A stretch of 64,000 nucleotides of DNA from Cellulomonas flavigena DSM 20109 (GTDB taxonomy: Bacteria; Actinomycetota; Actinomycetes; Actinomycetales; Cellulomonadaceae): positions 4,059,180 through 4,123,179 of the forward strand of contig NC_014151.1 in the NCBI RefSeq assembly GCF_000092865.1, read 5' to 3'. The notes beneath the pieces were generated by a model, which saw nothing but the letters and a program-made list of their open reading frames with translations, was not told the origin of the DNA and searched no databases. Positions 1 to 64,000 of the stretch are shown piece by piece (position 1 is the stretch's first letter; each line of letters opens with the position of its first letter). Made by a program: the position numbers and the translations under genes.

Positions 1-57
1 GCCTCCGGCGAGGAACGCCGCCAGGATGCTCCCGGTGGTCAGCAGCTCGGAACCCAT
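1..57 (-). CDS. CcdA-like cytochrome c biogenesis membrane protein, N-terminal fragment
   Basis: Only the first 19 codons lie in the window (ATG at 57). The peptide begins MGSELLTTGSILAAFLAGG, which resembles the start of the first membrane helix of CcdA/DsbD-type thiol-electron transporters. The gene starts one base after the stop of the thioredoxin-fold gene at 59-352, so the two are probably translated together. A CcdA partner would suit that CxxC protein: CcdA passes electrons across the membrane to thioredoxin-like proteins. The family call rests on 19 residues and the neighbour, so it is tentative. Confidence 0.45.
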   Translation of the reverse strand, partial: MGSELLTTGSILAAFLAGG

Positions 58-58
58 C

Positions 59-352
59 TCACACCGCCCCAGTAGTCGTCGCACCGGTGCGGGCCTGCAA
101 CGCCCGGGCGAGCTTCTTGCGCGGCAGCCGGCCGGAGCTGAAGAACGCGCCGTCCAGCAGGACGAGCGGGCTCATCGCCGGGCGGTGCAGCGCCACGAGC
201 GTCCTTCCCTCCGCCGAGTCGATGTCCACGGGGCGCACCTCGATGCGGTGCTCGACGGCGAGCTCGCCAAGGGCCTCCTCAGCGTCGAGGCAGAAGTGGC
301 AGGCAGGGGCGTGCACGACGGTGACGACTGGCGGGACGATCTCGGGACGCAC
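59..352 (-). CDS. Glutaredoxin/thioredoxin-fold protein with CHFC motif
   Basis: A 97-residue protein beginning with a beta strand (VVTVVHAPACHFC) followed by a helix, the start of a thioredoxin fold. The redox pair is C18-x-x-C21. A 'MSPLVLLDG' segment at about residues 59-67 corresponds to the cis-proline loop of glutaredoxins. There is no signal peptide, so it is cytoplasmic. GTG start at 352 with GGAG six bases upstream. It runs into the CcdA-like gene with one base between them. It probably reduces a disulfide or passes electrons to the membrane partner; the true substrate cannot be read from sequence. The 11-bp repeat pair at 427-448 lies in its upstream region. Confidence 0.75.
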   Translation of the reverse strand: MRPEIVPPVVTVVHAPACHFCLDAEEALGELAVEHRIEVRPVDIDSAEGRTLVALHRPAMSPLVLLDGAFFSSGRLPRKKLARALQARTGATTTGAV

Positions 353-426
353 GGTGATCTCCTGACGTGTCCTGAACTGGCACCCTGAGCCTCGCTGTGC
401 ATTCCTGCAGGGTCGGTCGCTTTTCC

Positions 427-448
427 GTCAACGTTCCATGAATGTCCT
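427..448. promoter_or_regulatory. 11-bp phased repeat pair (GTCAAC / ATGAAT) in divergent spacer
   Basis: GTCAAC at 427 and ATGAAT at 438 begin exactly 11 bases apart, in the spacer between the thioredoxin-fold gene (minus) and the response regulator (plus). Direct half-sites spaced by 11 bp are the usual arrangement for OmpR/PhoB-type response regulators. Similar pairs or triplets occur at 1589, 3154, 3401, 5372 and 10014. A CACAAT hexamer about 20 bases further on could be a -10 box for the response regulator gene. Binding is inferred. Confidence 0.4.
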
Positions 449-481
449 GGCGGTGTGCTGTGACGACACCACAATGGGTGC

Positions 482-1213
482 GTGAGCACCCTGTCGAGGC
501 CCAGCGCCTCCACGCGACGTGCCGTCGTCGTCGACGATGAGCAAGCCCTCGCACTCCTCGTCGCCGGGTACCTCGAGCGAGACGGGTTCGAGGTGCAGTT
601 GTGCTTCGACGGTGCACAGGCGGTGGAGCTGATCCGCCAGGTGGATCCGGACGTCGTCGTGCTGGACCTGGGGCTCCCCGGGCTCGACGGCATCGAGGTT
701 TGCCGCGGGCTGCGCACGTTCTCCGACTGCTACGTGCTCATGCTGACCGCCAGGGCCGAGGGGGTCGACACGCTCATCGGCCTCTCCGTGGGGGCAGATG
801 ACTACATGACCAAGCCGCTCAGCCCGCGTGAGCTCATGGCCCGGATCGAGGTGCTGCTCCGGCGGCCACGGCGAGCCGAGGTCACCACCCGACCCTCGGC
901 CCCAGAGACGGTCATCAGCATCGGCGAGCTGACCCTCGATCCGGTCGGACGAGAGGTCACGGTCGACGGTCAGCTGGCCCCGCTCACCCGGACCGAGTTC
1001 GACGTGCTGTCCGCGCTGGCATCCCGCCCCGAGATGGTCTTCACCCGTCGGGCACTGATCGACATCGTGTGGGGTCCTGCATGGGTCGGCGACGAGCACC
1101 TCGTGGACGTGCACGTCCTGCACGTCCGCCAGAAGCTCGGTGACAACGCTGAGCGGCAACGCTTCGTCCGCACCGTGCGCGGCGTCGGGTATCGCCTGGG
1201 TGCGGGCGAGTGA
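482..1213 (+). CDS. OmpR/PhoB-family response regulator (orphan)
   Basis: 243 residues. The receiver domain (about 12-128) has the acidic pair D18/D19, phospho-acceptor D62, T89 and K111. The winged-helix DNA-binding domain (about 145-240) contains LTRTEFDVL and ends VRTVRGVGYRL, the usual OmpR-family signature. GTG start at 482; the ATG seven bases earlier is out of frame and stops at once. No histidine kinase is encoded next to it within the window, so its partner is elsewhere or has been lost. It sits at the head of the redox island and is the obvious candidate to bind the 11-bp repeats there. The family is certain; the target genes are inferred. Confidence 0.9.
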   Translation: MSTLSRPSASTRRAVVVDDEQALALLVAGYLERDGFEVQLCFDGAQAVELIRQVDPDVVVLDLGLPGLDGIEVCRGLRTFSDCYVLMLTARAEGVDTLIGLSVGADDYMTKPLSPRELMARIEVLLRRPRRAEVTTRPSAPETVISIGELTLDPVGREVTVDGQLAPLTRTEFDVLSALASRPEMVFTRRALIDIVWGPAWVGDEHLVDVHVLHVRQKLGDNAERQRFVRTVRGVGYRLGAGE

Positions 1214-1281
1214 ACGCCACGGGCGCTTCTCCTGCCCTCCTGCCTATGACGTGATCTCGTCGGTGCCGAGGCCCGCGCGTC

Positions 1282-1568
1282 CTAGGGCGCCCGCGACCCG
1301 CGGGAACCCTCACCGAGGTTGCTGATCAGACGTCTATCGGTGTCCGCGTCGAGGTCGCCGGCGAGGAACCGTGCGTCGAGGCGGCCCTGTCGTCCTGAGC
1401 GACTCCGGGAAAGAGTCGAGTCACCGCCCACACGGACACGCCGAGAACGGCGACAACGCACGCGATCATGACCCAACCTGCGACTCCGCCGCTGGCGTAT
1501 CACGCGCCCATGTCTGCTCCCAAGCCCGGGCACCAGGTGGTGCCGTGACCAGCATGGCCGCGCAGCAT
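1282..1568 (-). pseudogene. Frameshifted SHOCT-domain membrane protein
   Basis: Two reading frames carry the two halves of a familiar small actinobacterial protein. One frame has a membrane helix (MIACVVAVLGVSVWAVTRLF, around 1470-1410) followed by an acidic linker. Another frame then has LDARFLAGDLDADTDRRL (near 1340), a typical C-terminal SHOCT motif, and stops at 1282. No single frame joins them, and the N-terminal stretch (GHAGHGTTW from about 1562) is in yet another frame with a stop in between. At least one frameshift has broken the gene, unless the assembly is wrong here. Intact relatives are about 80 residues long. The family's function is unknown. Confidence 0.55.
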
Positions 1569-1588
1569 CAACTCCCGATCGACTCGGC

Positions 1589-1610
1589 ATGAAGCCTCGA
1601 TGAAGCGCAC
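1589..1610. promoter_or_regulatory. 11-bp direct repeat of ATGAAG
   Basis: ATGAAG occurs at 1589 and again at 1600, an exact 11-bp step, in the spacer upstream of the broken SHOCT gene (minus strand) and downstream of lgt. It is the cleanest repeat pair in the island and matches the half-sites near 3401, 5377 and 10030. Proposed response-regulator operator; this is inference from spacing and recurrence. Confidence 0.4.
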
Positions 1611-1704
1611 AGACAAGGCAGAAAGCCGGCCGGTCGCCAGGGGAGATGGCGACCGGCCGACGGCTGGTGGGGTCGAGCAGGCACGTCAGGGCCCGTACCG
1701 GGCG

Positions 1705-2490
1705 TCACGGCTCCCGTGGGACAAGACCCGCTCCGACAGGATCCGGCGTGGGCGTGATCGGCGCCAGGGTGGTTCGGGAGCGGACGACCAGGACGATCCC
1801 GACCGCGACACTCAGCAAGGACCACAGCTGAGGTTGCGTGAGACCGGCGACGACGGCGTCGTTGGTGCGCAGCTCCTCCACGAGCAGACGGGCCACACCG
1901 GACAGCGCCAGGTAGGCACCGAAGACCGTCTGTCCTGTCGCGTGTCTACCCAGTGCCCACAGTCCCCACGCGATGAGCACGGCAGCGATCGCCTCGTAGG
2001 CCGGTGTGGGGTGGACGGGGACGTCAGTGGGTACCGCCCCGTCCGGGAACGTCATCGCCCACGGCAGGCTCGAGGGCTCCCCGTACGTGCCGTCACCCGA
2101 GAGCAGGCACCCGAGGCGCCCCACGCCGTACGCGAGCGTCAAGGGAACTGCCGTCGCGCCGGCGACGACTTCGAGCGGGAGACGGTGGCGCCGGATCACG
2201 ACGAGCGCCGCTGCGACACCTCCGAGCAACCCGCCGTACCACGTGAACCCCATCCCACCGAAGTCGTGCAGGCTCACCGTCGGAAGCTGCTCGAACAGGT
2301 AGTACACCTTCGCGCCGATGAACCCCCAGAACGTGGCGGACATCACGAGATCGTAAGCCGATTCGCGTTTCAGGCCCCGAGCTGTGAATGCACGTCCAAG
2401 CAGGTACGCGGCGAGCAGCGCAGCCAGCACCTTGCTCACGCCATAGGTCTGGACTTCCACGCCGAGCACGGTGAAGAGGACGGGCTGCAT
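1705..2490 (-). CDS. Prolipoprotein diacylglyceryl transferase family protein (divergent Lgt)
   Basis: A 261-residue multi-spanning membrane protein with at least six hydrophobic segments. Lgt-like signatures are GGLLGG at about 89-94 and GRLGCLLSGDGTYG near residues 127-140, at the place of the Lgt GR-x-GNF-x-N-x-E signature. The loop is changed (Cys-Leu-Leu-Ser-Gly-Asp instead of Gly-Asn-Phe-Ile-Asn-Gly), so it is a divergent member. True Lgt attaches diacylglycerol to the cysteine of prolipoproteins; a housekeeping lgt is presumably elsewhere, and this copy may serve a specialised role in the redox island. ATG at 2490 with GAGGAG upstream. Confidence 0.7.
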   Translation of the reverse strand: MQPVLFTVLGVEVQTYGVSKVLAALLAAYLLGRAFTARGLKRESAYDLVMSATFWGFIGAKVYYLFEQLPTVSLHDFGGMGFTWYGGLLGGVAAALVVIRRHRLPLEVVAGATAVPLTLAYGVGRLGCLLSGDGTYGEPSSLPWAMTFPDGAVPTDVPVHPTPAYEAIAAVLIAWGLWALGRHATGQTVFGAYLALSGVARLLVEELRTNDAVVAGLTQPQLWSLLSVAVGIVLVVRSRTTLAPITPTPDPVGAGLVPREP

Positions 2491-2574
2491 TGCGAGACTG
2501 CTCCTCGAGTGATCCGGAAGGAGAGTGCACTCCTCCGCCCGTGTCCGGGCAGGTACACAGCATCTCGTCCGGCC

Positions 2575-2613
2575 GTCAAGGTCTCCCGGATCTTCCCGGA
2601 AGGTTCGATCAAG
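2575..2613. promoter_or_regulatory. Possible degenerate phased repeats upstream of the Lgt-like gene
   Basis: GTCAAG at 2575 and ATCAAG at 2608 are 33 bases (three 11-bp steps) apart in the spacer upstream of the Lgt-like gene. The hexamers at the intermediate phases do not match well. This is a weak member of the set; it is listed because the outer half-sites keep the phase. Confidence 0.2.
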
Positions 2614-2705
2614 AGACGACCAGGGCGGCAGGTGTCGTGTTTCAGCGCCGAACAGTCAGCGTGCACGAGGCACCTGGGACAGCGCGGATTCCGCAGGAGT
2701 CCTGC

Positions 2706-3119
2706 TCAGCCCAGCGCCGTTTCGTGGTGGTTCGCGTGCTCCGTCGGGGAGACGTCCGGCGCCGGCGTGTCAGTTCCGGACAGGCGAGGACCGATGACGA
2801 AGGTCGACAGCGCGAACATCCCGGTGAACACGAGCAGCGCGACCGCTGGCGCCCACCAACTCGAGAAGTGCCTGCGCAACCGGATCAGGAAGGGAACTGA
2901 CAACGCCAGGCCGAGTGCTCCGAACAGGATCGTCCCACCCGCTCCCGCAACCAGTGCCGTGCCCACCAGCGGCCCCACGTGGTGCAGGACGTGCGGCGCC
3001 GCACCAAAGACCGCGCCGAGGGCGCCGTTCAGAGCCGTCCACAGGGTGCGTGCGCCGGACCGGCGCCCCGTTGCGACGGGTTCGGGTGCGATGACCAGCT
3101 CTTTCGTGGCGGAATCCAT
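2706..3119 (-). CDS. Small integral membrane protein, unknown function
   Basis: About 137 residues from the ATG at 3119. A soluble N-terminus is followed by three or four hydrophobic segments: around GALGAVFGA, a glycine-rich GTALVAGAGGTILFGALG segment, and a helix pair around a WW motif ending in TFVIGPRLSG. A His-rich tail (EHANHHE) closes the protein, and a His pair (VLHHVG) lies in the first loop, so a metal or heme role is possible but not shown. I do not recognise a named family. It is a monocistronic minus-strand gene between the Lgt-like gene and the Etf genes. Confidence 0.65.
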   Translation of the reverse strand: MDSATKELVIAPEPVATGRRSGARTLWTALNGALGAVFGAAPHVLHHVGPLVGTALVAGAGGTILFGALGLALSVPFLIRLRRHFSSWWAPAVALLVFTGMFALSTFVIGPRLSGTDTPAPDVSPTEHANHHETALG

Positions 3120-3153
3120 GCGCCCAGGATCCGCGGGGCGAGCAGCAATCCCC

Positions 3154-3186
3154 ATGGAGGAACGGTCAACGCTCGATGAAGTTCCC
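3154..3186. promoter_or_regulatory. Phased hexamers ATGGAG / GTCAAC / ATGAAG
   Basis: Hexamers at 3154, 3165 and 3176 step by exactly 11 bp, upstream of the small membrane protein at 3119 (minus). The right part overlaps the end of a decayed coding stretch (see 3166-3389), so the match could be partly accidental. Still, GTCAAC-N5-ATGAAG is the same combination as at 427 and, inverted, at 5377-5393. Confidence 0.3.
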
Positions 3187-3389
3187 GGTCGGGTCCACTA
3201 GAAGCACGTGCGGTACGTGCCGCCGGGACCATCGGGACCATCGCGCCTCAGAGCGACGATCCCACGCGTGGCATCCGCGTCGAGTGCGGGCATCACACCG
3301 GTGGACGCAACGGTGAGCCTCACCGTCGGAGCATGGCTGTGCCCGTGAGCCTGCGCATAGGACCTTCGGCGCAGCGTGCGACGCGTCAA
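3166..3389 (-). pseudogene. Decayed coding remnant, possibly VOC/glyoxalase-like C-terminus
   Basis: In the 425-base spacer before etfB, the minus strand reads HVLLVDPTGNFIER and then stops (stop at 3166-3168). 'DP-x-GN-x-IE' is a common closing motif of VOC-superfamily (glyoxalase fold) proteins, though redoxin-type proteins end in similar ways. The preceding stretch (VRLTVASTGVMPALDADATRG) lies in a different frame and has no convincing start. I read it as the frameshifted tail of a lost gene. Very tentative. Confidence 0.22.
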
Positions 3390-3400
3390 GGAATGCCCTG

Positions 3401-3433
3401 ATGAAGGTTTCCTGAAGTTGCCGTCAAGAATGA
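3401..3433 (+). promoter_or_regulatory. Triple 11-bp repeats upstream of etfB
   Basis: ATGAAG at 3401, CTGAAG at 3412 and GTCAAG at 3423 follow each other at exact 11-bp steps, about 110 bases before the etfB start. An extra GTCAAG lies at 3385. A TTACTT hexamer at 3465-3470 could be the -10 box. This is the strongest operator candidate for the orphan response regulator because three half-sites are present. Confidence 0.45.
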
Positions 3434-3544
3434 GCCCACAGGCCTCTGACGGTCCGGGGTGGGCTTACTTTCATCTCGCTCGAGCATGCGCCCGAGAAGC
3501 GAGCTCTACTCGCCTGGCGCGGCTCCCTCCGACATGAGGAGTCG

Positions 3545-4336
3545 ATGATGAGGATCGTGGTGTGCGTCAAGCACGTACCTGACGTCCAGGCAGACCGGCA
3601 GTTCGGTGCGGACGGCCACGTCGACCGGACGCAGGACGACGGCACGCTCAACGAGCTCGACGAGTACGCCCTCGAGGCGGCGCTGGTGGTCGCCGAGGAG
3701 GTTGGCGGACAGGTCGTCGTCCTGACGATGGGCCCGCCCGCGGCGGAGGGCGCGGTACGGCGGGGGCTGCAGATCGGCGCCACCCAGGGTGTGCACGTGG
3801 TCGACGACGCGCTTGCCGGCTCCGACGCGTTCGCGACCGCGCACGTGCTGGCCGCAGCGATCCGCAAGATCGGTCAGGACGCTCCGGTAGACCTGGTCGT
3901 CACCGGGATGGCGTCCCTCGACAGCCTGACGTCCGTTGTGCCGACTCTGCTGGCCGCCGAGCTCCACATCGCCGAGCTCACGCTGGCTGCCAAGGTCACG
4001 GTCGCACACGGCCTGGTGCGCATCGAACGGGAGCTGGACGATGCGCGTGAGGTGCTCGAGGCACCGCTGCCCGCCGTCGTCAGCGTCACCGATCGCGCGA
4101 ACGAACCGCGTTACCCGAGCTTCAAGGGCATCGCAGCAGCTCGAAGGACGCCAGTGACCCACTGGACGATCGCAGATCTGGCCATCGAGCCCAGTCGGGT
4201 CGGTTCGGCTGCGGCCAGGACCCGCGTGGTCGACGCGGTCGCACGCCCGAAGCGGGAGAACCGGGTACTCATCACGGACTCCGGGGACGCCGGGATACGC
4301 CTGGCCGCCTACCTCGTCGACAACAACCTCGCCTGA
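3545..4336 (+). CDS. etfB: Electron transfer flavoprotein, beta subunit
   Basis: 263 residues, the normal length for EtfB/FixA. It opens MRIVVCVKHVPDV, has NELDEYALEAAL near residue 37 and a TMGPPAAEGAVRRGLQIGA stretch around 61-80 typical of the family's nucleotide-binding fold, and then VTGMASLDS. EtfB binds AMP, and with EtfA forms a soluble FAD heterodimer that carries electrons between dehydrogenases and a membrane acceptor. The start is the first of two ATGs, after GAGG. etfA follows 12 bases later. No EtfQO or acyl-CoA dehydrogenase gene is nearby, so the electron donor and acceptor are not visible. Confidence 0.92.
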   Translation: MMRIVVCVKHVPDVQADRQFGADGHVDRTQDDGTLNELDEYALEAALVVAEEVGGQVVVLTMGPPAAEGAVRRGLQIGATQGVHVVDDALAGSDAFATAHVLAAAIRKIGQDAPVDLVVTGMASLDSLTSVVPTLLAAELHIAELTLAAKVTVAHGLVRIERELDDAREVLEAPLPAVVSVTDRANEPRYPSFKGIAAARRTPVTHWTIADLAIEPSRVGSAAARTRVVDAVARPKRENRVLITDSGDAGIRLAAYLVDNNLA

Positions 4337-4348
4337 AGGAGCACCGGT

Positions 4349-5341
4349 ATGGCACTGAACGATCGGACCCACGCAGGTCCTGTCCTGGTCCTCGTCGACC
4401 ACCGGGACGGGGTCGTCGCCGGCCCCACCCTCGAGCTTCTCACCGTCGCGCGATCCCTCGGGCGTGTGCACGCCCTGTGGCGCGGCGCTGCTCCAGACGG
4501 GCGCGCGATCCGCTCGCTCGGGGAGTACGGCGCCGAGGTCGTCCACCACATCGCGGCCGTGGACCCCGACGCGGAACTGTCGGCGGTCCTCGCCCACGAC
4601 CTGGTGGACGTCGCGGAGAGCGGCGCGGTGAGCACGGTCCTGCTGTCCTCGACGGCCCAGCACAAGGAGGCCGCGGCGCGAGCGGCATTCGTCCTGGGAA
4701 GCGGCCTCGTCGTCGATGCGGTCGGCGTGCGACACGAACAGGACGCAAGGGTCGAGGCCACGGTGCACGCGTTTGCTGCGACGTGGGCCGTGCGTATCGA
4801 CGTGGGTCACCCACGAGCCGTGATCACGCTCCGGCCCGGTGCCGTCGCCCCCGACGCCGTCCAGGAGGCTCTCTTCCCCGAGGTTCGCCCGCGCCGGCCC
4901 GAGAACTCCGTCGACCTGCGCGGGGTGCGCGTCCTCGAACGCATCGCGCACCCCTCCTCGTACGGTCCCGACCTGGCGAGCGCGCGCGTTGTCGTGGCTG
5001 GAGGACGCGGGACCGATGGTGACTTCAGCGCGCTGCGTGAGCTCGCCGTGGCTCTCGGCGGTGCGGTCGGCTCGACGCGTGTCGCAACGGACGAGGGGTG
5101 GATCGGGACCGAGACGCAGATCGGCCAGACCGGGGTGGCGGTAGCACCCGCCCTCTACATCGGGGCCGGAATCTCCGGAGCGGTCCACCACCGCAGCGGC
5201 ATGCAGTCGGCTGGCACCATCGTCGCGATCAACACCGATCCGGAGGCACCGATCTTCGAGCTCGCCGACTTCGGGGTAGTGGGGGATCTCTTCACGGTGC
5301 TGCCCCAGCTCACCGCCGAGCTGCGACGGCTGCGGACGTGA
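4349..5341 (+). CDS. etfA: Electron transfer flavoprotein, alpha subunit
   Basis: 330 residues. The N-terminal half has the EtfA Rossmann-like fold. The C-terminal FAD-binding domain is unmistakable: VVAGGRGTDGD at about 212-222, then GWIGTETQIGQTGVAVAP, YIGAGISGAVHH and TIVAINTDPEAPIFELADFGVVGD. It pairs with EtfB just upstream (12-base gap, likely one transcript). Together they would act as a one- or two-electron carrier. The neighbouring polyferredoxin and FprA reductase suggest a link to ferredoxin/NADPH electron flow, which is inference. Confidence 0.93.
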   Translation: MALNDRTHAGPVLVLVDHRDGVVAGPTLELLTVARSLGRVHALWRGAAPDGRAIRSLGEYGAEVVHHIAAVDPDAELSAVLAHDLVDVAESGAVSTVLLSSTAQHKEAAARAAFVLGSGLVVDAVGVRHEQDARVEATVHAFAATWAVRIDVGHPRAVITLRPGAVAPDAVQEALFPEVRPRRPENSVDLRGVRVLERIAHPSSYGPDLASARVVVAGGRGTDGDFSALRELAVALGGAVGSTRVATDEGWIGTETQIGQTGVAVAPALYIGAGISGAVHHRSGMQSAGTIVAINTDPEAPIFELADFGVVGDLFTVLPQLTAELRRLRT

Positions 5342-5371
5342 TCGGTGGCGGCGCCACCCGTCATCGGTCCC

Positions 5372-5404
5372 GCGCTCTTCATCGGACCTTGACGCGAAGT
5401 TGAT
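5372..5404 (-). promoter_or_regulatory. Triple 11-bp repeats (ATCAAC / GTCAAG / ATGAAG on the minus strand)
   Basis: Read on the minus strand, ATCAAC (5404-5399), GTCAAG (5393-5388) and ATGAAG (5382-5377) are at exact 11-bp steps. The site lies between the end of etfA and the DUF3105 gene, about 175 bases before its start. The orientation is opposite to that gene, so either orientation does not matter or the site is fortuitous. Proposed response-regulator operator. Confidence 0.35.
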
Positions 5405-5577
5405 CGTTCTTCGAGATGCGCCGGGCAGTCTCGGATCGCGTACTGATTCCCACGCGCGCACGCCACGGCAGCCTCGTCTCCGGCAGCGGGACGTTCGTGG
5501 GCGTGAGCGCTGATCCGCGTGCTGCCCCCCGACGGCGCCGCGCCCGTGGACGTCGTCGTCGGACGAAGGAGGAAGCA

Positions 5578-6252
5578 GTGAGCGCAGCAAGCAAGCGCAC
5601 GAGCACGCGCGAGGACCGGGCGGCTCGTCTCGCCCTCATCCAGGCCGAGCAACGTGCCGCGGAGCGACGTCGGACGCGTCGCTGGGTCGTCGTCAGCTCC
5701 ATCGTGGTCCTGGCTGTCGCGGCGCCGACGACGTTCGTCATCGCCGGTGAGGCACGTCGTGATGCCGAGGTCGCGGACGTGGCCGCCCGCCCCATCGCGG
5801 GCGAGCAGCAGGTAGACGTGGCGGAATCGGGACACGTGCCCGGCGAGGTCGACTACCAGAGCGAGACGCCGGCGGACGATGACCGCGGCGTCCTCCCGCC
5901 GATCGGCGGCGACCACGACCAGATCCCGCAGAACTGCGGGTACTACACCGAGCCGGTGCGCGACGAGAACGCGGTGCACTCCCTCGAGCACGGAGCCGTA
6001 TGGGTCACCTACCGCGACGACGTCAGCGCCACCGACAGGGATCGCCTGCGGGACCTGGCGGAGAAGAACCCGTACCTTCTCGTCACGCCGTACACCGATC
6101 TCGCGGCTCCGGTCGTTGCCACCGCCTGGGGGGTGCAGCTCGAGGTCGACTCCGCGCTGGACGACCGGCTCGAGCCGTTCCTGGTGCGCTACCTGGAGAG
6201 CGAGGATGCGCCGGAGCCTGGAGCGCCTTGCTCGGGGGGCGTCGGCGTCTGA
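5578..6252 (+). CDS. DUF3105 membrane-anchored protein
   Basis: 224 residues from the GTG at 5578, chosen because AAGGAGG lies six bases before it; an open frame extends further upstream but looks non-coding. A charged cytoplasmic N-terminus (about 1-34) is followed by one membrane helix (WVVVSSIVVLAVAAPTTFV) and an extracellular domain. That domain carries DUF3105 hallmarks: PPIGGDHD, then NCGYYTEPV, and HSLEHGAVWVTY. The conserved histidines of GGDH and HSLEHG suggest metal binding, and the two Cys (NCG, PCSGG) might pair. The family's function is not established. A terminator-like hairpin follows directly. Confidence 0.85.
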   Translation: MSAASKRTSTREDRAARLALIQAEQRAAERRRTRRWVVVSSIVVLAVAAPTTFVIAGEARRDAEVADVAARPIAGEQQVDVAESGHVPGEVDYQSETPADDDRGVLPPIGGDHDQIPQNCGYYTEPVRDENAVHSLEHGAVWVTYRDDVSATDRDRLRDLAEKNPYLLVTPYTDLAAPVVATAWGVQLEVDSALDDRLEPFLVRYLESEDAPEPGAPCSGGVGV

Positions 6253-6272
6253 CCGACCTGCACGGTGGGAGT

Positions 6273-6298
6273 CGCGCGTGCCACCGTCGGCACGCGCG
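6273..6298 (+). terminator. Hairpin terminator after the DUF3105 gene
   Basis: CGCGCGTGCC at 6273-6282 pairs perfectly with GGCACGCGCG at 6289-6298 across a six-base loop. It stands 20 bases after the DUF3105 stop codon. It has no U-run, as is common in high-GC actinobacteria. It may also serve the convergent fprA transcript. Confidence 0.65.
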
Positions 6299-6461
6299 GC
6301 TCTGGCCGCCGCGGTCCTGAGAAGGGCTCGGGACGAACTCCTGGTCCTGGTCCTCCTGCCCAGCTGATCACCCGAGCGCTGGAGGCGCACTGCGTCTCGC
6401 TCGGGATGCTCGGAGCGGTGTCGGCCCGAGCCCGTGCGCTTCCCTCATACCGAGCAAACGC

Positions 6462-7856
6462 TCACGCCTGCCCTCGGCTCGCGGCGATCATCTCCTCCCG
6501 GGAGACGACCTTGATGCGCTCCCGGCCCTGAGTCGCCCCGAGCGACTGCTCGTAGGCGTCGAGGAGCCGCCAGCCGGACCACTCCACGTAGCCGATGCCG
6601 CGCGCGACGAGCAGCTCCGTGACGGCCCGCGGCTCGGGCTGTGCGGCTCGCTGCAAGCGGTCGACGTCCGAGACGAGGTGCTTGATCGTCTCGGACGCGT
6701 CCGACTTGGTGTGGCCGATGAGCCCGACAGGTCCACGTTTGATCCACCCGGTGGCGTAGACGCCGGGGACGAGCTCGCCGTCGCCGTCGACCACGCGGCC
6801 CTCGCGGTTGGGGATGACACCCGCGACATCATCGAACGGGATGTCGATGAGCGGGGACCCGAAGTATCCGATCGCGCGGTACACGCCCTGGACGGGCCAG
6901 TCGTGCATCTGCCCGGTACCGGTGACGTTGCCGTCGCCTGTGAGCGCGGTGCGCTCGGTGCGCAGCCCCACGGCCTTGCCGTCCTGACCGAGCACCTCGA
7001 CGGGCTTGTGCAAGAAGTGCAGGTGGAGCCGGCGGCTCGCGGTCAGCTCGTCGGGGTCCTTGAGCGTCCAGTCCGTGAGGGTCTTGACGACCTGCTTCGT
7101 CTGGTTCGACGAGTGGATCGCCGCATAGGAAGCGTCATCGAACTCGAAGTCCTCGGGGTAGACGATGACGTCGACGTCCGGGACGTGGCCGAGCTCGCGC
7201 AGCTCGAGCGGGGAGAACTTGACCTGCGCGGGGCCGCGCCGGGCGAAGACGTGCACGTCAGTGACGGGTGATGCCTTGAGCTGGTCGTAGACGTTCGCTG
7301 GGATCTCAGTCGGCAGCAGGTCGTCCGCGTGCTTGGCCAGGATGCGCGCGACGTCGAGCGCCACATTCCCGGCACCGAGCACCGCGACGTGCTGGGCTTC
7401 GAGCGGCCACGTGCGCGGCACGTCGGGGTGCCCGTCGTACCAGGACACGAAGTCGGCGGCACCGTAGGACCCGTCGAGGTCGATGCCCGGGATCGGCAGC
7501 GCGGCGTCACGGATCGAGCCGGTCGAGAAGATCACGGCGTCGTAGAACGTCCGCAGGTCCTCGAGCTTGAGGTCGGTGCCGTAGTCGACGTTCGCGAGCA
7601 GGCGGATGTCGCCGCGCTCGAGGATCTTGTGCAGCGCGACGATGATCTGCTTGATGCGCGGGTGGTCGGGCGCCACGCCATATCGCACGAGACCGAACGG
7701 CGCGGGCAGTCGCTCGAACAGGTCGATGGACACCTCGATACCGGCCTTCGACAGGATGTCGGCTGCGTAGATGCCGGCCGGTCCGGCTCCGACGATGGCG
7801 ACGCGGAGTGCTGTCGTCGGGTGTGGTCGTGCGGTCTGCTCGGGTGTGGCGGGCAT
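6462..7856 (-). CDS. fprA: FprA-type ferredoxin/flavodoxin-NADP+ reductase
   Basis: 464 residues, adrenodoxin-reductase type. The FAD-binding motif VAIVGAGPAGIYAAD is at about residues 19-33, followed by PAPFGLVRYGVAPDHPRIK. The NADP-binding motif is VAVLGAGNVALDVARIL, and the C-terminal FAD contact is ATGWIKRGPVGLIGHTKSDA. The enzyme exchanges electrons between NADPH and ferredoxin. It is the last gene of a minus-strand operon, 57 bases after the polyferredoxin gene. That arrangement suggests that it feeds electrons to, or drains them from, the membrane iron-sulfur protein. The family assignment is firm and the coupling is inferred. Confidence 0.93.
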   Translation of the reverse strand: MPATPEQTARPHPTTALRVAIVGAGPAGIYAADILSKAGIEVSIDLFERLPAPFGLVRYGVAPDHPRIKQIIVALHKILERGDIRLLANVDYGTDLKLEDLRTFYDAVIFSTGSIRDAALPIPGIDLDGSYGAADFVSWYDGHPDVPRTWPLEAQHVAVLGAGNVALDVARILAKHADDLLPTEIPANVYDQLKASPVTDVHVFARRGPAQVKFSPLELRELGHVPDVDVIVYPEDFEFDDASYAAIHSSNQTKQVVKTLTDWTLKDPDELTASRRLHLHFLHKPVEVLGQDGKAVGLRTERTALTGDGNVTGTGQMHDWPVQGVYRAIGYFGSPLIDIPFDDVAGVIPNREGRVVDGDGELVPGVYATGWIKRGPVGLIGHTKSDASETIKHLVSDVDRLQRAAQPEPRAVTELLVARGIGYVEWSGWRLLDAYEQSLGATQGRERIKVVSREEMIAASRGQA

Positions 7857-7913
7857 GGGTCTGTCTCCAGGGGAACGTGGTGAAGTGGCGGATCGGGTAG
7901 CGGTACCGACCGC

Positions 7914-9344
7914 TCACATGCGGTGGGCCATGGGCAGCAGGAACATCCACACGTTGATCGCGCCGAGGAGCGCGATGATCGCGACGTACGGGGTGAGGGT
8001 CGCGCGCCGGCGCTCGGCGGTGCGGTAGCGGCGGTGGGCGATGCGCTTGGCGGTGTAGATCGACCCGGCGATGCCCAGGGCGAGCAGCGCGAACTGCAGC
8101 ACCTGGATCGTCCCGGTGCCGACCAGGGCGGGGTCGCCGCTGACGCCCGCACCGAAGACGTTCGCCACGGTGTAGTAGACCGAGCCGCCCTCGGCGAGCA
8201 GGTGGAACAGGTTGTGCGCCAGGTGCCCGGCGACGTCGAGCGGGATGAGCGCGTACCCGAACCGCGTGAAGTTGAGCTTGGTGTCCTCGAGGTTGCGTCC
8301 GGCGGCGACGCGGGAGGCGACGGCCAGCAGCGCGACGGGCACCGACACGGCGACGACGAACGCGACCGTGAAGATCACCGGGTAGCTGGTGATGCCGGTG
8401 GTGGCCTCGATCCAGGCGAGGACGTCGGTCCAGACCTCGAGCATGGTGATGTTCTGGATCAGGACGATGCCCATGATCGCCATGGCGAGCATCGACTGCT
8501 CGATCTTGGGCTTGGTGATGAACCACAGCTCGGAGGTGGGCTTGCGCAGGCGGATCTGGATCGCGTCGTTGGGGCAGGACTTGACGCAGTTGGCGCACAG
8601 GTTGCAGTTGGCGCTGTCCTCCATCGTCCGGGGGAACGTGAAGAGCGGGCAACCGGCGACCTTGTCGTTGCCGTTGTAGCAGACGGCCTTGGACTTGCAG
8701 GTCTTGCAGATGGCGCTGTCGGCGCGCAGCTCGACCATCCCGACCCGGGCGTAGTTGCCGGCGAGCCCGCCGAGGAAGCACAGGTAGCGGCAGAACGTGC
8801 GCCGCTGGAACAGCGCCCCCGACGCGATGACCGCGGTCGTGAGCAGGAGCAGGAGGATCCCGGAGCCCCACGGGGACTCCACGACGCCCCACACGTGGTC
8901 CGCCCACGTGATGAGGAGGAACGACGCGTCGATGATCCAGATGCCGTAGTTCTTCAGGAAGTTCGGCACCGGGCGGTTGACCCCGACGAGCTTCTGCACC
9001 GCGTCGGACAACGCCCCGAACGGGCAGACCGCGCACCAGAACCTGCCGAGCAGCACGAAGACGATGGGGATGACCGGCCACCACAGCACCCACATCAGCG
9101 CGGTGCCGGCGTTGTCGTGGGCGCGGTCCGGCCCGGCGAGCAGCTGGTACGCCACGAGCCCGAAGACCGCCGCGATCGGGATCTGGAAGATCTTCGGGTA
9201 CCAGCCGGAGCGCAGCGACCGGGCGACCCACGGGATCGTCATGAGGTTGCGGCCCACCGGCGGTGGGGTCAGGTCCGGGCCCGGGTTGACGTCGGGATCC
9301 ACCGGTTCGGCGGCAGGCGGCGGGGTGAGCGTCGGGGTTGTCAT
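7914..9344 (-). CDS. NapH/NosR/CcoG-like membrane polyferredoxin
   Basis: 476 residues. A Pro-rich N-terminus is followed by several membrane helices with two CxxxCP-type motifs: FWCAVCPFG at about residue 103 and RTFCRYLCFLGG at about 188. A soluble part then carries CKTCKSKAVCYNG and a ferredoxin-like CNLCANCVKSCP, enough for about two [4Fe-4S] clusters. Further helices follow, including a His-containing stretch (DVAGHLAHNLFHLL) that could bind heme. This layout is that of NapH/NosR-type quinol- or NADPH-linked membrane iron-sulfur proteins. Here it stands with an FprA reductase instead of a nitrate or N2O reductase, so its electron partner is probably new. ATG at 9344 with AGGAA upstream. 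Confidence 0.85.
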   Translation of the reverse strand: MTTPTLTPPPAAEPVDPDVNPGPDLTPPPVGRNLMTIPWVARSLRSGWYPKIFQIPIAAVFGLVAYQLLAGPDRAHDNAGTALMWVLWWPVIPIVFVLLGRFWCAVCPFGALSDAVQKLVGVNRPVPNFLKNYGIWIIDASFLLITWADHVWGVVESPWGSGILLLLLTTAVIASGALFQRRTFCRYLCFLGGLAGNYARVGMVELRADSAICKTCKSKAVCYNGNDKVAGCPLFTFPRTMEDSANCNLCANCVKSCPNDAIQIRLRKPTSELWFITKPKIEQSMLAMAIMGIVLIQNITMLEVWTDVLAWIEATTGITSYPVIFTVAFVVAVSVPVALLAVASRVAAGRNLEDTKLNFTRFGYALIPLDVAGHLAHNLFHLLAEGGSVYYTVANVFGAGVSGDPALVGTGTIQVLQFALLALGIAGSIYTAKRIAHRRYRTAERRRATLTPYVAIIALLGAINVWMFLLPMAHRM

Positions 9345-9370
9345 GGCGGGTTCCTGGGGTTCGGGGGCGG

Positions 9371-9934
9371 TCAGGCCGGGAAGGGGGTGGCGCCCGCGCG
9401 GGGCCGGTGACGAGGACGTGCACGGTCGCGGCGGCGCAGGACGGCCGCGGCGACGAGCACCGCGCTGTTGACACCCGCGAACGTGGACAGGGCCGCGGCC
9501 AGCGGGCGGGGAGCGGAAGCCGTGCCCTCGTCGGCGTGGCCCCCGTCGCCGTGCTCCCCAGTTGTCGAGTCGTGCTCTGCTCCCACGCCGCCGGTGTCCC
9601 GGGGCGCCGTGTCTTCGGAGCCGGTGCCGGCGTCGTGCCCCTCGTCGTGCGTCGAGTCCTCGCCGGCGCCGGAGTGATCCATGCCTTCCATCGGAGCCAT
9701 GCCCTCCATGTCCTGGATCGGTGCCGTCTGTTCCAGCGCAGGCCCGTCGCCTTGCTGGTCCGTGTCCGTGCCGGCGTCCGCCGGGGCAGGGTCGTGCTCT
9801 GTGGTGTCGTGGTCGGTCGTGTCCTGTTGTACGACGGCGGCAGACTCAGGCGCTGCCATGGCGGAAGTCGTCACGCCGAGCAGCGGAACGGCGAGAGCGA
9901 CGGCCACCGGCAGCCGAACGAGAGCGGGATGCAT
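9371..9934 (-). CDS. Secreted His/Asp/Met-rich protein with C-terminal membrane anchor
   Basis: 187 residues with an N-terminal signal peptide (cleavage near AMA-AP at about residue 28), a long acidic middle rich in His, Asp, Glu and Met (for example EGMAPMEGMDHS), and a C-terminal hydrophobic segment (AALSTFAGVNSAVLVAAAVL) with a basic tail. The Met and His clusters look like copper or other metal-buffering sequences. It is the first gene of the operon with the polyferredoxin (27-base gap) and fprA. No named domain is recognised. Its role may be to supply or shield metal outside the cell; this is inference from composition only. Confidence 0.6.
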   Translation of the reverse strand: MHPALVRLPVAVALAVPLLGVTTSAMAAPESAAVVQQDTTDHDTTEHDPAPADAGTDTDQQGDGPALEQTAPIQDMEGMAPMEGMDHSGAGEDSTHDEGHDAGTGSEDTAPRDTGGVGAEHDSTTGEHGDGGHADEGTASAPRPLAAALSTFAGVNSAVLVAAAVLRRRDRARPRHRPRAGATPFPA

Positions 9935-10013
9935 GAGAGCTCCTCACGAAGGTTTCTGCCTGGACTGTCGTCTCGTACCGGCGCCCGCACATGGGACCTG
10001 TAGGTCCCCGAAA

Positions 10014-10035
10014 GCAACGTCCATCAAAACTTCAT
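10014..10035 (-). promoter_or_regulatory. 11-bp repeats (ATGAAG / ATGGAC) before the polyferredoxin operon
   Basis: Read on the minus strand, ATGAAG (10035-10030) and ATGGAC (10024-10019) are 11 bases apart, about 85-100 bases upstream of the His/Met-rich gene that heads the operon. A CTACAG hexamer about 20 bases downstream could be a -10 box. Same orientation as the operon. Proposed response-regulator operator. Confidence 0.38.
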
Positions 10036-10149
10036 CGAGGCTGCGACCGACCGAGTGCTGAGCCCGCGGACGCGGGTCGAGGCATGTGGCACTGACGACG
10101 CCCCCCGACAGGAAGGGGTCCGTCGAGCGACCAGTGCGCTGGCATGTGC

Positions 10150-11304
10150 TCAGCCGTGGTCGTCGTCGCCGTGTGCGTCGGAGTGGCCGCTGCCCTCCGA
10201 CCCGGTGGAGTAGTCCGGGATCGTGAGGGCGGGGGCGGCCTTCGGGCGCGCGCCCGTGCGTGGCGTGAAGGAGATCCCGTTGGGGAGGTCACCGACCGGG
10301 ATCGTGGCTGCGACTGTGTTCGTGGCGAGGTCCAGCACAGAGACGGTGCCGTCGTAGAGGTTGGTCACCCACGCGACCTCCCCGGAGGGGTCGACGACCA
10401 CGCCGTGCGGGCCCGATCCGGTCGTGATGGTCGCCCGGACATCCATCGTGGCGACGTCGATGATCGTCACGGTGTCACCGGGTGCATCTGCGGTGCCCTG
10501 GTCGGCGGACAGCAGGCTGGTCCCGTCCGGGGTCAGGTACAGCTGCACCGGCGGGGACGGCACCTCCACCGTCGCGACGACCGCCTGCGCTGTCAGGTCG
10601 ACCTTCGCGACTGTGCTGGTCCCGGCCAGGCTCACGTACGCGGTGCGGGCGTCGTCCGACACGGCGACCTGGACCGGCGACTCACCGACCGGAATGGTCG
10701 CGATGCGCGTGAGGGTTGCGGGGTCGACCACGTCGATGGTGCCGGCACTCGTGCCGGCGACCACCAGGACAGCGCCGTCGCCGCTGGGACGCTGGCCGTG
10801 CGGACCTGCACTGAGGTCGAGGGTGCCGGTCGGGGCGAGGGTGGCGGCGTCGTAGCGGTCGAGGGAGTCCTCACCGGAGTTCGTCACGAATACCGCCGAC
10901 CCGTCGGGCGTCAGCACCACGTGTGCGGGGCTGCTGCCGGTGGCCGCGGTCCCGCGCAGCTCGTACGTCTCCGCGTCGAGAGCGACGAGGGCCTGGTTGA
11001 GGCCACTGACCGCCCAGACGGTGCCCCCGTCCGGACTGGTCTGCACGTTGTGCGGACTGGGAATCCCCGTCACCTCGGTCAGCACCTGGCCGCTGGCAGC
11101 GTCGATCGCGATCAACGTCCCATCGCCCTCATTGGCCACCCACACCGTGCCAGTCACCCCAGTGGTCGCCGGCGTCTTGGTTGCAGACGTGGTGGCGACG
11201 GTGTCCGCGGCTGGGGGCTCTGCGTCGGAGCCGCATGCGGCGAGAAGCAGGGTGCTCGCGGCGGCGATGGTGAAGAGGATCGGGCGACGGGTCGGGGTCC
11301 ACAT
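10150..11304 (-). CDS. YVTN-type beta-propeller lipoprotein
   Basis: 384 residues with a lipoprotein signal (LLLAACGS, lipid-bearing Cys at about 25). The rest is a seven-bladed propeller of roughly 40-residue repeats; each has a VWVAN/VFVTNSGE/AYVSLAG type strand and a phrase such as 'TNTVAATIPVGD'. Such YVTN proteins sit on the outer face of the membrane. The C-terminus ends in a His/Asp tail (SGHSDAHGDDDHG), again suggesting metal binding in this island. Some family members resemble the heme d1 domain of cytochrome cd1, but no heme-binding Cys pair is visible here. Single gene on the minus strand. Confidence 0.8.
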   Translation of the reverse strand: MWTPTRRPILFTIAAASTLLLAACGSDAEPPAADTVATTSATKTPATTGVTGTVWVANEGDGTLIAIDAASGQVLTEVTGIPSPHNVQTSPDGGTVWAVSGLNQALVALDAETYELRGTAATGSSPAHVVLTPDGSAVFVTNSGEDSLDRYDAATLAPTGTLDLSAGPHGQRPSGDGAVLVVAGTSAGTIDVVDPATLTRIATIPVGESPVQVAVSDDARTAYVSLAGTSTVAKVDLTAQAVVATVEVPSPPVQLYLTPDGTSLLSADQGTADAPGDTVTIIDVATMDVRATITTGSGPHGVVVDPSGEVAWVTNLYDGTVSVLDLATNTVAATIPVGDLPNGISFTPRTGARPKAAPALTIPDYSTGSEGSGHSDAHGDDDHG

Positions 11305-11412
11305 GGGCAGGCTCCTGGGCGCTCAGGGGGAGGTCTCGCCCCTAACAGTGCGGCGCGAGCCCCGCACCTCGGCTGGCCATCCCATGAAGATCCTGTTGAC
11401 CTTCTATCCGAC

Positions 11413-11545
11413 TCACCGAGATGCGCAGGTCCAGCTCAGGCGTGTCCCCCGTATCCGTGACCGAGTGATGCGCGCGGCCAGGACGACCGCTGCGCAGTAG
11501 GTGATGGCGCGCTTGTCGTAGCGGGTCGCGATAACGCGCCACTTC
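11413..11545 (-). pseudogene. IS5-family transposase, C-terminal remnant
   Basis: The minus strand reads WRVIATRYDKRAITYCAAVV and a little more before a stop at 11413. 'RxxATRYDK' followed by a small hydrophobic helix is the usual C-terminal end of IS5-type transposases (partner of the E...R motif of the DDE domain). Nothing upstream continues in this frame; it joins an unrelated integrase remnant at about 11548. A truncated copy. Confidence 0.6.
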
Positions 11546-11548
11546 ATC

Positions 11549-11923
11549 ACAAATGCATGTCGCATACTGACCGGGATAGATGGCCGGGTCGCTGGTGGCG
11601 ATAAGCCGCCTGAGCCGAATCCGATCGGTGACTACAATGCCCCGAAACCCGTGCGAATTGCGCTCGAAGTCACTGAGGCGACGATCACCCTCCGCGGCCG
11701 CAGGTCCCGTGAGAGCCGAGTGCTCACGTTGATCGGCCATCGCAAGCAGCCGTTCGCCCCGTAGCAGCGCCTCTTCGGCCTCGACCTCTGCTCGGAAGCC
11801 AGACTCCGAGGTGCCGGCGTACCCCTCGAATATCGCGACAGCGGGATGCCGATACCCGATTGCACCTGCAATCGCGCCCCCCGGTCGCGCACGCGCCATC
11901 GCCCGGTTGTGACCACGGCCCAC
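11549..11923 (-). pseudogene. Tyrosine recombinase (transposon integrase), truncated C-terminal remnant
   Basis: The frame reads GGAIAGAIGYRHPAVAIFEG and continues YAGTSESGFRAEVEAE, then a helical tail with RIRLRRLIATSDPAIYPGQY. This matches my recollection of the C-terminus of actinobacterial Tn554-like integrases, where the Tyr of 'FEGYAGTS' is the catalytic residue. The N-terminal catalytic core is missing, and the segment just upstream (VTTGRWR) continues only in another frame. The gene is cut off by the IS481 element seven bases further on, so it was already decaying or was interrupted by that insertion. Confidence 0.55.
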
Positions 11924-11926
11924 GAC

Positions 11927-12934
11927 CTAGATGTTCTGGCTCATGACGTTGGTGACGCCCGCGCGCAGGCGTGAGGCCGGGGGTCGGTCGCCGACGGCGG
12001 TGTGAGCGCGATGGTAGTTGTAGTGGACGTTCCAGATCTTGATCGCAGCGGCGCGTTCAGCCTCGCAGGTCCAGATCCGGGCGTAGAGCAGCTCCTCGGC
12101 CAGGATCCGGTTGTAGCGCTCGACCTTGCCGTTGTGCCGCGGCGTGTGCGGGCGGATGCGCTGGTGCCGGGAGGCGACCGCGACCACGGTGCGGGTGAAC
12201 GCGGTCGCCTTGTAGTTCGCGCCGTTGTCCGTCACGACGCGGACGATCCGACCGATGCCGTGGGCGGCGAAGAACGCCCTGGCGCGGTGGAAGAACCCGA
12301 TCGTGGTGGCGGCCTTCTCGTCGGGCAGGTGCTCGGTGTAGGCCAGCCGGGAGTACCCGTCGATCGCGGAGTGCAGGTAGACGTAGCCCGCCCGAGCGCC
12401 GGAGGTCTTGGCGCGCTGCGCGGCCTTGTCCTGCGTGGATCCGCGCCCGTGGGCGCGCCACCCGCCGCCGTCGGGGATCCGGCCGACCTTCTTCACGTCC
12501 AGGTGGACCATGTGCCCGGGGTAGCGGGCGATGATCCGCCCGGTGCTGCGGTTGGTGGACCCGTCGGGGTCGATGTCCCGGCGCCGGTTGATCCCGAGCC
12601 GGACCAGCCACCGCGAGATCGTCGCAAGCGAGACGCGGTGGCCGGTGCGGGTCAGCTCGAGGTGGATCTGACGGGCGGTCCACTTGTGCTCCCGCCGCAG
12701 ACGTTCGATCTGCTCGACCACGTCCGCCGGCAGCTGCGTGGGGCTGGCGTGCGGGGCGCTGGAACGGTCCAGCAGCCCGACCTCGCCGAGCTGCTCGTAG
12801 CGGGCCTTCCACTTGCTCAGGCACTGCCTGGAGATCCCGGCCTCGGCTGCGACGTGCGCGATCGGACGGGACTGACAGCGCTGGACCAGGCGAAGACGGC
12901 CAGCAGGGGTCAACGGGGCGTTAGCGTGGGGCAT
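11927..12934 (-). CDS. IS481-family transposase
   Basis: About 335 residues from the ATG at 12934 (a longer open frame to 12982 starts near the element edge). The N-terminus carries a helix-turn-helix (HVAAEAGISRQCLSKWKARY), then a second one (VSLATISRWLVRLG). The DDE catalytic residues are visible: D in HLDVKKVGRI, D in RVVTDNGANYK and E in HNGKVERYNR. The stop codon TAG is not part of the element: the last codon is ATC and the TAG comes from the CTAG target site at 11927-11930. Frame complete, so probably functional. Confidence 0.9.
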   Translation of the reverse strand: MPHANAPLTPAGRLRLVQRCQSRPIAHVAAEAGISRQCLSKWKARYEQLGEVGLLDRSSAPHASPTQLPADVVEQIERLRREHKWTARQIHLELTRTGHRVSLATISRWLVRLGINRRRDIDPDGSTNRSTGRIIARYPGHMVHLDVKKVGRIPDGGGWRAHGRGSTQDKAAQRAKTSGARAGYVYLHSAIDGYSRLAYTEHLPDEKAATTIGFFHRARAFFAAHGIGRIVRVVTDNGANYKATAFTRTVVAVASRHQRIRPHTPRHNGKVERYNRILAEELLYARIWTCEAERAAAIKIWNVHYNYHRAHTAVGDRPPASRLRAGVTNVMSQNI

Positions 12935-13051
12935 CGAGGGGTAGGTCTCTCTCGGCGCGGATGTGTTGGTCGCACTTCCCATCCTGCCGCCGGCGGGCCT
13001 ACCCCTCGCTCACACCCCGCGCGGTGTCACCAACCTCATGAGACGCAACAT
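11931..13051 (-). mobile_element. IS481-family insertion sequence
   Basis: The 1121-bp element has terminal inverted repeats: left end ATGTTCTGGCTCATGACG from 11931 and, reading inward from 13051, ATGTTGCGTCTCATGAGG; both continue GTTGGTGAC. CTAG flanks both sides (11927-11930 and 13052-13055), as expected for IS481-type elements, which target CTAG. The transposase gene fills the element. Intact frame and both ends suggest a recent, possibly active copy. Confidence 0.85.
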
Positions 13052-13056
13052 CTAGC

Positions 13057-13213
13057 AGTGGGATCGCGGATTCACCTCTCGCAACTCGATGGCTCAGAGC
13101 AGGTCACCCGCGCTAGTTGCCGTCCTCGATATCAGCGGCGCGCTCATACCACAGACTCTGTGCAGTCTCGCGAGCCGTCTGTGCAGCTTGTCGGCTCGGT
13201 CGACAGACCTGGC
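13057..13213. other. Spacer between the IS481 element and dnaB
   Basis: About 155 bases. A minus-strand open stretch (AAQTARETAQSLWYERAADI, then stop) may be the tail of another lost gene, but I cannot assign it. No clear terminator for dnaB was found here. Confidence 0.3.
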
Positions 13214-16200
13214 CTACATCTGCATGTCGACAAATCGTGAGTAGTGCCCCTGGAACGCCACGGTGATCGTGTCGGTGGGACCGTTACGGTGCTTCGCCAC
13301 GATCAGGTCGGCCTCACCGGCTCGCGGCGACTCCTTCTCGTACGCGTCCTCACGGTGCAGCAGGATCACCATGTCGGCGTCCTGCTCGATGCTGTTGTGG
13401 ACGGCGATGCCGTTGGCGATGAAGTTGTGGGTGCCGACCACGGTCGCGTCGTACACCGCCTGCTCACCCAGTGGCTCGATCGCCACGACCTCGTCCCACA
13501 GCAGGTCGTTGACCGCGTCCACGTCGAGATCTGCGCGGTCGAGTACGTCGACCACCTGCGCCAGAGGGGTCCGGCCGTCACCGAGGGTTCGGGTGGCCGC
13601 GGCCGTCAACACCGTGCGTACGTCGTCCCACAGGCGGACGGGCTCTGCGGCGGTCTCGAGGTCCCGCGTCCGGACCCGCGCCAGCAGCTCGTCGGCCGCG
13701 TGCGCGTGCCGTCCGTCGATGCCGATCTCCTGCAGGAGGCGCCGGAGGTCGTCCTTCTCCACGACGTCGAGCCGCGGACCCTGAGCAGAGATGCGCAGCC
13801 GCGTCGAGATGCCGAACCGCAGCAGCAGCCGGCTCACCCCCTCGAGGACGCGGCGGTCGTCGGCGTGCAGGCTCACGCGGCCGGTGGTACCGCCGAGGAC
13901 CACGGCCCCGTTGGCGGTCAGCAGTGTCCTCAAGAACAGGGCGATCTGCGGCTTGGGCAGGTGGAACACCGACGCCGGCAGCCGCTCCCCCAGCTCGCCC
14001 CACACCTCGTCGTCCCACGCGGCTGCGCCAGGCGCGGTCCGGCCCGCGATCATGCGCGCGAGCATCGTGACGTCGCGGTCGGACCAGTCGGCCGTCATCT
14101 CCGGCCCAGGCACGTGCCGCGGCACCCCGACGCGCGACCCGACCTCCAGCTCCCCCAACGGCGTCCACCCCTCGTACCTCAGGAACGGGTGGTTGGCGGT
14201 CGCTGTCACCTCCTTGCCCGACGCGAGCCGCAACCGGTACACCGGCTTCACGCCCGTCGGGAAGACGTGCGTCAGGTGCCGCCGCACGTACTGCAGGCGG
14301 TCGTCGAGCGCCCAGATCGGCACGTCCTTGTGGCCGAGCGCGTACATCTCCCCCAGCGTCGTCTCAGCCCCGGTGTCAGCGCGGAGCACGCGGGTGTCCT
14401 CAGTCAGGCAGCCCGACTCACGCAGGTCGCTCATCGCCGGCCGCTTGTCCGTGCGCTGCTCCGGCCCACGGTTCAGCTGCGAGATCGCGATGACCGGCAC
14501 CTCGAGCTCCTTGGCGAGCAGCTTGAGCGCACGCGAGAACTCCGAGACCTCCTGCTGGCGGGACTCGACCCGCTTGCCCGACGTCATGAGCTGGAGGTAG
14601 TCGATGACGACGAGCTTGAGGTCGTGCCTCTGCTTGAGGCGCCGGCACTTGGCACGGATCTCCATGAGCGACATGTTCGGCGAGTCGTCGATGAACAGCG
14701 GCGCCTCGCTGATGCGGCCCATCGTGGCGGCGACCTTGGCCCAGTCGTCCTCGCCCATCGCACCGGTGCGCAGCTTCTGCAGGTGCACGCGCGCCTCGGC
14801 GGAGAGCAGGCGCATGACGATCTCGTTGCGGCTCATCTCGAGGGAGAACACCACGGCCGCCATGTTGTGCTTGATGGCGGAGGACCTGACGATGTCGATG
14901 CCGACAGTGGAGTTGTGCGTCGGGATCATCGCCTCGCCGGCAAGGTACAGGTGCGACTGGTGCGAGATCTCCACGCACCGGACCGGCACCGACTCGATCG
15001 GCTCGACCGACACCACATAGCGCTGGTGCAGCCGCGGCGTCGAGCGACGGCGGCGCTCCTTGTGGACGAGCTTCTTGCGCTCGAGCGCGAACACGTCGTC
15101 GTCCGTCGTGAACGTGATCGTGAAGCAGGTCGGCGACGCGGCGGAACGGCCGCGGGCGTTCCTCTCCGACCAACCGGTGCGGTAACCCAGCGAGTGCACG
15201 AGCTCCCGCACGTCCCGCGCCAGACGCTCGTGCGTCACGGCGAACTGCACCGACCCCGTGGGGTTCACCGTCCCGTCCGTGTCGAGCAGACCGGCGAGCA
15301 GCTCGCGCCGCTGCGCCTCACCGGCACGCAGGTAGTCCGCGGGGATGTGCAGTTCGGCACCGAGACCGAGCGTCGCGAGCGACGACGTCAGCACATCCGC
15401 GTCGTACCCCCGCCCCTCGATCCGCATCGCGATCTCGGGGTCGGCGCTCGTGAAGCGCGCCGCGGCGGACTGCCCGTCGCCCAGCCACACACCTAGCAGG
15501 TACGGGTCCACCAGCAGCTCGCGCTCCGGCAGGGACAGCGGCGCGGTGGTCGCGACCGAGTGGTTGACGCGCGCGTCGGCCGTCGCGCACCGCACCGTCG
15601 CGGCGAGCTCCTCCGTGGTGCGCACCGACGCGTCGGCGCCGACCCGCCGCTCGGCACGCGTGCGCGTGGCCCACTGGTGCTGCGCGTCGGCGACGATCGT
15701 GGACCCGTCGTCGAACGTCACGCGGTAGCAGGGCCGGTCCGTCATGACGTCGGTCGCGGCGACGACGCGGGTAATCGTCCCGTCGTCGGCGATCAGCTGG
15801 TCGCCGACCTGGACCTCGCCCATCGTCGTCCAGCCGGTGGGCGTGGGCAGCGGCGTGTCGAGCGCGAGGGCCTTCCCGATGGCCGGCCGCGCGGCGATGA
15901 CGATCATCTGCCCCGGGTGCAGCCCGTTGGTGAGCCGGTCGAGGTCCGAGAACCCCGTGGGCACACCGATCATGCCCTCGCCGCGGTGGCCGGCGGCCTC
16001 GATCTCGTCGACCGTCCCGCCGATGACCTCGGACAGCGGCAGGTAGTCCTCGGACGCGCGGCGCTCGGTGACGGCGTAGACCTCGGCCTGCGCGTTGTTG
16101 ACGAGCTCGTCGACGTCGCCGCCGTCGGTGGCGTAGCCGAGCTGGACGATGCGCGTGCCGGCCTCGACGAGCTTGCGCAGGATGGAGCGCTCGCGCACGA

Positions 16201-16570
16201 TCCGCGCGTAGAACCCGGCGTTCGCGGCGGTGGGGACGGACGCGATGAGGGTGTGCAGGTAGGCGGCGCCACCGACGCGGCCCATCTCGCCGCGCTTGGT
16301 GAGCTCGTCGGCGACGGTGATCGCGTCGGCGGGCTCGCCGCGGCCGTACAGGTCGAGGATCGCGTCGTAGATCGCCTCGTGCGCAGGGCGGTAGAAGTCG
16401 GTGCCCTTGATCTGCTCGATGACGTCGGCGATGGCGTCCTTGCTGATCATCATGCCGCCGAGCACCGAGCGCTCGGCGTCGAGGTCCTGCGGCGGGGTGC
16501 GGTCGAACCCGCCGCCGCTGCTGTGCCCGCTGTCCGGCGGCGCGCCGTACTCGAGGTCCTCGATGGTCAC
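13214..16570 (-). CDS. dnaB: Replicative DNA helicase DnaB with two inteins
   Basis: 1118 codons: an approximately 459-residue DnaB interrupted by inteins at codons 234-553 and 721-1059. The extein parts read as a normal DnaB: N-terminal domain (PPQDLDAERSVLGGMM), Walker A split by intein 1 (ARPAIGK / STVGIDI), Walker B (LVVIDYLQL), then ISQLNRG and MSDLRESG split from SIEQDADM by intein 2, and a C-terminal arginine-finger region (VAKHRNGPT). Both splice sites hit the ATPase core, so the helicase is inactive until both inteins are removed. GTG start at 16570, before which GGAG is visible. Minus strand, as expected by synteny with rplI. Confidence 0.95.
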   Translation of the reverse strand: MTIEDLEYGAPPDSGHSSGGGFDRTPPQDLDAERSVLGGMMISKDAIADVIEQIKGTDFYRPAHEAIYDAILDLYGRGEPADAITVADELTKRGEMGRVGGAAYLHTLIASVPTAANAGFYARIVRERSILRKLVEAGTRIVQLGYATDGGDVDELVNNAQAEVYAVTERRASEDYLPLSEVIGGTVDEIEAAGHRGEGMIGVPTGFSDLDRLTNGLHPGQMIVIAARPAIGKALALDTPLPTPTGWTTMGEVQVGDQLIADDGTITRVVAATDVMTDRPCYRVTFDDGSTIVADAQHQWATRTRAERRVGADASVRTTEELAATVRCATADARVNHSVATTAPLSLPERELLVDPYLLGVWLGDGQSAAARFTSADPEIAMRIEGRGYDADVLTSSLATLGLGAELHIPADYLRAGEAQRRELLAGLLDTDGTVNPTGSVQFAVTHERLARDVRELVHSLGYRTGWSERNARGRSAASPTCFTITFTTDDDVFALERKKLVHKERRRRSTPRLHQRYVVSVEPIESVPVRCVEISHQSHLYLAGEAMIPTHNSTVGIDIVRSSAIKHNMAAVVFSLEMSRNEIVMRLLSAEARVHLQKLRTGAMGEDDWAKVAATMGRISEAPLFIDDSPNMSLMEIRAKCRRLKQRHDLKLVVIDYLQLMTSGKRVESRQQEVSEFSRALKLLAKELEVPVIAISQLNRGPEQRTDKRPAMSDLRESGCLTEDTRVLRADTGAETTLGEMYALGHKDVPIWALDDRLQYVRRHLTHVFPTGVKPVYRLRLASGKEVTATANHPFLRYEGWTPLGELEVGSRVGVPRHVPGPEMTADWSDRDVTMLARMIAGRTAPGAAAWDDEVWGELGERLPASVFHLPKPQIALFLRTLLTANGAVVLGGTTGRVSLHADDRRVLEGVSRLLLRFGISTRLRISAQGPRLDVVEKDDLRRLLQEIGIDGRHAHAADELLARVRTRDLETAAEPVRLWDDVRTVLTAAATRTLGDGRTPLAQVVDVLDRADLDVDAVNDLLWDEVVAIEPLGEQAVYDATVVGTHNFIANGIAVHNSIEQDADMVILLHREDAYEKESPRAGEADLIVAKHRNGPTDTITVAFQGHYSRFVDMQM
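13394..14410 (-). other. DnaB intein 2 (class 1, degenerate endonuclease)
   Basis: Residues 721-1059 (339 aa), inserted between DLRESG and SIEQDADM, a known DnaB insertion site. It has the standard class 1 layout: Cys at the first position (C721), block B TANHPFL at 791-797, and a C-terminal VHN followed by Ser. The central part has the length of a homing endonuclease domain, but its two LAGLIDADG positions look ruined (MLARMIAGR and FLRTLLTANG, without the catalytic acidic residues). Splicing is probably intact and homing lost. Confidence 0.85.
14912..15871 (-). other. DnaB intein 1 (class 3 type, with LAGLIDADG endonuclease)
   Basis: Residues 234-553 (320 aa), inserted in the Walker A motif between GK and ST. 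It starts with Ala (A234) rather than Cys or Ser. Class 3 inteins lack the N-terminal nucleophile and carry a Trp-Cys-Thr triplet. I see W300 in block B (DAQHQW), C532 in block F (PVRCVEI) and T551 just before the terminal H552-N553, followed by S554. Two LAGLIDADG-type motifs are intact (LLGVWLGDG at 358-366 and LLAGLLDTDG at 424-433), so the homing endonuclease may be active. Residue numbers are my own counts. Confidence 0.85.
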
Positions 16571-16727
16571 CTGTCACCCACTCCAGCTCGTCCCCCACCC
16601 GCAGAACACGTGTTCTACCGGGACCCTCCGACAGTCGACCTCGCACGCCTCGCCGTCGGGCGCTGACGCCCACGCCGAACCTGTCCTCGCGAGGCTAGGC
16701 GCCACCGCGCCCGGACCCAAACGGGTG

Positions 16728-16805
16728 TGTGCACAGAGCGGTGGAGGACCTGTGGACAAGCCCTGTCCGCTTGTGTGCACAGGCTGGGGACGCACCTGTG
16801 GACGG
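16728..16805. promoter_or_regulatory. Four DnaA-box-like 9-mers at 23-bp spacing upstream of dnaB
   Basis: TGTGCACAG at 16728, TGTGGACAA at 16751, TGTGCACAG at 16774 and TGTGGACGG at 16797 start exactly 23 bases apart. TGTGGACAA is the reverse complement of TTGTCCACA, the standard actinobacterial DnaA box; the others differ from it by two or three bases. They all face the same way and lie about 160-235 bases upstream of the dnaB start and about 130 bases before the MATE start. Whether DnaA binds here to control dnaB, or to titrate DnaA, is inference. Confidence 0.6.
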
Positions 16806-16936
16806 AGCGGGTGAGAGCCCCCAGCACCCCGTCTCACCGGCGCATACGCTGTGCACGTGCTGTGGAACGAGAAACCTTCGGGAGACGTTCACCTGGTGGA
16901 CGCCTGAACCGCCCGCCGGACACCCCCGAGACCCCT

Positions 16937-18349
16937 GTGCCGGGGAGGGACAGCACCCCTGGGCCGACCGGGGGACGCACGACCGACCGCACCCTCGACC
17001 CCGGTCCCGACTCCCCACCGCCCTCGGCACCCCGCGCCGCCGGCATCGACCGCCAGATCCTCACGCTCGCGGTCCCCGCGCTCGGGGCCCTCGTCGCCGA
17101 GCCGCTGCTCGTCCTCGTGGACTCCGCGATGGTCGGCCACCTGGGCACCGACGCCCTCGCCGGGCTGGCCCTCGCCTCGACCGTCCTCGTCACCGTCGTC
17201 GGCCTGTGCGTCTTCCTCGCCTACGCCACCACTGCGGCCGTGGCGCGACGCATCGGTGCAGGTGACAGGGCCGGTGCGCTGCAGACGGGCGTCGACGGCA
17301 TGTGGCTCGGCCTCGCCCTCGGCGTCGTCCTGGCGGCCGCCGCGTGGCTCGCCGCACCCTGGCTGATCAGCGCCCTGGGGGCCGACGGCACGGTCGCCTC
17401 GCAGGCCGTCACCTACCTGCGCTGGTCCACCCCCGGGCTGCCCGGGATGCTCCTCGTGCTCGCCGCGACGGGCGCCCTGCGCGGCCTCCTCGACACCCGC
17501 ACGCCCCTCGTCGTCGCGGCCTCCGGCGCCGTTGCCAACGCCGTGCTCAACGCCGTCCTCATCTACGGCGCGGGCCTGGGGATCGCGGGCTCCGGTCTGG
17601 GGACGGCGCTCGCCCAGCTCGGCATGGCCGCGTGGCTCGTCGTCGTCGTGGCGCGCGGTGCCCGGGCCGCCGGGGCACGCCTCACGCCCGCCGCGGGGGG
17701 CATCCGGGCCAACGCCCGCGCCGGTCTGCCCCTGCTCGTCCGCACCGCCACGCTGCGCCTCGCGATCCTCCTCACGGTGTGGACAGCCACCGGCCTCGGC
17801 CCGTCCGCGCTCGCCGGGCACCAGGTCGTCAACGCCGTCTGGGGTCTGACCGCCTTCGCGCTCGACGCCCTCGCGATCGCCGCGCAGGCGCTCGTCGGGC
17901 AGTCGCTCGGCGCGCGCGATGTCGCCCGCACGCGCGCCGTGCTGCGCCGCACGCTGCAGTGGGGCGTCGCCGCCGGGGTGGTCCTCGGTCTCGTCGTCGG
18001 GGGCCTCGCGCCGCTGTACGTGCGCGTGTTCTCCCCCGACGCCGACGTGCAGCGCGCCGCCGTGCTCGGTCTCGTCGTCGCCGCGGTGGCGCTGCCGCTG
18101 GCCGGCTGGGTGTTCGTCCTCGACGGTGTCCTCATCGGCGCCGGCGACGGGCCGTTCCTCGCGTGGGCAGGGGTCGCGACGCTCGTCGCCTACGTGCCCG
18201 CGGCCCTCGCCGTGCACACCTGGGCGCCGACGGGTCCGACCGGGCTCGTCTGGCTGTGGGTCGCGTTCGCGGTCGTGTTCATGACGGCCCGCGCGCTCAC
18301 GACGGGCCTGCGTGCCCGCGGGACGCGGTGGATGGTCGTCGGAGGCTGA
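16937..18349 (+). CDS. MATE/DinF-family multidrug exporter
   Basis: About 470 residues with 12 membrane helices, the family's usual length. Family features are RQILTLAVPALGALVAEPLL in the first helix, VDSAMVGHLGTDALAGL next, and the repeat of this pattern in the second half (AILLTVWTATGLGPSALAGHQ). MATE proteins export drugs or metabolites using Na+ or H+ gradients. The start is uncertain: the frame is open back to 16727, but the earlier part overlaps the DnaA-box array and looks non-coding; the GTGs at 16862 and 16937 are both possible and neither has a strong ribosome site. A Pro-rich, probably disordered, N-terminus precedes the first helix. Confidence 0.85.
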   Translation: MPGRDSTPGPTGGRTTDRTLDPGPDSPPPSAPRAAGIDRQILTLAVPALGALVAEPLLVLVDSAMVGHLGTDALAGLALASTVLVTVVGLCVFLAYATTAAVARRIGAGDRAGALQTGVDGMWLGLALGVVLAAAAWLAAPWLISALGADGTVASQAVTYLRWSTPGLPGMLLVLAATGALRGLLDTRTPLVVAASGAVANAVLNAVLIYGAGLGIAGSGLGTALAQLGMAAWLVVVVARGARAAGARLTPAAGGIRANARAGLPLLVRTATLRLAILLTVWTATGLGPSALAGHQVVNAVWGLTAFALDALAIAAQALVGQSLGARDVARTRAVLRRTLQWGVAAGVVLGLVVGGLAPLYVRVFSPDADVQRAAVLGLVVAAVALPLAGWVFVLDGVLIGAGDGPFLAWAGVATLVAYVPAALAVHTWAPTGPTGLVWLWVAFAVVFMTARALTTGLRARGTRWMVVGG

Positions 18350-18364
18350 CGCCCCACGCGCGTG

Positions 18365-18631
18365 TCAGTCCCGGTCGACGGGCCCGCTCGTCCCGCCACC
18401 GTCCGACGGCGGCTCCGCGCCCTTCCGGGACGACGCGTTCGACGCTCCCGCCAGCGCGATGAACACGGCTCCCACGCCCATGAACGCGACCCCGCCACCG
18501 TCGTCGCCCGTCATCTGCGTGATACCGAGGATGAGGAAGACGAAGCCGATCGCCAGGAACGCGCCCTGGGACGCCGTGGACGTCCTCCGCTCCTGCGACG
18601 CATCGTCGGTCCCGTTCTCGTCCGCGCTCAT
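18365..18631 (-). CDS. Small two-helix membrane protein
   Basis: 88 residues from the ATG at 18631, preceded by GGGAG. A polar N-terminus rich in Asp/Glu/Ser leads into two hydrophobic helices (FLAIGFVFLILGITQM and VAFMGVGAVFIALAGAS), with a Gly/Asp turn between, and a polar tail. Unknown function. It converges with the MATE gene, whose stop is 15 bases away. The pattern resembles small actinobacterial membrane proteins of unknown role. Confidence 0.55.
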   Translation of the reverse strand: MSADENGTDDASQERRTSTASQGAFLAIGFVFLILGITQMTGDDGGGVAFMGVGAVFIALAGASNASSRKGAEPPSDGGGTSGPVDRD

Positions 18632-18668
18632 GTCGCTCCCGTGCTCGCCCCGGTGTCGTCTCCCGACC

Positions 18669-18968
18669 CTACGGTCGCAGGTCGCCGTTCCGACTGCTCG
18701 CCGCGCTCTCATGTGGCGCGCGCGTCCGTCGCCGCCAGCGCACGAGGCGCCATCCCACGACGACGAGCGATGCGCCCGCCAGCCCGAACGCTGCCGTGCC
18801 GCGGCTCGGTGCGTCCCACCAGAACAGCTGGGCGCAGGCCCACGCCGCCAGCGCCAGAGCTGCCAGCAGGGACCACCCCGCCTCGGTGAGCTCGTCCCGC
18901 GGGTCGGCGTCCTCGACAGGTGGGGCGTCGTCGACGCCTGACGTGTCGTCGACCGGGCTCTCAGTCAC
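18669..18968 (-). CDS. Small membrane protein, unknown
   Basis: About 99 residues from the GTG at 18968. An acidic N-terminus (about 40 residues) precedes two hydrophobic segments (GWSLLAALALAAWACAQLFW and GTAAFGLAGASLVVVGW) and a very basic tail (RLVRWRRRTR). The start overlaps the stop of the upstream gene (GTGACTGA arrangement), so translation is coupled. No family recognised. Confidence 0.5.
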   Translation of the reverse strand: MTESPVDDTSGVDDAPPVEDADPRDELTEAGWSLLAALALAAWACAQLFWWDAPSRGTAAFGLAGASLVVVGWRLVRWRRRTRAPHESAASSRNGDLRP

Positions 18969-19230
18969 GCGCGAGCCCCCCGGGTCCACCGTCCGCACCG
19001 CCGCCGCCGTCGTGCTGAGCGGGCGCCTCACGACGCGCGCTCCGGCGCGCGAGGAGCAGGAACACGACGGCGGGGGCGGCGATCCCCGACTGTTCGGGGT
19101 TCCCCGCCACCATGCCGACGACCCCGCCGACGATCAGCAGCCCCGCCACGATCAGGAACAACGTGGCCCGGCCCCGCCGCTCGGGAGCCGGCGACCTCCC
19201 GGGCGTGCGCGGGTCGCGATCCGTGCTCAT
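18961..19230 (-). CDS. Small membrane protein, unknown
   Basis: 89 residues from the ATG at 19230. After a polar, Arg-rich start, there are two hydrophobic segments (ATLFLIVAGLLIVGGVVGMV and IAAPAVVFLLLARRS) and a Gly-rich tail. It is followed by an 8-base overlap with the next small membrane protein gene. The pair may work together in the membrane. No family recognised. Confidence 0.5.
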   Translation of the reverse strand: MSTDRDPRTPGRSPAPERRGRATLFLIVAGLLIVGGVVGMVAGNPEQSGIAAPAVVFLLLARRSARREAPAQHDGGGGADGGPGGLARD

Positions 19231-19297
19231 CCGGTCACTCCCGACGTCGTCATGCGGGCGACGATAGCGACGTGCACGGCCTGAGCCGTCAGCCTCC

Positions 19298-19317
19298 CGG
19301 ACGACCGGGGTCGTCCG
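19298..19317 (-). terminator. Hairpin downstream of the lipoprotein gene
   Basis: CGGACGAC (19298-19305) and GTCGTCCG (19310-19317) form a perfect 8-bp stem with a 4-base loop. It lies about 140 bases after the stop of the lipoprotein gene at 19457-20005 on the minus strand and before the next gene start at 19230. Confidence 0.5.
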
Positions 19318-19456
19318 TGCGATGCAGCCGACGCCCCTCGGCCACGTCCTCCCGGGAGCACGCGGCACCGCGCGGGAGCCGTCGGCACGCCGGGTGTCCG
19401 GTCCGAGCACCACAGCGGGAGCATGCCCGACGAGCCGGGACGGTCGGCCGGGAGGG

Positions 19457-20005
19457 TCACCCTGCGCTCAGGTCGAGCTCGTCGAACGGCACGACCTCGG
19501 CGGGGTTGGCCCGCGCGACGATCGCCCCGGAGCACTCCGCCCCCGAGGGTGCGCCGAGCTCGCCGCGCGCGGTGACCGACACCTGCCAGCAGGTCCCCAC
19601 GATCACGCGCTCCTGCGTGACGCCCGCCTCCGCGGACCCGCTGCCCTCGGTGTAGAGGCCGATCACCAGGTCCCCGCTGCTCGGGTCGGTGGTGAGCGCG
19701 ACGGTGCCGGAGATCATGTCCAGGCGGTCGGCGGTGCGCACGGCGTCGTCGCCCTGGTCGAGCACGGTGGTGCCGACGCACTCGGTGAGCTCCGACCCCA
19801 ACCGGCCCGCGTCCGACGCCGCGGACCACAGGGCCGGCGCTCGGGACGCGAGGCAGCCGACGGCCTCGGCCACGTTGCGCGGCAGGTCGGTCCGGGCGGC
19901 ATCCTCCGCGCGCTGCTGGACGTGCTGCGCCCCGCACCCCGTGATCGCGACCGCGAGCGTCACGACGAGGAGCGCACGGCGCCGGACGTCACGGGAGGTC
20001 CGCAA
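19457..20005 (-). CDS. Lipoprotein, unknown function
   Basis: 182 residues from a TTG at 20005. A basic N-terminus and hydrophobic stretch end in a lipobox (AVAITGCGA, Cys at about 24), so the mature protein is attached to the outer face of the membrane. Four further Cys are spaced through the mature part and may form disulfides. The start overlaps the end of the large SGNH gene by 17 bases, so it is probably translated with it and may be an accessory of that secreted enzyme. No domain recognised. Confidence 0.6.
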   Translation of the reverse strand: MRTSRDVRRRALLVVTLAVAITGCGAQHVQQRAEDAARTDLPRNVAEAVGCLASRAPALWSAASDAGRLGSELTECVGTTVLDQGDDAVRTADRLDMISGTVALTTDPSSGDLVIGLYTEGSGSAEAGVTQERVIVGTCWQVSVTARGELGAPSGAECSGAIVARANPAEVVPFDELDLSAG

Positions 20006-23000
20006 GGGCGTCCTCCAGCGCCTGGGCGTAGAAGCCGGTCCCGTTCGTGTTCGGGTGCACCGACGTCTGCGACGCGACGTCGTTGTCCACCACGATGCGG
20101 GGCCAGGGCCGGGGGAACTGCGGGTCCTCGCCGGGGGTCACGCCGAACTGGAGGCCGGTGAGACCCGAGTCGGCGCCCGTGCACAGGTTCTTGCCCGTGA
20201 AGTACGCCTGGGTGTCGACGAAGAAGATCTCGGGCGACCCGGGCTCGTCGTAGGTCTCCAGGATGGCGGCGGTCTCGGCGATCTTGGCGTTCAGGCCGTC
20301 GGCGAGCTCGTTCAGCCAGACCTGGTTGACCTCGTTGATCAGCACGCAGGACGTCGTGGTCTCGAACAGCTTGGGGTACCCGAAGATCGCGATGCGCGCG
20401 TTCGGCGCACGATCGCGCACGAGCTGCACGAGCGTGATCAGGCTGTCGGCGATCTTCGTGTCCACCCGCTCCTTGCTGGCGGCCTGTGCCGGCAGGGTGT
20501 CGTCCTCGAGGACGGTCCGGGAGCAGTCGGCCAACGAGCGGTCCTCGGGCGTGCCGGCGAAGTTGGCCTTGATGCACGCGGCCAGGATCGGACCGAACTG
20601 CATGTCGTTCCCACCGATCGACAGGGTCACGAGGGTGGTGTTCGTGTCGAGGTAGCCGGCGTCGAGCTGCGACACGGTGCCGTACTGGCCGTACCTGCCG
20701 GTCTGCCTCTCCGCGTTCTCCGGCGCCTGCGGGGTGTCGATGTGGTAGTAGGGCAGCAGGTCCTCCGTCTGCGCACCTGAGCAGGCGAGGAGCTGGAGGT
20801 CCAGCCCGGTGTCGGCAGCGTCGGCGCGCGCGCCCAGCGGCTCCGCGTCGCCCGGCAGCGTGGTCCTGCGGATCCAGGCGTTCACCGACTGGTGGCAGGC
20901 GTTCCTCGCGCGCGGGTTGGTGCCGTTGTTGTCGCTCCACGGCACGTAGTCGCCGGCGCCCTCACCCGAGGCGTACGAGTCGCCGAGCGACACGACGAAG
21001 TCGTCGGGCTTGCCGGGCAGCACCTGGAATCCGACCGCGTCCCAGGCGACGTTGTCGTACCCCTCGATGTCCTGGTGCGCGCCGTCGTACCAGACCCGGC
21101 CCGTCGTGCTCTCGTCGACGAGGACGTTCGACAGCGAGACCTTGGGCGAGCCCTTCATCTCGAAGACCCCGAGGCTGACCCACTCGTTCTTGTAGCGGCG
21201 CTGCGGCAGGTAGCGCTTCTGGGTCGTGCCGTTGCCCAGGTCGATCGTGTAGCCGGCCTGCTGGGTCCAGCCGGCGTAGTCGGGGAGGTGCACCCACACG
21301 CGCGTCCACTTCCCGTTCAGGTTGGCGCCGCGGTCCCAGGTCCCGGTGATGTGGCGCTGCGTCTTGACACGGTGCTGCATGTGCGCGAACCAGAAGTGGC
21401 CGTTGAACCCGCCGCCCTGCTGGTGGAAGTCGACCTTCGACGGGTACCGGCCGTCCGAGTCGGGGCTGCCGAACGACAGGCTGAACGAGCCGACGGTCGC
21501 TCTGCGTGTGCACTCGTTGCTGTTGCGGGCCGTCGGGTGCGTGGTGTTGTCGACCACGACGACGCCGGTCGGCGGGTAGCTGCAGTTGGGCAGGAAGCTC
21601 GATTCCAGCGTCTTGGCCGGCAGCGTGGACGCCATGGCGCTGGCCTCGGTGGCGTAGCTGGCGGGGAAGCGCTCGAAGCCCTGGCCGCAGTAGAGGTCGC
21701 AGCTCGACTTCCACCGGACGGGGCCGTGCCACCAGCACTTGTACGAGCCGAGCTTGCACGGCTGCGCCAGCGACGGGTCGCAGTCGTTCACGTCCGGCTT
21801 GCAGAAGGTGTCGACCTTCGGCTGGGCCATGTCACGGTACGTGGGGTCGTTCCACCAGGCCGTCGTGTAGGACGACACCAGGCGCTGCGGGTACTCGCGC
21901 TTGGCAGGGTCGGCCCACTGCGTCTCCACGAAGGACGTGCCGTACGCGGCCCACCCGATGACCTTCTCCGGGTAGGGCCACTGCTGCGGCTTGGCCGCGT
22001 CGCCCTGCGACCTGAGGAACGGTGTCCGTCGCGGGTCGTAGTTGGGGTTCACCGGGTTGTTGAACCAGCCGACACCCCAGGGTGTGCTGTCGTTCACGTA
22101 GGGGTAGAACCCGGTGTTGTAGGCCCACGTCGTGAGGAACCAGTTCTCGATGTACTTGGGGTCACCGCCGTTGACGAGCATCCCGGCGGCCGCCAGCTGG
22201 TTCCACTTCTGGCTGAGCATCTGCACGGACTTCGCGACGTTCGCGGTGTAGTCCAGCGCGATCGCGCGCTGCTGGGCGTACGGCAGGGCCGTCTCGATCT
22301 TGCGGCCGGAGTCGTCGGTGCGCTCGTGGCCGGCCAGCCGCATGCCGTCCGTGATCTGCCCGACCCCGTAACCGCAGTCGGCCTCGGTGTAGTCGATCTG
22401 CCAGATGGACCACGTGTCGTCGGTCCCGTAGTAGTCGCCGATCAGCGGGTTGCCCGTGTTGCCGGGGGCGGTGAAGCGCGACGCCTGCCACAGGTTCGAC
22501 TCCTGCGCGAGGACGCCCAGCACGATCTGGGGCGGGATCGTCCCGCCACCGGTGAGCTGCGGTGCCGGGAACATGCCCTGCGGGGAGTAGCTCGACATCC
22601 CGAGGTTGCGCCAGTTGGCGGGCCGCGTCTGGGTGAGCTGGCCCTTCACGGCCCGGTCGACGGCCCACTCGACCTGCCGGGGCTTGGGCTGGTACGCCTG
22701 GTTGGCCGGGTCGTTGCGCGGGACGGCGCAGTAGCGCTCGGCCTCGATCGGGCTGCTCGGGTCGCCCGCGCCGCCCGTCGAGGTCACCGAGGCCGATGCC
22801 GTCGCCTCCTGCCGGGCCGCGAAGCCGGACGGGCGGGCGGTGCCGGTGGCGCGCGCCTCGAGGGGCGCAGCCGGGGCCGGCTCGTCCATGGCGTACGTCA
22901 GCGTCGTCCCGGAGTCCACGACGGTCGCGGCGATCTCGGCCTCCGCCACGGGGACCACGGCGGTCGCTGCCGGCTTCTTGATCTCCGGCACGTCGGCGAG

Positions 23001-24062
23001 GCCGGTCGAGGTGACCGCGTCGACGACGAGCTCACCGCTCGAGGAGATCACCGAGCCGGGGCTCGCCTCCGGCAGCAGCTCCACCCCGTCCAGGCCGGGG
23101 GTCGGCTCGACGTCCTTCCCGGTGAGGTAGAAGCCCTCCTCTCCCGCCGGCGCGACGCCCGTCTGCGTGACGGGCCCGGTGCCGATCGCCTGTGCGGGGG
23201 TGTCGTCGTCGAGGGTCGTGACGTACGCGGTCGACGTGTCCGCGCCCTCGCCGTCCCGTGCGACGTACGCCAGACGCCCGGACCCGTCGAGCGTGAGGTC
23301 GTACGCGGCGCCCGTGTCCGCCACGACCACCTCGGGTGCGGTCGCACCGGGGGCCACGGCGACGAGGTCGGCACCGCGGGCCGCCAGCACCGTCCCGTCC
23401 TCCCGGGCGATGGCCGACGTGACCTGGCCCTCCAGGTCGACCTTCGTCGTGATCTCCGCCGTCTGCGCGTCGACCACGGCCACCCGCGTGACGCCCTCGT
23501 CGGGTTCGAGCCGCGTGATCGTGACCGTGTCGTCCTCGCCGCAGCCCGGGTTGTAGTAGGCGATCGTGTACCCGCTGCCGAGCTCGGCGACCTCACCGGA
23601 GCGCAGGTCGACGATCGCGGCGCGCGCGCCGGCAGAGAAGGCCGACTCGTCGTTGGTGGCGGCACGGGGCGCGTACACCACGGCCATCCGGTCGCCGCTC
23701 GACGTCACGCAGCTGTTCGCCACCCACAGGTCGGTGTCCGCCCACGGCACCGGCACGGTCGCCACGGTCTCCCACGCGTACCCGTCGGAGGCCCGGGCGC
23801 CGAGGACGGTGATGCCGTCCGCGTCGTTCAGCACGACGTGCGCCTCGTCGTCGACCTCGCGCCAGTCGTCGGGCAGGACCTCGTCACCCTGCTCCGGGGT
23901 CAGGCCGGACTCGTCCAGCTCGACCACTCCACCGGCCTCGGCCGAGGTGTCCCCGGTGGGCGCCGGCGCACCGGACGCCGACGAGGCGACGGGTACCAGC
24001 AGCATCCCGAGCAGGGCAAGGGCGACGGGACCGCTCACGGCGGCACGCGAGGACAGGCGCAT
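19989..24062 (-). CDS. Large secreted multidomain protein: lysozyme-like, golvesin-type and SGNH hydrolase domains
   Basis: About 1357 residues from the ATG at 24062, with a signal peptide (VALALLGMLLVPVASSASGA). Order of parts: an N-terminal region of beta-propeller-like repeats (about 60-400); a Cys-containing region with a lysozyme-like/transglycosylase segment around residue 521 (LGVLAQESNLWQAS with a putative catalytic Glu, then YGVGQITDG); a golvesin C-terminal-like beta-sandwich at about 900-1017 (GWTQQAGYTIDLG ... YDNVAWDAVGFQV); and a C-terminal SGNH/GDSL hydrolase (GDSYASGEG near 1028, SIGGNDMQF, and SVHPNTNGTG with the catalytic His). It would cut an ester in the cell wall or in external polysaccharide while binding peptidoglycan. 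A rare combination; individual domains are well supported except the N-terminal propeller. Confidence 0.85.
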   Translation of the reverse strand: MRLSSRAAVSGPVALALLGMLLVPVASSASGAPAPTGDTSAEAGGVVELDESGLTPEQGDEVLPDDWREVDDEAHVVLNDADGITVLGARASDGYAWETVATVPVPWADTDLWVANSCVTSSGDRMAVVYAPRAATNDESAFSAGARAAIVDLRSGEVAELGSGYTIAYYNPGCGEDDTVTITRLEPDEGVTRVAVVDAQTAEITTKVDLEGQVTSAIAREDGTVLAARGADLVAVAPGATAPEVVVADTGAAYDLTLDGSGRLAYVARDGEGADTSTAYVTTLDDDTPAQAIGTGPVTQTGVAPAGEEGFYLTGKDVEPTPGLDGVELLPEASPGSVISSSGELVVDAVTSTGLADVPEIKKPAATAVVPVAEAEIAATVVDSGTTLTYAMDEPAPAAPLEARATGTARPSGFAARQEATASASVTSTGGAGDPSSPIEAERYCAVPRNDPANQAYQPKPRQVEWAVDRAVKGQLTQTRPANWRNLGMSSYSPQGMFPAPQLTGGGTIPPQIVLGVLAQESNLWQASRFTAPGNTGNPLIGDYYGTDDTWSIWQIDYTEADCGYGVGQITDGMRLAGHERTDDSGRKIETALPYAQQRAIALDYTANVAKSVQMLSQKWNQLAAAGMLVNGGDPKYIENWFLTTWAYNTGFYPYVNDSTPWGVGWFNNPVNPNYDPRRTPFLRSQGDAAKPQQWPYPEKVIGWAAYGTSFVETQWADPAKREYPQRLVSSYTTAWWNDPTYRDMAQPKVDTFCKPDVNDCDPSLAQPCKLGSYKCWWHGPVRWKSSCDLYCGQGFERFPASYATEASAMASTLPAKTLESSFLPNCSYPPTGVVVVDNTTHPTARNSNECTRRATVGSFSLSFGSPDSDGRYPSKVDFHQQGGGFNGHFWFAHMQHRVKTQRHITGTWDRGANLNGKWTRVWVHLPDYAGWTQQAGYTIDLGNGTTQKRYLPQRRYKNEWVSLGVFEMKGSPKVSLSNVLVDESTTGRVWYDGAHQDIEGYDNVAWDAVGFQVLPGKPDDFVVSLGDSYASGEGAGDYVPWSDNNGTNPRARNACHQSVNAWIRRTTLPGDAEPLGARADAADTGLDLQLLACSGAQTEDLLPYYHIDTPQAPENAERQTGRYGQYGTVSQLDAGYLDTNTTLVTLSIGGNDMQFGPILAACIKANFAGTPEDRSLADCSRTVLEDDTLPAQAASKERVDTKIADSLITLVQLVRDRAPNARIAIFGYPKLFETTTSCVLINEVNQVWLNELADGLNAKIAETAAILETYDEPGSPEIFFVDTQAYFTGKNLCTGADSGLTGLQFGVTPGEDPQFPRPWPRIVVDNDVASQTSVHPNTNGTGFYAQALEDALADLP

Positions 24063-24071
24063 GTCAAACAA

Positions 24072-24158
24072 CCCCCTGACTGAGTCGTCGGGCACCCCGA
24101 CAACAGTCACATCGTGCCGGAGGACGCCCGGTGCCCTCAGGCGATCGAGTGTGACCTG
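24072..24158 (-). promoter_or_regulatory. Conserved upstream block A (shared with 25481-25568)
   Basis: On the plus strand, CCCCCTGACT (24072), TCACATCGTGCCGGAG (24107) and GTGTGACCTG (24149) recur in the same order 1.4 kb away at 25481, 25517 and 25559. The last two are 42 bases apart in both copies. Read as RNA or DNA, the GTGTGAC and GTCACA ends are inverted relative to each other. The block lies directly before the SGNH gene, so it is probably its promoter/operator. TGTGA-N6-TCAC at 24150-24161 also resembles a CRP/GlxR site; that is weaker and is absent from the second copy. Confidence 0.5.
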
Positions 24159-24192
24159 TGTCACTCCACGGACGCCTCGCCGGGCGGGCCAT

Positions 24193-24225
24193 CGGGGCCC
24201 CGGACCGCACCGGTCCGGGGCCCCG
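24193..24225 (-). terminator. Strong hairpin terminator after the peptidoglycan-binding genes
   Basis: CGGGGCCCCGGACC (24193-24206) pairs perfectly over 14 bp with 24212-24225 across a five-base loop. It stands 28 bases after the stop of the gene at 24254-24727 (minus strand). Confidence 0.8.
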
Positions 24226-24253
24226 CGTGCGGCGCGTCACGCGCCGCCGGGCG

Positions 24254-24727
24254 TCACCACTTGTCCCAGCACCGCAGGTACTTGCCCGTGGTCGCCGAGT
24301 ACAGCGGCCACTTGATGCTGTTCCGGGTCACCTCGCCGGCGATGCCGTCCACCTCGATGCCCTCGCGGCGCTGCATCTGCCGGACCCGGTCCTCCGTGGT
24401 CGGGCCGAAGACCCCGTCCTCGGCGATCGCCGGCTCGTAGAGCGCCTTGTAGCAGGAGTTGTAGGCCTTCTGCAGCGCCTGGACGCCGGCCCCGGAGTCA
24501 CCGCGCTTGAGCCAGCACGGCACGTTGACCACACCGTTGGTCGCCCGGGGGATCAGCAGCCTGTACGTGTGGCTGAACTGCTCCTCCATGTAGTTGCAGT
24601 TGCCACCGACCCGGTCCCACGCCGCGGCCGGCGAGGCCGCCGCCCCGACCAGCAGCAGCGCCGTCGCGACCGCGGTGGCGACGAGCCGGTTCCGCGTCCT
24701 GGACCCGAAGGTTCGTGCGAGCTGCAT
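24254..24727 (-). CDS. Secreted peptidoglycan-binding-like protein
   Basis: 157 residues from the ATG at 24727, with GGAGGAG well placed upstream. Signal peptide (LVATAVATALLLVGAAASPAAA), then a Cys-containing mature part with a PG_binding_1-type fold: GDSGAGVQALQKAYN, EDGVFGPTTEDRVRQMQ and VDGIAGEVTRNSIKW. Such domains bind cell-wall peptidoglycan. No enzymatic domain is present. Six Cys suggest disulfides. It shares its layout with the upstream gene at 24804-25301; the two look like an old tandem duplication and are likely cotranscribed (76-base gap). Confidence 0.8.
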   Translation of the reverse strand: MQLARTFGSRTRNRLVATAVATALLLVGAAASPAAAWDRVGGNCNYMEEQFSHTYRLLIPRATNGVVNVPCWLKRGDSGAGVQALQKAYNSCYKALYEPAIAEDGVFGPTTEDRVRQMQRREGIEVDGIAGEVTRNSIKWPLYSATTGKYLRCWDKW

Positions 24728-24803
24728 CAGAGCTCCTCCTGAGGTGATCCCGTGGAGCGTTCGCTCCGCACGTGCCGTCGACCCGGTCCCGGCGTCCACG
24801 GCG

Positions 24804-25301
24804 TCAGCCCGCCAGGCAGCGCGGACCGTTGTAGCCGCCCTCCCAGGGGCCAGGCCACTTCATGTAGTGGTTGGTCGTCGGCCCGTAGACGCCGTCGACG
24901 GTGATCCCGAGCGACCGCTGGACGGCCTTGACCGCAGTGCGCGTCTTCGCACCGAAGTCACCGTCGACCGAGAGCAGGGCGAGACCCGCGGCGTTCAGCG
25001 TGGCCCTGTGGCACTCGTTGATCGCCGCCTGGAGCGCCTTCACGCCGGGGCCGCGCGACCCGTACTGCAGGTTGCACCTGACGAAGTACACCGTCGTGTT
25101 CGTCATCGGCATGTAGGGCCGGTGCACGTTCCAGCCGTAGTCGGGTCGCTCCGACCACGCGTAGTCCGCCGTCTCGCACTGCGGCGTCGCAGCATGGGCC
25201 GCCGGCGCGACCGCGACGGGGACCACGACGGACAGGGCGAAGACCGCACTCACGGCTGCGGCGGCACGACGGCTCCGCGTTCCCCACGTCATTCTGTTCA
25301 C
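24804..25301 (-). CDS. Secreted peptidoglycan-binding-like protein (paralogue)
   Basis: 165 residues from the GTG at 25301, chosen because GGAG lies five bases before it; the ATG at 25292 is the alternative. Signal peptide (AVFALSVVVPVAVAPAAHA). Mature part: GSRGPGVKALQAAINECH, VDGDFGAKTRTAVKAVQRSL and ITVDGVYGPTTNHYMKW, again a PG_binding_1-type domain without a catalytic partner, with three or four Cys. It resembles its downstream neighbour. Likely wall-binding proteins linked to the large SGNH protein by a shared upstream block. Confidence 0.8.
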   Translation of the reverse strand: MNRMTWGTRSRRAAAAVSAVFALSVVVPVAVAPAAHAATPQCETADYAWSERPDYGWNVHRPYMPMTNTTVYFVRCNLQYGSRGPGVKALQAAINECHRATLNAAGLALLSVDGDFGAKTRTAVKAVQRSLGITVDGVYGPTTNHYMKWPGPWEGGYNGPRCLAG

Positions 25302-25480
25302 TTCGACTCCTTCGGCTGGTGCCGCCCCCGGACGGGCACGGACGTCCTCGTCCGCCGTACCGCTCAGCAGCCACGCGGGAGACGCGTGCCGGACGGCCGG
25401 AACGCGCCGACCGTGCATGACACGACGGTGCCGCTACTCGTCGGGCAGCACTGCCCGCGCTCGCGCGACACCGTCACAAG

Positions 25481-25568
25481 CCCCCTGACTCGCCCGCCTA
25501 AGCGACCTGACGTGCGTCACATCGTGCCGGAGAAGGAGGTGCCGAACCAGGCGTTCCGGTGTGACCTG
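25481..25568 (-). promoter_or_regulatory. Conserved upstream block B (shared with 24072-24158)
   Basis: CCCCCTGACT (25481), TCACATCGTGCCGGAG (25517) and GTGTGACCTG (25559) repeat the block before the SGNH gene. The spacing between the last two (42 bases) is identical. It lies about 180 bases upstream of the peptidoglycan-binding gene, within the 373-base spacer to rplI, which otherwise holds only the rplI terminator. Suggests joint control of the secreted wall proteins, or duplication of one regulatory region. Confidence 0.5.
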
Positions 25569-25619
25569 GACCACGTCCGGCACCCCGCCGCAGCGACGGA
25601 CGCACCGCTGCCACGACGA

Positions 25620-25655
25620 CGAGGCCCCGCACCGCCGGAGCGGTACGGGGCCTCG
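25620..25655 (-). terminator. rplI operon terminator
   Basis: CGAGGCCCCG (25620-25629) pairs with CGGGGCCTCG (25646-25655); inside, ACCGC and GCGGT pair as well. It lies 20 bases after the rplI stop and closes the rpsF-ssb-rpsR-rplI operon. Confidence 0.8.
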
Positions 25656-25674
25656 TGAGCTCGCGGGGAGCGGG

Positions 25675-26124
25675 TCAGGCGGCGACGACCTTGACGGTCA
25701 CCTTGGCCGAGACCTCGGGGTGCAGGCGGACCTGCACCGTGTACTCGCCGGTCGACTTGATCGCCTGGGCGACCTCGATCTTGCGCTTGTCGACGGCCGG
25801 CGCGCCGGCGGCCGTGATCGCGGAGGCGATCTCGGCCGTGGTGACGGCACCGAACAGGCGGCCGGACTCGCCGGCCTTGGCCGACACCGTCACGGGGTTC
25901 GCCTGCAGCGAGTCCCGGATGGCCTTGGCCTCGTCGAGCGTGGCGATCTCGCGGGCCTTGCGGGCACGACGGATCGCGGAGACGTTCTTCTCCGCACCCT
26001 TGGTCCACGGCGTGGCCAGGTTGCGCGGGACGAGGTAGTTACGGGCGTACCCGTCCTTCACCTCGACGACGTCGCCGGGGGCACCGAGACCGGTGACCTC
26101 GTGGGTCAGGATGATCTTCGCCAT
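25675..26124 (-). CDS. rplI: 50S ribosomal protein L9
   Basis: 149 residues, normal length. The N-terminal signature [31 protein letters not shown] is split here as [14 protein letters not shown] followed by [14 protein letters not shown]; the long central helix and the C-terminal domain ([13 protein letters not shown]) are complete. L9 binds 23S rRNA at the base of the L1 stalk. Last gene of the operon, 14 bases after rpsR. Confidence 0.97.
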
Positions 26125-26138
26125 GGGTCAGTCCTTCC

Positions 26139-26375
26139 TCAGCGCGCCGACGACGAGTACGGCAGGAGAGCCATCTCGCGCGCGTTCTTGACGGCACGGG
26201 CGATCTGGCGCTGCTCCTGCACGGAGACGCCGGTGACGCGACGCGCGCGGATCTTCCCGCGGTCGGAGATGAACTTGCGGAGCAGAGCCGTGTCCTTGTA
26301 GTCGACCGTCTCGATCTTGGCGGCCTTCAGGGGGTTCTGCTTCTTCTTGGGCTTGCGGACGACGGGCTTGGCCAT
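26139..26375 (-). CDS. rpsR: 30S ribosomal protein S18
   Basis: 78 residues with the S18 signature ([19 protein letters not shown], then [20 protein letters not shown]) and a basic N-terminus. No zinc-type Cys are present, so it is a C-minus form. It lies between ssb and rplI in the usual order. Confidence 0.97.
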
Positions 26376-26398
26376 CGTGGTGCTCCTTGTCTGTGGAG

Positions 26399-26422
26399 CC
26401 CCGAGCGTTGCCGTGCTCGGGG
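26399..26422 (-). terminator. Hairpin between ssb and rpsR (attenuator)
   Basis: CCCCGAGC (26399-26406) and GCTCGGGG (26415-26422) form a perfect 8-bp stem in the ssb-rpsR spacer. It may lower the downstream transcript or stabilise an mRNA end; it cannot fully stop transcription if the operon is one unit. Confidence 0.45.
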
Positions 26423-26450
26423 ATGAGAGTTCAGGTGTGCGAGGCGCCGA

Positions 26451-26978
26451 TCAGAACGGGGGCTCGTCGGAGTAGCCGCCACCACCGCCACCCGCGGGCG
26501 TCGCCCACGGGTCGTCGGTCTGGCCGCCGCCGGACGAGCCGCCGCCACTGAAGCCACCGCCGCCGCCACCGCCGAAGCTGCCACCGCCGCCACCGAAGCC
26601 CCCACCGCCGGAGCGCTGGGTGCGGGTGACCTTGGCGGTCGCGTACCGCAGCGACGGGCCGACCTCGTCGACCTGCAGCTCGTACACGGTGCGCTTCTCG
26701 CCCTCGCGGGTCTCGTAGGACCGCTGCACGAGCCGGCCCTGCACGATGACGCGGGTGCCCTTGGTGAGGGACTCGGCGACGGACTCGGCCGCCTCACGCC
26801 AGATCGAGCAGCGCAGGAAGAGGGTGTCCCCGTCCTTCCACTCGTTGGACTGGCGGTCGAACGTGCGGGGCGTGGACGCGACGGTGAAGTTCGCGACCGC
26901 GGCGCCCGACGGGGTGAAGCGCAGCTCCGGGTCCCCGGTCAGGTTCCCGATCACCGTGATGGTGGTCTCGCCGGCCAT
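26451..26978 (-). CDS. ssb: Single-stranded DNA-binding protein
   Basis: 175 residues. The OB fold occupies about 1-110 ([39 protein letters not shown]). A Gly-rich linker follows, and the acidic tip DEPPF closes the protein; this tip binds partner proteins. It covers single-stranded DNA in replication and repair. Located between rpsF and rpsR as in nearly all actinobacteria. ATG at 26978 after GAGGAGG. Confidence 0.97.
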
Positions 26979-27071
26979 GACGGCCTCCTCGCTCGTTCGG
27001 AAGGTTCGGCTGCGGCGTGGCGCCGCGGGTGCTGGGGCCCGACGCTAGCGACGGGCACCGACAGGAAGGAC

Positions 27072-27365
27072 TCAGACCTCGCGGCGGAGCACCTTCGTGC
27101 GCAGGACGACCTCGTTGAGGCCGAGCTGTCGGTCCAGCTCCTTGGCCGTGGCGGGCGACGCGGTGAAGTCGACGACGGCGTAGATGCCCTCGGCCTTCTT
27201 CTTGATGTCGTACGCGAGGCGACGACGGCCCCACACGTCCACCTTGTCGACGGTGCCCCCGTCGGTCTTCACGACCGACAGGTACTTGTCGAGCGACGGG
27301 GCGACGGTGCGCTCCTCGATCTCGGGGTCGAGGATGATCATGATCTCGTACTGACGCAGGCTCAT
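27072..27365 (-). CDS. rpsF: 30S ribosomal protein S6
   Basis: 97 residues from the ATG at 27365, chosen over the GTG at 27371 because AGGAGG lies five bases before it. The sequence [20 protein letters not shown], then [20 protein letters not shown], is characteristic. S6 pairs with S18 on 16S rRNA. First gene of the operon with ssb, rpsR and rplI. Confidence 0.97.
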
Positions 27366-27532
27366 ACCCACCTCCTCTGGTCTCGGCGGTCACGGTCGTT
27401 CCGTGACAGGAGGGTTCTCGTGCGTCTCGACGCGCCCGCGCACCGACGTGGGTCGGGTGATGGGCACGACGAACCGTCCGCGAGGGACGGCGGTCGCCCA
27501 GCGTACCGGTTGCCGGGCAGTTCCCCGAATCG

Positions 27533-27566
27533 CCCCGGGGGACCACCTGACGGTGGTCCCCCGGGG
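27533..27566 (-). terminator. Strong hairpin terminator after the PBP gene
   Basis: A perfect 15-bp stem: CCCCGGGGGACCACC (27533-27547) with GGTGGTCCCCCGGGG (27552-27566), loop TGAC. It lies 10 bases after the PBP stop (minus strand). Confidence 0.85.
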
Positions 27567-27576
27567 TGGTCGGCTG

Positions 27577-29988
27577 CTACCCGTTGGGCGGCGGCTGCTG
27601 CCCGCCGCCGGCGTCGGGCGGCGGCGCGGACTGCGTCGGCTCGGGCGTCGGGGACGGGGCGGGCGGCGGCGTCGGCGAGGGCGTCGGCTGCGGCGCACCC
27701 GACGAGACGACCAGCGTGACCGTGGCGCCCGCGGCGAGCGTCGTGCCCTCACCGGGCTCGACGCGGATGACCCGGCCCGCCGGGACGGTGGCCGACCGCT
27801 CGTTGGCGATCCGGGCCACGAGACCGGCACCCTGGAGGGCGCCGGAGGCGTCCGCCTCGGTCCGGCCCGCGAGCCCGGACGGCACCTGGGTCTCCGCCGG
27901 TGCCTGCGTCTCCTCGGCCGTCGGCGCCACCTCGGTCGGCGTGGCGGACGCCGTCACGGTGGGCTTCTTGCCGACGTTCGCGCGCGGCGGGAACTGCTGG
28001 ATCTCCTGGTAGCGCGGGTCGGCGAAGACCTTGCCCATGTAGTCGGCCCACAGCAGCGCGGGGAACGTCGAGCCGTTGACCGAGCTGAACTGCCCCCACC
28101 CGTCGATCGAGTCGAGCCCCTTGCCGTCCTCGGCCAGCTGGGACAGCGAGACCGCGGTGGACAGCTGCGGGACGTAGCCGACGAACCACGCGCCCTTGTT
28201 GAGCGTCTCCGAGCCCGTCTTGCCCGCGATCGGCCTGTCGAGCCTGCTGACCTGGGCCTTGCCGGAGCCCTGCTCCACCACCTGCGTCATCGCGTACGTC
28301 GCGTCCGCCATGACGTCGGCCGGGAACACGTTCTGGCCCGTGGTGTCCGGCTGCCACGCGACCGCGCCGCTGCTGTCGTTGACCTGCTGCACGATGTGCG
28401 GCGCTCGGCGGACCCCCTGTGCGGCGAACGTCGCGTACGCCCCGGCCATGTCGATGGGGTGGACGAAGTCGGTGCCGAGCACGTTCGAGATGTTGGTCTC
28501 GAGCGGTGTCGTGATGCCCGCCGTCTCGGCGACCTTCTTGGTGTTGTCCGCCCCCACCTGGATGTTCAGCTGCGCGTAGACCGTGTTCACGGAGTCCGCG
28601 GTGGCCCGGACCAGGTCGATCGGGCCGTAGTCCCGGTTCGGGTAGTTGGGCACCGGCTTGCCGTTCTCCCACTGCGGGAAGCTCTGCGGCGAGTCACCGT
28701 TGTACGTCGTCGCCAGGCTGGTGCCCTGCTGGAGCGCGGCGACCAGGGTGAAGGGCTTGAACGTGGAGGCCGCGGGCACCTTGTCGAACGTCGCGGTGTT
28801 TCTCGTGTCGGTGAGGTAGTCCGGCCCGCCGTACAGCGCGACGATGCCGCCCGTGGCCGGGTCGACCGTCGAGATCGAGACGCGCAGCCGCTCGTGCGGC
28901 ACCGCCCCGTCCGACAGGGCACCGGTCCGCAGGCCCTCGGCGGACTCGACGGCCATCTGCTGCAGGGCCGGGTCGATCGTCGTGAGCACCTTCAGGCCCG
29001 CGGTCTTCAGCTCGCCCTCGGTCCAGAACTTGGTCGCGACCAGTTCCTTCTCGACCATCTTCAGCAGGTACCCGTTGGGCCCGCGGTAGGTCTCGGACTC
29101 CTGGTACACCTCGAAGGGCGGGAACGTCTGGGCGGCGCGCTCCTCGGCCGTCAGCCACTCCATCTCCACCATGCGGTCGAGGATGATGTTCCAGCGCTGC
29201 TCCGCCTTCGGGCGGTCGTTGGCGGGGTCCCAGTTGTTCGGTGACGGGATGACGGCCGCGAGGAGCGCCGCCTGCGCCACCGTGAGGTCCTTGGCGTCGA
29301 CCTTGAAGTACGACTGCGCGGCCGCCTGGATGCCGTAGGAGTCCCGGCCGAAGTAGATGGTGTTGAGGTAGCGCCCCATGATCATCTCTTTGGACTCGGT
29401 CCGCGCGATGCGGATCGCGATGATCGCTTCCTTGGCCTTGCCCCAGTAGTCGGTCGTGGAGTCCTGGTAGTAGCGCTCGACGTACTGCTGGGTCAGCGTC
29501 GACCCGCCCTGCGTCGGCTTGCCCTGGATGTTGTTGATGAAGGCGCGCGCCATGCCGCTCAGCGAGATCCCGCTGTTGGTGAAGAACGTCTTGTCCTCGC
29601 CGGCCGCCACGGCCTGACCGATGTGCTCCGGCAGCGTCCCGTAGTCGACGAGCTCGCGCCGCTGGTCGGCGAACGTCCCCATGACCTCGCCCGGCGTGCC
29701 CGGTTCCGGCCCGGCGAAGTACACGGTCGTCGTCTGGTAGTTGACCTCCGCCAGCGGGCTGTCCTGCTTGATGAGCGCGAAGGCGGCGACCCCCGCGCCG
29801 AGGACGAGGAAGATCATCCCGATGAACGTGCCCAGGACGACGCGCCACGACGGCAGCCACCGGTGCAGGCCCGTGTGCTCACGGCGGGGGTAGTTCCAGA
29901 AACCCTGGCGTTCGCGCGCGGACGGGGCGGTTCGCCGGGTCGCGCGCCGGGCGCGCGACGGCGCTGCGCGGCGGTTGCTGGCTGCCAA
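27577..29988 (-). CDS. Class A penicillin-binding protein with PASTA domain
   Basis: About 803 residues from a TTG at 29988; upstream the frame stays open but without a plausible start. Basic N-terminus, one membrane helix (VVLGTFIGMIFLVLGAGVAAF), then a GT51 transglycosylase domain (AAGEDKTFFTNSG with its catalytic Glu, GGSTLTQQYVER) and a transpeptidase domain with SxxK (ASTFKPF), SxN (SVN) and KTG (KTGSE). A single PASTA-like domain and a Pro-rich tail close it. It polymerises and crosslinks peptidoglycan outside the membrane. Syntenic with ponA1 of mycobacteria. Confidence 0.93.
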   Translation of the reverse strand: MAASNRRAAPSRARRATRRTAPSARERQGFWNYPRREHTGLHRWLPSWRVVLGTFIGMIFLVLGAGVAAFALIKQDSPLAEVNYQTTTVYFAGPEPGTPGEVMGTFADQRRELVDYGTLPEHIGQAVAAGEDKTFFTNSGISLSGMARAFINNIQGKPTQGGSTLTQQYVERYYQDSTTDYWGKAKEAIIAIRIARTESKEMIMGRYLNTIYFGRDSYGIQAAAQSYFKVDAKDLTVAQAALLAAVIPSPNNWDPANDRPKAEQRWNIILDRMVEMEWLTAEERAAQTFPPFEVYQESETYRGPNGYLLKMVEKELVATKFWTEGELKTAGLKVLTTIDPALQQMAVESAEGLRTGALSDGAVPHERLRVSISTVDPATGGIVALYGGPDYLTDTRNTATFDKVPAASTFKPFTLVAALQQGTSLATTYNGDSPQSFPQWENGKPVPNYPNRDYGPIDLVRATADSVNTVYAQLNIQVGADNTKKVAETAGITTPLETNISNVLGTDFVHPIDMAGAYATFAAQGVRRAPHIVQQVNDSSGAVAWQPDTTGQNVFPADVMADATYAMTQVVEQGSGKAQVSRLDRPIAGKTGSETLNKGAWFVGYVPQLSTAVSLSQLAEDGKGLDSIDGWGQFSSVNGSTFPALLWADYMGKVFADPRYQEIQQFPPRANVGKKPTVTASATPTEVAPTAEETQAPAETQVPSGLAGRTEADASGALQGAGLVARIANERSATVPAGRVIRVEPGEGTTLAAGATVTLVVSSGAPQPTPSPTPPPAPSPTPEPTQSAPPPDAGGGQQPPPNG

Positions 29989-30233
29989 CAGGGAACCTCT
30001 CGTGCCGACGACTCGTGCTGCTGCGCCCGGCGTGACGGACGGGCTGGGTGCCGTCCGGGGGCGCTGCCGGGCCTCAGTATGGACGAACCACCTGGGCCCG
30101 CCAGCCCAGATCGTGCGCGTACGTCCGGATGGGTCGGACCCTTCACATGATCCGCACGGGACGACGACGCCGCGGTGACGGCGGTCACCGCGGCGTGCGG
30201 CGCACGCCGCCCGGGCGGGCCCCGGCCCGCGTG

Positions 30234-30286
30234 TTGTGCGGGAGCCCGCACCCGACATACTCTGCGGATGTATCGAGCTGATACAT
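30234..30286 (+). promoter_or_regulatory. Promoter and palindromic operator of the padR-ino1 operon
   Basis: TTGTGC (30234-30239) and CATACT (30256-30261), 16 bases apart, look like -35 and -10 boxes. ATGTATC (30268-30274) and GATACAT (30280-30286) form a perfect 7-bp inverted repeat with a 5-base spacer, covering the expected transcription start. ATGT...ACAT palindromes are typical PadR sites, so PadR probably represses its own operon here. Confidence 0.7.
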
Positions 30287-30319
30287 CGGTGGGAACGGCG
30301 ACACGGGCTGGAGGGTGCG

Positions 30320-30958
30320 ATGCGCGGACGCTCGGACGTGCTCGAGCCGGCGATCCTCGGCCTGCTCGCCGAGTCCCCCATGCACGGCTACGAGCTGCGC
30401 AAGCGTCTGAACCTGGTGCTCGGCTCGTTCCGCGCCCTGTCCTACGGCTCGCTGTACCCGTGCCTCAAGGGCCTGGTGGAGCGGGGCTGGATCGTCGGCG
30501 AGGACGCCCCGGACGACCGCACCGTGGCGAGCCGCCGCGCGCGGATCGTCTACCAGCTCACCGCCGACGGCAAGGAGCACCTGCAGCAGGTGCTCGCCTC
30601 CTCGGGCCCGGCGGCCTGGGAGGACGAGAACTTCGACGTGCGCTTCGCGTTCTTCGCGCAGACGGACGCCGAGACCCGGATGCGGATCCTCGAGGGTCGC
30701 CGCATCCGGCTGACCGAGCGGCTGGAGACGTTCCGCCAGTCGTTCGCCCGGACCCGTGAGCGCATGGACGAGTACACGCTCGAGCTCCAGCGCCACGGTC
30801 TGGAGCAGGTGGAGCGCGAGGTCCGCTGGCTCGACGACCTCATCGACAACGAGCGGGGCGTGCGTCGCGCGCGCCCCGAGGGCGGTGGCCGCCCGGCCGC
30901 CGCCGCAGACGACGCCGAGGGAACATCCGAGGCGCGAAACGAGAAGGAGCGAGGATGA
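30320..30958 (+). CDS. PadR-family transcriptional regulator
   Basis: 212 residues from the ATG at 30320, preceded by GGAGGG; a longer open frame to 30236 covers the promoter and is rejected. PadR winged helix: [20 protein letters not shown], then [19 protein letters not shown]-terminal coiled-coil (about 110-180) mediates dimerisation. Its stop overlaps the ino1 start (ATGA), so it is cotranscribed. A PadR gene next to ino1 is common in actinobacteria. The ligand is unknown. Confidence 0.92.
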
Positions 30959-32049
30959 CCTCCATCCGCGTCGCCATCGTCGGCGTCGGCAACTGCGCCG
31001 CATCGCTGGTCCAGGGCGTGCACTACTACCGGGACGCCGACCCGGCGGGCAAGGTCCCGGGACTCATGCACGTGCAGTTCGGTGACTACCACGTGCGGGA
31101 CATCGAGTTCGTGGCCGCGTTCGACGTGGACGCCAAGAAGGTCGGGTTCGACCTGTCGGAGGCGATCTTCAACTCCGAGAACAACACCATCAAGATCTCC
31201 GACGTCCCGCCGCTGGGCGTCACGGTGTCGCGCGGTCACACGCTCGACGGCATCGGCAAGTACTACGCGCAGACGATCGAGGAGTCGGACGCCGAGCCCG
31301 TCGACGTCGTCCAGACGCTGAAGGACACGCAGGCCGACGTCCTCGTCTGCTACCTGCCCGTCGGCTCCGAGGCCGCCGCGAAGTACTACGCGCAGTGCGC
31401 GATCGACGCGGGCGTCGCCTTCGTCAACGCCCTGCCGGTGTTCATCGCGTCCGACCCGGAGTGGGCCGCGAAGTTCGAGGCCGCGGGTGTGCCGATCGTC
31501 GGTGACGACATCAAGTCGCAGGTCGGCGCGACCATCACGCACCGCGTGCTCGCGCGCCTCTTCGAGGACCGCGGCGTCATCCTGGACCGCACGTACCAGC
31601 TGAACGTCGGCGGCAACATGGACTTCAAGAACATGCTCGAGCGCGAGCGCCTGGAGTCCAAGAAGCTCTCGAAGACGCAGGCCGTCACGTCGAACCTCGA
31701 GGACGGTCCGCTGGCCGGCAAGAAGGAGGACCGCAACGTCCACATCGGCCCGTCGGACTACGTCGCGTGGCTCGACGACCGCAAGTGGGCGTACGTGCGC
31801 CTCGAGGGCCGCGCGTTCGGCGAGGTGCCCCTGAGCCTGGAGTACAAGCTCGAGGTCTGGGACTCCCCGAACTCCGCGGGCATCATCATCGACGCGCTGC
31901 GCGCCGCGAAGATCGCGAAGGACCGCGGCATCGGCGGCCCGATCCTGTCGGCGTCGACGTACTTCATGAAGTCCCCGCCGGTGCAGATGGAGGACCAGAA
32001 GGGCCGCGCCCAGGTCGAGGCCTTCATCCGCGGCGAGCTCGAGCGCTGA
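30955..32049 (+). CDS. ino1: Inositol-3-phosphate synthase
   Basis: 364 residues, the size of actinobacterial enzymes. The NAD-binding motif is [16 protein letters not shown] at the N-terminus. Later motifs are [26 protein letters not shown] and [12 protein letters not shown]. The enzyme turns glucose 6-phosphate into inositol 3-phosphate, the starting point for phosphatidylinositol, mycothiol and related glycolipids. Start overlaps padR by 4 bases. A strong hairpin follows the stop. Confidence 0.96.
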
Positions 32050-32064
32050 CCCGAGCTCCCCGCT

Positions 32065-32111
32065 GAGCGTGAAGCGTTGTTGCCGGATCCCGGCAGCAAC
32101 GCTTCACGCTC
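32065..32111 (+). terminator. Very strong hairpin terminator after ino1
   Basis: A near-perfect stem of about 22 bp: GAGCGTGAAGCGTTG (32065-32079) pairs with CAACGCTTCACGCTC (32097-32111), and TGCCGG with CCGGCA inside. TTCT follows. It lies between ino1 (plus) and the converging gene at 32133, and can serve both. Confidence 0.9.
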
Positions 32112-32132
32112 TTCTGCGAGGCGGCTCCCCGG

Positions 32133-33485
32133 CTAGCCCGCGAGGATCGTGGAGGTGGTGGCCGAGATCCACTGCTCCCCGGCGGCGAGGCCGTCGGACG
32201 ACGGGGGGCTCGCGATCTGCGTCGTGGTGCCCGTCGCCACGTCGTAGGTCAGGACCCGGAGCGGGCCGCCCCCGCCGGAGCACGCGTCGCCGACGGTGAG
32301 GAGGACGACGTCCCCGGCGACCTGCTGTACCCGCACCGAGGCCTCACCGGCCGGGATGCCCTCGGCCGGGAACGGCAGGTCCTGCAGCGTGCCCGCCATC
32401 GGGTCGAGCAGACCCCACCCGCGGGTGCACTCGACGTCGAAGGTGTGCTGCACCACCAGGCGGCCGTCCCCGATCCGCCCGCCGCTGCTGTACGGGAGGG
32501 TGCTGGCGGGCAGGTCGAGCGGCACGCCGGCGGCACGCGGGTCGTCCGCGTCGAACCGGAGCACCTCGGAGACGGCCGGCGCGCTCTCCTCCCAGCCCAG
32601 GCACGTCACCAGGAGACCGGATGCCTCCCACGCCAGCACGTGGCAGTCCTCGGACGGCGTGACCAGGTCGGTGACCTGGCCCGACGTCACGTCGACGGTG
32701 GCGAGCGACCCGTCGACCGTCCCGGCGACCCGCGTGCCGGCCGGGTCCAGGACGGGACCGCGGACGAACGGCAGCTCACGGACCACGGTCGTACCGTCGT
32801 ACACGGCCAGCCCGGCCTCCAGCTCGCCGACCCACACGTCGAGCCCTGCCGACGTCGTCCCCACGCGCACCTCCATGCCCGCGAGCTCCGTGAGCGCTGT
32901 GATCTCGCCCGTGAGCAGGTCGAGGCGCGCGGCGGTCCGCTCGCCGTCCTCGTCCACGCTCACCGTGGCCTCGGTGGTGCCGGCCTCCCAGCCGACCAGG
33001 TCGACGGTCGGGCCCAGCGGCAGGTCGAGCACGCGGTACCGGGTGCCGTCGGGCGCCACTGCGTCCACGACGTTCGCGGACGCCTCCGGCATCCCGTCGC
33101 CGCTCTCGGAGAGGGCGACCGGCCGCTGCACCGTCAGCACCCACCCCGGGGTCGCCGTCTCGAGGGTCCCGGGCGGCATGACGAGGGCGGGCTCGAGACC
33201 CGGTGCGTCGGGCGCGGCGTCGGACGTCGGCCCCGCCGACGGCTCGGGCGTGGGCGACGTCGACTCCGCGGGCTGCGGGGTCCCGTCACGCGCCAGACCG
33301 AGCCACCCCCCGGCGCCGAGGACGAGGACGAGCGCGCTCACGCCGAGCACCTCGGCCGCGTGGCGGCGACGGCGGCGGCGGCGGATACCTGTCAGCAGCG
33401 CGTCGTGCCGCGCGTCGTCGAGCGTGGTCCCGGCCTCGCCGAGGGCCCGGTGGGTGCGGGCGAGCAGGTCGTGCACGTCGGTCAT
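32133..33485 (-). CDS. Membrane-anchored beta-propeller-like protein, partner of an ECF sigma factor (copy 1)
   Basis: 450 residues from the ATG at 33485. Cytoplasmic N-terminus (about 40 residues), Arg-rich stretch, one membrane helix (VLGVSALVLVLGAGGWLGLA), Pro/Ser/Thr-rich linker, and a large outer domain of WD/YVTN-like blades. The start overlaps the stop of the sigma gene upstream (ATGA). The same layout recurs at 34177 and 39332. A role as anti-sigma factor/sensor fits the pairing, but the short N-terminus shows no known anti-sigma domain. Confidence 0.7.
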   Translation of the reverse strand: MTDVHDLLARTHRALGEAGTTLDDARHDALLTGIRRRRRRRHAAEVLGVSALVLVLGAGGWLGLARDGTPQPAESTSPTPEPSAGPTSDAAPDAPGLEPALVMPPGTLETATPGWVLTVQRPVALSESGDGMPEASANVVDAVAPDGTRYRVLDLPLGPTVDLVGWEAGTTEATVSVDEDGERTAARLDLLTGEITALTELAGMEVRVGTTSAGLDVWVGELEAGLAVYDGTTVVRELPFVRGPVLDPAGTRVAGTVDGSLATVDVTSGQVTDLVTPSEDCHVLAWEASGLLVTCLGWEESAPAVSEVLRFDADDPRAAGVPLDLPASTLPYSSGGRIGDGRLVVQHTFDVECTRGWGLLDPMAGTLQDLPFPAEGIPAGEASVRVQQVAGDVVLLTVGDACSGGGGPLRVLTYDVATGTTTQIASPPSSDGLAAGEQWISATTSTILAG

Positions 33486-34042
33486 CGCTCCACCTCCGTC
33501 GTGGCGCCACCCCGGGGGTGGACGGGCAGGGTCTCGTGGTCGGCGTCCGTGACGCCGCCGAGGAGGGCGTCGAGACGTGCGACGCCGTCGGCCGTGTAGC
33601 GCTTGACGGCGCCGTCGCTGATGCCGAGGAGGCCCGCGGTCTCCCGCACGCTGAGGTCCTCGAGGTGCCGCAGCACCACGCACGCGCGCTCCCGCGCGGT
33701 CAGGCCCGCGAGCGCGCGCAGCACGTCGGTGGGCAGGTGGTGCCCCTCGACGCCCGGCACGGTCGACGGTGCGAACGACGCCACGCGCCCCACGGCGGTG
33801 CGCTCGCGCCCGCGCCGGCGGGCGACGTCGATGCTGCGGGTCGCGACCGCTCGGCGGACGTACTGCTCGGCCTCCGCCAGCGTCGAGAACCGCGCCCGGC
33901 TGGAGAACGTCGCCATGAGCGCGTCCTGCAGCAGGTCCTGCGCGTCCTCGCGCGACCCGCACACGAGGGCGGCCCAGCCGACGAGCGTGCTGTACCTCTC
34001 GTGCACGAGCTGCTCGAGCAGCCTCTCCCACGGTCTCGCCAC
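33482..34042 (-). CDS. ECF sigma factor, SigE-like family (copy 1)
   Basis: 186 residues from the GTG at 34042. Region 2 (LVHERYSTLVGWAALVCGSR, then EDAQDLLQDALMATF) and region 4 (LTARERACVVLRHLEDLSVR, then ETAGLLGISDGAVKRYTADG) are clear. A member of the Streptomyces-type SigE family by sequence style. Overlaps the propeller gene by four bases. It would direct RNA polymerase to a specific set of promoters on an external signal. Confidence 0.88.
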   Translation of the reverse strand: MARPWERLLEQLVHERYSTLVGWAALVCGSREDAQDLLQDALMATFSSRARFSTLAEAEQYVRRAVATRSIDVARRRGRERTAVGRVASFAPSTVPGVEGHHLPTDVLRALAGLTARERACVVLRHLEDLSVRETAGLLGISDGAVKRYTADGVARLDALLGGVTDADHETLPVHPRGGATTEVER

Positions 34043-34176
34043 GTGCGTTCCTCTCGTCCGGCTGTCGAGGAGGAGAACGCACGGGGGTCCGGTTCGGTTG
34101 GGTTCGTCCCTCCCGGCCCCCGTGCGCCCGCCTCCGCCGCCGCCACGGGACGGTCGTGGGTCCGTCGCGGCCGGTG

Positions 34177-35586
34177 TCAGCCGCGTTCGACCACCCAGAC
34201 GGGCGCCAGCCCGAGCTCGTCGCCGACCACGGGCCCCACGAGGCGGGCCGCGCCGGTCGCCTCGTCCACGAGCCACCACTGGTCGCCCACCCACTCGTAG
34301 CACTGCGCTCCCGTGCGCAGCAGCAGGCCTGTGCTCGCGGCGTGGACCTCGCACACGTCGCCGCCGAGGTCCTGCGCCGGTACCACCGGGCGCACGTCGC
34401 CCCCGTCCCAGAGGTAGGCACCGCCGACGCAGACGTCGTAGCAGCTGTCGGGCGTGCTGGACAGCTGCGGGTACGCCGTCGTGACGAGGACACCGTCGCG
34501 GACGTGCGCGCCGGCCGCCGGGACCACGCCGTCGGCGCGCAGCGTGGTCAGCGTCTGCGCGGGACCACCCGTCGCGTCGAGGCGGACGACCTGGCCGTCG
34601 TGCTCGTCGTAGTTCCAGCGCTCCTCGAGCGGCTCGGGCGGTGTGTCGACGCACGCGGCCATGACCCCGGTCGCGTCGATCCAGTCGACGATGTCGCACG
34701 ACTGGCCCGCGGGGGACGGCACGGCGGTGTGCCGGCCCGTCGCGACGTCGAGGGCCTCGATCGGCTCCCCGGACGGGCGGCCCAGGATCGTGCGGCCGTC
34801 GGGCGAGACGACGGCGCGGTCGAGGCGCGTCGGCACGCTGCGCACCGGACCGTCCGGGGGCAGGACGTACAGCGTGCCCTGCGACCCCTGGAGCCCTTGC
34901 GCGAGCCACAGCTCGTCGGCGCCGGCCGTGCCGAGCCACTCCGCCCCGTCGGGCACGCGGTCGTCGTACGTCAGCCCGCCCGTCGTCAGGTCGACCGTCA
35001 CGAGCCGTCCCCCCGCGCCGTCGTGGTTGATCTCGAGCCGGGCCGTCCCCGGGGTGTCCCACCGCAGGAGCCGCGTGTACCCGCCCAGGTCGGCGAGGTG
35101 GTACAGCTCACCGGTCGGTGCGGACAGCACGAGCGCGTTCCGCTGCCCGTCGCCGGGCAGCGGCTCGTAGAGCGTCGACGTGTACAGCGTGAGGAACCAC
35201 CCCGGCCCCGTCTGCTCCAGGAGCCCCTCGGGCGGTTCGTACATCGGCGGCATGCCCGGCAGCGTGACGGGCACCAGCGGTGCGGCCGGCGCGCTCGCGA
35301 CCGCCGACGGCTCGGGCGTCGGGGACGGCGTGGCGCTCACCGTGGGGGTCGGCGGGTCCGCCGGCTCCGGCGTCGTGCGGTCCTGCAGGCCGAACCACCC
35401 GCCGACGCCCAGGACGCCGACGGCCGCGGCGGCGACGGCCGCCCAGGAGACGGTCCGCCCCCGGCGCACGCGGGCGACGCGGGCGTGCAGGCCGGCCAGG
35501 GTCGCGGGGTCGGGCTGCAGGTCGCGCTCGTGGTGCTCCTGGACGTGCAGCGCACGCTCGAGGCGTGCGGTCAGGTCATCGGTCAC
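34177..35586 (-). CDS. Membrane-anchored beta-propeller-like protein, partner of an ECF sigma factor (copy 2)
   Basis: About 469 residues from the GTG at 35586, overlapping the upstream sigma gene by 11 bases. N-terminal cytoplasmic segment of about 45 residues, one membrane helix (SWAAVAAAAVGVLGVGGWFG), Pro/Ser/Thr linker, then a multi-blade outer domain with paired Cys (CDIVDW, CVDTP, CYDVC, CEVHA, CYEW), probably disulfide bonded. Paralogue of 32133-33485 and 39332-40615. Confidence 0.7.
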   Translation of the reverse strand: MTDDLTARLERALHVQEHHERDLQPDPATLAGLHARVARVRRGRTVSWAAVAAAAVGVLGVGGWFGLQDRTTPEPADPPTPTVSATPSPTPEPSAVASAPAAPLVPVTLPGMPPMYEPPEGLLEQTGPGWFLTLYTSTLYEPLPGDGQRNALVLSAPTGELYHLADLGGYTRLLRWDTPGTARLEINHDGAGGRLVTVDLTTGGLTYDDRVPDGAEWLGTAGADELWLAQGLQGSQGTLYVLPPDGPVRSVPTRLDRAVVSPDGRTILGRPSGEPIEALDVATGRHTAVPSPAGQSCDIVDWIDATGVMAACVDTPPEPLEERWNYDEHDGQVVRLDATGGPAQTLTTLRADGVVPAAGAHVRDGVLVTTAYPQLSSTPDSCYDVCVGGAYLWDGGDVRPVVPAQDLGGDVCEVHAASTGLLLRTGAQCYEWVGDQWWLVDEATGAARLVGPVVGDELGLAPVWVVERG

Positions 35587-36133
35587 GGCGCACCTCCTGT
35601 CGGTCGACAAGGGTCACGGGAAGGGACTCGCCGCGTGTCGACGAGGTGGTGCCCAGCAGGGCGTTGAGGGTGGCGACACCGTCGGACACGTAGCGCTTGA
35701 CCGCGCCCTCGCTGATGCCCAGGAGCGTCGCGGTGTCCTTCACCGACACGTCGTCCAGATGCCGGAGCACCACGCAGGCCCGCTGCTGCGCCGACAACCG
35801 GGACAGGGCTGCGGCCACGTCGGCGTCGAGCAGGTCCGAGCGCAGCTCGGTGGTGTCGGGCGTCGCGTGCGCCAGGCGCACCAGGCCCGCCCGCTCCCGG
35901 CCGCCGCGGCGGGCCTGGTCGTAGAACCGCGACGCGACGGCCCGGCGCACGTACGACTCGGCCTGCGGCACCGAGCCGAACGTCGCGCGTGCCCCGAACG
36001 TCGCCACCAGCGCGTCGTGCACCAGGTCCTGCGCCGCCGCCCGGTCGCCGCACAGCACGGTCGCGTACGCGACGAGCCCGCCGTACCGCTCGTGCACCAA
36101 CCGGTCCAGCACCGGCGCCCAGCCCCGGCTCAC
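35576..36133 (-). CDS. ECF sigma factor, SigE-like family (copy 2)
   Basis: 185 residues from the GTG at 36133. Region 2: LVHERYGGLVAYATVLCGDR, then AAAQDLVHDALVATFG. Region 4: LSAQQRACVVLRHLDDVSVK, then DTATLLGISEGAVKRYVSDG. Close to copies 1 and 3. Divergent from the MFS gene at 36303, with the promoter region between. Its stop overlaps the start of its propeller partner. Confidence 0.88.
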   Translation of the reverse strand: MSRGWAPVLDRLVHERYGGLVAYATVLCGDRAAAQDLVHDALVATFGARATFGSVPQAESYVRRAVASRFYDQARRGGRERAGLVRLAHATPDTTELRSDLLDADVAAALSRLSAQQRACVVLRHLDDVSVKDTATLLGISEGAVKRYVSDGVATLNALLGTTSSTRGESLPVTLVDRQEVRRDR

Positions 36134-36302
36134 GTCGTCCCTGCCATGGTCCTCGCCCTCTCGACCCGTCCCTGTCACCGCTACAACGACCGCACGTGCG
36201 CCCGGGGTTGCGGGCAGGTCCCAGGATCCCCCGGGTGGGCGACGCGGGGCCGTGCGCGCGCGACGGGGAGCCGGGGACGGGGCCGGGACGTAACCTGAGC
36301 GC

Positions 36303-37616
36303 GTGCAGGTGATCTCCGACCTCCGGGCCCTGTGGCCCCTCACCGGGTTCCGGCGGCTCTTCGCCGTGCGCCTGGTGAGCCAGGCGTCGGACGGGATGTT
36401 CCAGGTCGGCCTCGCCACGCTGTTCTTCTTCTCCCCGGAGAACGCCTCCACCGCCACCGGTGTCGCCGCCGCGTTCGCGGTGCTGCTGCTGCCGTTCACG
36501 GTCGTCGGGCCGTGGGCCGGGGTGCTGCTCGACCGGTGGCGCCGGCGCCAGGTGCTGCTGTACGGCAACCTCGTGCGGGTCGCGCTGACCGTCGTCATCG
36601 CGGCGGTCATGCTGACGAGCGGTGTGGGCCCGGCGGTGTACGTGCTGGCGCTCGCCGCCCTGTCCGTCAACCGGTTCCTCCTCGCGGCGCTGTCCGCGTC
36701 GCTGCCCAGGGTCGTCGACGGACCCCTGCTGCTCACGGCCAACTCCCTGACCCCCACGCTCGGTGCGGCGTCCGCTGGTGTCGGCGGTGCCCTGGGGTTC
36801 GCGCTCGGCCTGCTGCTGCCGGCGGGCAGGGTGCGCGACGCGGTGTCGCTCCTGGTCGCCGCCGCGGTGATGGCGTGCGCGTCCGCCCTGGCGACGCGCC
36901 TCGCACCCGACCAGCTCGGCCCCGACGAGCGCACCCCCACGTCGCGCGTGCGCGCTGCGCTGGGCGAGCTCGCGCGCGGCCTCGTCGCCGGTGCCCGCTA
37001 CCTCGTCGCCCGCCGCACGCCCGCGTACGCGCTGGGCATCATGGCGCTGCACCGGTTCTGCTACGGCGCGGTGTTCATCGCGAGCATCCTCATCTCCCGC
37101 AACCTGCTGTCCGACCCCGCGGACGTCGAGGCGGGCCTGGCGACGTTCGGTTCCGTCCTGGCCGCGAGCGCCGTGGGGTTCGCCCTCGCCGTGGTGCTCA
37201 CGCCCGTGCTGAGCCCGCGCGTCGGGCCGCACGTGTGGGTGGTGCTGTGCCTGCTGCTGGCGGTGGTGAGCCAGCTCGTCCTCGTCGTGACCGTGTCGTT
37301 GCCGGCGCTGCTCGGTGCGGGCGCCGCGCTGGGCCTGGCCGCGCAGGGCGCGAAGATCGCGGTCGACACGATCGTGCAGCGGGACACGGCCGACGCGTAC
37401 CGCGGTCGCGCGTTCTCGCTGTACGACGTCCTGTACAACGCGGCGTTCGTCGGTGCGGCGGCGCTGGCGGCCGTCGCGCTGCCGGACACCGGGTGGTCGC
37501 CCGCACTGTTCGCCGCGCTGGCCGTGGTGTACCTCGCCGGGGCGCTGGCGTTCGCACGTGGTCCCCGCACGCCCGTACCGCTGGCCGCGCCGCCGGTGGT
37601 CGGGGTCGACGCATGA
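36303..37616 (+). CDS. Major facilitator superfamily transporter
   Basis: 437 residues from a GTG, with 11-12 membrane helices. Family features: an early SQASDGMFQVGLATL and the loop WAGVLLDRWRRRQVLLYGN (motif A type). Substrate unknown; the protein resembles drug/sugar exporters of actinobacteria. Its stop overlaps the start of the LOV-phosphatase gene (ATGA), so the two are made together. Confidence 0.85.
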   Translation: MQVISDLRALWPLTGFRRLFAVRLVSQASDGMFQVGLATLFFFSPENASTATGVAAAFAVLLLPFTVVGPWAGVLLDRWRRRQVLLYGNLVRVALTVVIAAVMLTSGVGPAVYVLALAALSVNRFLLAALSASLPRVVDGPLLLTANSLTPTLGAASAGVGGALGFALGLLLPAGRVRDAVSLLVAAAVMACASALATRLAPDQLGPDERTPTSRVRAALGELARGLVAGARYLVARRTPAYALGIMALHRFCYGAVFIASILISRNLLSDPADVEAGLATFGSVLAASAVGFALAVVLTPVLSPRVGPHVWVVLCLLLAVVSQLVLVVTVSLPALLGAGAALGLAAQGAKIAVDTIVQRDTADAYRGRAFSLYDVLYNAAFVGAAALAAVALPDTGWSPALFAALAVVYLAGALAFARGPRTPVPLAAPPVVGVDA

Positions 37617-39325
37617 CGGACACGGCCCATGTCCCGGGCGAGGCCCCGCCGGACGACCTGCTGACCGACGAGCTCGCGCGCGCGATCCTCCAGGCGGCAC
37701 CGCTGCCGATGACGGTGTCGGACCCCCGCGTGCCGGGCGACCCGGTGGTGTGGGTGAACGCCGCGTTCACGCGCCTGACGGGGTACACGGCCGAGGAGGT
37801 CCGTGGCCGCAACTGCCGGTTCCTGCAGTGCGCCGACACCGACCCCGAGGCCATCCACCGGCTGCGGACCGCGCTCGCGCACGGTGACGACGTCCAGGTG
37901 GTGCTGCTCAACGTCCGCAAGGACGGGTCGCCGTTCTGGAACCAGCTCGCGATCACGCAGCTGCGGGACGCGACCGGTCAGGTGGTGCACCGGGTGGGGG
38001 TGCAGGTCGACGTCACGGCGGAGGCGGACGGCGAGGCGGCGCGCACGCTCGAGCTGTCCCTCATGCACCGCACCGCGGACCGCCTCGAGCTGCTCGCCCG
38101 CATGGGCGAGGAGCTGTCGGGGCACCTGGAGTTCGACGACGCCGTCGACTCGCTGGCCGACCTGGTGGTGCCGCGCCTGGCGACGTGGGGCTTCGTCGCG
38201 ATGACGTCGGAGACGGGGAGCCTGGAGCGTGTGCACGTCGTCGCGTCGGACCCCACGCACGCCGGGGTCGCGCACGCGCTGGGCACGCAGGGCCTCACGT
38301 GGCTGACCCGCTCGCCGCGCGTCGCGCAGACGCTCGCGGCGGGCGCGAACCACGTGCCCATGCCGATGCCCGTCGACGTCGCGTCGCTACCGGGACGTAC
38401 GACGCCCTCCGAGCTGCGCCTGCTCGAGACGCTCGGCCTGGGCAGCGCCCTGCTCGTGCCGCTGGCGGGCCGCGACCGCGTCCTGGGCGTGCTGTGCCTG
38501 GTGCACCGCGAGCAGGACGGGTTCGACCGCGAGACCGTCGTCACCGCGGCCCACCTGGGCCGCCGTGCGGGCGTCCTGCTGGAGAACGTGCGGCTCTACC
38601 TGGCGGAGCGTGACGCGGCGCTGACGCTGCAGCACAGCCTGCTGCCGGTGCTGGGCGACGTGGGCGGGCTCGACGTGGCCGCGTCGTACCTGCCGTCGGG
38701 GCGCCGTGCCGAGGTCGGTGGGGACTGGTTCGACGCGTTCGTGCTGCCCGACGGCGCCGTGAGCCTGGCCGTCGGAGACGTGGTGGGGCACGACCTGCGC
38801 GCCGCGGCGTCCATGGGCCAGCTCCGCTCGCTGCTGCGTGCGTCGGTGTGGCGCGGCGACCGCCCGGGCGAGGCGCTGGAGCGGCTGGACGGCCTGGTCC
38901 GGGCGCTCGACGTGGCCGACGTGGCGACGTGCCTGCTCGTGCACTGGGAGCGCACCGGTGCGGGGGCGCACCTCACGTGGGCGAGCGCCGGCCACCCGCC
39001 CGCGCTCGTGCGGCTGCCCGGCGGCGAGGTCCACGGCCTCGAGGGCGGGCGCAGCACCCCGGTGGGTCTGCCTCCTGTGCGCCCGGGCACCGTGCCGGAG
39101 GGGTCGGCCGACGTGCCGCACGGTGCGGTCGTCGTCCTGTACTCCGACGGGCTCGTCGAGCGGCGCGACCGCGGCCTGCGCGAGGGCATCGCCGCGCTGT
39201 CCGCCGCGCTCACCGGCGTCCCGGACGACGCGAGCGCGTCGCAGGTGTGCGACGCGCTCACCGCCGCGCTCGTCGCCGAGGATCAGGAGGACGACGTGTG
39301 CCTGCTGGTGGTGCGGGTCGGCTGA
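37613..39325 (+). CDS. LOV-GAF-PP2C (SpoIIE-type) photoreceptor phosphatase
   Basis: 570 residues. A PAS/LOV domain at about 25-140 carries the photoactive Cys motif GRNCRFLQC (Cys 68) and the FMN-contact stretch LLNVRKDGSPFWNQL, so blue light should form a flavin-Cys adduct. A GAF-like domain follows (about 150-335). The C-terminal domain is a SpoIIE-type PP2C phosphatase with metal-binding acids in GGDWFDA (about 371), GDVVGHD and YSDGLVERRD. No kinase domain is present. Such proteins dephosphorylate an anti-anti-sigma factor; none is seen in the window. Start overlaps the MFS gene. Confidence 0.9.
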   Translation: MTDTAHVPGEAPPDDLLTDELARAILQAAPLPMTVSDPRVPGDPVVWVNAAFTRLTGYTAEEVRGRNCRFLQCADTDPEAIHRLRTALAHGDDVQVVLLNVRKDGSPFWNQLAITQLRDATGQVVHRVGVQVDVTAEADGEAARTLELSLMHRTADRLELLARMGEELSGHLEFDDAVDSLADLVVPRLATWGFVAMTSETGSLERVHVVASDPTHAGVAHALGTQGLTWLTRSPRVAQTLAAGANHVPMPMPVDVASLPGRTTPSELRLLETLGLGSALLVPLAGRDRVLGVLCLVHREQDGFDRETVVTAAHLGRRAGVLLENVRLYLAERDAALTLQHSLLPVLGDVGGLDVAASYLPSGRRAEVGGDWFDAFVLPDGAVSLAVGDVVGHDLRAAASMGQLRSLLRASVWRGDRPGEALERLDGLVRALDVADVATCLLVHWERTGAGAHLTWASAGHPPALVRLPGGEVHGLEGGRSTPVGLPPVRPGTVPEGSADVPHGAVVVLYSDGLVERRDRGLREGIAALSAALTGVPDDASASQVCDALTAALVAEDQEDDVCLLVVRVG

Positions 39326-39331
39326 AGCGCC

Positions 39332-40615
39332 TCAGCGCCAGGTCGTCAGGGCGACGAGCCCGAGGGGTCCGTCCGGTGCCTCGTGGACCGGGAGGAGCTC
39401 GTCGACGCGGCCCGTCGCGAGGTCCAGCGCCCACACCCCCGAGGGTGTGAGGTCCGTGGGGCACCCGAGCGGACCGGCGACGACGAGGCGCCCTCCCGCG
39501 GGGACGAGCCCCCGGTGGAGGAGGTCTCCCGCCGGCACCGTCGGCAACGTCACTCCCGCGAGGTCCGCACCGAACCGCCCGAACCCGGTCCCGCACACGC
39601 GCGCGACCTCGGCCTCGTCCACGTCGCGCCCGACGACGTCGACGGCCGCCGCCACGCTGCCGTCGCCGAGGGGGACCCCCGAGTCCCGGAGCGGGAGGAC
39701 GTCGCCGGTGAACAGCGCGCGCCGGGTCGTCTCCCCCGTCACGGTGTCGAGCAGCACGAGCGCAGGACCGTCGGCCTCGGAGGGCACGAGCGTGCGTTGC
39801 GCACGGTCGAGGCATGTCAGGAGCAGGTGCGTCGCGTCCGACCAGCCGGCCGCGTCGCACCACCGGGTGGGCAGTGGCAGCTCGCGCTCGTCGGCGCCGA
39901 CCACGAGGGTCACGACGCCGTTCTCGACGACGGCGACCGTGGTGCCGTCCGGCGACGTCGGGAGCAGGCCGTCCGTCGACGGTTCCCTCGGCGTCGCCTC
40001 ACCCGTCAGGAGGTCGACGTCGTACGTCTGGCTGTCGCCTCCCCCCTCGGCGGTGCTCACGCCCACCCTCCCCGTGGCGCGGTCCCACGGACCGAGGCTC
40101 ACCGTGTTGTCGGGCGCCCGCGCCACGTGGCGCCGCTCGCCGTCCGGGCCGACCAGCAGCAGGTGGACCTCCCGCGGCCCCGCGTCGCTGTCCAGGGCGG
40201 CGATCGAGCCCGGCGTCCACAGCACCAGGACGCTCCCGACGGGTGCGGCGCGCAGCTCCTCGGCGGTGGCGGGCTGCAACGGGGGCAGGCCGCCGATCTC
40301 GACGGACGCCACGCCCGGTGCCGTGGCGGGCGTCGGGCTCGCCGCAGCCGTGGTCGGCACGGTCGGCGACGCCGTGGGCGTGGGCCACGCGGGCTCGACG
40401 GCCTCACGAGGCACCCACAGCAGCGCGCCCCCGGCGAGCACGACGGCCACGGACGCGGCCGCCGCCACGAACGCCGTGCGGCGCCGGCGCGCGGCCCGCA
40501 CCGCGGTGCGCAGGCTCGCCACGTGCGCGCCCGTCGCCGTGGCCGCGAGGGTCGCCTCGTGCCGCGCCTCGGCGGCCAGCAGCACGTCGGTCAGGTCCGG
40601 TGTCCGCTCAGCCAC
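39332..40615 (-). CDS. Membrane-anchored beta-propeller-like protein, partner of an ECF sigma factor (copy 3)
   Basis: 427 residues from the GTG at 40615. N-terminal cytoplasmic part of about 45 residues ending in RAARRRRT, one membrane helix (AFVAAAASVAVVLAGGALLW), a Pro/Thr/Ala linker and an outer domain of propeller-like blades. The start lies within GTGGCTGA, overlapping the sigma stop by 8 bases. It converges with the LOV-phosphatase gene (6 bases between stops). Confidence 0.7.
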   Translation of the reverse strand: MAERTPDLTDVLLAAEARHEATLAATATGAHVASLRTAVRAARRRRTAFVAAAASVAVVLAGGALLWVPREAVEPAWPTPTASPTVPTTAAASPTPATAPGVASVEIGGLPPLQPATAEELRAAPVGSVLVLWTPGSIAALDSDAGPREVHLLLVGPDGERRHVARAPDNTVSLGPWDRATGRVGVSTAEGGGDSQTYDVDLLTGEATPREPSTDGLLPTSPDGTTVAVVENGVVTLVVGADERELPLPTRWCDAAGWSDATHLLLTCLDRAQRTLVPSEADGPALVLLDTVTGETTRRALFTGDVLPLRDSGVPLGDGSVAAAVDVVGRDVDEAEVARVCGTGFGRFGADLAGVTLPTVPAGDLLHRGLVPAGGRLVVAGPLGCPTDLTPSGVWALDLATGRVDELLPVHEAPDGPLGLVALTTWR

Positions 40616-41174
40616 GGGACTCCTCCTCGGTCGGCACGAGGCAGACGTGCACGCCCGCCTGCCCGGGCTCGGGCGGTCGTACGCCCAGCAGGGCGCTCAG
40701 CGCGCGGACGCCGTCGGCCGTGTACCGCTTGACGGCCCCGTCGGACAGGCGCAGCAACCGGCCGGTCTCGTGCACCGACAGGTCCTCGAGGTGGCGCAGC
40801 ACGACGCACGCCCGCTCGCGGGGCGACAGCGTCGCGAGCGCCGCGTCGATGTCGTCCGTGAGCGCCGTCGACGCGTCCGCGACGTCGGGGACGGTGTCGA
40901 CGGGCAGCGCCGCGAGCCGGGCCACGCCGACGCGCTCCCGGTCCCGGCGCCGCAGGCCGTCGACGTACCGGGACGCGAGCGCACGCCGGACGTACTGCTC
41001 GGCCGCGGGCACGGAGGTGAACCGCGCGCGTCCCACGAACGTCGCGACGAGCGCCTCCTGCAGGAGGTCCTGCGCCGCGACACGGTCCTGCGTGAGCGTC
41101 CGGGCGCGGGCGAGGAGCGCCGCGTAGCGGTCACGGACGAGCTCGTCGAGCACGTCCTCGGAGCGACGCGTCAT
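40608..41174 (-). CDS. ECF sigma factor, SigE-like family (copy 3)
   Basis: 188 residues from the ATG at 41174. Region 2: LVRDRYAALLARARTLTQDR, then VAAQDLLQEALVATFV. Region 4: LSPRERACVVLRHLEDLSVH, then ETGRLLRLSDGAVKRYTADG. Same pairing with a propeller membrane protein as copies 1 and 2. In M. tuberculosis this neighbourhood has sigM between murJ and trxB; here sigma genes stand on the other side of cca. Confidence 0.88.
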   Translation of the reverse strand: MTRRSEDVLDELVRDRYAALLARARTLTQDRVAAQDLLQEALVATFVGRARFTSVPAAEQYVRRALASRYVDGLRRRDRERVGVARLAALPVDTVPDVADASTALTDDIDAALATLSPRERACVVLRHLEDLSVHETGRLLRLSDGAVKRYTADGVRALSALLGVRPPEPGQAGVHVCLVPTEEESRG

Positions 41175-41243
41175 GCGCGCACCCGGGGCCTGGTGGTGGT
41201 CACGCCCTGAACAACGCTCACGCCGCCGGATCGGTTGGGGTGC

Positions 41244-42767
41244 TCAGGTCCCGCGCCGCGCCCACCACGTCAGCAGCAGCTCACGCGCCCGCTCCTCGCC
41301 CAGCGGGCCGTGCTCCATCCGCTGCTCCAGCAGGTACCGGTACGCCTCCCCCACCTCACGGCCGGGGCGGATGCCGAGGGCCTCCATGATCTGCGTACCG
41401 TCGAGGTCGGGGCGGATCGACGCGAGCTCCTCGGCCTCGCGCAGCGTGGCGATGCGCTGCTCGAGGTCGTCGTACGCGGCCTTGAGGCGGTTGGCCTTGC
41501 GCTGGTTGCGCGTCGTGGAGTCCGAGCGCGTCAGGCGGTGCAGGCGCTCGAGGAGCGGGCCGGCGTCGGTGACGTAGCGGCGCACCGCGGAGTCGGTCCA
41601 CTCCCCGTCGCCGTAGCCGTGGAACCGCAGGTGCAGCTCGGTGAGGCGCGCGACGTCGTGCACCGTGTGCTTGTCGAAGCGCAGGGCCTTGAGGCGCTTG
41701 GCCGCCAGCTTGGCGCCGACGACCTCGTGGTGGTGGAAGCTCACGCCGCCGCCGGGCTCGAAGCGCCGCGTGCGGGGCTTGCCGATGTCGTGCAGGAGCG
41801 CCGCGAGCCGCAGCGTGAGGTCCGGGCCGGGCACGGCGCCGTCAGGGCCGGTCTCGAGCGCGATCGCCTTGTCCAGCACCATGAGCGTGTGCTGGTAGAC
41901 GTCCTTGTGGCGGTGGTGCTCGTCGATCTCCAGGCGCAGCGCCGGCAGCTCGGGCAGGACGTGGTCGGCCAGGCCCGTCTCGACGAGGACCTCCAGGCCC
42001 GCGCGCGGGTGGGGGGACAGCAGCAGCTTGGTGAGCTCGTCGCGCACGCGCTCGGCCGACACGATCTCGATGCGGGAGGCCATCTCGACGATCGCCGCGC
42101 GCGTGTCGTCCTCCAACCGGAACCCGAGCTGGGCGACGAAGCGCGCGGCGCGCATCATGCGCAGCGGGTCGTCGTCGAAGGAACGGCGCGGGTCGATCGG
42201 GGTGCGCAGCACGCCGGCGGCGAGGTCCGCGAGACCGTCGAACGGGTCGACGAAGACCAGGTCGGGCACACGCACCGCCATCGCGTTGACCGTGAAGTCA
42301 CGGCGCGACAGGTCGCCCTCGAGCGTGTCGCCGAACTCGACCAGCGGCTTGCGGGACGTCGGGTCGTACGCGTCCGTGCGGTACGTCGTCACCTCGACGA
42401 CGACGTCCTGCGTCGCACCGCGCCGCCCCGCGAACCGGCGTGCGCCGACCGTGCCGAACTCGCGGCCGATGTCCCAGTGCGCGTCACCCCATGCCGCGAG
42501 CAGCGGCTCCGCCTCGTCGGGCGTGGCGGGCGTCGTCAGGTCCAGGTCGTTGCTGGGACGGCCCAGGAACGCGTCGCGCACGGGACCGCCGACGAGCGCG
42601 AGGTCGAAGCCGGCCTGGCGGAACCGCGTGCCGAGCTCGAGCGCGTCCGGCGCCATGGCCGCGAGCGCCGCGAGCGCGCGGCGGCGCAGCTGCTGGACGG
42701 CCGCGGGATCGGGTGCGGGGTCACGACGCTCGGGGCCGGTGGACGGGTCGGCGGGGATCTCGGGCAC
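41244..42767 (-). CDS. cca: CCA tRNA nucleotidyltransferase
   Basis: 507 residues from the GTG at 42767 (the Arg-rich extension up to 42851 is unlikely). Nucleotidyltransferase motif GGPVRDAFLGRPSNDLDLTT near residues 60-79; RRDFTVNAMA and the arginine motif DPRRSFDDDPLRMMRAARF follow. A C-terminal HD domain (LLHDIGKP) completes it. The enzyme adds or repairs the CCA end of tRNAs. Orthologue of M. tuberculosis pcnA by position; divergent from the NUDIX gene. Confidence 0.93.
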   Translation of the reverse strand: MPEIPADPSTGPERRDPAPDPAAVQQLRRRALAALAAMAPDALELGTRFRQAGFDLALVGGPVRDAFLGRPSNDLDLTTPATPDEAEPLLAAWGDAHWDIGREFGTVGARRFAGRRGATQDVVVEVTTYRTDAYDPTSRKPLVEFGDTLEGDLSRRDFTVNAMAVRVPDLVFVDPFDGLADLAAGVLRTPIDPRRSFDDDPLRMMRAARFVAQLGFRLEDDTRAAIVEMASRIEIVSAERVRDELTKLLLSPHPRAGLEVLVETGLADHVLPELPALRLEIDEHHRHKDVYQHTLMVLDKAIALETGPDGAVPGPDLTLRLAALLHDIGKPRTRRFEPGGGVSFHHHEVVGAKLAAKRLKALRFDKHTVHDVARLTELHLRFHGYGDGEWTDSAVRRYVTDAGPLLERLHRLTRSDSTTRNQRKANRLKAAYDDLEQRIATLREAEELASIRPDLDGTQIMEALGIRPGREVGEAYRYLLEQRMEHGPLGEERARELLLTWWARRGT

Positions 42768-42909
42768 GCGCCCAGCCTGCCAGAGGACGCGCCCGCGCCC
42801 GCGTCGCGTGGCGTGCCGCTGACGTCCGGATGACCGGGATGTGGTGCGCACGTGACCTGGCGGGGGGGGCGGCGCGGAACGCGTCAGGATTCGTCGTTAC
42901 AGTGTCGGC

Positions 42910-43458
42910 ATGTCCGCCGACGCCCACCCCTCAGGTCCCGGGCGCGTCCCGGCGCCACCCGGTGGGCATCCGCTGCGCATCGATCCCGCACGCGCACCCC
43001 GCCGCACGCACGCCGTCGCGCTGCCCGTGGTCGACGAGACGTCGGCCGGTGGCCTGGTCGTCTCCCGCCAGGACGGGCACTACGCCGCGGCCGTCATCGC
43101 ACGGCGCAACCGGGCAGGACGTCTCGAGTGGTGCCTGCCCAAGGGGCACCTCGAGGGCGACGAGACGCCGGAGGAGGCCGCTGTCCGCGAGATCGCCGAG
43201 GAGACCGGCATCACCGGCACCGTGCTGCGCCGGCTCGGCGTCATCGACTACTGGTTCTCGGGCGACGAGCACCGCGTGCACAAGGTCGTCCACCACTTCC
43301 TGCTCGGTGCCCTGCACGGCGAGCTCACCGTCGAGAACGACCCCGACGGCGAGGCCGAGGACGTCGAGTGGGTGCGGGTCGTGGACCTCTCCGAACGGCT
43401 CGCCTACCCCAACGAGCGCCGCCTCGCCGGGCTGGCACTCGCGGTCCTCGACGACTGA
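42910..43458 (+). CDS. NUDIX hydrolase
   Basis: 182 residues. The Nudix box GHLEGDETPEEAAVREIAEE, followed by TGITG, matches GX5EX7REUXEEXGU. Arg/Pro-rich N-terminus, then TSAGGLVVSRQDG. NUDIX proteins hydrolyse nucleoside diphosphate derivatives. By position this is the mutT4 counterpart of mycobacteria. The next gene starts at the stop (TGATG). Confidence 0.9.
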   Translation: MSADAHPSGPGRVPAPPGGHPLRIDPARAPRRTHAVALPVVDETSAGGLVVSRQDGHYAAAVIARRNRAGRLEWCLPKGHLEGDETPEEAAVREIAEETGITGTVLRRLGVIDYWFSGDEHRVHKVVHHFLLGALHGELTVENDPDGEAEDVEWVRVVDLSERLAYPNERRLAGLALAVLDD

Positions 43459-45644
43459 TGGACGCGCGCGTCCGCGGGACGGACCCGCGGCTGAGCACCG
43501 GCGGACCGCCGCGCCGGACTGCCGCGGCGCTGCTGCTCGCGGTGCTGGCCGCCGTCCTCGGCCTCGGCGGGCTCGCCGCCCCGGCCGCGACGGCGGCCGT
43601 CCCCACCACCCGCGTGACGCCCACCCCGGCACCCCCCGACGACGCCGACGCGCTGCCCGTGCGCGTCGAGATCACGGAGGTCGCGCCCACCGTGCTCCGG
43701 CCCGGCGAGGACCTCGTCGTCACGGCCCGGCTCACCAACACCTCCCCCGAGCCGGTGGCCGACCCCCGGGTGCTGGTGCACCTCGAGCGGATCCGACCCG
43801 GCACCCGCGACGACCTGCAGCGCTGGCTCGACGAGCCGGTGACCGGCCGGCGTGTCGGCGACCGCGTCGCTCAGCAGCAGGCGCAGGGGCCGCTCGAGCC
43901 CGGCGCGTCCCTCGACGTCACCCTCACCGTCGCGGCGGGCAACGTCGGCCTGCTGGACCGCCCCGACACCTGGGGGGCGCGCGGGCTGTCCGTCCAGGCG
44001 ACCTCCGGGGGCCGGCGCGTCGGGCTGCAGCGGACCTTCGCGCTGTGGGCCACCGAGAGCGACGACGTGCCGCAGGCACGCGTGTCCCTGCTGGTGCCCG
44101 TCGTGGGGCCCGCCGCCGTGCCCGAGGGGGTCGAGCTCACCGCACCCGGCCCGACCCTCGGCGAGCTCGTGCAGCCGGGGCACCGGCTCGACGCGGCGCT
44201 CGAGACGGCGCGCAGCAGCGCCGACGTCGCGCTCGTCGTCGACCCCGCGCTGCTCGACGCGGCCCGCACCGGCACCAGCCAGGCGGCCGCGTGGGCCGAC
44301 GAGCTGACGTCCGTGGCCGTGGGACGCGACGTCGTCGCCCTGCCCTGGTCGGACCCCGACCTGACGGCCCTCGCGCACGCCGGCGCGCTCGACCTGCTCG
44401 ACGCCGCCACCGACGCCACCGACGCCGCCGCCACGGCAGCCGTCGACGGCGGCCGGCGGCTGTCCGCCCGCACCGACGTGCTGTGGGCCCCCGGTCCGCT
44501 CACCGACCGGGCCACCGTCGACCTCGCCGCGCGCTCCGGTGCGTCCGTGCTCGTCATGGCACCAGGAGACCTGCCCGCGGACCGCGACGTGACCGGGGCG
44601 CGGACCGAGCTCGCGTCACCCGGCGGGACCGTCCTCGGCATCGTGCCCGACGCGACGCTCACCACGCTGCTCACCGACCCGGCACGCCTCGTCCCCGACG
44701 CGACCGACGCGACCGTCGTGCAGCGTGTGCTCGCCGAGCTGTCGGTCCTCGCCCGCGGCTCCCCGCAGGGCCTGCAGCACGTCCTCGTGGCGCTGCCGCG
44801 CGACGCGGTGCCCGACCCGGCACGGATCGAGGCGGTGCTGAGCGCGGTCCAGGCCGCACCCTGGTCGCGCACCGCACCCCTGACGGCGCTGCTGGGTGCG
44901 AGCGGCGCCGACGAGCAGCGCGGCGCACCGCCCACGACCCTCACCGACCCCGATGCCCTGGGGACCGCGCAGGTCGAGCGACTGGCGGCGGCCCGACGCG
45001 CGACGGTCGCGTTCGCGGCCGTCACCGACGAGCCTGCGCGCCTGCTCACCGGCGTCGACCAGGAGGTCCTGGCGCCGCTGGCGACCGCGTGGCGCAGCGA
45101 CCCGGCTGGACGTGACCGGCTGGTCGACGCGGTCGTCGCCGTCGTCGACGCCCGCCGCAGCGGCCTCACGCTCGCGCGCACCAGCGCCCAGTACTTCGTC
45201 AGCGCGGACAACACCGTGCGGTTCTCCGTACGCAACGAGCTGCCCGCCGACGCGCGCGTGCGCGTGCAGACCGTCCCCCGCAAGGCGTGCCTGCGGACCG
45301 AGCCCAGCGACACGGTCGCGGTCCGCGCCGGTGGCGAGGAGGTCGTGACGGTCGCGATGCACGCGATCGCCAACTGCGACGTCGTGGTCGAGGCCGTGCT
45401 CACGAGTGCCGACGGCGTCCCGCTGGCCGAGCCCGTGACGTTCGACGTGCGCGCGACCCCGACGATCGAGTCGGTCGGTACCGCCGTCGTCGGCGTCCTG
45501 CTCGCCGTCGGTCTCGTGCTGGGCGTCGTGCGGACCGTCCGGCGCGGGCAGAGCGCCCGGCGCGGCGCCCGGCGCGTGGACGACGAGGCGGGGACACGAC
45601 CGCTGCCCGTGCTGGGCGGCACACCGGAGGGCGACAGCAGGTGA
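43458..45644 (+). CDS. DUF6049-type secreted/membrane protein
   Basis: 728 residues. Signal peptide (ALLLAVLAAVLGLGGLAAPA), a beta-sandwich-like N-terminal part (VRVEITEVAPTVLRPGEDLV), a long alternating domain with a polysaccharide-deacetylase-like flavour (ALVVDPALLDAA, VLWAPGPLTDRATVD), and a C-terminal membrane helix (VGTAVVGVLLAVGLVLGVVR). Its place directly before murJ is conserved (Rv3909 in M. tuberculosis). Probably assists cell-wall assembly with MurJ. Function unproven. Its stop overlaps murJ (GTGA). Confidence 0.8.
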   Translation: MDARVRGTDPRLSTGGPPRRTAAALLLAVLAAVLGLGGLAAPAATAAVPTTRVTPTPAPPDDADALPVRVEITEVAPTVLRPGEDLVVTARLTNTSPEPVADPRVLVHLERIRPGTRDDLQRWLDEPVTGRRVGDRVAQQQAQGPLEPGASLDVTLTVAAGNVGLLDRPDTWGARGLSVQATSGGRRVGLQRTFALWATESDDVPQARVSLLVPVVGPAAVPEGVELTAPGPTLGELVQPGHRLDAALETARSSADVALVVDPALLDAARTGTSQAAAWADELTSVAVGRDVVALPWSDPDLTALAHAGALDLLDAATDATDAAATAAVDGGRRLSARTDVLWAPGPLTDRATVDLAARSGASVLVMAPGDLPADRDVTGARTELASPGGTVLGIVPDATLTTLLTDPARLVPDATDATVVQRVLAELSVLARGSPQGLQHVLVALPRDAVPDPARIEAVLSAVQAAPWSRTAPLTALLGASGADEQRGAPPTTLTDPDALGTAQVERLAAARRATVAFAAVTDEPARLLTGVDQEVLAPLATAWRSDPAGRDRLVDAVVAVVDARRSGLTLARTSAQYFVSADNTVRFSVRNELPADARVRVQTVPRKACLRTEPSDTVAVRAGGEEVVTVAMHAIANCDVVVEAVLTSADGVPLAEPVTFDVRATPTIESVGTAVVGVLLAVGLVLGVVRTVRRGQSARRGARRVDDEAGTRPLPVLGGTPEGDSR

Positions 45645-47383
45645 GCGGCACGACACCACCCCCGGGGGACCCGCAGGACGTCCCGGGCGGGCCGGGCGGC
45701 GGCGCCCCGACGGGCGCCGCAGGGGACCCGCCCGCGAGCGCCACGTCCGACAGCGGGGTGCGGCGCGGCGCCGCGCTCATGGCGGGCGGGACTGCCGTGT
45801 CCCGGCTGCTGGGCTTCCTGCGGGCGATGGTCGTCATCGCCGCGGTCTCGGCGACCGGTCAGGTCGCCGATGCGTTCTCCGTCGCCAACAAGCTGCCGAA
45901 CGTGCTCTACATGCTGCTCGCGGGCGGCGTCCTCAACGCGGTCCTCGTGCCGCAGGTCGTCCGCGCGTACAAGCGCGACGCCGGCCAGGAGTACGTCGAC
46001 CGGCTCCTCAGCTTCGGGTTCACGGTCCTCGCCGGCGCCACCGTCGCGCTCACGCTCGCCGCACCGCTGCTCGTGCGGCTCTACGCCGACGCGTGCAGCC
46101 CTGCGCAGACCTCGCTGGCCACGAGCTTCGCGTACTGGTGCGTGCCGCAGCTGTTCTTCTACGGCGCCTACGCCCTGCTCGGCCAGGTGCTCAACGCCCG
46201 CGGGTCGTTCGGGCCGTACATGTGGGCGCCTGTCGTCAACAACCTCGTGTCGATGGCCGGGTTCGGCGTGTTCATCGCGCTCGTCGGCCAGGTGCGGTCC
46301 GCCGAGGAGCTCACGGCGGGTCAGGTCGCGCTCTTCGGCGGGTCGTCGACGCTCGGCGTCGTCGCGCAGGCCCTCGTGCTGGTGCCGTTCCTGCGGCGCG
46401 CGGGCGTGCGGTACCGCTGGCGGTGGGGGCTGCGCGGCTCCGGGCTGGGGCGGGCCGGGACCGTCGCGACGTGGACGTTCCTCGGCCTGGCGATCGGGCA
46501 GCTCGGGTACGTCGTCGTCTCCCGCGTGGCGTCCGCTGCGCCCGGCGAGACCTGCGACCCGTCCACCGCGATCGCGGGCAACGCGGCGTACGACTACGCG
46601 TTCATGCTGTTCATGCTGCCGCACTCGCTCGTCACGGTGTCGCTGGCGACGGCGCTGTTCACGCGCCTGTCGGCGCAGGCGCACGATGCCGACGTCGACG
46701 GGGTCCGCGCCGGCCTGTCGTCGGGGATGCGGGTCGTCGGGCTGTTCACGCTGCTCGCGGGCGCCGGGCTCGTGGTGCTCGCCGAGCCCGTCGTCCGGCT
46801 CATCATGCCGAGCGAGTCGCAGGACGGCGCCGTCCAGGCGGTGGCCGGTGTCCTCGTCGCCATGGCCGTGGGTCTGCCCGCCTTCGGCGCGTGGTCGATG
46901 TGCCAGCGGGTCTACTACGCCTACGAGGACGCCAAGGGCATGGTGCCCGTGCAGGTCGTCATGGCCGTCGTCGTCGCCGGGGGCGCGCTGCTGAGCCGGG
47001 CCCTGCTGCCCAACAGCTCGTGGGTCGCGGGCGCGGGTGCGGCCATGAGCGTGTCCTACCTGGTCGGTACGGTCCTGGCGATGCGCGCGCTGCGAGGCCG
47101 GCTCGCGGGGCGCATCGACGGCGGGCAGATCGTGCGCACGCACGTCCGCGCCGGGCTCGGTGCGCTCGCCGCCGCCGGCGCCGGCTGGGGCGTCCTCCAG
47201 GTGCTGCAGGGCTCCGGCCCGGGCGGGTTCGTGGGAGCCGTGCTGCAGTGCGTGGTCGTCGCGGGCGTGATGGGGTTGGTGTACCTCGGGGCGCTGCGCC
47301 TGCTGCGCGTCAGGGAGCTCGACCTGCTCCTCGCACCGGTGACGAGCCGGCTACGGCGGCGCCTCGGACGCCGGTCCGTCTAG
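45641..47383 (+). CDS. murJ: Lipid II flippase MurJ (MviN)
   Basis: 580 residues from the GTG at 45641, overlapping the upstream stop by 4 bases. About 14 membrane helices. MurJ features: GTAVSRLLGFLRAMVVIAAV, AFSVANKLPNVLYMLLAGG and the PQLFFYGAYALLGQVLNARG stretch. It moves the peptidoglycan precursor lipid II across the membrane. In mycobacteria MurJ carries a fused pseudokinase domain; here a separate pseudokinase follows. Confidence 0.95.
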   Translation: MSGTTPPPGDPQDVPGGPGGGAPTGAAGDPPASATSDSGVRRGAALMAGGTAVSRLLGFLRAMVVIAAVSATGQVADAFSVANKLPNVLYMLLAGGVLNAVLVPQVVRAYKRDAGQEYVDRLLSFGFTVLAGATVALTLAAPLLVRLYADACSPAQTSLATSFAYWCVPQLFFYGAYALLGQVLNARGSFGPYMWAPVVNNLVSMAGFGVFIALVGQVRSAEELTAGQVALFGGSSTLGVVAQALVLVPFLRRAGVRYRWRWGLRGSGLGRAGTVATWTFLGLAIGQLGYVVVSRVASAAPGETCDPSTAIAGNAAYDYAFMLFMLPHSLVTVSLATALFTRLSAQAHDADVDGVRAGLSSGMRVVGLFTLLAGAGLVVLAEPVVRLIMPSESQDGAVQAVAGVLVAMAVGLPAFGAWSMCQRVYYAYEDAKGMVPVQVVMAVVVAGGALLSRALLPNSSWVAGAGAAMSVSYLVGTVLAMRALRGRLAGRIDGGQIVRTHVRAGLGALAAAGAGWGVLQVLQGSGPGGFVGAVLQCVVVAGVMGLVYLGALRLLRVRELDLLLAPVTSRLRRRLGRRSV

Positions 47384-47444
47384 CATGCACAGGTGGCCTG
47401 CGACCGCAGGTCACTCGGCCGGGGGTGGGTACGGAGGTGGCGCG

Positions 47445-49235
47445 GTGACGGAAGAGGTCGGCCGGGGCACGGTGCTCGCCGGGCGCTACCGGGTGGACGA
47501 GCCGCTGCCGTCGGACCTCGCGGGAGTGTCCGTGTGGCGCGCCACCGACCAGATCCTCGACCGTCCCGTGCGTGTCCGGGTGCTGGAGTCCGGGGCCGTC
47601 GCGCCGGCGCTCGACGCCGCACGTCGCGCCGCCCTCGTCACCGACGCCCGCCTCGTGCGCGTGCTCGACGTCGGCATGCACGAGGGCGTCGGCTACGTCG
47701 TCTCCGAGCAGATCACCGGCGCATCCCTCACCCAGCTCGTCGAGCGGGGGCCGCTGACGCCCGACCAGGCCCGCGCGGTCGTCGGCGAGGCCGCGGCCGC
47801 GCTCGAGGTCGCGCGACGCCGCGGCGTGCACCACCTCGCGCTGCGCCCGTCGGTCGTGCACGTGTCGGCCGACGGCCGGGTGCTCGTCTCGGGCCTCGCG
47901 ATCGACGCCGCACTCCTCGGCGCGCCCCCGGGGGACGCGCGCACGACGAGCCGCACCGATGCCGTCGACCTCGTCCGGCTCCTCTACACGGGCCTCACGG
48001 GCCGCTGGCCCGCGGGGCGTGACGACGCCCTCGCGCCCACCGTGCAGCCTGCACCCGTCCTGGACGGCCTGCCCGTGCCGCCCGCGGAGCTGGCGCCCGG
48101 CGTCCCGAACGACCTCGACACGCTGTGCGTCGTGACCCTCGGCCCGAACCAGGACGGCCCGTTCTCCCCCGGCGACGTCGTGCACGAGCTCGAGCCCTGG
48201 GGTGAGATCCGCATCGGGCGCCCGGCCGACGACGACCGTGCGGCAGGTGAGGGTGCCGTGGCCGCTGCCGCCGCGCCGGCCGTCGAGCCCGAGCGTCCCG
48301 CCCCGCCGGTCCGCGTCGCGCGCCAGTCCGTGCGGTCCGCGTTCGACGAGCTGCCCGCCGGTGCTCCGCTTCCCGGCACTCCGCCGCCGGCCGCCCCGGC
48401 GCGCGGCGGCATCCCCTCGGGGCGGGTCGAGCGCACCGGTGTGCTGCCCGCCGGCGCCGCGTACGGTGCCGGGGCGGTCCCGCCGCCCGGCCCCCCGCCG
48501 AGCCACGCCCCCGAGCCCGATTTCTGGGACGAGGGTCCCGGTTTCGCGGACGACCCGTTCGCGTTCGTGGAGGACGACGAGCCGCGCCGCCGGTTCGACC
48601 CGACGGCGCTCGTGCTCGTCGTCGTCGGACTGGCCGTGCTGATCGGGCTGGTGTTCGCCGCACGCTCGCTCTTCACGTCGCCGGTCGGCGACCGTGACCC
48701 CGTCGCGGACGACACCCCGAGCCAGCAGGAGCCCGCGACGCCGTCGGAGGGCGGCGCCACGGAGCCCACGCCGCAGGAGACCGTCGACGAGGCGCCCGAC
48801 CCGGGCGTGCCGCCGGCGATCGAGTCCGTCCGGACGTTCGACCCGACGGACCCCGCGGGCGAGCGGGTCGCCAACGTCGAGCTCACGCACGACGGCGACC
48901 CGTCGACGTTCTGGTTCTCCTACACCTACAACAACCCGGCGTTCGGCGGGCTCAAGGAGGGCATGGGCCTCGAGGTCACGCTCGCCGCCGAGGCCCCGGT
49001 GTCCGGCGTGACGCTGAACGTGAACGGCTCGGGCGGCAACGTCGAGGTCCGTGCGACCACCGCGTCGACGCCCACGGAGGGTGCGGCCCTCGGTGGCGGG
49101 CCGCTGGGCCCCGAGACCGTCCTCGACTTCGAGGAGCCGGTGACGACGTCGACCCTCGTCCTGTACTTCACCGAGCTGCCCACCAACGCGGCCGGGCAGT
49201 ACCGGATCGAGGTCACGGAGATCACCGTCCGGTAG
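47445..49235 (+). CDS. Membrane-anchored pseudokinase (MurJ-associated)
   Basis: 596 residues from the GTG at 47445, with GGAGG upstream. An N-terminal Ser/Thr-kinase-like fold (about 5-260) starts [20 protein letters not shown]. The catalytic lysine is missing (RPVRVRVLE), the HRDLKPxN loop reads [11 protein letters not shown], and the DFG position reads VSGLAI. It cannot transfer phosphate. A Pro-rich linker, one membrane helix ([19 protein letters not shown]) and an outer beta-sandwich domain (about 450-596) follow. In mycobacteria the matching domain is fused to MurJ and binds FhaA when phosphorylated. Here it is a separate protein. Confidence 0.88.
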
Positions 49236-49393
49236 GACGCGCCCGGGCACGTCCGGACACGTCCGCGTGCGGGGTGGACGCCGTCCGCCGCCGGGAACAG
49301 ATGCGCCCTACGATCGGTTGGACGATCCAGCATCCCGGGCCGCGGCGCGGCCCCGTCGCCACCACGACGCCCGAACGAGCCAGCGAGGCACCA

Positions 49394-50416
49394 GTGACCG
49401 ATTCCGCCGTCCAGCCCACCCCCTCCGACGTGCGCGACCTCGTCATCGTCGGCTCCGGACCGGCCGGGTACACCGCCGCCGTCTACGCGGCTCGCGCGGG
49501 TCTGGCACCCGTCGTCGTGGCCGGGTCCGTCACTGCGGGCGGTGCGCTGATGAACACCACCGAGGTGGAGAACTTCCCCGGCTTCCCCGACGGGATCCAG
49601 GGGCCCGAGCTCATGGACGCGATGCAGAAGCAGGCCGAGAAGTTCGGCGCGCAGGTGCTGTGGGACGACGCGACGTCGCTCGACCTCACCGGCGACGTGA
49701 AGGTCGTGACCACCGGTGGTGGGGACGTCTTCCGCGCACGCGCCGTGATCCTCGCGACCGGGTCCGCCTACCGTGAGCTGGGGCTGGCGGACGAGAAGCG
49801 GTTGTCCGGCCGTGGCGTCTCCTGGTGCGCGACGTGCGACGGGTTCTTCTTCCGTGACCAGGACATCCTCGTCGTGGGTGGCGGTGACTCCGCCGTCGAG
49901 GAGGCCACGTTCCTCACCCGTTTCGGGCGCTCTGTGACGATGGTGCACCGCCGCGACCAGCTCCGCGCGTCGAAGATCATGGCGGACCGCGCGTTCGCCG
50001 ACCCGAAGATCTCGTTCGCGTGGAACTCCCAGGTCGTGGCGATCCACGGCGAGGACAAGGTCACGGGCGTCACGCTGCAGGACACGGTCACCGGGGAGAC
50101 GCGCGAGGTCGCAGCCGGTGGGCTGTTCGTCGCGATCGGGCACGTGCCGCGCACGGACCTGCTCCTCGGTCAGGTCGACCTCGACGAGAGCGGCTACGTG
50201 CAGGTCGAGGGTCGCTCGACCCGGACCAACCTCACCGGCGTCTTCGCGTGCGGGGACGTGGTCGACCACACCTACCGTCAGGCGATCACCGCTGCGGGAT
50301 CCGGGTGTGCCGCCGCGCTCGACGCACAGCACTACCTGGCAGGGCTGACCGACGTCGTCGACCCGGTGACGCCGGGGTCGGCGCTCGTCCTCGAGGAGAA
50401 CGTGGAGGCACGATGA
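49394..50416 (+). CDS. trxB: Thioredoxin reductase
   Basis: 340 residues from the GTG at 49394. FAD motif [20 protein letters not shown] at the start, active-site [16 protein letters not shown] motif [15 protein letters not shown], and the C-terminal [19 protein letters not shown]. It reduces thioredoxin with NADPH. The stop overlaps the trxA start (ATGA). Confidence 0.96.
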
Positions 50417-50745
50417 GCACCACCGACGTCACCGACCAGACCTTCGAGGCGGAGGTGCTCCGCAGCGAGCTGCCCGTCGTCGTCGACTTCTGGGCGACGT
50501 GGTGCGGGCCGTGCCGGCTGGTCGGTCCGGTCATCGAGGAGCTGTCCGAGGAGTACGCCGGGCGTGTGAAGTTCGTCAAGGTCGACACCGAGGCGAACCC
50601 CGGGCTGTACGAGGACTTCAAGATCCAGTCGATCCCCTACCTCGCGTTCTTCACGGGTGGCGAGATGGAGAACAGCCTCGTGGGCGCCCGGCCCAAGGCC
50701 GTGCTCAAGGAGGCCGTTGAGGAGCTGCTGGCCGCACGGGCCTGA
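50413..50745 (+). CDS. trxA: Thioredoxin
   Basis: 110 residues with the active site FWATWCGPC at about residues 28-36 and the cis-Pro motif IQSIPYL. It is the substrate of TrxB, whose gene overlaps it by four bases. In mycobacteria cwlM follows here; in this window the next gene is parB, so cwlM is missing from this place. Confidence 0.96.
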
Positions 50746-50878
50746 GCGCAGCACACGGTCGCCTTGCGCCGTCGGGAGAGCCTGGTGCTCGACGACCGGC
50801 GCGCGTGTCTGCTTTGTCCGGAACGGTCGTTTCTCTGAGCGGTCTCGCTAGAAACGCTAGTCAGCGGGTGGCGCCGCA

Positions 50879-50909
50879 GGAAGCCCCGAGCACGGCTCTC
50901 GGGGCTTCC
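50879..50909. terminator. Bidirectional terminator between trxA and parB
   Basis: GGAAGCCCCGAG (50879-50890) and CTCGGGGCTTCC (50898-50909) form a perfect 12-bp stem with a 7-base loop. Situated between the converging trxA and parB genes, it can stop both. Confidence 0.85.
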
Positions 50910-50964
50910 TGACGAACTGGTGAGTCATGCTCACTTCACGGTGCCGACGGCCACCGGGGTCGGG

Positions 50965-52116
50965 TCAGCCCTTGAGCACCCCGGGGTCCTCCGGTGCGAG
51001 CGTCGCCAGGATCCGGTTGAGGTCCTGCACGGACGCGAACTCGACGGTGAGCCTGCCACGCGTCTTGCCGAGGTCGACCTTGACGCGGGTCTCGAACTTG
51101 TCCGACAACCGCGACGCCAGGTCGTCCAGTGCCTCGTTGCGGATCCCCGCGCGTGTTCGTGGCTTACGGGCGGGTGACTTCTCGTCGCCGCCGAGCGAGA
51201 CGATCTCCTCCACGGCGCGCACCGACAGACCTTCGGAGACGATGCGCTGGGCGAGACGCTCGATGGCCGCACCGTCGCCCAGACCGAGGAGGGCACGGGC
51301 GTGCCCTGCCGACAGGACGCCCGCGGCGACGCGGCGCTGCACGAGGGGCGGCAGGCGCAGCAGTCGGAGGGTGTTCGAGATCTGCGGCCGGGAGCGGTGG
51401 ATGCGGGTCGCGAGCTCGTCGTGCGTGCAGCCGAAGTCGTCCAGGAGCTGCTGGTACGCGGCTGCCTCCTCGAGGGGGTTCAGCTGCGAGCGGTGGAGGT
51501 TCTCCAGCAGCGCATCGCGCAGGAGGTCCGACTCCTCCGTCTCACGGATGATCGCGGGGATCGTCGAGAGACCTGCCTCCTGCGTGGCCCGCCAGCGCCG
51601 CTCCCCCATGATGAGCTCGTAGCCGTCCGCGGCCTCGCGGACCACCACCGGCTGCAGGACGCCGATCTCCCGGATCGACCCGACGAGCTCTGCCAGGGCG
51701 TCCTCGTCGAAAACGGTCCGGGGCTGTCGGGGGTTCGGCCGGATCGACCCGACCGGCAGCTCGGCGAAGCGAGCGCCGGGGACAGGCACGAGCCCGTCGA
51801 TCTCCTTGGCCGCACCCGGTGCGGCCTCGTCCGTGATCGCCGTGCTCTCGCCAGGGGTCGCTGCGGTGACCCGCTCGTCGGCCACTGCGGTGACGGTCGC
51901 GGGCGCTTCCACCGCGGCGCTCGTTGACGCCGTCGGGGACGGCTCGGCGGCGGGTGCCGCCGCCGCAGCCTGTGCCGCTGCCTCGTCGGCGGCCGCCTTC
52001 ACGGCGTCGGGGAAGAACACGTCGACCGGGCGGTCACCGGTGCTGCGGGGGGTGTCGAGCCCGGTCGGGATGAGTGCTCCCAGACCGCGGCCGAGACCAC
52101 GACGCTTCTCGCTCAC
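50965..52116 (-). CDS. parB: Chromosome-partitioning protein ParB
   Basis: 383 residues from the GTG at 52116. The N-terminus ([14 protein letters not shown]) is the usual ParA-contact start. After an Ala-rich linker come the CTP-binding box ([15 protein letters not shown]) and the helix-turn-helix that reads parS ([20 protein letters not shown], then [18 protein letters not shown]). The C-terminal dimer domain is present. It binds parS and slides as a clamp to form the segregation complex. The parA stop and parB start overlap (GTGA). Confidence 0.96.
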
Positions 52117-54512
52117 TGGTCCTCCTGAACAGGGCCGCTCGGTGTGCCGGCGGGGGTGGGGGTGGTGGGGGGAAGGGCACGCTCCGCGAGCTCGCGAGCA
52201 GCCTCGAGGTAGGCGAGGGCCCCGGAGGAGCCGCCGTCGTAGGTCATGACGGTCTGCCCGTAGCTGGGCGCCTCGGAGATCCGGACGGACCGCGGCACGG
52301 TGGTGCGCAGGGTGCGCTCGGGGAAGTGCGTCCGGACCTCCTCGGCCACCTGCTGCGCCAGGTTGGTCCGCGCGTCGTACATCGTGAGCAGGATCGTCGA
52401 TACGGTCAGCTCGGGGTTGAGGTGCGCCTGGATGAGCTCGATCGTCTTGAGGAGCTGGGACAGCCCTTCGAGCGCGTAGTACTCGCACTGGATCGGGATG
52501 AGGACCTCGCGGGCGACGACGAACGCGTTGACGGTGAGGAGCCCGAGACTCGGCGGGCAGTCGACGAAGACGTAGTCGATCCGGCTGAGTCCCTGCTCCG
52601 CCCGCCACTCGAGGTACGAGTCGAGTGCACTGCGAAGTCGAGTCTCGCGCGCCACCATCGAGACGAGCTCGATCTCGGCACCCGAGAGGTCGATCGTCGC
52701 CGGCAGGCACCACAGCCCCGGCACATCGGGGCTCTCCTGAACGGCCGCGTGCATGGGCGCACCGTCGACGAGCACCTCGTAGATCGACGGCGTGCCGGCC
52801 CTGTGCTCGATGCCGAGGGCGGTCGATGCGTTCCCCTGCGGGTCGTTGTCGAGGACGAGGACCTGGAGTCCTGCCTGCGCGAGTGCTGCCGCCAGGTTCA
52901 CCGTGGTCGTCGTCTTGCCGACGCCTCCCTTCTGGTTCGCGACCGTGATCACGCGGGTGCGCTCGGGACGCGGGAACTTGCGGCCCCGCAGCTCGATGCG
53001 GCGACGTGCGTCGATCTGGAGCTCGGCGAGCAGCGGCGTGTCCGGGGTGGGCTGCGGAAGGCTCTCCACGAGCGCAGCGCGGTGCGCGTCGTCCTGGCCG
53101 TCGCCGCGCGTAGGCTCGGCCACGCTCCCCCGCCCCGGGAGATCCGCCACACTGCCCGCCTCGTCGTCCACGACGGCAGGGAGCTCGTCAGCACCGAGCG
53201 TCGACCCCACGGCAATCGACGAGGACCCGGCGTCGGTCGCGGCCTGGACGGGCGGTGCGGACACTGCGGCGCCGCCGTTGGACTGCGCGGGCGAAGCTTC
53301 CTGGGATCCCTCGCGCGTCTCGGTGATCTGCTGCGGCTCGGAACGCCACGGCGATGCGCCCATCTCGACGACGGACACCGGTTGCGGTCGGCCGGCGCGA
53401 CGCGGCTTGGTTTCCGCACCGCCCGCTGGCGCGGGCGTCGCGCTGTCGCTCGCGGGCTGCTGGGTCTCCGCCTGCCCTGCGGATGCCCCGGTCGCTGTTC
53501 CACGTGAAACAGTGCCGCCATCGGCGTGCTCGTGATCCGTTCCACGTGAAACAGCGCCGCCGGCGCCCCCGGCAGCCGTTTCATCAGGAGCCTCGCTGGA
53601 CGCCGGGCCCGAGGCGGCCAGGTCGTGCGCTGTCCACCGAGGAGTGCCCGCCGACAGCACTTCCCCTCCACCGGAGGTTCCCACCTCGACCTGCCGGGCG
53701 CCGTCCGCGTCGGCGTTCCCCAGTGCGGGCGAACCGTTGCCCACGCTCGCCGGCACCCCGAACTGACTGCTGGACGCGCCCGCAGTTTCAGAGGCTGCCG
53801 CACCTGCGTCGTGAACGTCTCGGCGGGGACTACTCGCAGGCCCGAGATCGCTGCCTGGTCGCGTCGCGTCCCCGGCAGTTGAGTCGAGCGTCGGGGCGGC
53901 TGCGGAGGTCGATGCGTCTGCAGGGGCGGTCGTCGAGCTCATCGGGGGTGCGGCAGCCGATCCGGTCGACGTGGTGCTACCCGAGATGCCCGGAGGGACG
54001 GATGACGATGCGGCTGCCGGAGCGGTCGTCGAGCCAGTGGCTGGAGCAGGCGTCGAACCGGTCGCGGGTCCGAGCGACGATCCTGCAGCTGACGTCGGCG
54101 ACGGTGCGGTCGCAGGGGTCGACGACATTCCAGGTGCAGGTGCTGCCGTGGGCACGGGCGCGGCGACGTCTGCGGGCGGACGCTCTTCCGTCGGCGCGGC
54201 ATCCCGCGCCGGCGTCGCGGATGACGGCGTGGCTGTGACCTGGTCGGCGTGGGCCGCTGCCGAGCTCGGCCCACCGTGCATCGACTCCGTGGGCTGCATC
54301 GCCGTCGGCGCCTCCACGGCAGCTCCCGGCGCTGGCGCAGGCGCCGAGAACGCTGCTGCGGGATCGCCGAACCTGCCACCCCCGGACGGTGCCGATCCTC
54401 CTGAGGTCACGGGGTCTGGAACAGACGTGGCTGCCGCCTGAGCGGCCTCGGCGGCCGCCCGCTCAGCAGCCTCGCGCTCCTCGCGTCGCTTCTTCCTACC
54501 GAACACGCGCAC
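52113..54512 (-). CDS. parA: Chromosome-partitioning ATPase ParA with long low-complexity N-terminal extension
   Basis: 799 residues (or 797 if translation starts at the GTG at 54506, which has the better spacing to GGGAG). The C-terminal 280 residues form a standard ParA: Walker A ([21 protein letters not shown]) at about 527, [12 protein letters not shown], and [11 protein letters not shown]. The first 500 residues are Ala/Pro/Ser/Thr-rich and certainly disordered, except for the highly charged start [17 protein letters not shown]. Normal ParA proteins have about 300 residues. Two parS sites lie inside the extension (see 53496 and 53538), where they encode the peptide VSRGT. The start overlaps the rsmG stop, which supports translation of the extension. 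Confidence 0.88.
53496..53511. promoter_or_regulatory. parS-like site 1, inside parA
   Basis: TGTTCCACGTGAAACA differs at one position from the parS consensus TGTTTCACGTGAAACA. It lies inside the coding sequence of the ParA extension and encodes VSRGT on the minus strand. Confidence 0.85.
53538..53553. promoter_or_regulatory. parS-like site 2, inside parA
   Basis: CGTTCCACGTGAAACA, two differences from the consensus. Forty-two bases (14 codons) from site 1, so both encode the same pentapeptide in the same frame. Confidence 0.8.
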
Positions 54513-55182
54513 CTCTCCCTCGGACGGCCGACACGACTCGCGTCGGCTCGATCCCGGCGATCGTCGTCGCCTCGTGGACCCGACCGTCGATCAGACCGAC
54601 CGACCGCATGACCTTCGCTGCCGCGGCGAGCTCCTCGGCCGCCTTGGCGCCCTTCATCGCAACAATGCTTCCGCCCTCACGCACGAGCGGCGCCGTCCAG
54701 CGGTACAGCTTGTCGAGCGACGCGACCGCTCGCGCGGTCACTGCATCGGCCTCGACAGCACCGTCGAGCTCCTGCGCGCGGGCGCGCCTGACCTCGACAT
54801 TCGTGAGTCGGGTCCGCTCGACGACGTCCTCGAGCCACGCGACGCGCCGCTCCATCGGCTCGACGAGGATCACCTGCGCCGCCGGGCGCATCGCCGCCAC
54901 GACAACACCGGGCAACCCGGCTCCTGAGCCGACGTCCACGATGACCCCGTGATCAGGCAGAAACGGCACGACAGCAGCGGAGTTCAGCATGTGTCGCTCC
55001 CACAGGCGTGCCACCTCCCGCGGACCGATCAATCCACGGAGCTCCCCCTCCTCGACCAAGTAGGCGTGGAACGTCTCGACCGCCGACCACGCGTCACCGA
55101 AGAAGTCGGGAAGCCGGGAGTCGCCGTCCCACGGGTCGACGAGCGAGTCGTTGCCGTCCTCGACGCGCGACTCTTCTGACAC
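54496..55182 (-). CDS. rsmG: 16S rRNA (guanine-N7) methyltransferase RsmG
   Basis: 228 residues from the GTG at 55182, chosen because GGAG lies six bases before it. Motifs: ARLWERHMLNSAAV, then VIVDVGSGAGLPGVV (SAM-binding) and VEPMERRVAWLE. It methylates G527 of 16S rRNA and is the gidB orthologue. In related genomes it lies directly between jag and parA; here 5.7 kb without genes separate it from jag. A parS-like site stands just upstream. Confidence 0.95.
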   Translation of the reverse strand: MSEESRVEDGNDSLVDPWDGDSRLPDFFGDAWSAVETFHAYLVEEGELRGLIGPREVARLWERHMLNSAAVVPFLPDHGVIVDVGSGAGLPGVVVAAMRPAAQVILVEPMERRVAWLEDVVERTRLTNVEVRRARAQELDGAVEADAVTARAVASLDKLYRWTAPLVREGGSIVAMKGAKAAEELAAAAKVMRSVGLIDGRVHEATTIAGIEPTRVVSAVRGRGARVR

Positions 55183-55192
55183 TCGGGGCTCC

Positions 55193-55208
55193 TGTTCCAC
55201 GTGAGACA
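55193..55208. promoter_or_regulatory. parS-like site 3
   Basis: TGTTCCACGTGAGACA, two differences from the consensus, 11 bases before the proposed rsmG start (minus), so it lies in the 5' leader region. Confidence 0.7.
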
Positions 55209-55343
55209 CGGCGGGGATCGTCCGACGGACGCGCGCGGTCGATCCATCTCGCGCTGCGCGCCATACGCTACCGCCCCCTTCAGTCTGCCGACCGAGCCCA
55301 CCCCGCACTGCCGAGAACGTCTCTCCCCTGAGCACCGGCGGCG

Positions 55344-55555
55344 CAGGCACGAGCACCGCAGGCATGGCCCGAGCCGCCGGACGGGTGCAACTCCTACTCC
55401 CGGCACGGGTCCAGAGCCTCGACGTGCCGGGCATGTACAGCACCGCACGTGTACCCCCGAGGCGGCGGACGGATGCAGCTCCTACTCTCGACACGGGTCC
55501 AGAGCCTGGACGTACGGGGCAGGCACGAGCACCGCATGCATGTCCGGAGACAACC
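55344..55555. repeat. 88-bp tandem repeat, about 2.4 copies
   Basis: Copies start at 55344, 55432 and 55520. Shared segments include ACTCC-type phrases: CAACTCCTACTC versus CAGCTCCTACTC, and ACGGGTCCAGAGCCT in both full copies. Copies differ by about one base in five. 88 is not a multiple of three, so this is not a protein repeat. Confidence 0.8.
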
Positions 55556-55764
55556 GGCCTCGGGCTCTCTCAGGGCCCACACGGCAGAGCAACCCGCCCG
55601 CCGGCATCGCCGAACCTCGTCGGCACGCCACGTCGGCGTCGGTCCGGATTCCCGAACACGCTGTGCGGCCCCTCCCAGGCGGCCGCATCCGGATCGCCGC
55701 GCGTCGTCGCTCACAGCGCGTCGGCGGGTGCGATCACCGGGCACATCTCTGTTGCCCGCGCTCC

Positions 55765-55780
55765 GGTTCCACGTGAAACA
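55765..55780. promoter_or_regulatory. parS-like site 4
   Basis: GGTTCCACGTGAAACA, two differences from the consensus, in the gene-free region. Confidence 0.75.
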
Positions 55781-56028
55781 CACGGCACCCTTGAGCGCCT
55801 CAGGCGCCGGACCCGAGTCTCCAAGCGCCGCGCCAGCAGGGTGGTGCTCAGTGCTGCCCGTCAGACCCCGCGCGCCGGGTCAAGTACGACGGGACGCTCG
55901 GGGCGTCCACCGCCGTCGGCTGACCGCCTCGACCAGGGTCATCCCCGCCGGAGCGCTGCCCTACCCCCGGCTTGCCGCGAGGCCGCCGGGGTTCGGAGTG
56001 ATCCCGAAGAGTGACCTGCACGCTTCCG

Positions 56029-56044
56029 AGTTTCACGTGAAACA
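56029..56044. promoter_or_regulatory. parS-like site 5
   Basis: AGTTTCACGTGAAACA, one difference from the consensus, in the gene-free region; with 53496 the best match in the window. Confidence 0.85.
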
Positions 56045-56361
56045 GAGGGAGGCATGAACATTTCCGCACCCACCAACATCGCCGTGCCGCGCCCCCGTCC
56101 GTCGCGAGCCCACCGCTCCGGCAGGAGCGGCGCCAGCTTCTACCGCACGCGGTGACAGCGCGGCGCAGGACATGACCGCCGTCGGTCGCACCGTCTCCTG
56201 GTGCCCCACGTCTGCTGCGTCTCGTCGCTCATGGCGGCCAGCGCGCACCGCCCGCAGCGTCACCGACACGGCCGTACAACCCGATGGCTCTGTTCCACAC
56301 CCCGCCGGGCCGGTTCCGCACGCCCCCGATCGCCAGCACCACACCACGGTGCGCCACGCCG

Positions 56362-56561
56362 CACACCCCGGCCCCCCACGCCCGCACACACCCCGGGCCG
56401 CGACACCCCCACACACCCCGGTCCCCTACGCCCGCACACACCCCGGTCCCCTACACCCCCACACACCCCGGTCCCCTACGCCCCCACACACCCCGGTCCG
56501 CGACACCCCCACACACCCCGGTGCCCTACGCCCCCACACACCCCGGTGATCTACGCCCGTG
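56362..56561. repeat. 25-bp tandem repeat array, eight clear copies
   Basis: CCCCGG occurs at 56366, 56391, 56416, 56441, 56466, 56491, 56516 and 56541, exactly every 25 bases. The unit is CCCCGGTCCCCTACGCCC plus a CACACA-type joint; some copies have CGACACCCC instead of CTACGCC. Degenerate copies continue on both sides (about 56310 to 56600). One strand is almost free of G outside the GG pair, so the array is strongly C-rich on the plus strand. No unique spacers, so not a CRISPR. Confidence 0.9.
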
Positions 56562-57580
56562 CGACCCCGATCGCCCGGTACGTCACACCCCATGGTTCAG
56601 TCCCGGCATCAGCGGGTGCCGACGTCACAGGAGGCATGACCAGCAGGCCGGATCGTCACGTTCAACGCATCGGTGCTCTGTGACGACAGTTGGAAGGTTG
56701 ATTCCGTCCCATGGCCGCCGAGACTCCGTCCACGGCGGGACGCCGACGGCAGGGAAGCTCCAGCAGCCGGAATCGCGACCAGGCGCATGGATGCCATGGA
56801 TGCCCACGCGACGACCGTGCCCCAGCCCCTGTGATCGAGCGGACCGGCGACCGAGGGCAGGCCTCCCCGGAGTCTCGGGCGGCGGGCCCTGGCGACTGAG
56901 CGGGGAGGTTTCTCCCCGCGTCCCTCATCGAGTTCCCGGGGTACGGTCCTCCCCATCACAACACGGGCCCGGCGGGAGAACCAGCGATACATGCGGGCGC
57001 GAGGGCATGCCAGGGCCCCTCCATGTGTGGCTGAGTGCTCAGACGTGCGAGTACCTCCGAACACACCGCCCGGCCTTCCCCGCGACAAAGGACGGCCGCC
57101 GAGTCGGACCGTCCTGGGCTGTGGGACGCGGACGTGAGTGTGCCGGGGCCGCGCCTCAGTACCTTGGTGCAGTGCGACGCAGTGGTGCTGCCGAAGGGAA
57201 CGGCGGCAGCGGTGCGGTCCACGCGCGGATACGTACGCGTCCGTAGGCGTCGGCATGTCCTTCGTGCGGAGCGGGGGACACCGCGGCGGGGCTCGTGGTC
57301 GGGCCGAGTTCACGGCAGGTGACCCACGAGACCGCGACTGACGCACCGCGCGCCGCGACCTGAGCGGAAACGCGGATCGAGTGCACGGGAACTGTGGTGG
57401 ACGTAGGACTACCAGGACGTCCCGCTCGTTGGCCAGACGCCGGTCGAGACGTCGCGCCTCCCAGGTGCGTGCAGATCAGACACGCAGACAGCCCCGCGCC
57501 ACTGCCCATCGTGCCGGACTGGGCGACCGGGCAGAACGTGCCCGGCGGGAGATGCTCGAGCGGCTCGAGCATCATGCGTC

Positions 57581-57661
57581 CTCGAGCCGGCCCACGCAGC
57601 GGACCTGCATGAGCCGGCTTGCGCAGCGGACCTGCATGAGCCGGCTTGCGCAGCGCACCTA
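57581..57661. repeat. 27-bp tandem repeat, three copies
   Basis: GAGCCGG occurs at 57584, 57611 and 57638; the unit is GAGCCGGCTTGCGCAGCGGA plus CCTGCAT. The second and third copies are nearly identical. Confidence 0.8.
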
Positions 57662-57867
57662 CGTCCATCCAGTACGCCAAGGGACAGGCCCGATCCGCCA
57701 CGCCCCGGGGCACATCCCGAGCCGCCCCGCGGCCACACTCCCTGCCGCGCCGCAGCACATACCCGAGCCTGTGCGCCTCGGCGGTTCGAGCTGTCAGCGA
57801 CGGGATGGCTTCTGTCGTCGGGGGGTCCGCCCTGGGGGCGTCGTCGATAACGGCCGACCTCGCAAGG

Positions 57868-57950
57868 ACCACGGCGCGACCACACCATGCCGCGACGACA
57901 CCACGGCACGACCACACCATGCCGCGACGACACCACCGCACGACCACCCC
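57868..57950. repeat. 32-bp tandem repeat, two and a half copies
   Basis: Copies start at 57868, 57900 and 57932. The first two share ACCACGGC, then CGACCACACCATGCCGCGAC, with a single difference. The third is truncated. Confidence 0.8.
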
Positions 57951-58625
57951 ACCGCGGGACGGGGCGATGGCGCGAGGTCTGCCCCACACGCCCCGGCGCT
58001 GCGGTCCATCGCGCACTCGCACTCCCGCGCAGCGCCGGAGGTGAATTGCGCGACGCAGTACCGCATTGCACTCGGCCGCGCGCCAGACGAGACGGCGCAC
58101 GGGTGCCACGTGACGATCCCGCGAATCACGAGATCATCTCCAGCCCGGACCGCGCGACGGTCGCGACGAAGGCGAGCATCCCTCCCGTTCTCGCCACGCG
58201 GCTGACCACACCACTCGGATTGGACGCGCGCCGACGAGTGTCGCGCCGACGCCTCGCCGGCGGAATGCTTCTCGAGCCCGGCGCTGCCGGTCTTGACGAC
58301 CATCCCCGCCGCCGTCCTTCGGCAGCGTCGACAGGGCCCGTCGTCCTGAGCACCGTCGCACCGCGGGCGGGACGCCTCGTCAGTGCGATCGCTCCTTGCG
58401 ACACCGGCGCCCGGGCGCCTGCTTCTGCTGGAGGCCAAGCCCGCAACAGGCCCGCGCTCCCCCGCAGCCACACTCCGCGCCATGCGGCTGAATGTCTCGT
58501 GCGCCCGTCCACGCCGCCCCACGGCTTCAGCGACACACATCGACACGTGCACGCGCGTCGACGCGCGAGAAGCCTCTCGATCCCCGAAGCCGCATGAGGG
58601 TGGGTGCCGGCGATCAGGCGGACTC

Positions 58626-58641
58626 CGTTTCACGTGGAACA
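58626..58641. promoter_or_regulatory. parS-like site 6
   Basis: CGTTTCACGTGGAACA, two differences from the consensus. Identical to the site at 59859. Confidence 0.75.
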
Positions 58642-59858
58642 TCGATGGCGCCTCGCTCCTACGTGGCCGTGCCCGACGGTGAAGAGATCCGAGCGTGCTC
58701 ATCTCCTCGCAGTACGTCGCGCTGAGCAATTCACGTGGAGACGGCCGTCTGGCCCGCTCGCGAGGCGAGCACCCAACGCGATGCCGTCGGCGACGAGCCA
58801 CGGCCAACGCTCTGCCGACCCGCGGGCATGATCGCGCGGACAGACTCGCGCCGAGGGGTCAAGTGCCGCGGGCGGCCTACGCCGCAGCGCGTGGTCCTCG
58901 AGACGCAGCAAGCCTTTGCGGCTCTCATCCCCTTCCCACACCGCGGTCGGGCGTGCATACCTGCCCTCATCCAAAGCTGACGCCCGTCGGAGACCCACCT
59001 GGGCGATGCTCTGAAGCGTCCCGCCCATCGAGTCGCAAAAAGCGCGACCTGTACGACCGTCATCTGCAGGAACCACGCCGCGAGGTCCAGCGAGCGGCAG
59101 TGAGGCAACGCAGACACCGCGCCGGGAGCCGCGCATCAGGAACACGAGGAAGGTCGAGTTGGTGGTGCGACGCTCCGTCTACCGTAGGGCAGAGCCCAGC
59201 CGAGCTGGCCGCACGTCCGTCGTCATGACCGCTCTGCATGAGCGCGCGCAGCGCGCACCCCACAACACGCAGGACCCCACGCCGTCCAGGCGTGACCTGC
59301 GTGCGGTCGTCGACACGGCCCTGAACCACGGCACCGAACCGACAGCTTCTCGCACGCCGCGCGGGCCGTACGAGACCGCCACGCTGCTCGCCACGTCGTA
59401 CCCGACCCCCACGCCTCAGCGCTCACGACCGAGCGTTCGAAACGCCACGCGCGACCCGCGCGCCGGGCATACGCCCGTGAGGCGGCGCGCGGCACCGCGC
59501 TGAAGAGCGACGCCCTGGCCGCACTGCGCCGCGCGCGGCCCGCAGCACGCGAGTGCCCGAGGGTGCTGCAGAGCGCCGAGCGGGATGTACGCGGCCCCAG
59601 AACCCCACGACCGGCGTAGCGCATCAGTCCATCCCAAGGTGATGCAGGGCGCCGCAGCCGACGGCGTCGTGCTGTACTCGTGGGGGCGCGCACGAGCCGC
59701 GAGTTGACCCCGTGTATCGAGCGCCCTCCGTCCACGCCGCGTGCGACATCCGACCGGCCGGCACGGGCGCTGGCGGACCACCGCGCCCACGGGGGCAAGT
59801 GGCTCTCGAGGACGGTGGGTCCCGCAGAATCGGGCGAACGCCCCGGCCTCCCCGCTCG

Positions 59859-59874
59859 CGTTTCACGTGGAACA
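59859..59874. promoter_or_regulatory. parS-like site 7
   Basis: CGTTTCACGTGGAACA, two differences from the consensus; identical to site 6, and both are followed by TCG. Confidence 0.75.
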
Positions 59875-60634
59875 TCGTCGGACGCCGGGAACTGTCGTTG
59901 GCCTACGCCACAGGCCCGCCCCGTGGAGCAGCCGACCAGGTCACCAACCCGTGCGCCTGGGCCTGTCAGCTGGCTTGATGTCCGACCTCCACTGGGCGCC
60001 TGGCAGGGTCGAGACGTTCCACGCTCGATGGCGACAACGGCGACGGGTCGACGCGACTCGGGGCGCGCGCGTCGCCGAGGTCGACTACGACCGTCCCGCT
60101 CGTCGCCGCGGACCCCAACTCCCCCGGCTCGCACGAGTCATCCGCACCTCGTCACCGAGCATGTCTCCCCGAGTACGTGCCTTGGTGTTCGCTGGCGCAC
60201 ACCCCACTCGCCCAGGCCGCCGACTGGGCCGCCGCCACGCGGCGCGCCCAGGGTGCCGGGCTTCGGACCAGGAAGGCCACGACGGCGGACCCCCGACAGC
60301 CGCCACCCCGTTCGACGGTCGACCCGCGGAGCGACGAGAACACCACGACGATCCTCTTGAGCACCGCGTCGGCGTCTGCGCACCGAGCCACACGTCCAAC
60401 GGGTCAGGCATCTCCTCACGCCGTGGTTGTCGCACTTCTCGGCATCTCCGCGCGGTCTCGTCGTCCCAGACTCACCCGACCCGGACCTGACGCAACGCGC
60501 ACCGGGAGGACGGCGCGAGGCGGCAAGCACCCACACCTCCCACCCTGGAAAGGTCCGCCCGATGCCACCCGTCCCCGCTGACGGGCAGTCCGGGGCAGGC
60601 GCCGTGGACGACGAAACATCGCCCTTGCGGCTCT

Positions 60635-60650
60635 CGTTCCACGTGAAACA
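60635..60650. promoter_or_regulatory. parS-like site 8
   Basis: CGTTCCACGTGAAACA, two differences from the consensus; same sequence as the site at 53538. It is the right-most of the cluster, 300 bases before the end of jag. Confidence 0.75.
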
Positions 60651-60955
60651 CAACGCTGCTGGCCATCCAGGTCGTCACCTCAGGCCGGGGGCGCCCGATC
60701 GTACGGCCCTAGTACGAGACGCACGGGCCCAGCACACCGCACCGCACCGCACCGCCGGAATGTGCCTTCACCCGCGCCAGGGAAGCCGCCTCGGAGACGA
60801 CGTGCGAGGGCGTCTCGACCGAGCTCCAGGTCAGCCACACACCGTGAGGGGACGACCATCCCGAGCCCGCCAGAAGACAGCGACGGGCGAGTGGCTGCTG
60901 CCACCCGCCCGTCCGCGTCGGATCTTCGTGAACCCGCAGGCTCACCCCTCGTGAG

Positions 60956-61468
60956 TCACGCCGGGTGGATGACCACACGCCGCTCGGGCTCGACACCCTC
61001 GGAGTCGCTCACGAGGCCGGCGTCTGCGACTGCATCGTGCACGACCTTGCGCTCGAACGGGTTCATCGGCTTCAGCGTGACCGCAGCACCCTCGGCCTTG
61101 ACCCGCTCGATGGCCTCGCGGGCGATCCCGATGAGCTCCTTGCGGCGCGCCGCTCGGAAGCCGGCGACATCGAGCATGAGGCGGCTGCGCTCGCCGGTCT
61201 TCGTCTGCACCGCGAGCCGGGTCAGCTCCTGCAGTGCGTCCAGGACCTGCCCGTCGGGGCCGACCAGGCGACGCAGGGACGTGTCGTCCTCGTCCTCGGC
61301 GAGGATCTCCACCGCCGCACGGCCGTGGTCGACGTCGATGTCGATGTCGCCGTCGAGGTCGGCGATGTCGAGGAACTCCTCGAGGTAGTCGGCCGCGATC
61401 TCGCCCTCCTCCTCGAGTCGCGTCACGAGGTCACCGTCTGCAGCGGTGCCCGGCTCGGAAGTAGCCAT
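60956..61468 (-). CDS. jag: Jag/KhpB RNA-binding protein
   Basis: 170 residues from the ATG at 61468, with GGAGAAG upstream. Acidic N-terminus, then a KH domain (RRLVGPDGQVLDALQELTRL) and an R3H domain (MNPFERKVVHDAVADAG). It binds RNA and is tied to cell division and elongation in Gram-positive bacteria. Its gene follows yidC, as usual. Confidence 0.94.
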   Translation of the reverse strand: MATSEPGTAADGDLVTRLEEEGEIAADYLEEFLDIADLDGDIDIDVDHGRAAVEILAEDEDDTSLRRLVGPDGQVLDALQELTRLAVQTKTGERSRLMLDVAGFRAARRKELIGIAREAIERVKAEGAAVTLKPMNPFERKVVHDAVADAGLVSDSEGVEPERRVVIHPA

Positions 61469-61530
61469 CTCTTCTCCGTTCAGCGAGATCGCGTCCGCAC
61501 AACGTGTCACGGCGTGCGCGAAGCGGGTGG

Positions 61531-62685
61531 TCAGGGGGCTGCAGGGCCGTCCGTCGGCGTCGACGACGTGTCCTTGCGCTTCTTCTTCTTGGCGGGCGCG
61601 GGCGATGTGGCGTCGGACGCCGGCGCACTGTCGGCGGACACGTCCGCCTCCGGCGCGTCGGTCACCGCGTCATCGGCGTCGGTCGCCGCTCCCCCGGCCG
61701 GCACCGTGCCTGCACCGACCGCCGGCCGACCCTTCGCGCGGTCCTTGCGCTTCGGCTGCTGCCGCTGCCCACGAGGCTTCTCCTCGATCACCGCAGCCGG
61801 CGCAGCGTCCTCGACGACCTGGCCGCGCCGCGCTGCCTTGCGTGCCTGACGCTCCTTCAGAGCCTTCTCGGCCTCCGATCCGGGCGCCGGCATCCGTCGG
61901 ATCGTGTAGAACTGCTGGCCCATCGACCACAGGTTGGTCGTGGTCCAGTACAGGAGCACACCGATCGGGAAGTTGACGCCGGAGAAGGCGAAGATCAGCG
62001 GCAGCATGTAGAGCAGGATCTTCTGCTGCTGCGCCATGGGGCCTTCGAGCGCCGCGGGCGGCATGTTCTTCATCGTGAGCTGGCGCTGCGTGGTGAACGT
62101 CGTGACCGACATCGCGATGATCAGGATGACCGTGACGATCTGGATGTGGACGTTGCCGTCAGCCTTGAGGAACGTGCCCGACAGCGGGGCCCCCCAGATG
62201 GTCGCGGCCTCCGCCTGGGCGGCGAGCTCACGCGTCATCGGACCGATCGCATCAGCGCGCTCGTAGGTGCCGGCCGCGAGGCGCGGCAGCTCGAACAGGA
62301 CCCGGAACAGCGCGAAGAAGATGGGGGACTGCAGCAGGATCGGCAGGCAGGACGCGAAGGGATTGGTCCCGTGCTTGCGGTAGAGCTCCATCATCTCGCG
62401 GCTCATGGCCTCACGGGACGCGGGGTCGCTCTTGCCCTTGTACTTCTTTTGCAGCGCCTGCATCTCGGGCTGCACGAGCTGCATGCCGCGCGACGCCTTG
62501 ATCTGCTTGAAGAACAGCGGGATCAGCAGGATGCGCATGACGATGACAAGGCCGACGATCGACAGGCCCCAGGCGGCGCCACTGGTCGCGTCGAGCCCCG
62601 CCCACGTCAGCAGCTCGTGGAACCTGACCATGATCCAGGCGACCACGACCATCAGCGGGAACAGCAGGCCGTCCATCCAGTCCAT
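61531..62685 (-). CDS. yidC: Membrane protein insertase YidC
   Basis: 384 residues from the ATG at 62685. Five membrane segments; family phrases are VGLVIVMRILLIPLFFKQIK (with the key Arg in the first conserved helix), LPILLQSPIFFALFRVL, and NFPIGVLLYWTTTNLWSM. A basic, disordered C-terminal tail (KKKKRKD) helps ribosome contact. It inserts proteins into the inner membrane. Confidence 0.96.
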   Translation of the reverse strand: MDWMDGLLFPLMVVVAWIMVRFHELLTWAGLDATSGAAWGLSIVGLVIVMRILLIPLFFKQIKASRGMQLVQPEMQALQKKYKGKSDPASREAMSREMMELYRKHGTNPFASCLPILLQSPIFFALFRVLFELPRLAAGTYERADAIGPMTRELAAQAEAATIWGAPLSGTFLKADGNVHIQIVTVILIIAMSVTTFTTQRQLTMKNMPPAALEGPMAQQQKILLYMLPLIFAFSGVNFPIGVLLYWTTTNLWSMGQQFYTIRRMPAPGSEAEKALKERQARKAARRGQVVEDAAPAAVIEEKPRGQRQQPKRKDRAKGRPAVGAGTVPAGGAATDADDAVTDAPEADVSADSAPASDATSPAPAKKKKRKDTSSTPTDGPAAP

Positions 62686-62707
62686 GAAGCAGTGCTCCTC
62701 GCGAGCG

Positions 62708-63004
62708 TCAGTGCGCGGCCGCGGCCGCGTCGTGAGAGTGGTGCGCGTGGCGTGACGGTGGAACGTCGTCCACGCCACCGGGGTTCCAGGGGTGGCAGCG
62801 CGCGACCCGCCGGACGGCGAGCCACCCGCCACGCGCCGCCCCGTGGCGTCGCACCGCGGTGACGGCGTACTGCGAGCACGACGGGTAGAAGCGGCACGTC
62901 GGGGGCGTCAGCGGCGAGATCACACGCCGGTACACCCACAGGAGCGCGAGCAGGACACCGGCGGGCACTCCACGCACCACACGGAACACTGCTGACCAGG
63001 ACAT
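62708..63004 (-). CDS. yidD: Membrane protein insertion efficiency factor YidD
   Basis: 98 residues. Signature: [20 protein letters not shown], then [16 protein letters not shown] and [18 protein letters not shown] His-rich tail follows. It supports YidC; its gene lies between rnpA and yidC as usual. Confidence 0.94.
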
Positions 63005-63013
63005 CTGCGGCGC

Positions 63014-63373
63014 CTAACCCTCGTGGCGGCGCTCGAGCCGACGGCCCGCCGTCGCGAACGCGCCGTCGAGGTCACGGCCGAGCTCGACCGAGGACGCGGA
63101 TGCCGCCGCGGGCTGTGCCCGCACGACGACCAGCGCCCCTTCCGGGAGACCGTCGAGCCGCGCGGCGACGAGCGCCCGGAGACGTCGCTTGACGCGGTTG
63201 CGGGTCACGGCGTTCCCGACGCCCCGGGACACGACGAGACCGACCGCCGGCGGGCCGGGGTCGGTCGTGGTCGTGAGGTGCACGACGAGGGTGTCGCGGC
63301 CCCCGCGCGCGCCCCGACGCACCGTCTGCTGGAAGTCGGCAGAGCGGCGCATCCGGTGCGCTGCGGGGAGCAC
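63014..63373 (-). CDS. rnpA: Ribonuclease P protein component
   Basis: 119 residues from the GTG at 63373. Motifs: HRMRRSADFQQTVRRGARGG, then GLVVSRGVGNAVTRNRVKRR (the RNR motif) and LRALVAAR. It assists the RNase P RNA in cutting the 5' ends of tRNAs. Located directly after rpmH. Confidence 0.96.
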   Translation of the reverse strand: MLPAAHRMRRSADFQQTVRRGARGGRDTLVVHLTTTTDPGPPAVGLVVSRGVGNAVTRNRVKRRLRALVAARLDGLPEGALVVVRAQPAAASASSVELGRDLDGAFATAGRRLERRHEG

Positions 63374-63384
63374 CGGGACGTGCG

Positions 63385-63522
63385 TCAGGCCGAGAGCTCG
63401 GCGCGCCCCTTGCGGCGACGCGCCGCGAGGATGGCGCGGCCGGCGCGCGTACGCATGCGCAGGCGGAAGCCGTGGGTCTTGGCCCGGCGCCGGTTGTTCG
63501 GCTGGAAGGTGCGCTTGGTCAC
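63385..63522 (-). CDS. rpmH: 50S ribosomal protein L34
   Basis: 45 residues from the GTG at 63522. [20 protein letters not shown], then [19 protein letters not shown], is the canonical L34. Its gene marks the left edge of the dnaA/oriC region. Confidence 0.97.
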
Positions 63523-64000
63523 GACGTTCTCCACACGTTTGTCGATCGATCGCACGCAGTCGCGCGACCAGGTCCTGGGTGCCGGGTTCGACTGCTCCAG
63601 GGAACGCACGCGGTGAGGCGTACGACGGCGTCAGGGCGCGCCGGACGGAGCCGTTGAAAGGCTGCACCACGTTACGCTGCTGCCCCGGACAGGGTCAAAT
63701 GCCGGAAGCCCGGAGCGAGCCGCGGGTCACGTCCTCGCGGGCGCCACCGGTCCCTTACCCTAGGTCATCGCGGCAAGGGTGCAGGGACGTCGGCGTGTCG
63801 CCGCTCTCACCCGGCCGCGTGCTGACGGCCTCACCCGTCGACCGGTAGCATCGGTGCGTCGTGCGACCGACGGGCGGGCAGCCGCGGACGTGCGAGCGCG
63901 CTGCACGTGGGAGCGCACCCGGCCCCGTCGGGCCGACCGCGCCGGACGTCCGGCCGGAGCACAGCACACCGCCCGTCACGCGCGCGCACAGGTGTGGACA
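63523..64000. other. rpmH-dnaA spacer, left edge of the origin region
   Basis: No gene on either strand. The window ends in CAGGTGTGGACA, which is the first eight bases of a reverse-oriented DnaA box TGTGGACA(A). In actinobacteria dnaA is next, and oriC lies in the dnaA-dnaN spacer beyond it. The region must hold the promoters of rpmH and dnaA; no clear boxes could be chosen. Confidence 0.6.

Follow-up and report, generated by a model that had tools for sequence, protein, structure and literature searches.

The soil type strain Cellulomonas flavigena DSM 20109 carries, between rsmG and jag and next to its partition genes, about 5,773 bp of DNA with parS-like sites and no detectable gene, and gene-free parS tracts of this kind recur in most sampled species of the genus independently of local sequence. 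We interpret the segment as an expanded, transcription-insulated centromere onto which ParB would be loaded, a reading to which we assign a probability of roughly 0.7. An earlier sequence-only reading of this DNA had also proposed an expanded bacterial centromere, which remains the best-supported description given the array of parS, the absence of coding signal, the adjacency of parAB and dnaA and the recurrence across the genus; ParB binding itself is predicted.

Results

We analyzed a window of 64,000 nucleotides (positions 4,059,180 to 4,123,179 of contig NC_014151.1; coordinates below are those of the window). Immediately past its end lies dnaA, with its start 68 bases from the beginning of the chromosome record. 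The spacer without detectable gene (55183..60955) is bordered on the left by rsmG (54496..55182, minus strand; TIGR00138 above cut-off) and on the right by jag (60956..61510, minus strand; NF041568 Jag/EloR, E 1.4e-28, below cut-off). Profile matches place a ParA-like and a ParB-domain ORF beside it: parA (52113..54512, minus strand; NF041546 ParA, E 1.8e-29, below cut-off), composed of an ATPase core (about 52113-53063, minus strand) and a low-complexity N-terminal extension (about 53064-54512, minus strand), and parB (50965..52110, minus strand; TIGR00180 ParB domain above cut-off). Using a 16-bp parS consensus with at most three mismatches, we found eight matches in the window, all between 53496 and 60650 (7.2 kb), compared with a mean of 0.04 and a maximum of one when the whole window was dinucleotide-shuffled 100 times. 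This agrees with the eight sites near the origin counted in the sequence-only reading, as does the number found in the spacer interval that it had singled out, five (55765..55780; 56029..56044, with a perfect 14-bp core; 58626..58641; 59859..59874; and 60635..60650, closest to jag). Two further sites fall in the parA reading frame, within the N-terminal extension (53496..53511, one mismatch, read as VSRGT in the parA frame; 53538..53553, two mismatches), and one, the most degenerate of the eight, lies 10 bp ahead of the start codon of rsmG (55193..55208, two mismatches in the 14-bp core). Seven of the eight genome-wide consensus parS of C. flavigena are in the fetched locus, gathered within ~7 kb that is mostly one gene-free tract, about 3–11 kb from the record end where dnaA begins, and this clustering near the predicted oriC marks a predicted ParABS partition locus.

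The earlier statement that the interval holds no credible gene was borne out by codon-position GC and coding potential, the measures proposed for checking it. Codon-phase GC stays level between about 55,050 and 60,750 (450-bp windows, range <0.15), at 5.7 kb the longest such stretch in the window, with a runner-up of 0.9 kb. When scored with a codon model built from 16 ORFs located in the first 50 kb, all 54 spacer ORFs of at least 60 aa fell below 0; the background was taken from the spacer, which biases the test against it, and a second background from the training genes gave the same outcome (54/54). The best coding segment in the spacer was at the level of Markov shuffles (12.5 vs mean 11.5, with 21 of 100 shuffles reaching 12.5). 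The ParA extension, taken as coding, also scores negative (-114 with the spacer background, -88 with the gene background), so a low-complexity protein could slip past this test. Pfam gave no match at E 0.1 for the 20 of 54 spacer ORFs searched, one spacer ORF compared with 5.8 billion proteins matched only itself among the 7,994 candidates with the most words in common, and Rfam gave no match at gathering score, with one weak, chance-level match within the spacer.

Homologues of rsmG and jag were found in 79 and 76 of 81 Cellulomonas genomes, respectively, and 63 genomes were usable, with both genes on one contig (17 had one gene missing or the genes on separate contigs, and one lacked both). 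Spacer length ranged from 35 to 5,776 bp (median 2,830), with C. flavigena the longest, and reached at least 1 kb in 55 genomes; lengths vary genus-wide and cluster by phylogeny, with 4.1–4.9 kb in all eight remaining members of the C. flavigena clade. The premise that rsmG and jag are close neighbors in related actinobacteria stands for 16 of the 18 named loci with both genes (20 examined; gap 68–263 bp) and not for Cellulomonas, in which long spacers predominate. Comparing spacers, as the sequence-only reading had suggested, established that long parS-bearing ones are common in the genus: 61 of 63 contain parS. In total, 334 parS occur in 181,691 bp of the 63 spacers, against one in ten Markov sets combined (built for the 55 spacers of ≥600 bp) and none in 182,558 bp of right-hand flank, and 84% (431/515) of the genome-wide consensus parS of these genomes lie within the fetched locus. 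Of these 63 stretches, that of C. flavigena included, 62 yielded parA and 61 yielded parB (parB of genome G013 was found in a longer stretch, that of G026 on a different contig). In the 62 loci with parA, parS occupied the rsmG-jag or rsmG-parA interval, with zero counted in rsmG and in the parA core; a parS lies at most 60 bp from the rsmG start in 32 of the 55 genomes with spacers >600 bp. One genome (G073) carries an odd parS variant, unexplained by the ParB residues compared; a specificity change in its ParB was considered and rejected, as the aligned stretch shows no private residue at columns >90% conserved.

The rsmG-jag gap has collapsed in two genomes, and in both the parS are found elsewhere: in G013 they have moved to the rsmG-parA interval, where codon periodicity is weak, and in G026 to a weak-periodicity stretch about 1–3.6 kb beyond rsmG. 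Both relocated stretches have a codon-phase range of at most 0.16 (450-bp windows) and begin no more than 1.4 kb from rsmG. Six genomes with spacers of 348–560 bp yielded no comparably long gene-free tract, which indicates that spacer length is not essential. Nor are genes strictly excluded, since 11 coding-like ORFs occur in 9 of the 63 spacers and codon periodicity is present in 17 of 512 spacer windows, spread over 11 spacers, compared with 0/512 in shuffles.

Between the sites, sequence turns over quickly. With the low-complexity filter on, the C. flavigena spacer matched none of the spacers of 62 relatives, as would also be expected of neutral DNA at these distances. In G046/G069, the sole well-aligned pair of five and the one on which the claim of change faster than at four-fold sites rests, four-fold sites differ at 11.8% and spacers at 17.7% of positions; of the 25 gaps, 23 have a length not divisible by 3, and the pair shares three of four parS unchanged. 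Forced alignments of the other pairs gave spacer/four-fold differences of 0.42/0.24 (G067/G069) and 0.44/0.23 (G022/G065), and about equal values in G028/G048 (0.36/0.35) and G061/G064 (0.46/0.45).

Five tandem arrays (score ≥50) lie in the C. flavigena interval, so that the four repeat families reported earlier are a minimum: 55343..55536 (88-bp unit, 2.2 copies), 56362..56558 (25/50-bp unit, 7.9 copies of 25), 57584..57660 (27-bp unit, 2.9 copies), 57701..57769 (23-bp unit, 3 copies) and 57868..57960 (16/32-bp unit). Tandem repeats account for 11% of this spacer and for 6.9% of 55 spacers; the corresponding figures are 1.1% in the right-hand flank and 0.2% in Markov shuffles. They are presumably a by-product of spacer growth through duplication. 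The suggestion that they shape ParB spreading found no support of its own, the C. flavigena spacer being unlike that of any relative. Pieces of the spacer matching elsewhere in the genome are at most 63 bases long; a 58-bp piece is shared with another place, and 60007-60024 matches 18 nt of rsmG perfectly in inverted orientation.

Directly 3' of jag, a 20-pair GC-rich hairpin (60876..60919, minus strand) has a conserved, covarying stem: it spans at least 11 bp in 60 of 61 genomes, 98.6% of its cells are paired vs 56% after shuffling, and it beats all 12 mid-spacer windows in 55/55 genomes. Its tail is T-poor (2.7 of 10). It is a candidate terminator of the operon ending in jag. As such hairpins are also present in actinobacteria with short gaps, it is not specific to long spacers. 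A sigma-70 promoter scan found none, an uninformative result with only 0.3 expected.

Interval length followed parS number both in Cellulomonas (Spearman 0.87, 125 intervals) and in 21 loci of other genera (0.85, 42 intervals), the rsmG-parA intervals in this relation being mostly open frame rather than non-coding; the 13 site-free intervals all measure 35–373 bp. Independent contrasts of spacer length and parS number gave r = 0.50, with 33 of 62 contrasts agreeing with the relation, 20 opposing it and nine without a difference in number. Close spacing is avoided (8.4% of 273 distances are <100 bp vs 19.6% at random). Even spacing was rejected because the largest gap is not below random (mean quantile 0.57, 53 genomes); only short distances are avoided. 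Outside Cellulomonas we drew on 130 family genomes (133, three dropped); two genera (g2 and g22) were left out, and elsewhere the largest-gap genome whose region fitted its contig was taken, which biases lengths upward there. Twenty-two stretches were fetched, one of which (no parA in the stretch) was left out of the length-number relation. The 127 parS of the other 21 loci are distributed over the two intervals (75), parA (17) and elsewhere (35), indicating weaker concentration than in Cellulomonas.

Discussion

We propose that ParB would load as a clamp at the eight parS and slide into the intervening and flanking DNA to assemble a partition complex that ParA would move and on top of which SMC would be loaded. 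The upstream jag operon would stop at the strong hairpin on one border of the spacer, and the parS in the leader of rsmG-parA-parB marks the opposite border, where it may feed back on parAB expression; a hairpin and a leader parS at the borders would screen the ParB platform from read-through and leave the spacer untranscribed. Sequence constraint would then fall on sites and borders only, and the DNA between them, free to change, would need only to carry genes rarely and keep the sites apart. On this reading, the long gene-free tract would be useful and not merely tolerated.

The main rival to this reading is neutral growth between selected sites, in which only the parS, the rsmG leader and the post-jag hairpin are functional and the rest is ballast from duplications or chance insertions. 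We regard it as a serious contender, at somewhat less than even odds. Spacer change at a rate equal to or above that of four-fold sites, the dissimilarity of the C. flavigena spacer to those of 62 relatives, a tandem-repeat content about sixfold that of the right-hand flank, coding-like ORFs in 9/63 spacers and the shared scraps (the 58-bp piece and the inverted rsmG copy) all fit ballast. Against it, length tracks site number in two sets, parS avoid close spacing, parS-free intervals remain short, and both collapsed genomes have their parS in another stretch of low coding signal; combined with multiplication of sites, however, the neutral model could yield much of this pattern.

The two alternatives raised in the sequence-only reading, decayed genes and a non-coding RNA locus, proved weaker. 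That the spacer consists of the remains of one or more genes formerly between rsmG and jag is improbable: the coding-like ORFs in nine spacers imply that genes are gained, and presumably lost, there, but the C. flavigena spacer has no codon periodicity, no Pfam match among 20 ORFs, no homologue of the one ORF searched and no similarity to relatives, and decay does not explain the placement of parS. A non-coding RNA locus is less probable still, as the conserved structured element that does exist is only the short hairpin after jag, with neither an Rfam match at gathering score nor conservation between C. flavigena and its relatives, although a new, fast-evolving RNA would escape both. An assembly error or recently inserted mobile segment is hardly credible, even though this spacer is the longest of 63 and no similar DNA turned up in the collections searched: the assembly is finished as one contig of 4,123,179 bp, from Sanger 8-kb and fosmid libraries, 454 and Illumina (PMC3035266), the presence of comparable tracts in other genomes speaks against an error, eight other clade members are also long, and the search for an element or genomic island gave no plasmid or phage blastn match to the spacer, no direct border repeat of ≥18 nt except parS itself and no Pfam match among the 20 ORFs searched. 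The earlier description of the segment as inserted is thus not upheld, all the more so with spacer length varying genus-wide.

Returning to the ParB-loading centromere, a bolder form of it is a tentative proposal that we consider doubtful as a whole. Cellulomonas and some relatives would have a regional centromere whose tract length and gene scarcity are selected and whose sequence is free, relocatable and extended into parA, with every parS in the low-complexity ParA tail dual-coded, as DNA site and, always in the same reading frame, as V(S/P)R(E/G)T/A peptide. With spacers of 35 to 5,776 bp, two relocations and known site positions, Cellulomonas forms a natural series in which the role of inter-parS DNA is directly testable, and it provides a bacterial example in which centromere sites are conserved on DNA that changes fast.

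Comparison with known systems

If our reading is true, the tract is a bacterial counterpart of the fast-evolving centromere. In eukaryotic regional centromeres, binding function is conserved and the sequence of the bulk DNA changes quickly. The C. flavigena tract shares this functional likeness, not membership, as the proteins are unrelated; it differs in being specified by short parS and in spanning only kilobases. Among bacteria, the mycobacterial jag-gidB-parA-parB locus has the same gene order, and a parS overlapping a gidB (rsmG) promoter has been described in Mycobacterium (in M. bovis BCG, with another parS within parA); by contrast, its genes are closely spaced and it has two parS only (PMC2346475). 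Caulobacter crescentus shares a near-origin cluster, with at least five parS about 8 kb from the origin and ParB covering about 10 kb, but, unlike in C. flavigena, a multi-kilobase gene-free tract is not mentioned in the portion of that paper considered here; its ParB permissive zone of about 500 kb concerns tolerance of extra parS copies (PMC5815017). The parS of Corynebacterium glutamicum are likewise clustered in the oriC region and mostly intergenic (nine of ten), and a single one suffices there; they extend over 35 kb at 73 kb from oriC (PMC7083940), whereas those of C. flavigena are gathered within about 7 kb.

Results

The Cellulomonas flavigena DSM 20109 chromosome is one contig of 4,123,179 bp, as in the published genome (PMC3035266), and the window is its final 64 kb; the dnaA start lies directly beyond the window end, at base 68 of the record. 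The minus strand carries yidC-jag-[spacer]-rsmG-parA-parB, with the rsmG-jag spacer at 55183-60955. The sequence-only reading had found no credible gene here and named codon-position GC as a check. This was borne out: the codon-phase GC difference was 3-10 points across the spacer versus 23-49 in most flanking-gene windows, and spacer ORFs gave nothing in Pfam (20 ORFs) or one deep protein search. None of 54 spacer ORFs scored as coding under either of two codon-model backgrounds, and the best coding segment was no better than shuffles. An Rfam scan yielded no spacer match reaching gathering score, and plasmid, phage and E. coli DNA contained no match to the spacer. Codon-phase GC was also flat in two windows over the low-complexity N-terminal extension of ParA; because this extension scores non-coding too, a protein of low complexity would go unnoticed if the codon test were the sole criterion. 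A patch at 60007-60110 holds scraps that have counterparts elsewhere in the genome: a perfect 18-nt inverted copy (60007-60024) of the rsmG piece 55064-55081, and a 58-bp piece (60053-60110) with an 87% alignment to a 63-base segment at 3,583,010 on the chromosome, which lies within long open frames.

Eight parS-like sites (candidate binding sites of the segregation protein ParB) all lie within 53496-60650, against 0.04 expected by chance in the whole window. Genome-wide, 7/8 matches to GTTYCACGTGRAAC fall inside the rsmG-jag/parA locus; the site at 55193 is degenerate and departs from this pattern. The only match outside, at chromosome position 177,463, is an isolated parS-like palindrome, GTTCCACGTGGAAC, distant from the cluster; it is one of four additional sites, all elsewhere in the genome, whose 14-bp core carries two mismatches. 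Most relatives also carry additional sites outside the locus.

Jag was found in 76 and RsmG in 79 of 81 Cellulomonas genomes, and the 63 with both genes on one contig were used. The sequence-only reading had proposed comparing the spacer among relatives; measured from RsmG alignment end to Jag stop, it spans 35-5,776 bp (median 2,830) in these 63 genomes, reaching at least 1 kb in 55 and at least 2 kb in 42; long spacers recur within the genus. The other eight members of the C. flavigena clade have spacers of 4.1-4.9 kb. On a protein tree, long and short spacers switched at least 8 times (2-kb cut; quick method, some long branches). At ≤2 mismatches in the 14-bp core, 61/63 spacers contain at least one parS (334 sites in total), and 182,558 bp of jag-side DNA contain none. 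Eleven coding-like ORFs occur in spacers of nine genomes (G078, G035, G079, G020, G015, G080, G036, G004, and G045).

Outside Cellulomonas, the rsmG-jag gap is 68-263 bp in 16/18 named loci having both genes and about 0.9-1.06 kb in the other two, both Cellulomonadaceae. Among 130 genomes of other genera of the family, 24 exceed 1 kb and 7 exceed 2 kb. Twenty-one other-genus loci, picked because their gap is large, hold 127 parS-like sites: 75 fall in rsmG-jag or rsmG-parA, 17 are inside parA, and the remaining 35 are scattered over other parts of the stretch. Phytomonospora endophytica (locus L022, 10631-19645) has 21 parS-like sites within 9 kb, adjoining rsmG.

The gene-poor tract follows the parS sites in the locus. 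Genome G013 has only 64 bp between rsmG and jag, and 3,068 bp with 5 parS between rsmG and parA (codon-phase range 0.01-0.15 over most of its length). G026 (locus L160) has only 35 bp between rsmG and jag, with four parS about 1-3.6 kb beyond rsmG (codon-phase range 0.05-0.16); its parB is on a different contig (C11), parA was not found in the 15 kb fetched around the locus, and the parS tract is still near rsmG. Length correlates with parS number over 125 Cellulomonas rsmG-jag and rsmG-parA intervals (Spearman 0.87; intervals not independent, the rsmG-parA ones largely open frame) and over 42 non-independent intervals of other genera (0.85), where site-free intervals measure 60-373 bp and those with at least 4 sites 981-3,101 bp. 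Tree contrasts restricted to the spacer gave r = 0.50 (33 agreeing, 20 opposing, 9 without difference in number).

The ParA extension (53064-54512) is of low complexity and shows no codon bias; it is also present in Cellulomonas loci among L097-L156. The rsmG-parA gap is open over at least 90% of its length in 47/48 genomes with a gap >500 bp (G013 left out), and VFGRKKRR stands near the start of many among 25 extensions listed. All 108 parS sites within extensions share one frame, reading V(S/P)R(E/G)T or VSREA, a bias exceeding stop avoidance because only one of the two other frames meets a stop. In G073 (locus L128), 5/5 sites are GTTTCCCGTGAAAC in the same orientation, and GTTYCACGTGRAAC occurs nowhere in its genome; since the aligned part of its ParB has no private change at conserved columns, the variant could be a sequencing artefact.

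A hairpin lies 3' of jag (median 17 pairs; at least 11 in 60/61 genomes with spacers ≥300 bp), with 98.6% of cells paired versus 56% with arms shuffled, a shuffling that disregards relatedness. It is stronger than all 12 control windows in 55/55 genomes; the two collapsed spacers fold only weakly after jag. The hairpin is probably older than the expansion, because several short-gap actinobacteria also have one after jag. At the other border, parS lies ≤60 bp from the rsmG start codon in 32/55 genomes. In L018, L019, G008, G046, G069, G067, G064, G061, and G007, parS is part of the jag hairpin; candidate terminator and ParB site may therefore be a single palindrome.

Discussion

Sequence constraint falls on the parS sites and borders. 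With parS masked, the C. flavigena spacer had no blastn match at E 1e-3 among 62 other spacers, while rsmG and jag from the same genome align with those of the eight clade members at 77-87%. Of the pairs compared, G046/G069 aligned best: spacer difference is 17.7%, versus 11.8% for four-fold positions in the four genes rsmG, jag, parA, and parB; 23/25 gaps are not multiples of three, and 3/4 parS are identical, the fourth having been lost or gained. G067 and G069 keep parS at the same alignment columns at a spacer difference of about 42% (forced alignment); in two further pairs, spacer and four-fold rates are equal. Neutral growth of filler between selected sites would account equally well for this turnover and for the repeats; we regard it as possible rather than probable, and it is compatible with a centromere. 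From these sequence patterns, we favor an expanded centromere, a candidate ParB-loading region, at a probability of roughly 0.7.

Among the matches listed, titles and abstract openings of open-licence literature contained no description of such a gene-free parS tract. As an expanded centromere, the tract would serve as a screened, gene-poor platform for ParB loading and sliding, which is plausible because ParB-CTP clamps are known to load at parS and then slide (PMC7053999, PMC8367383).
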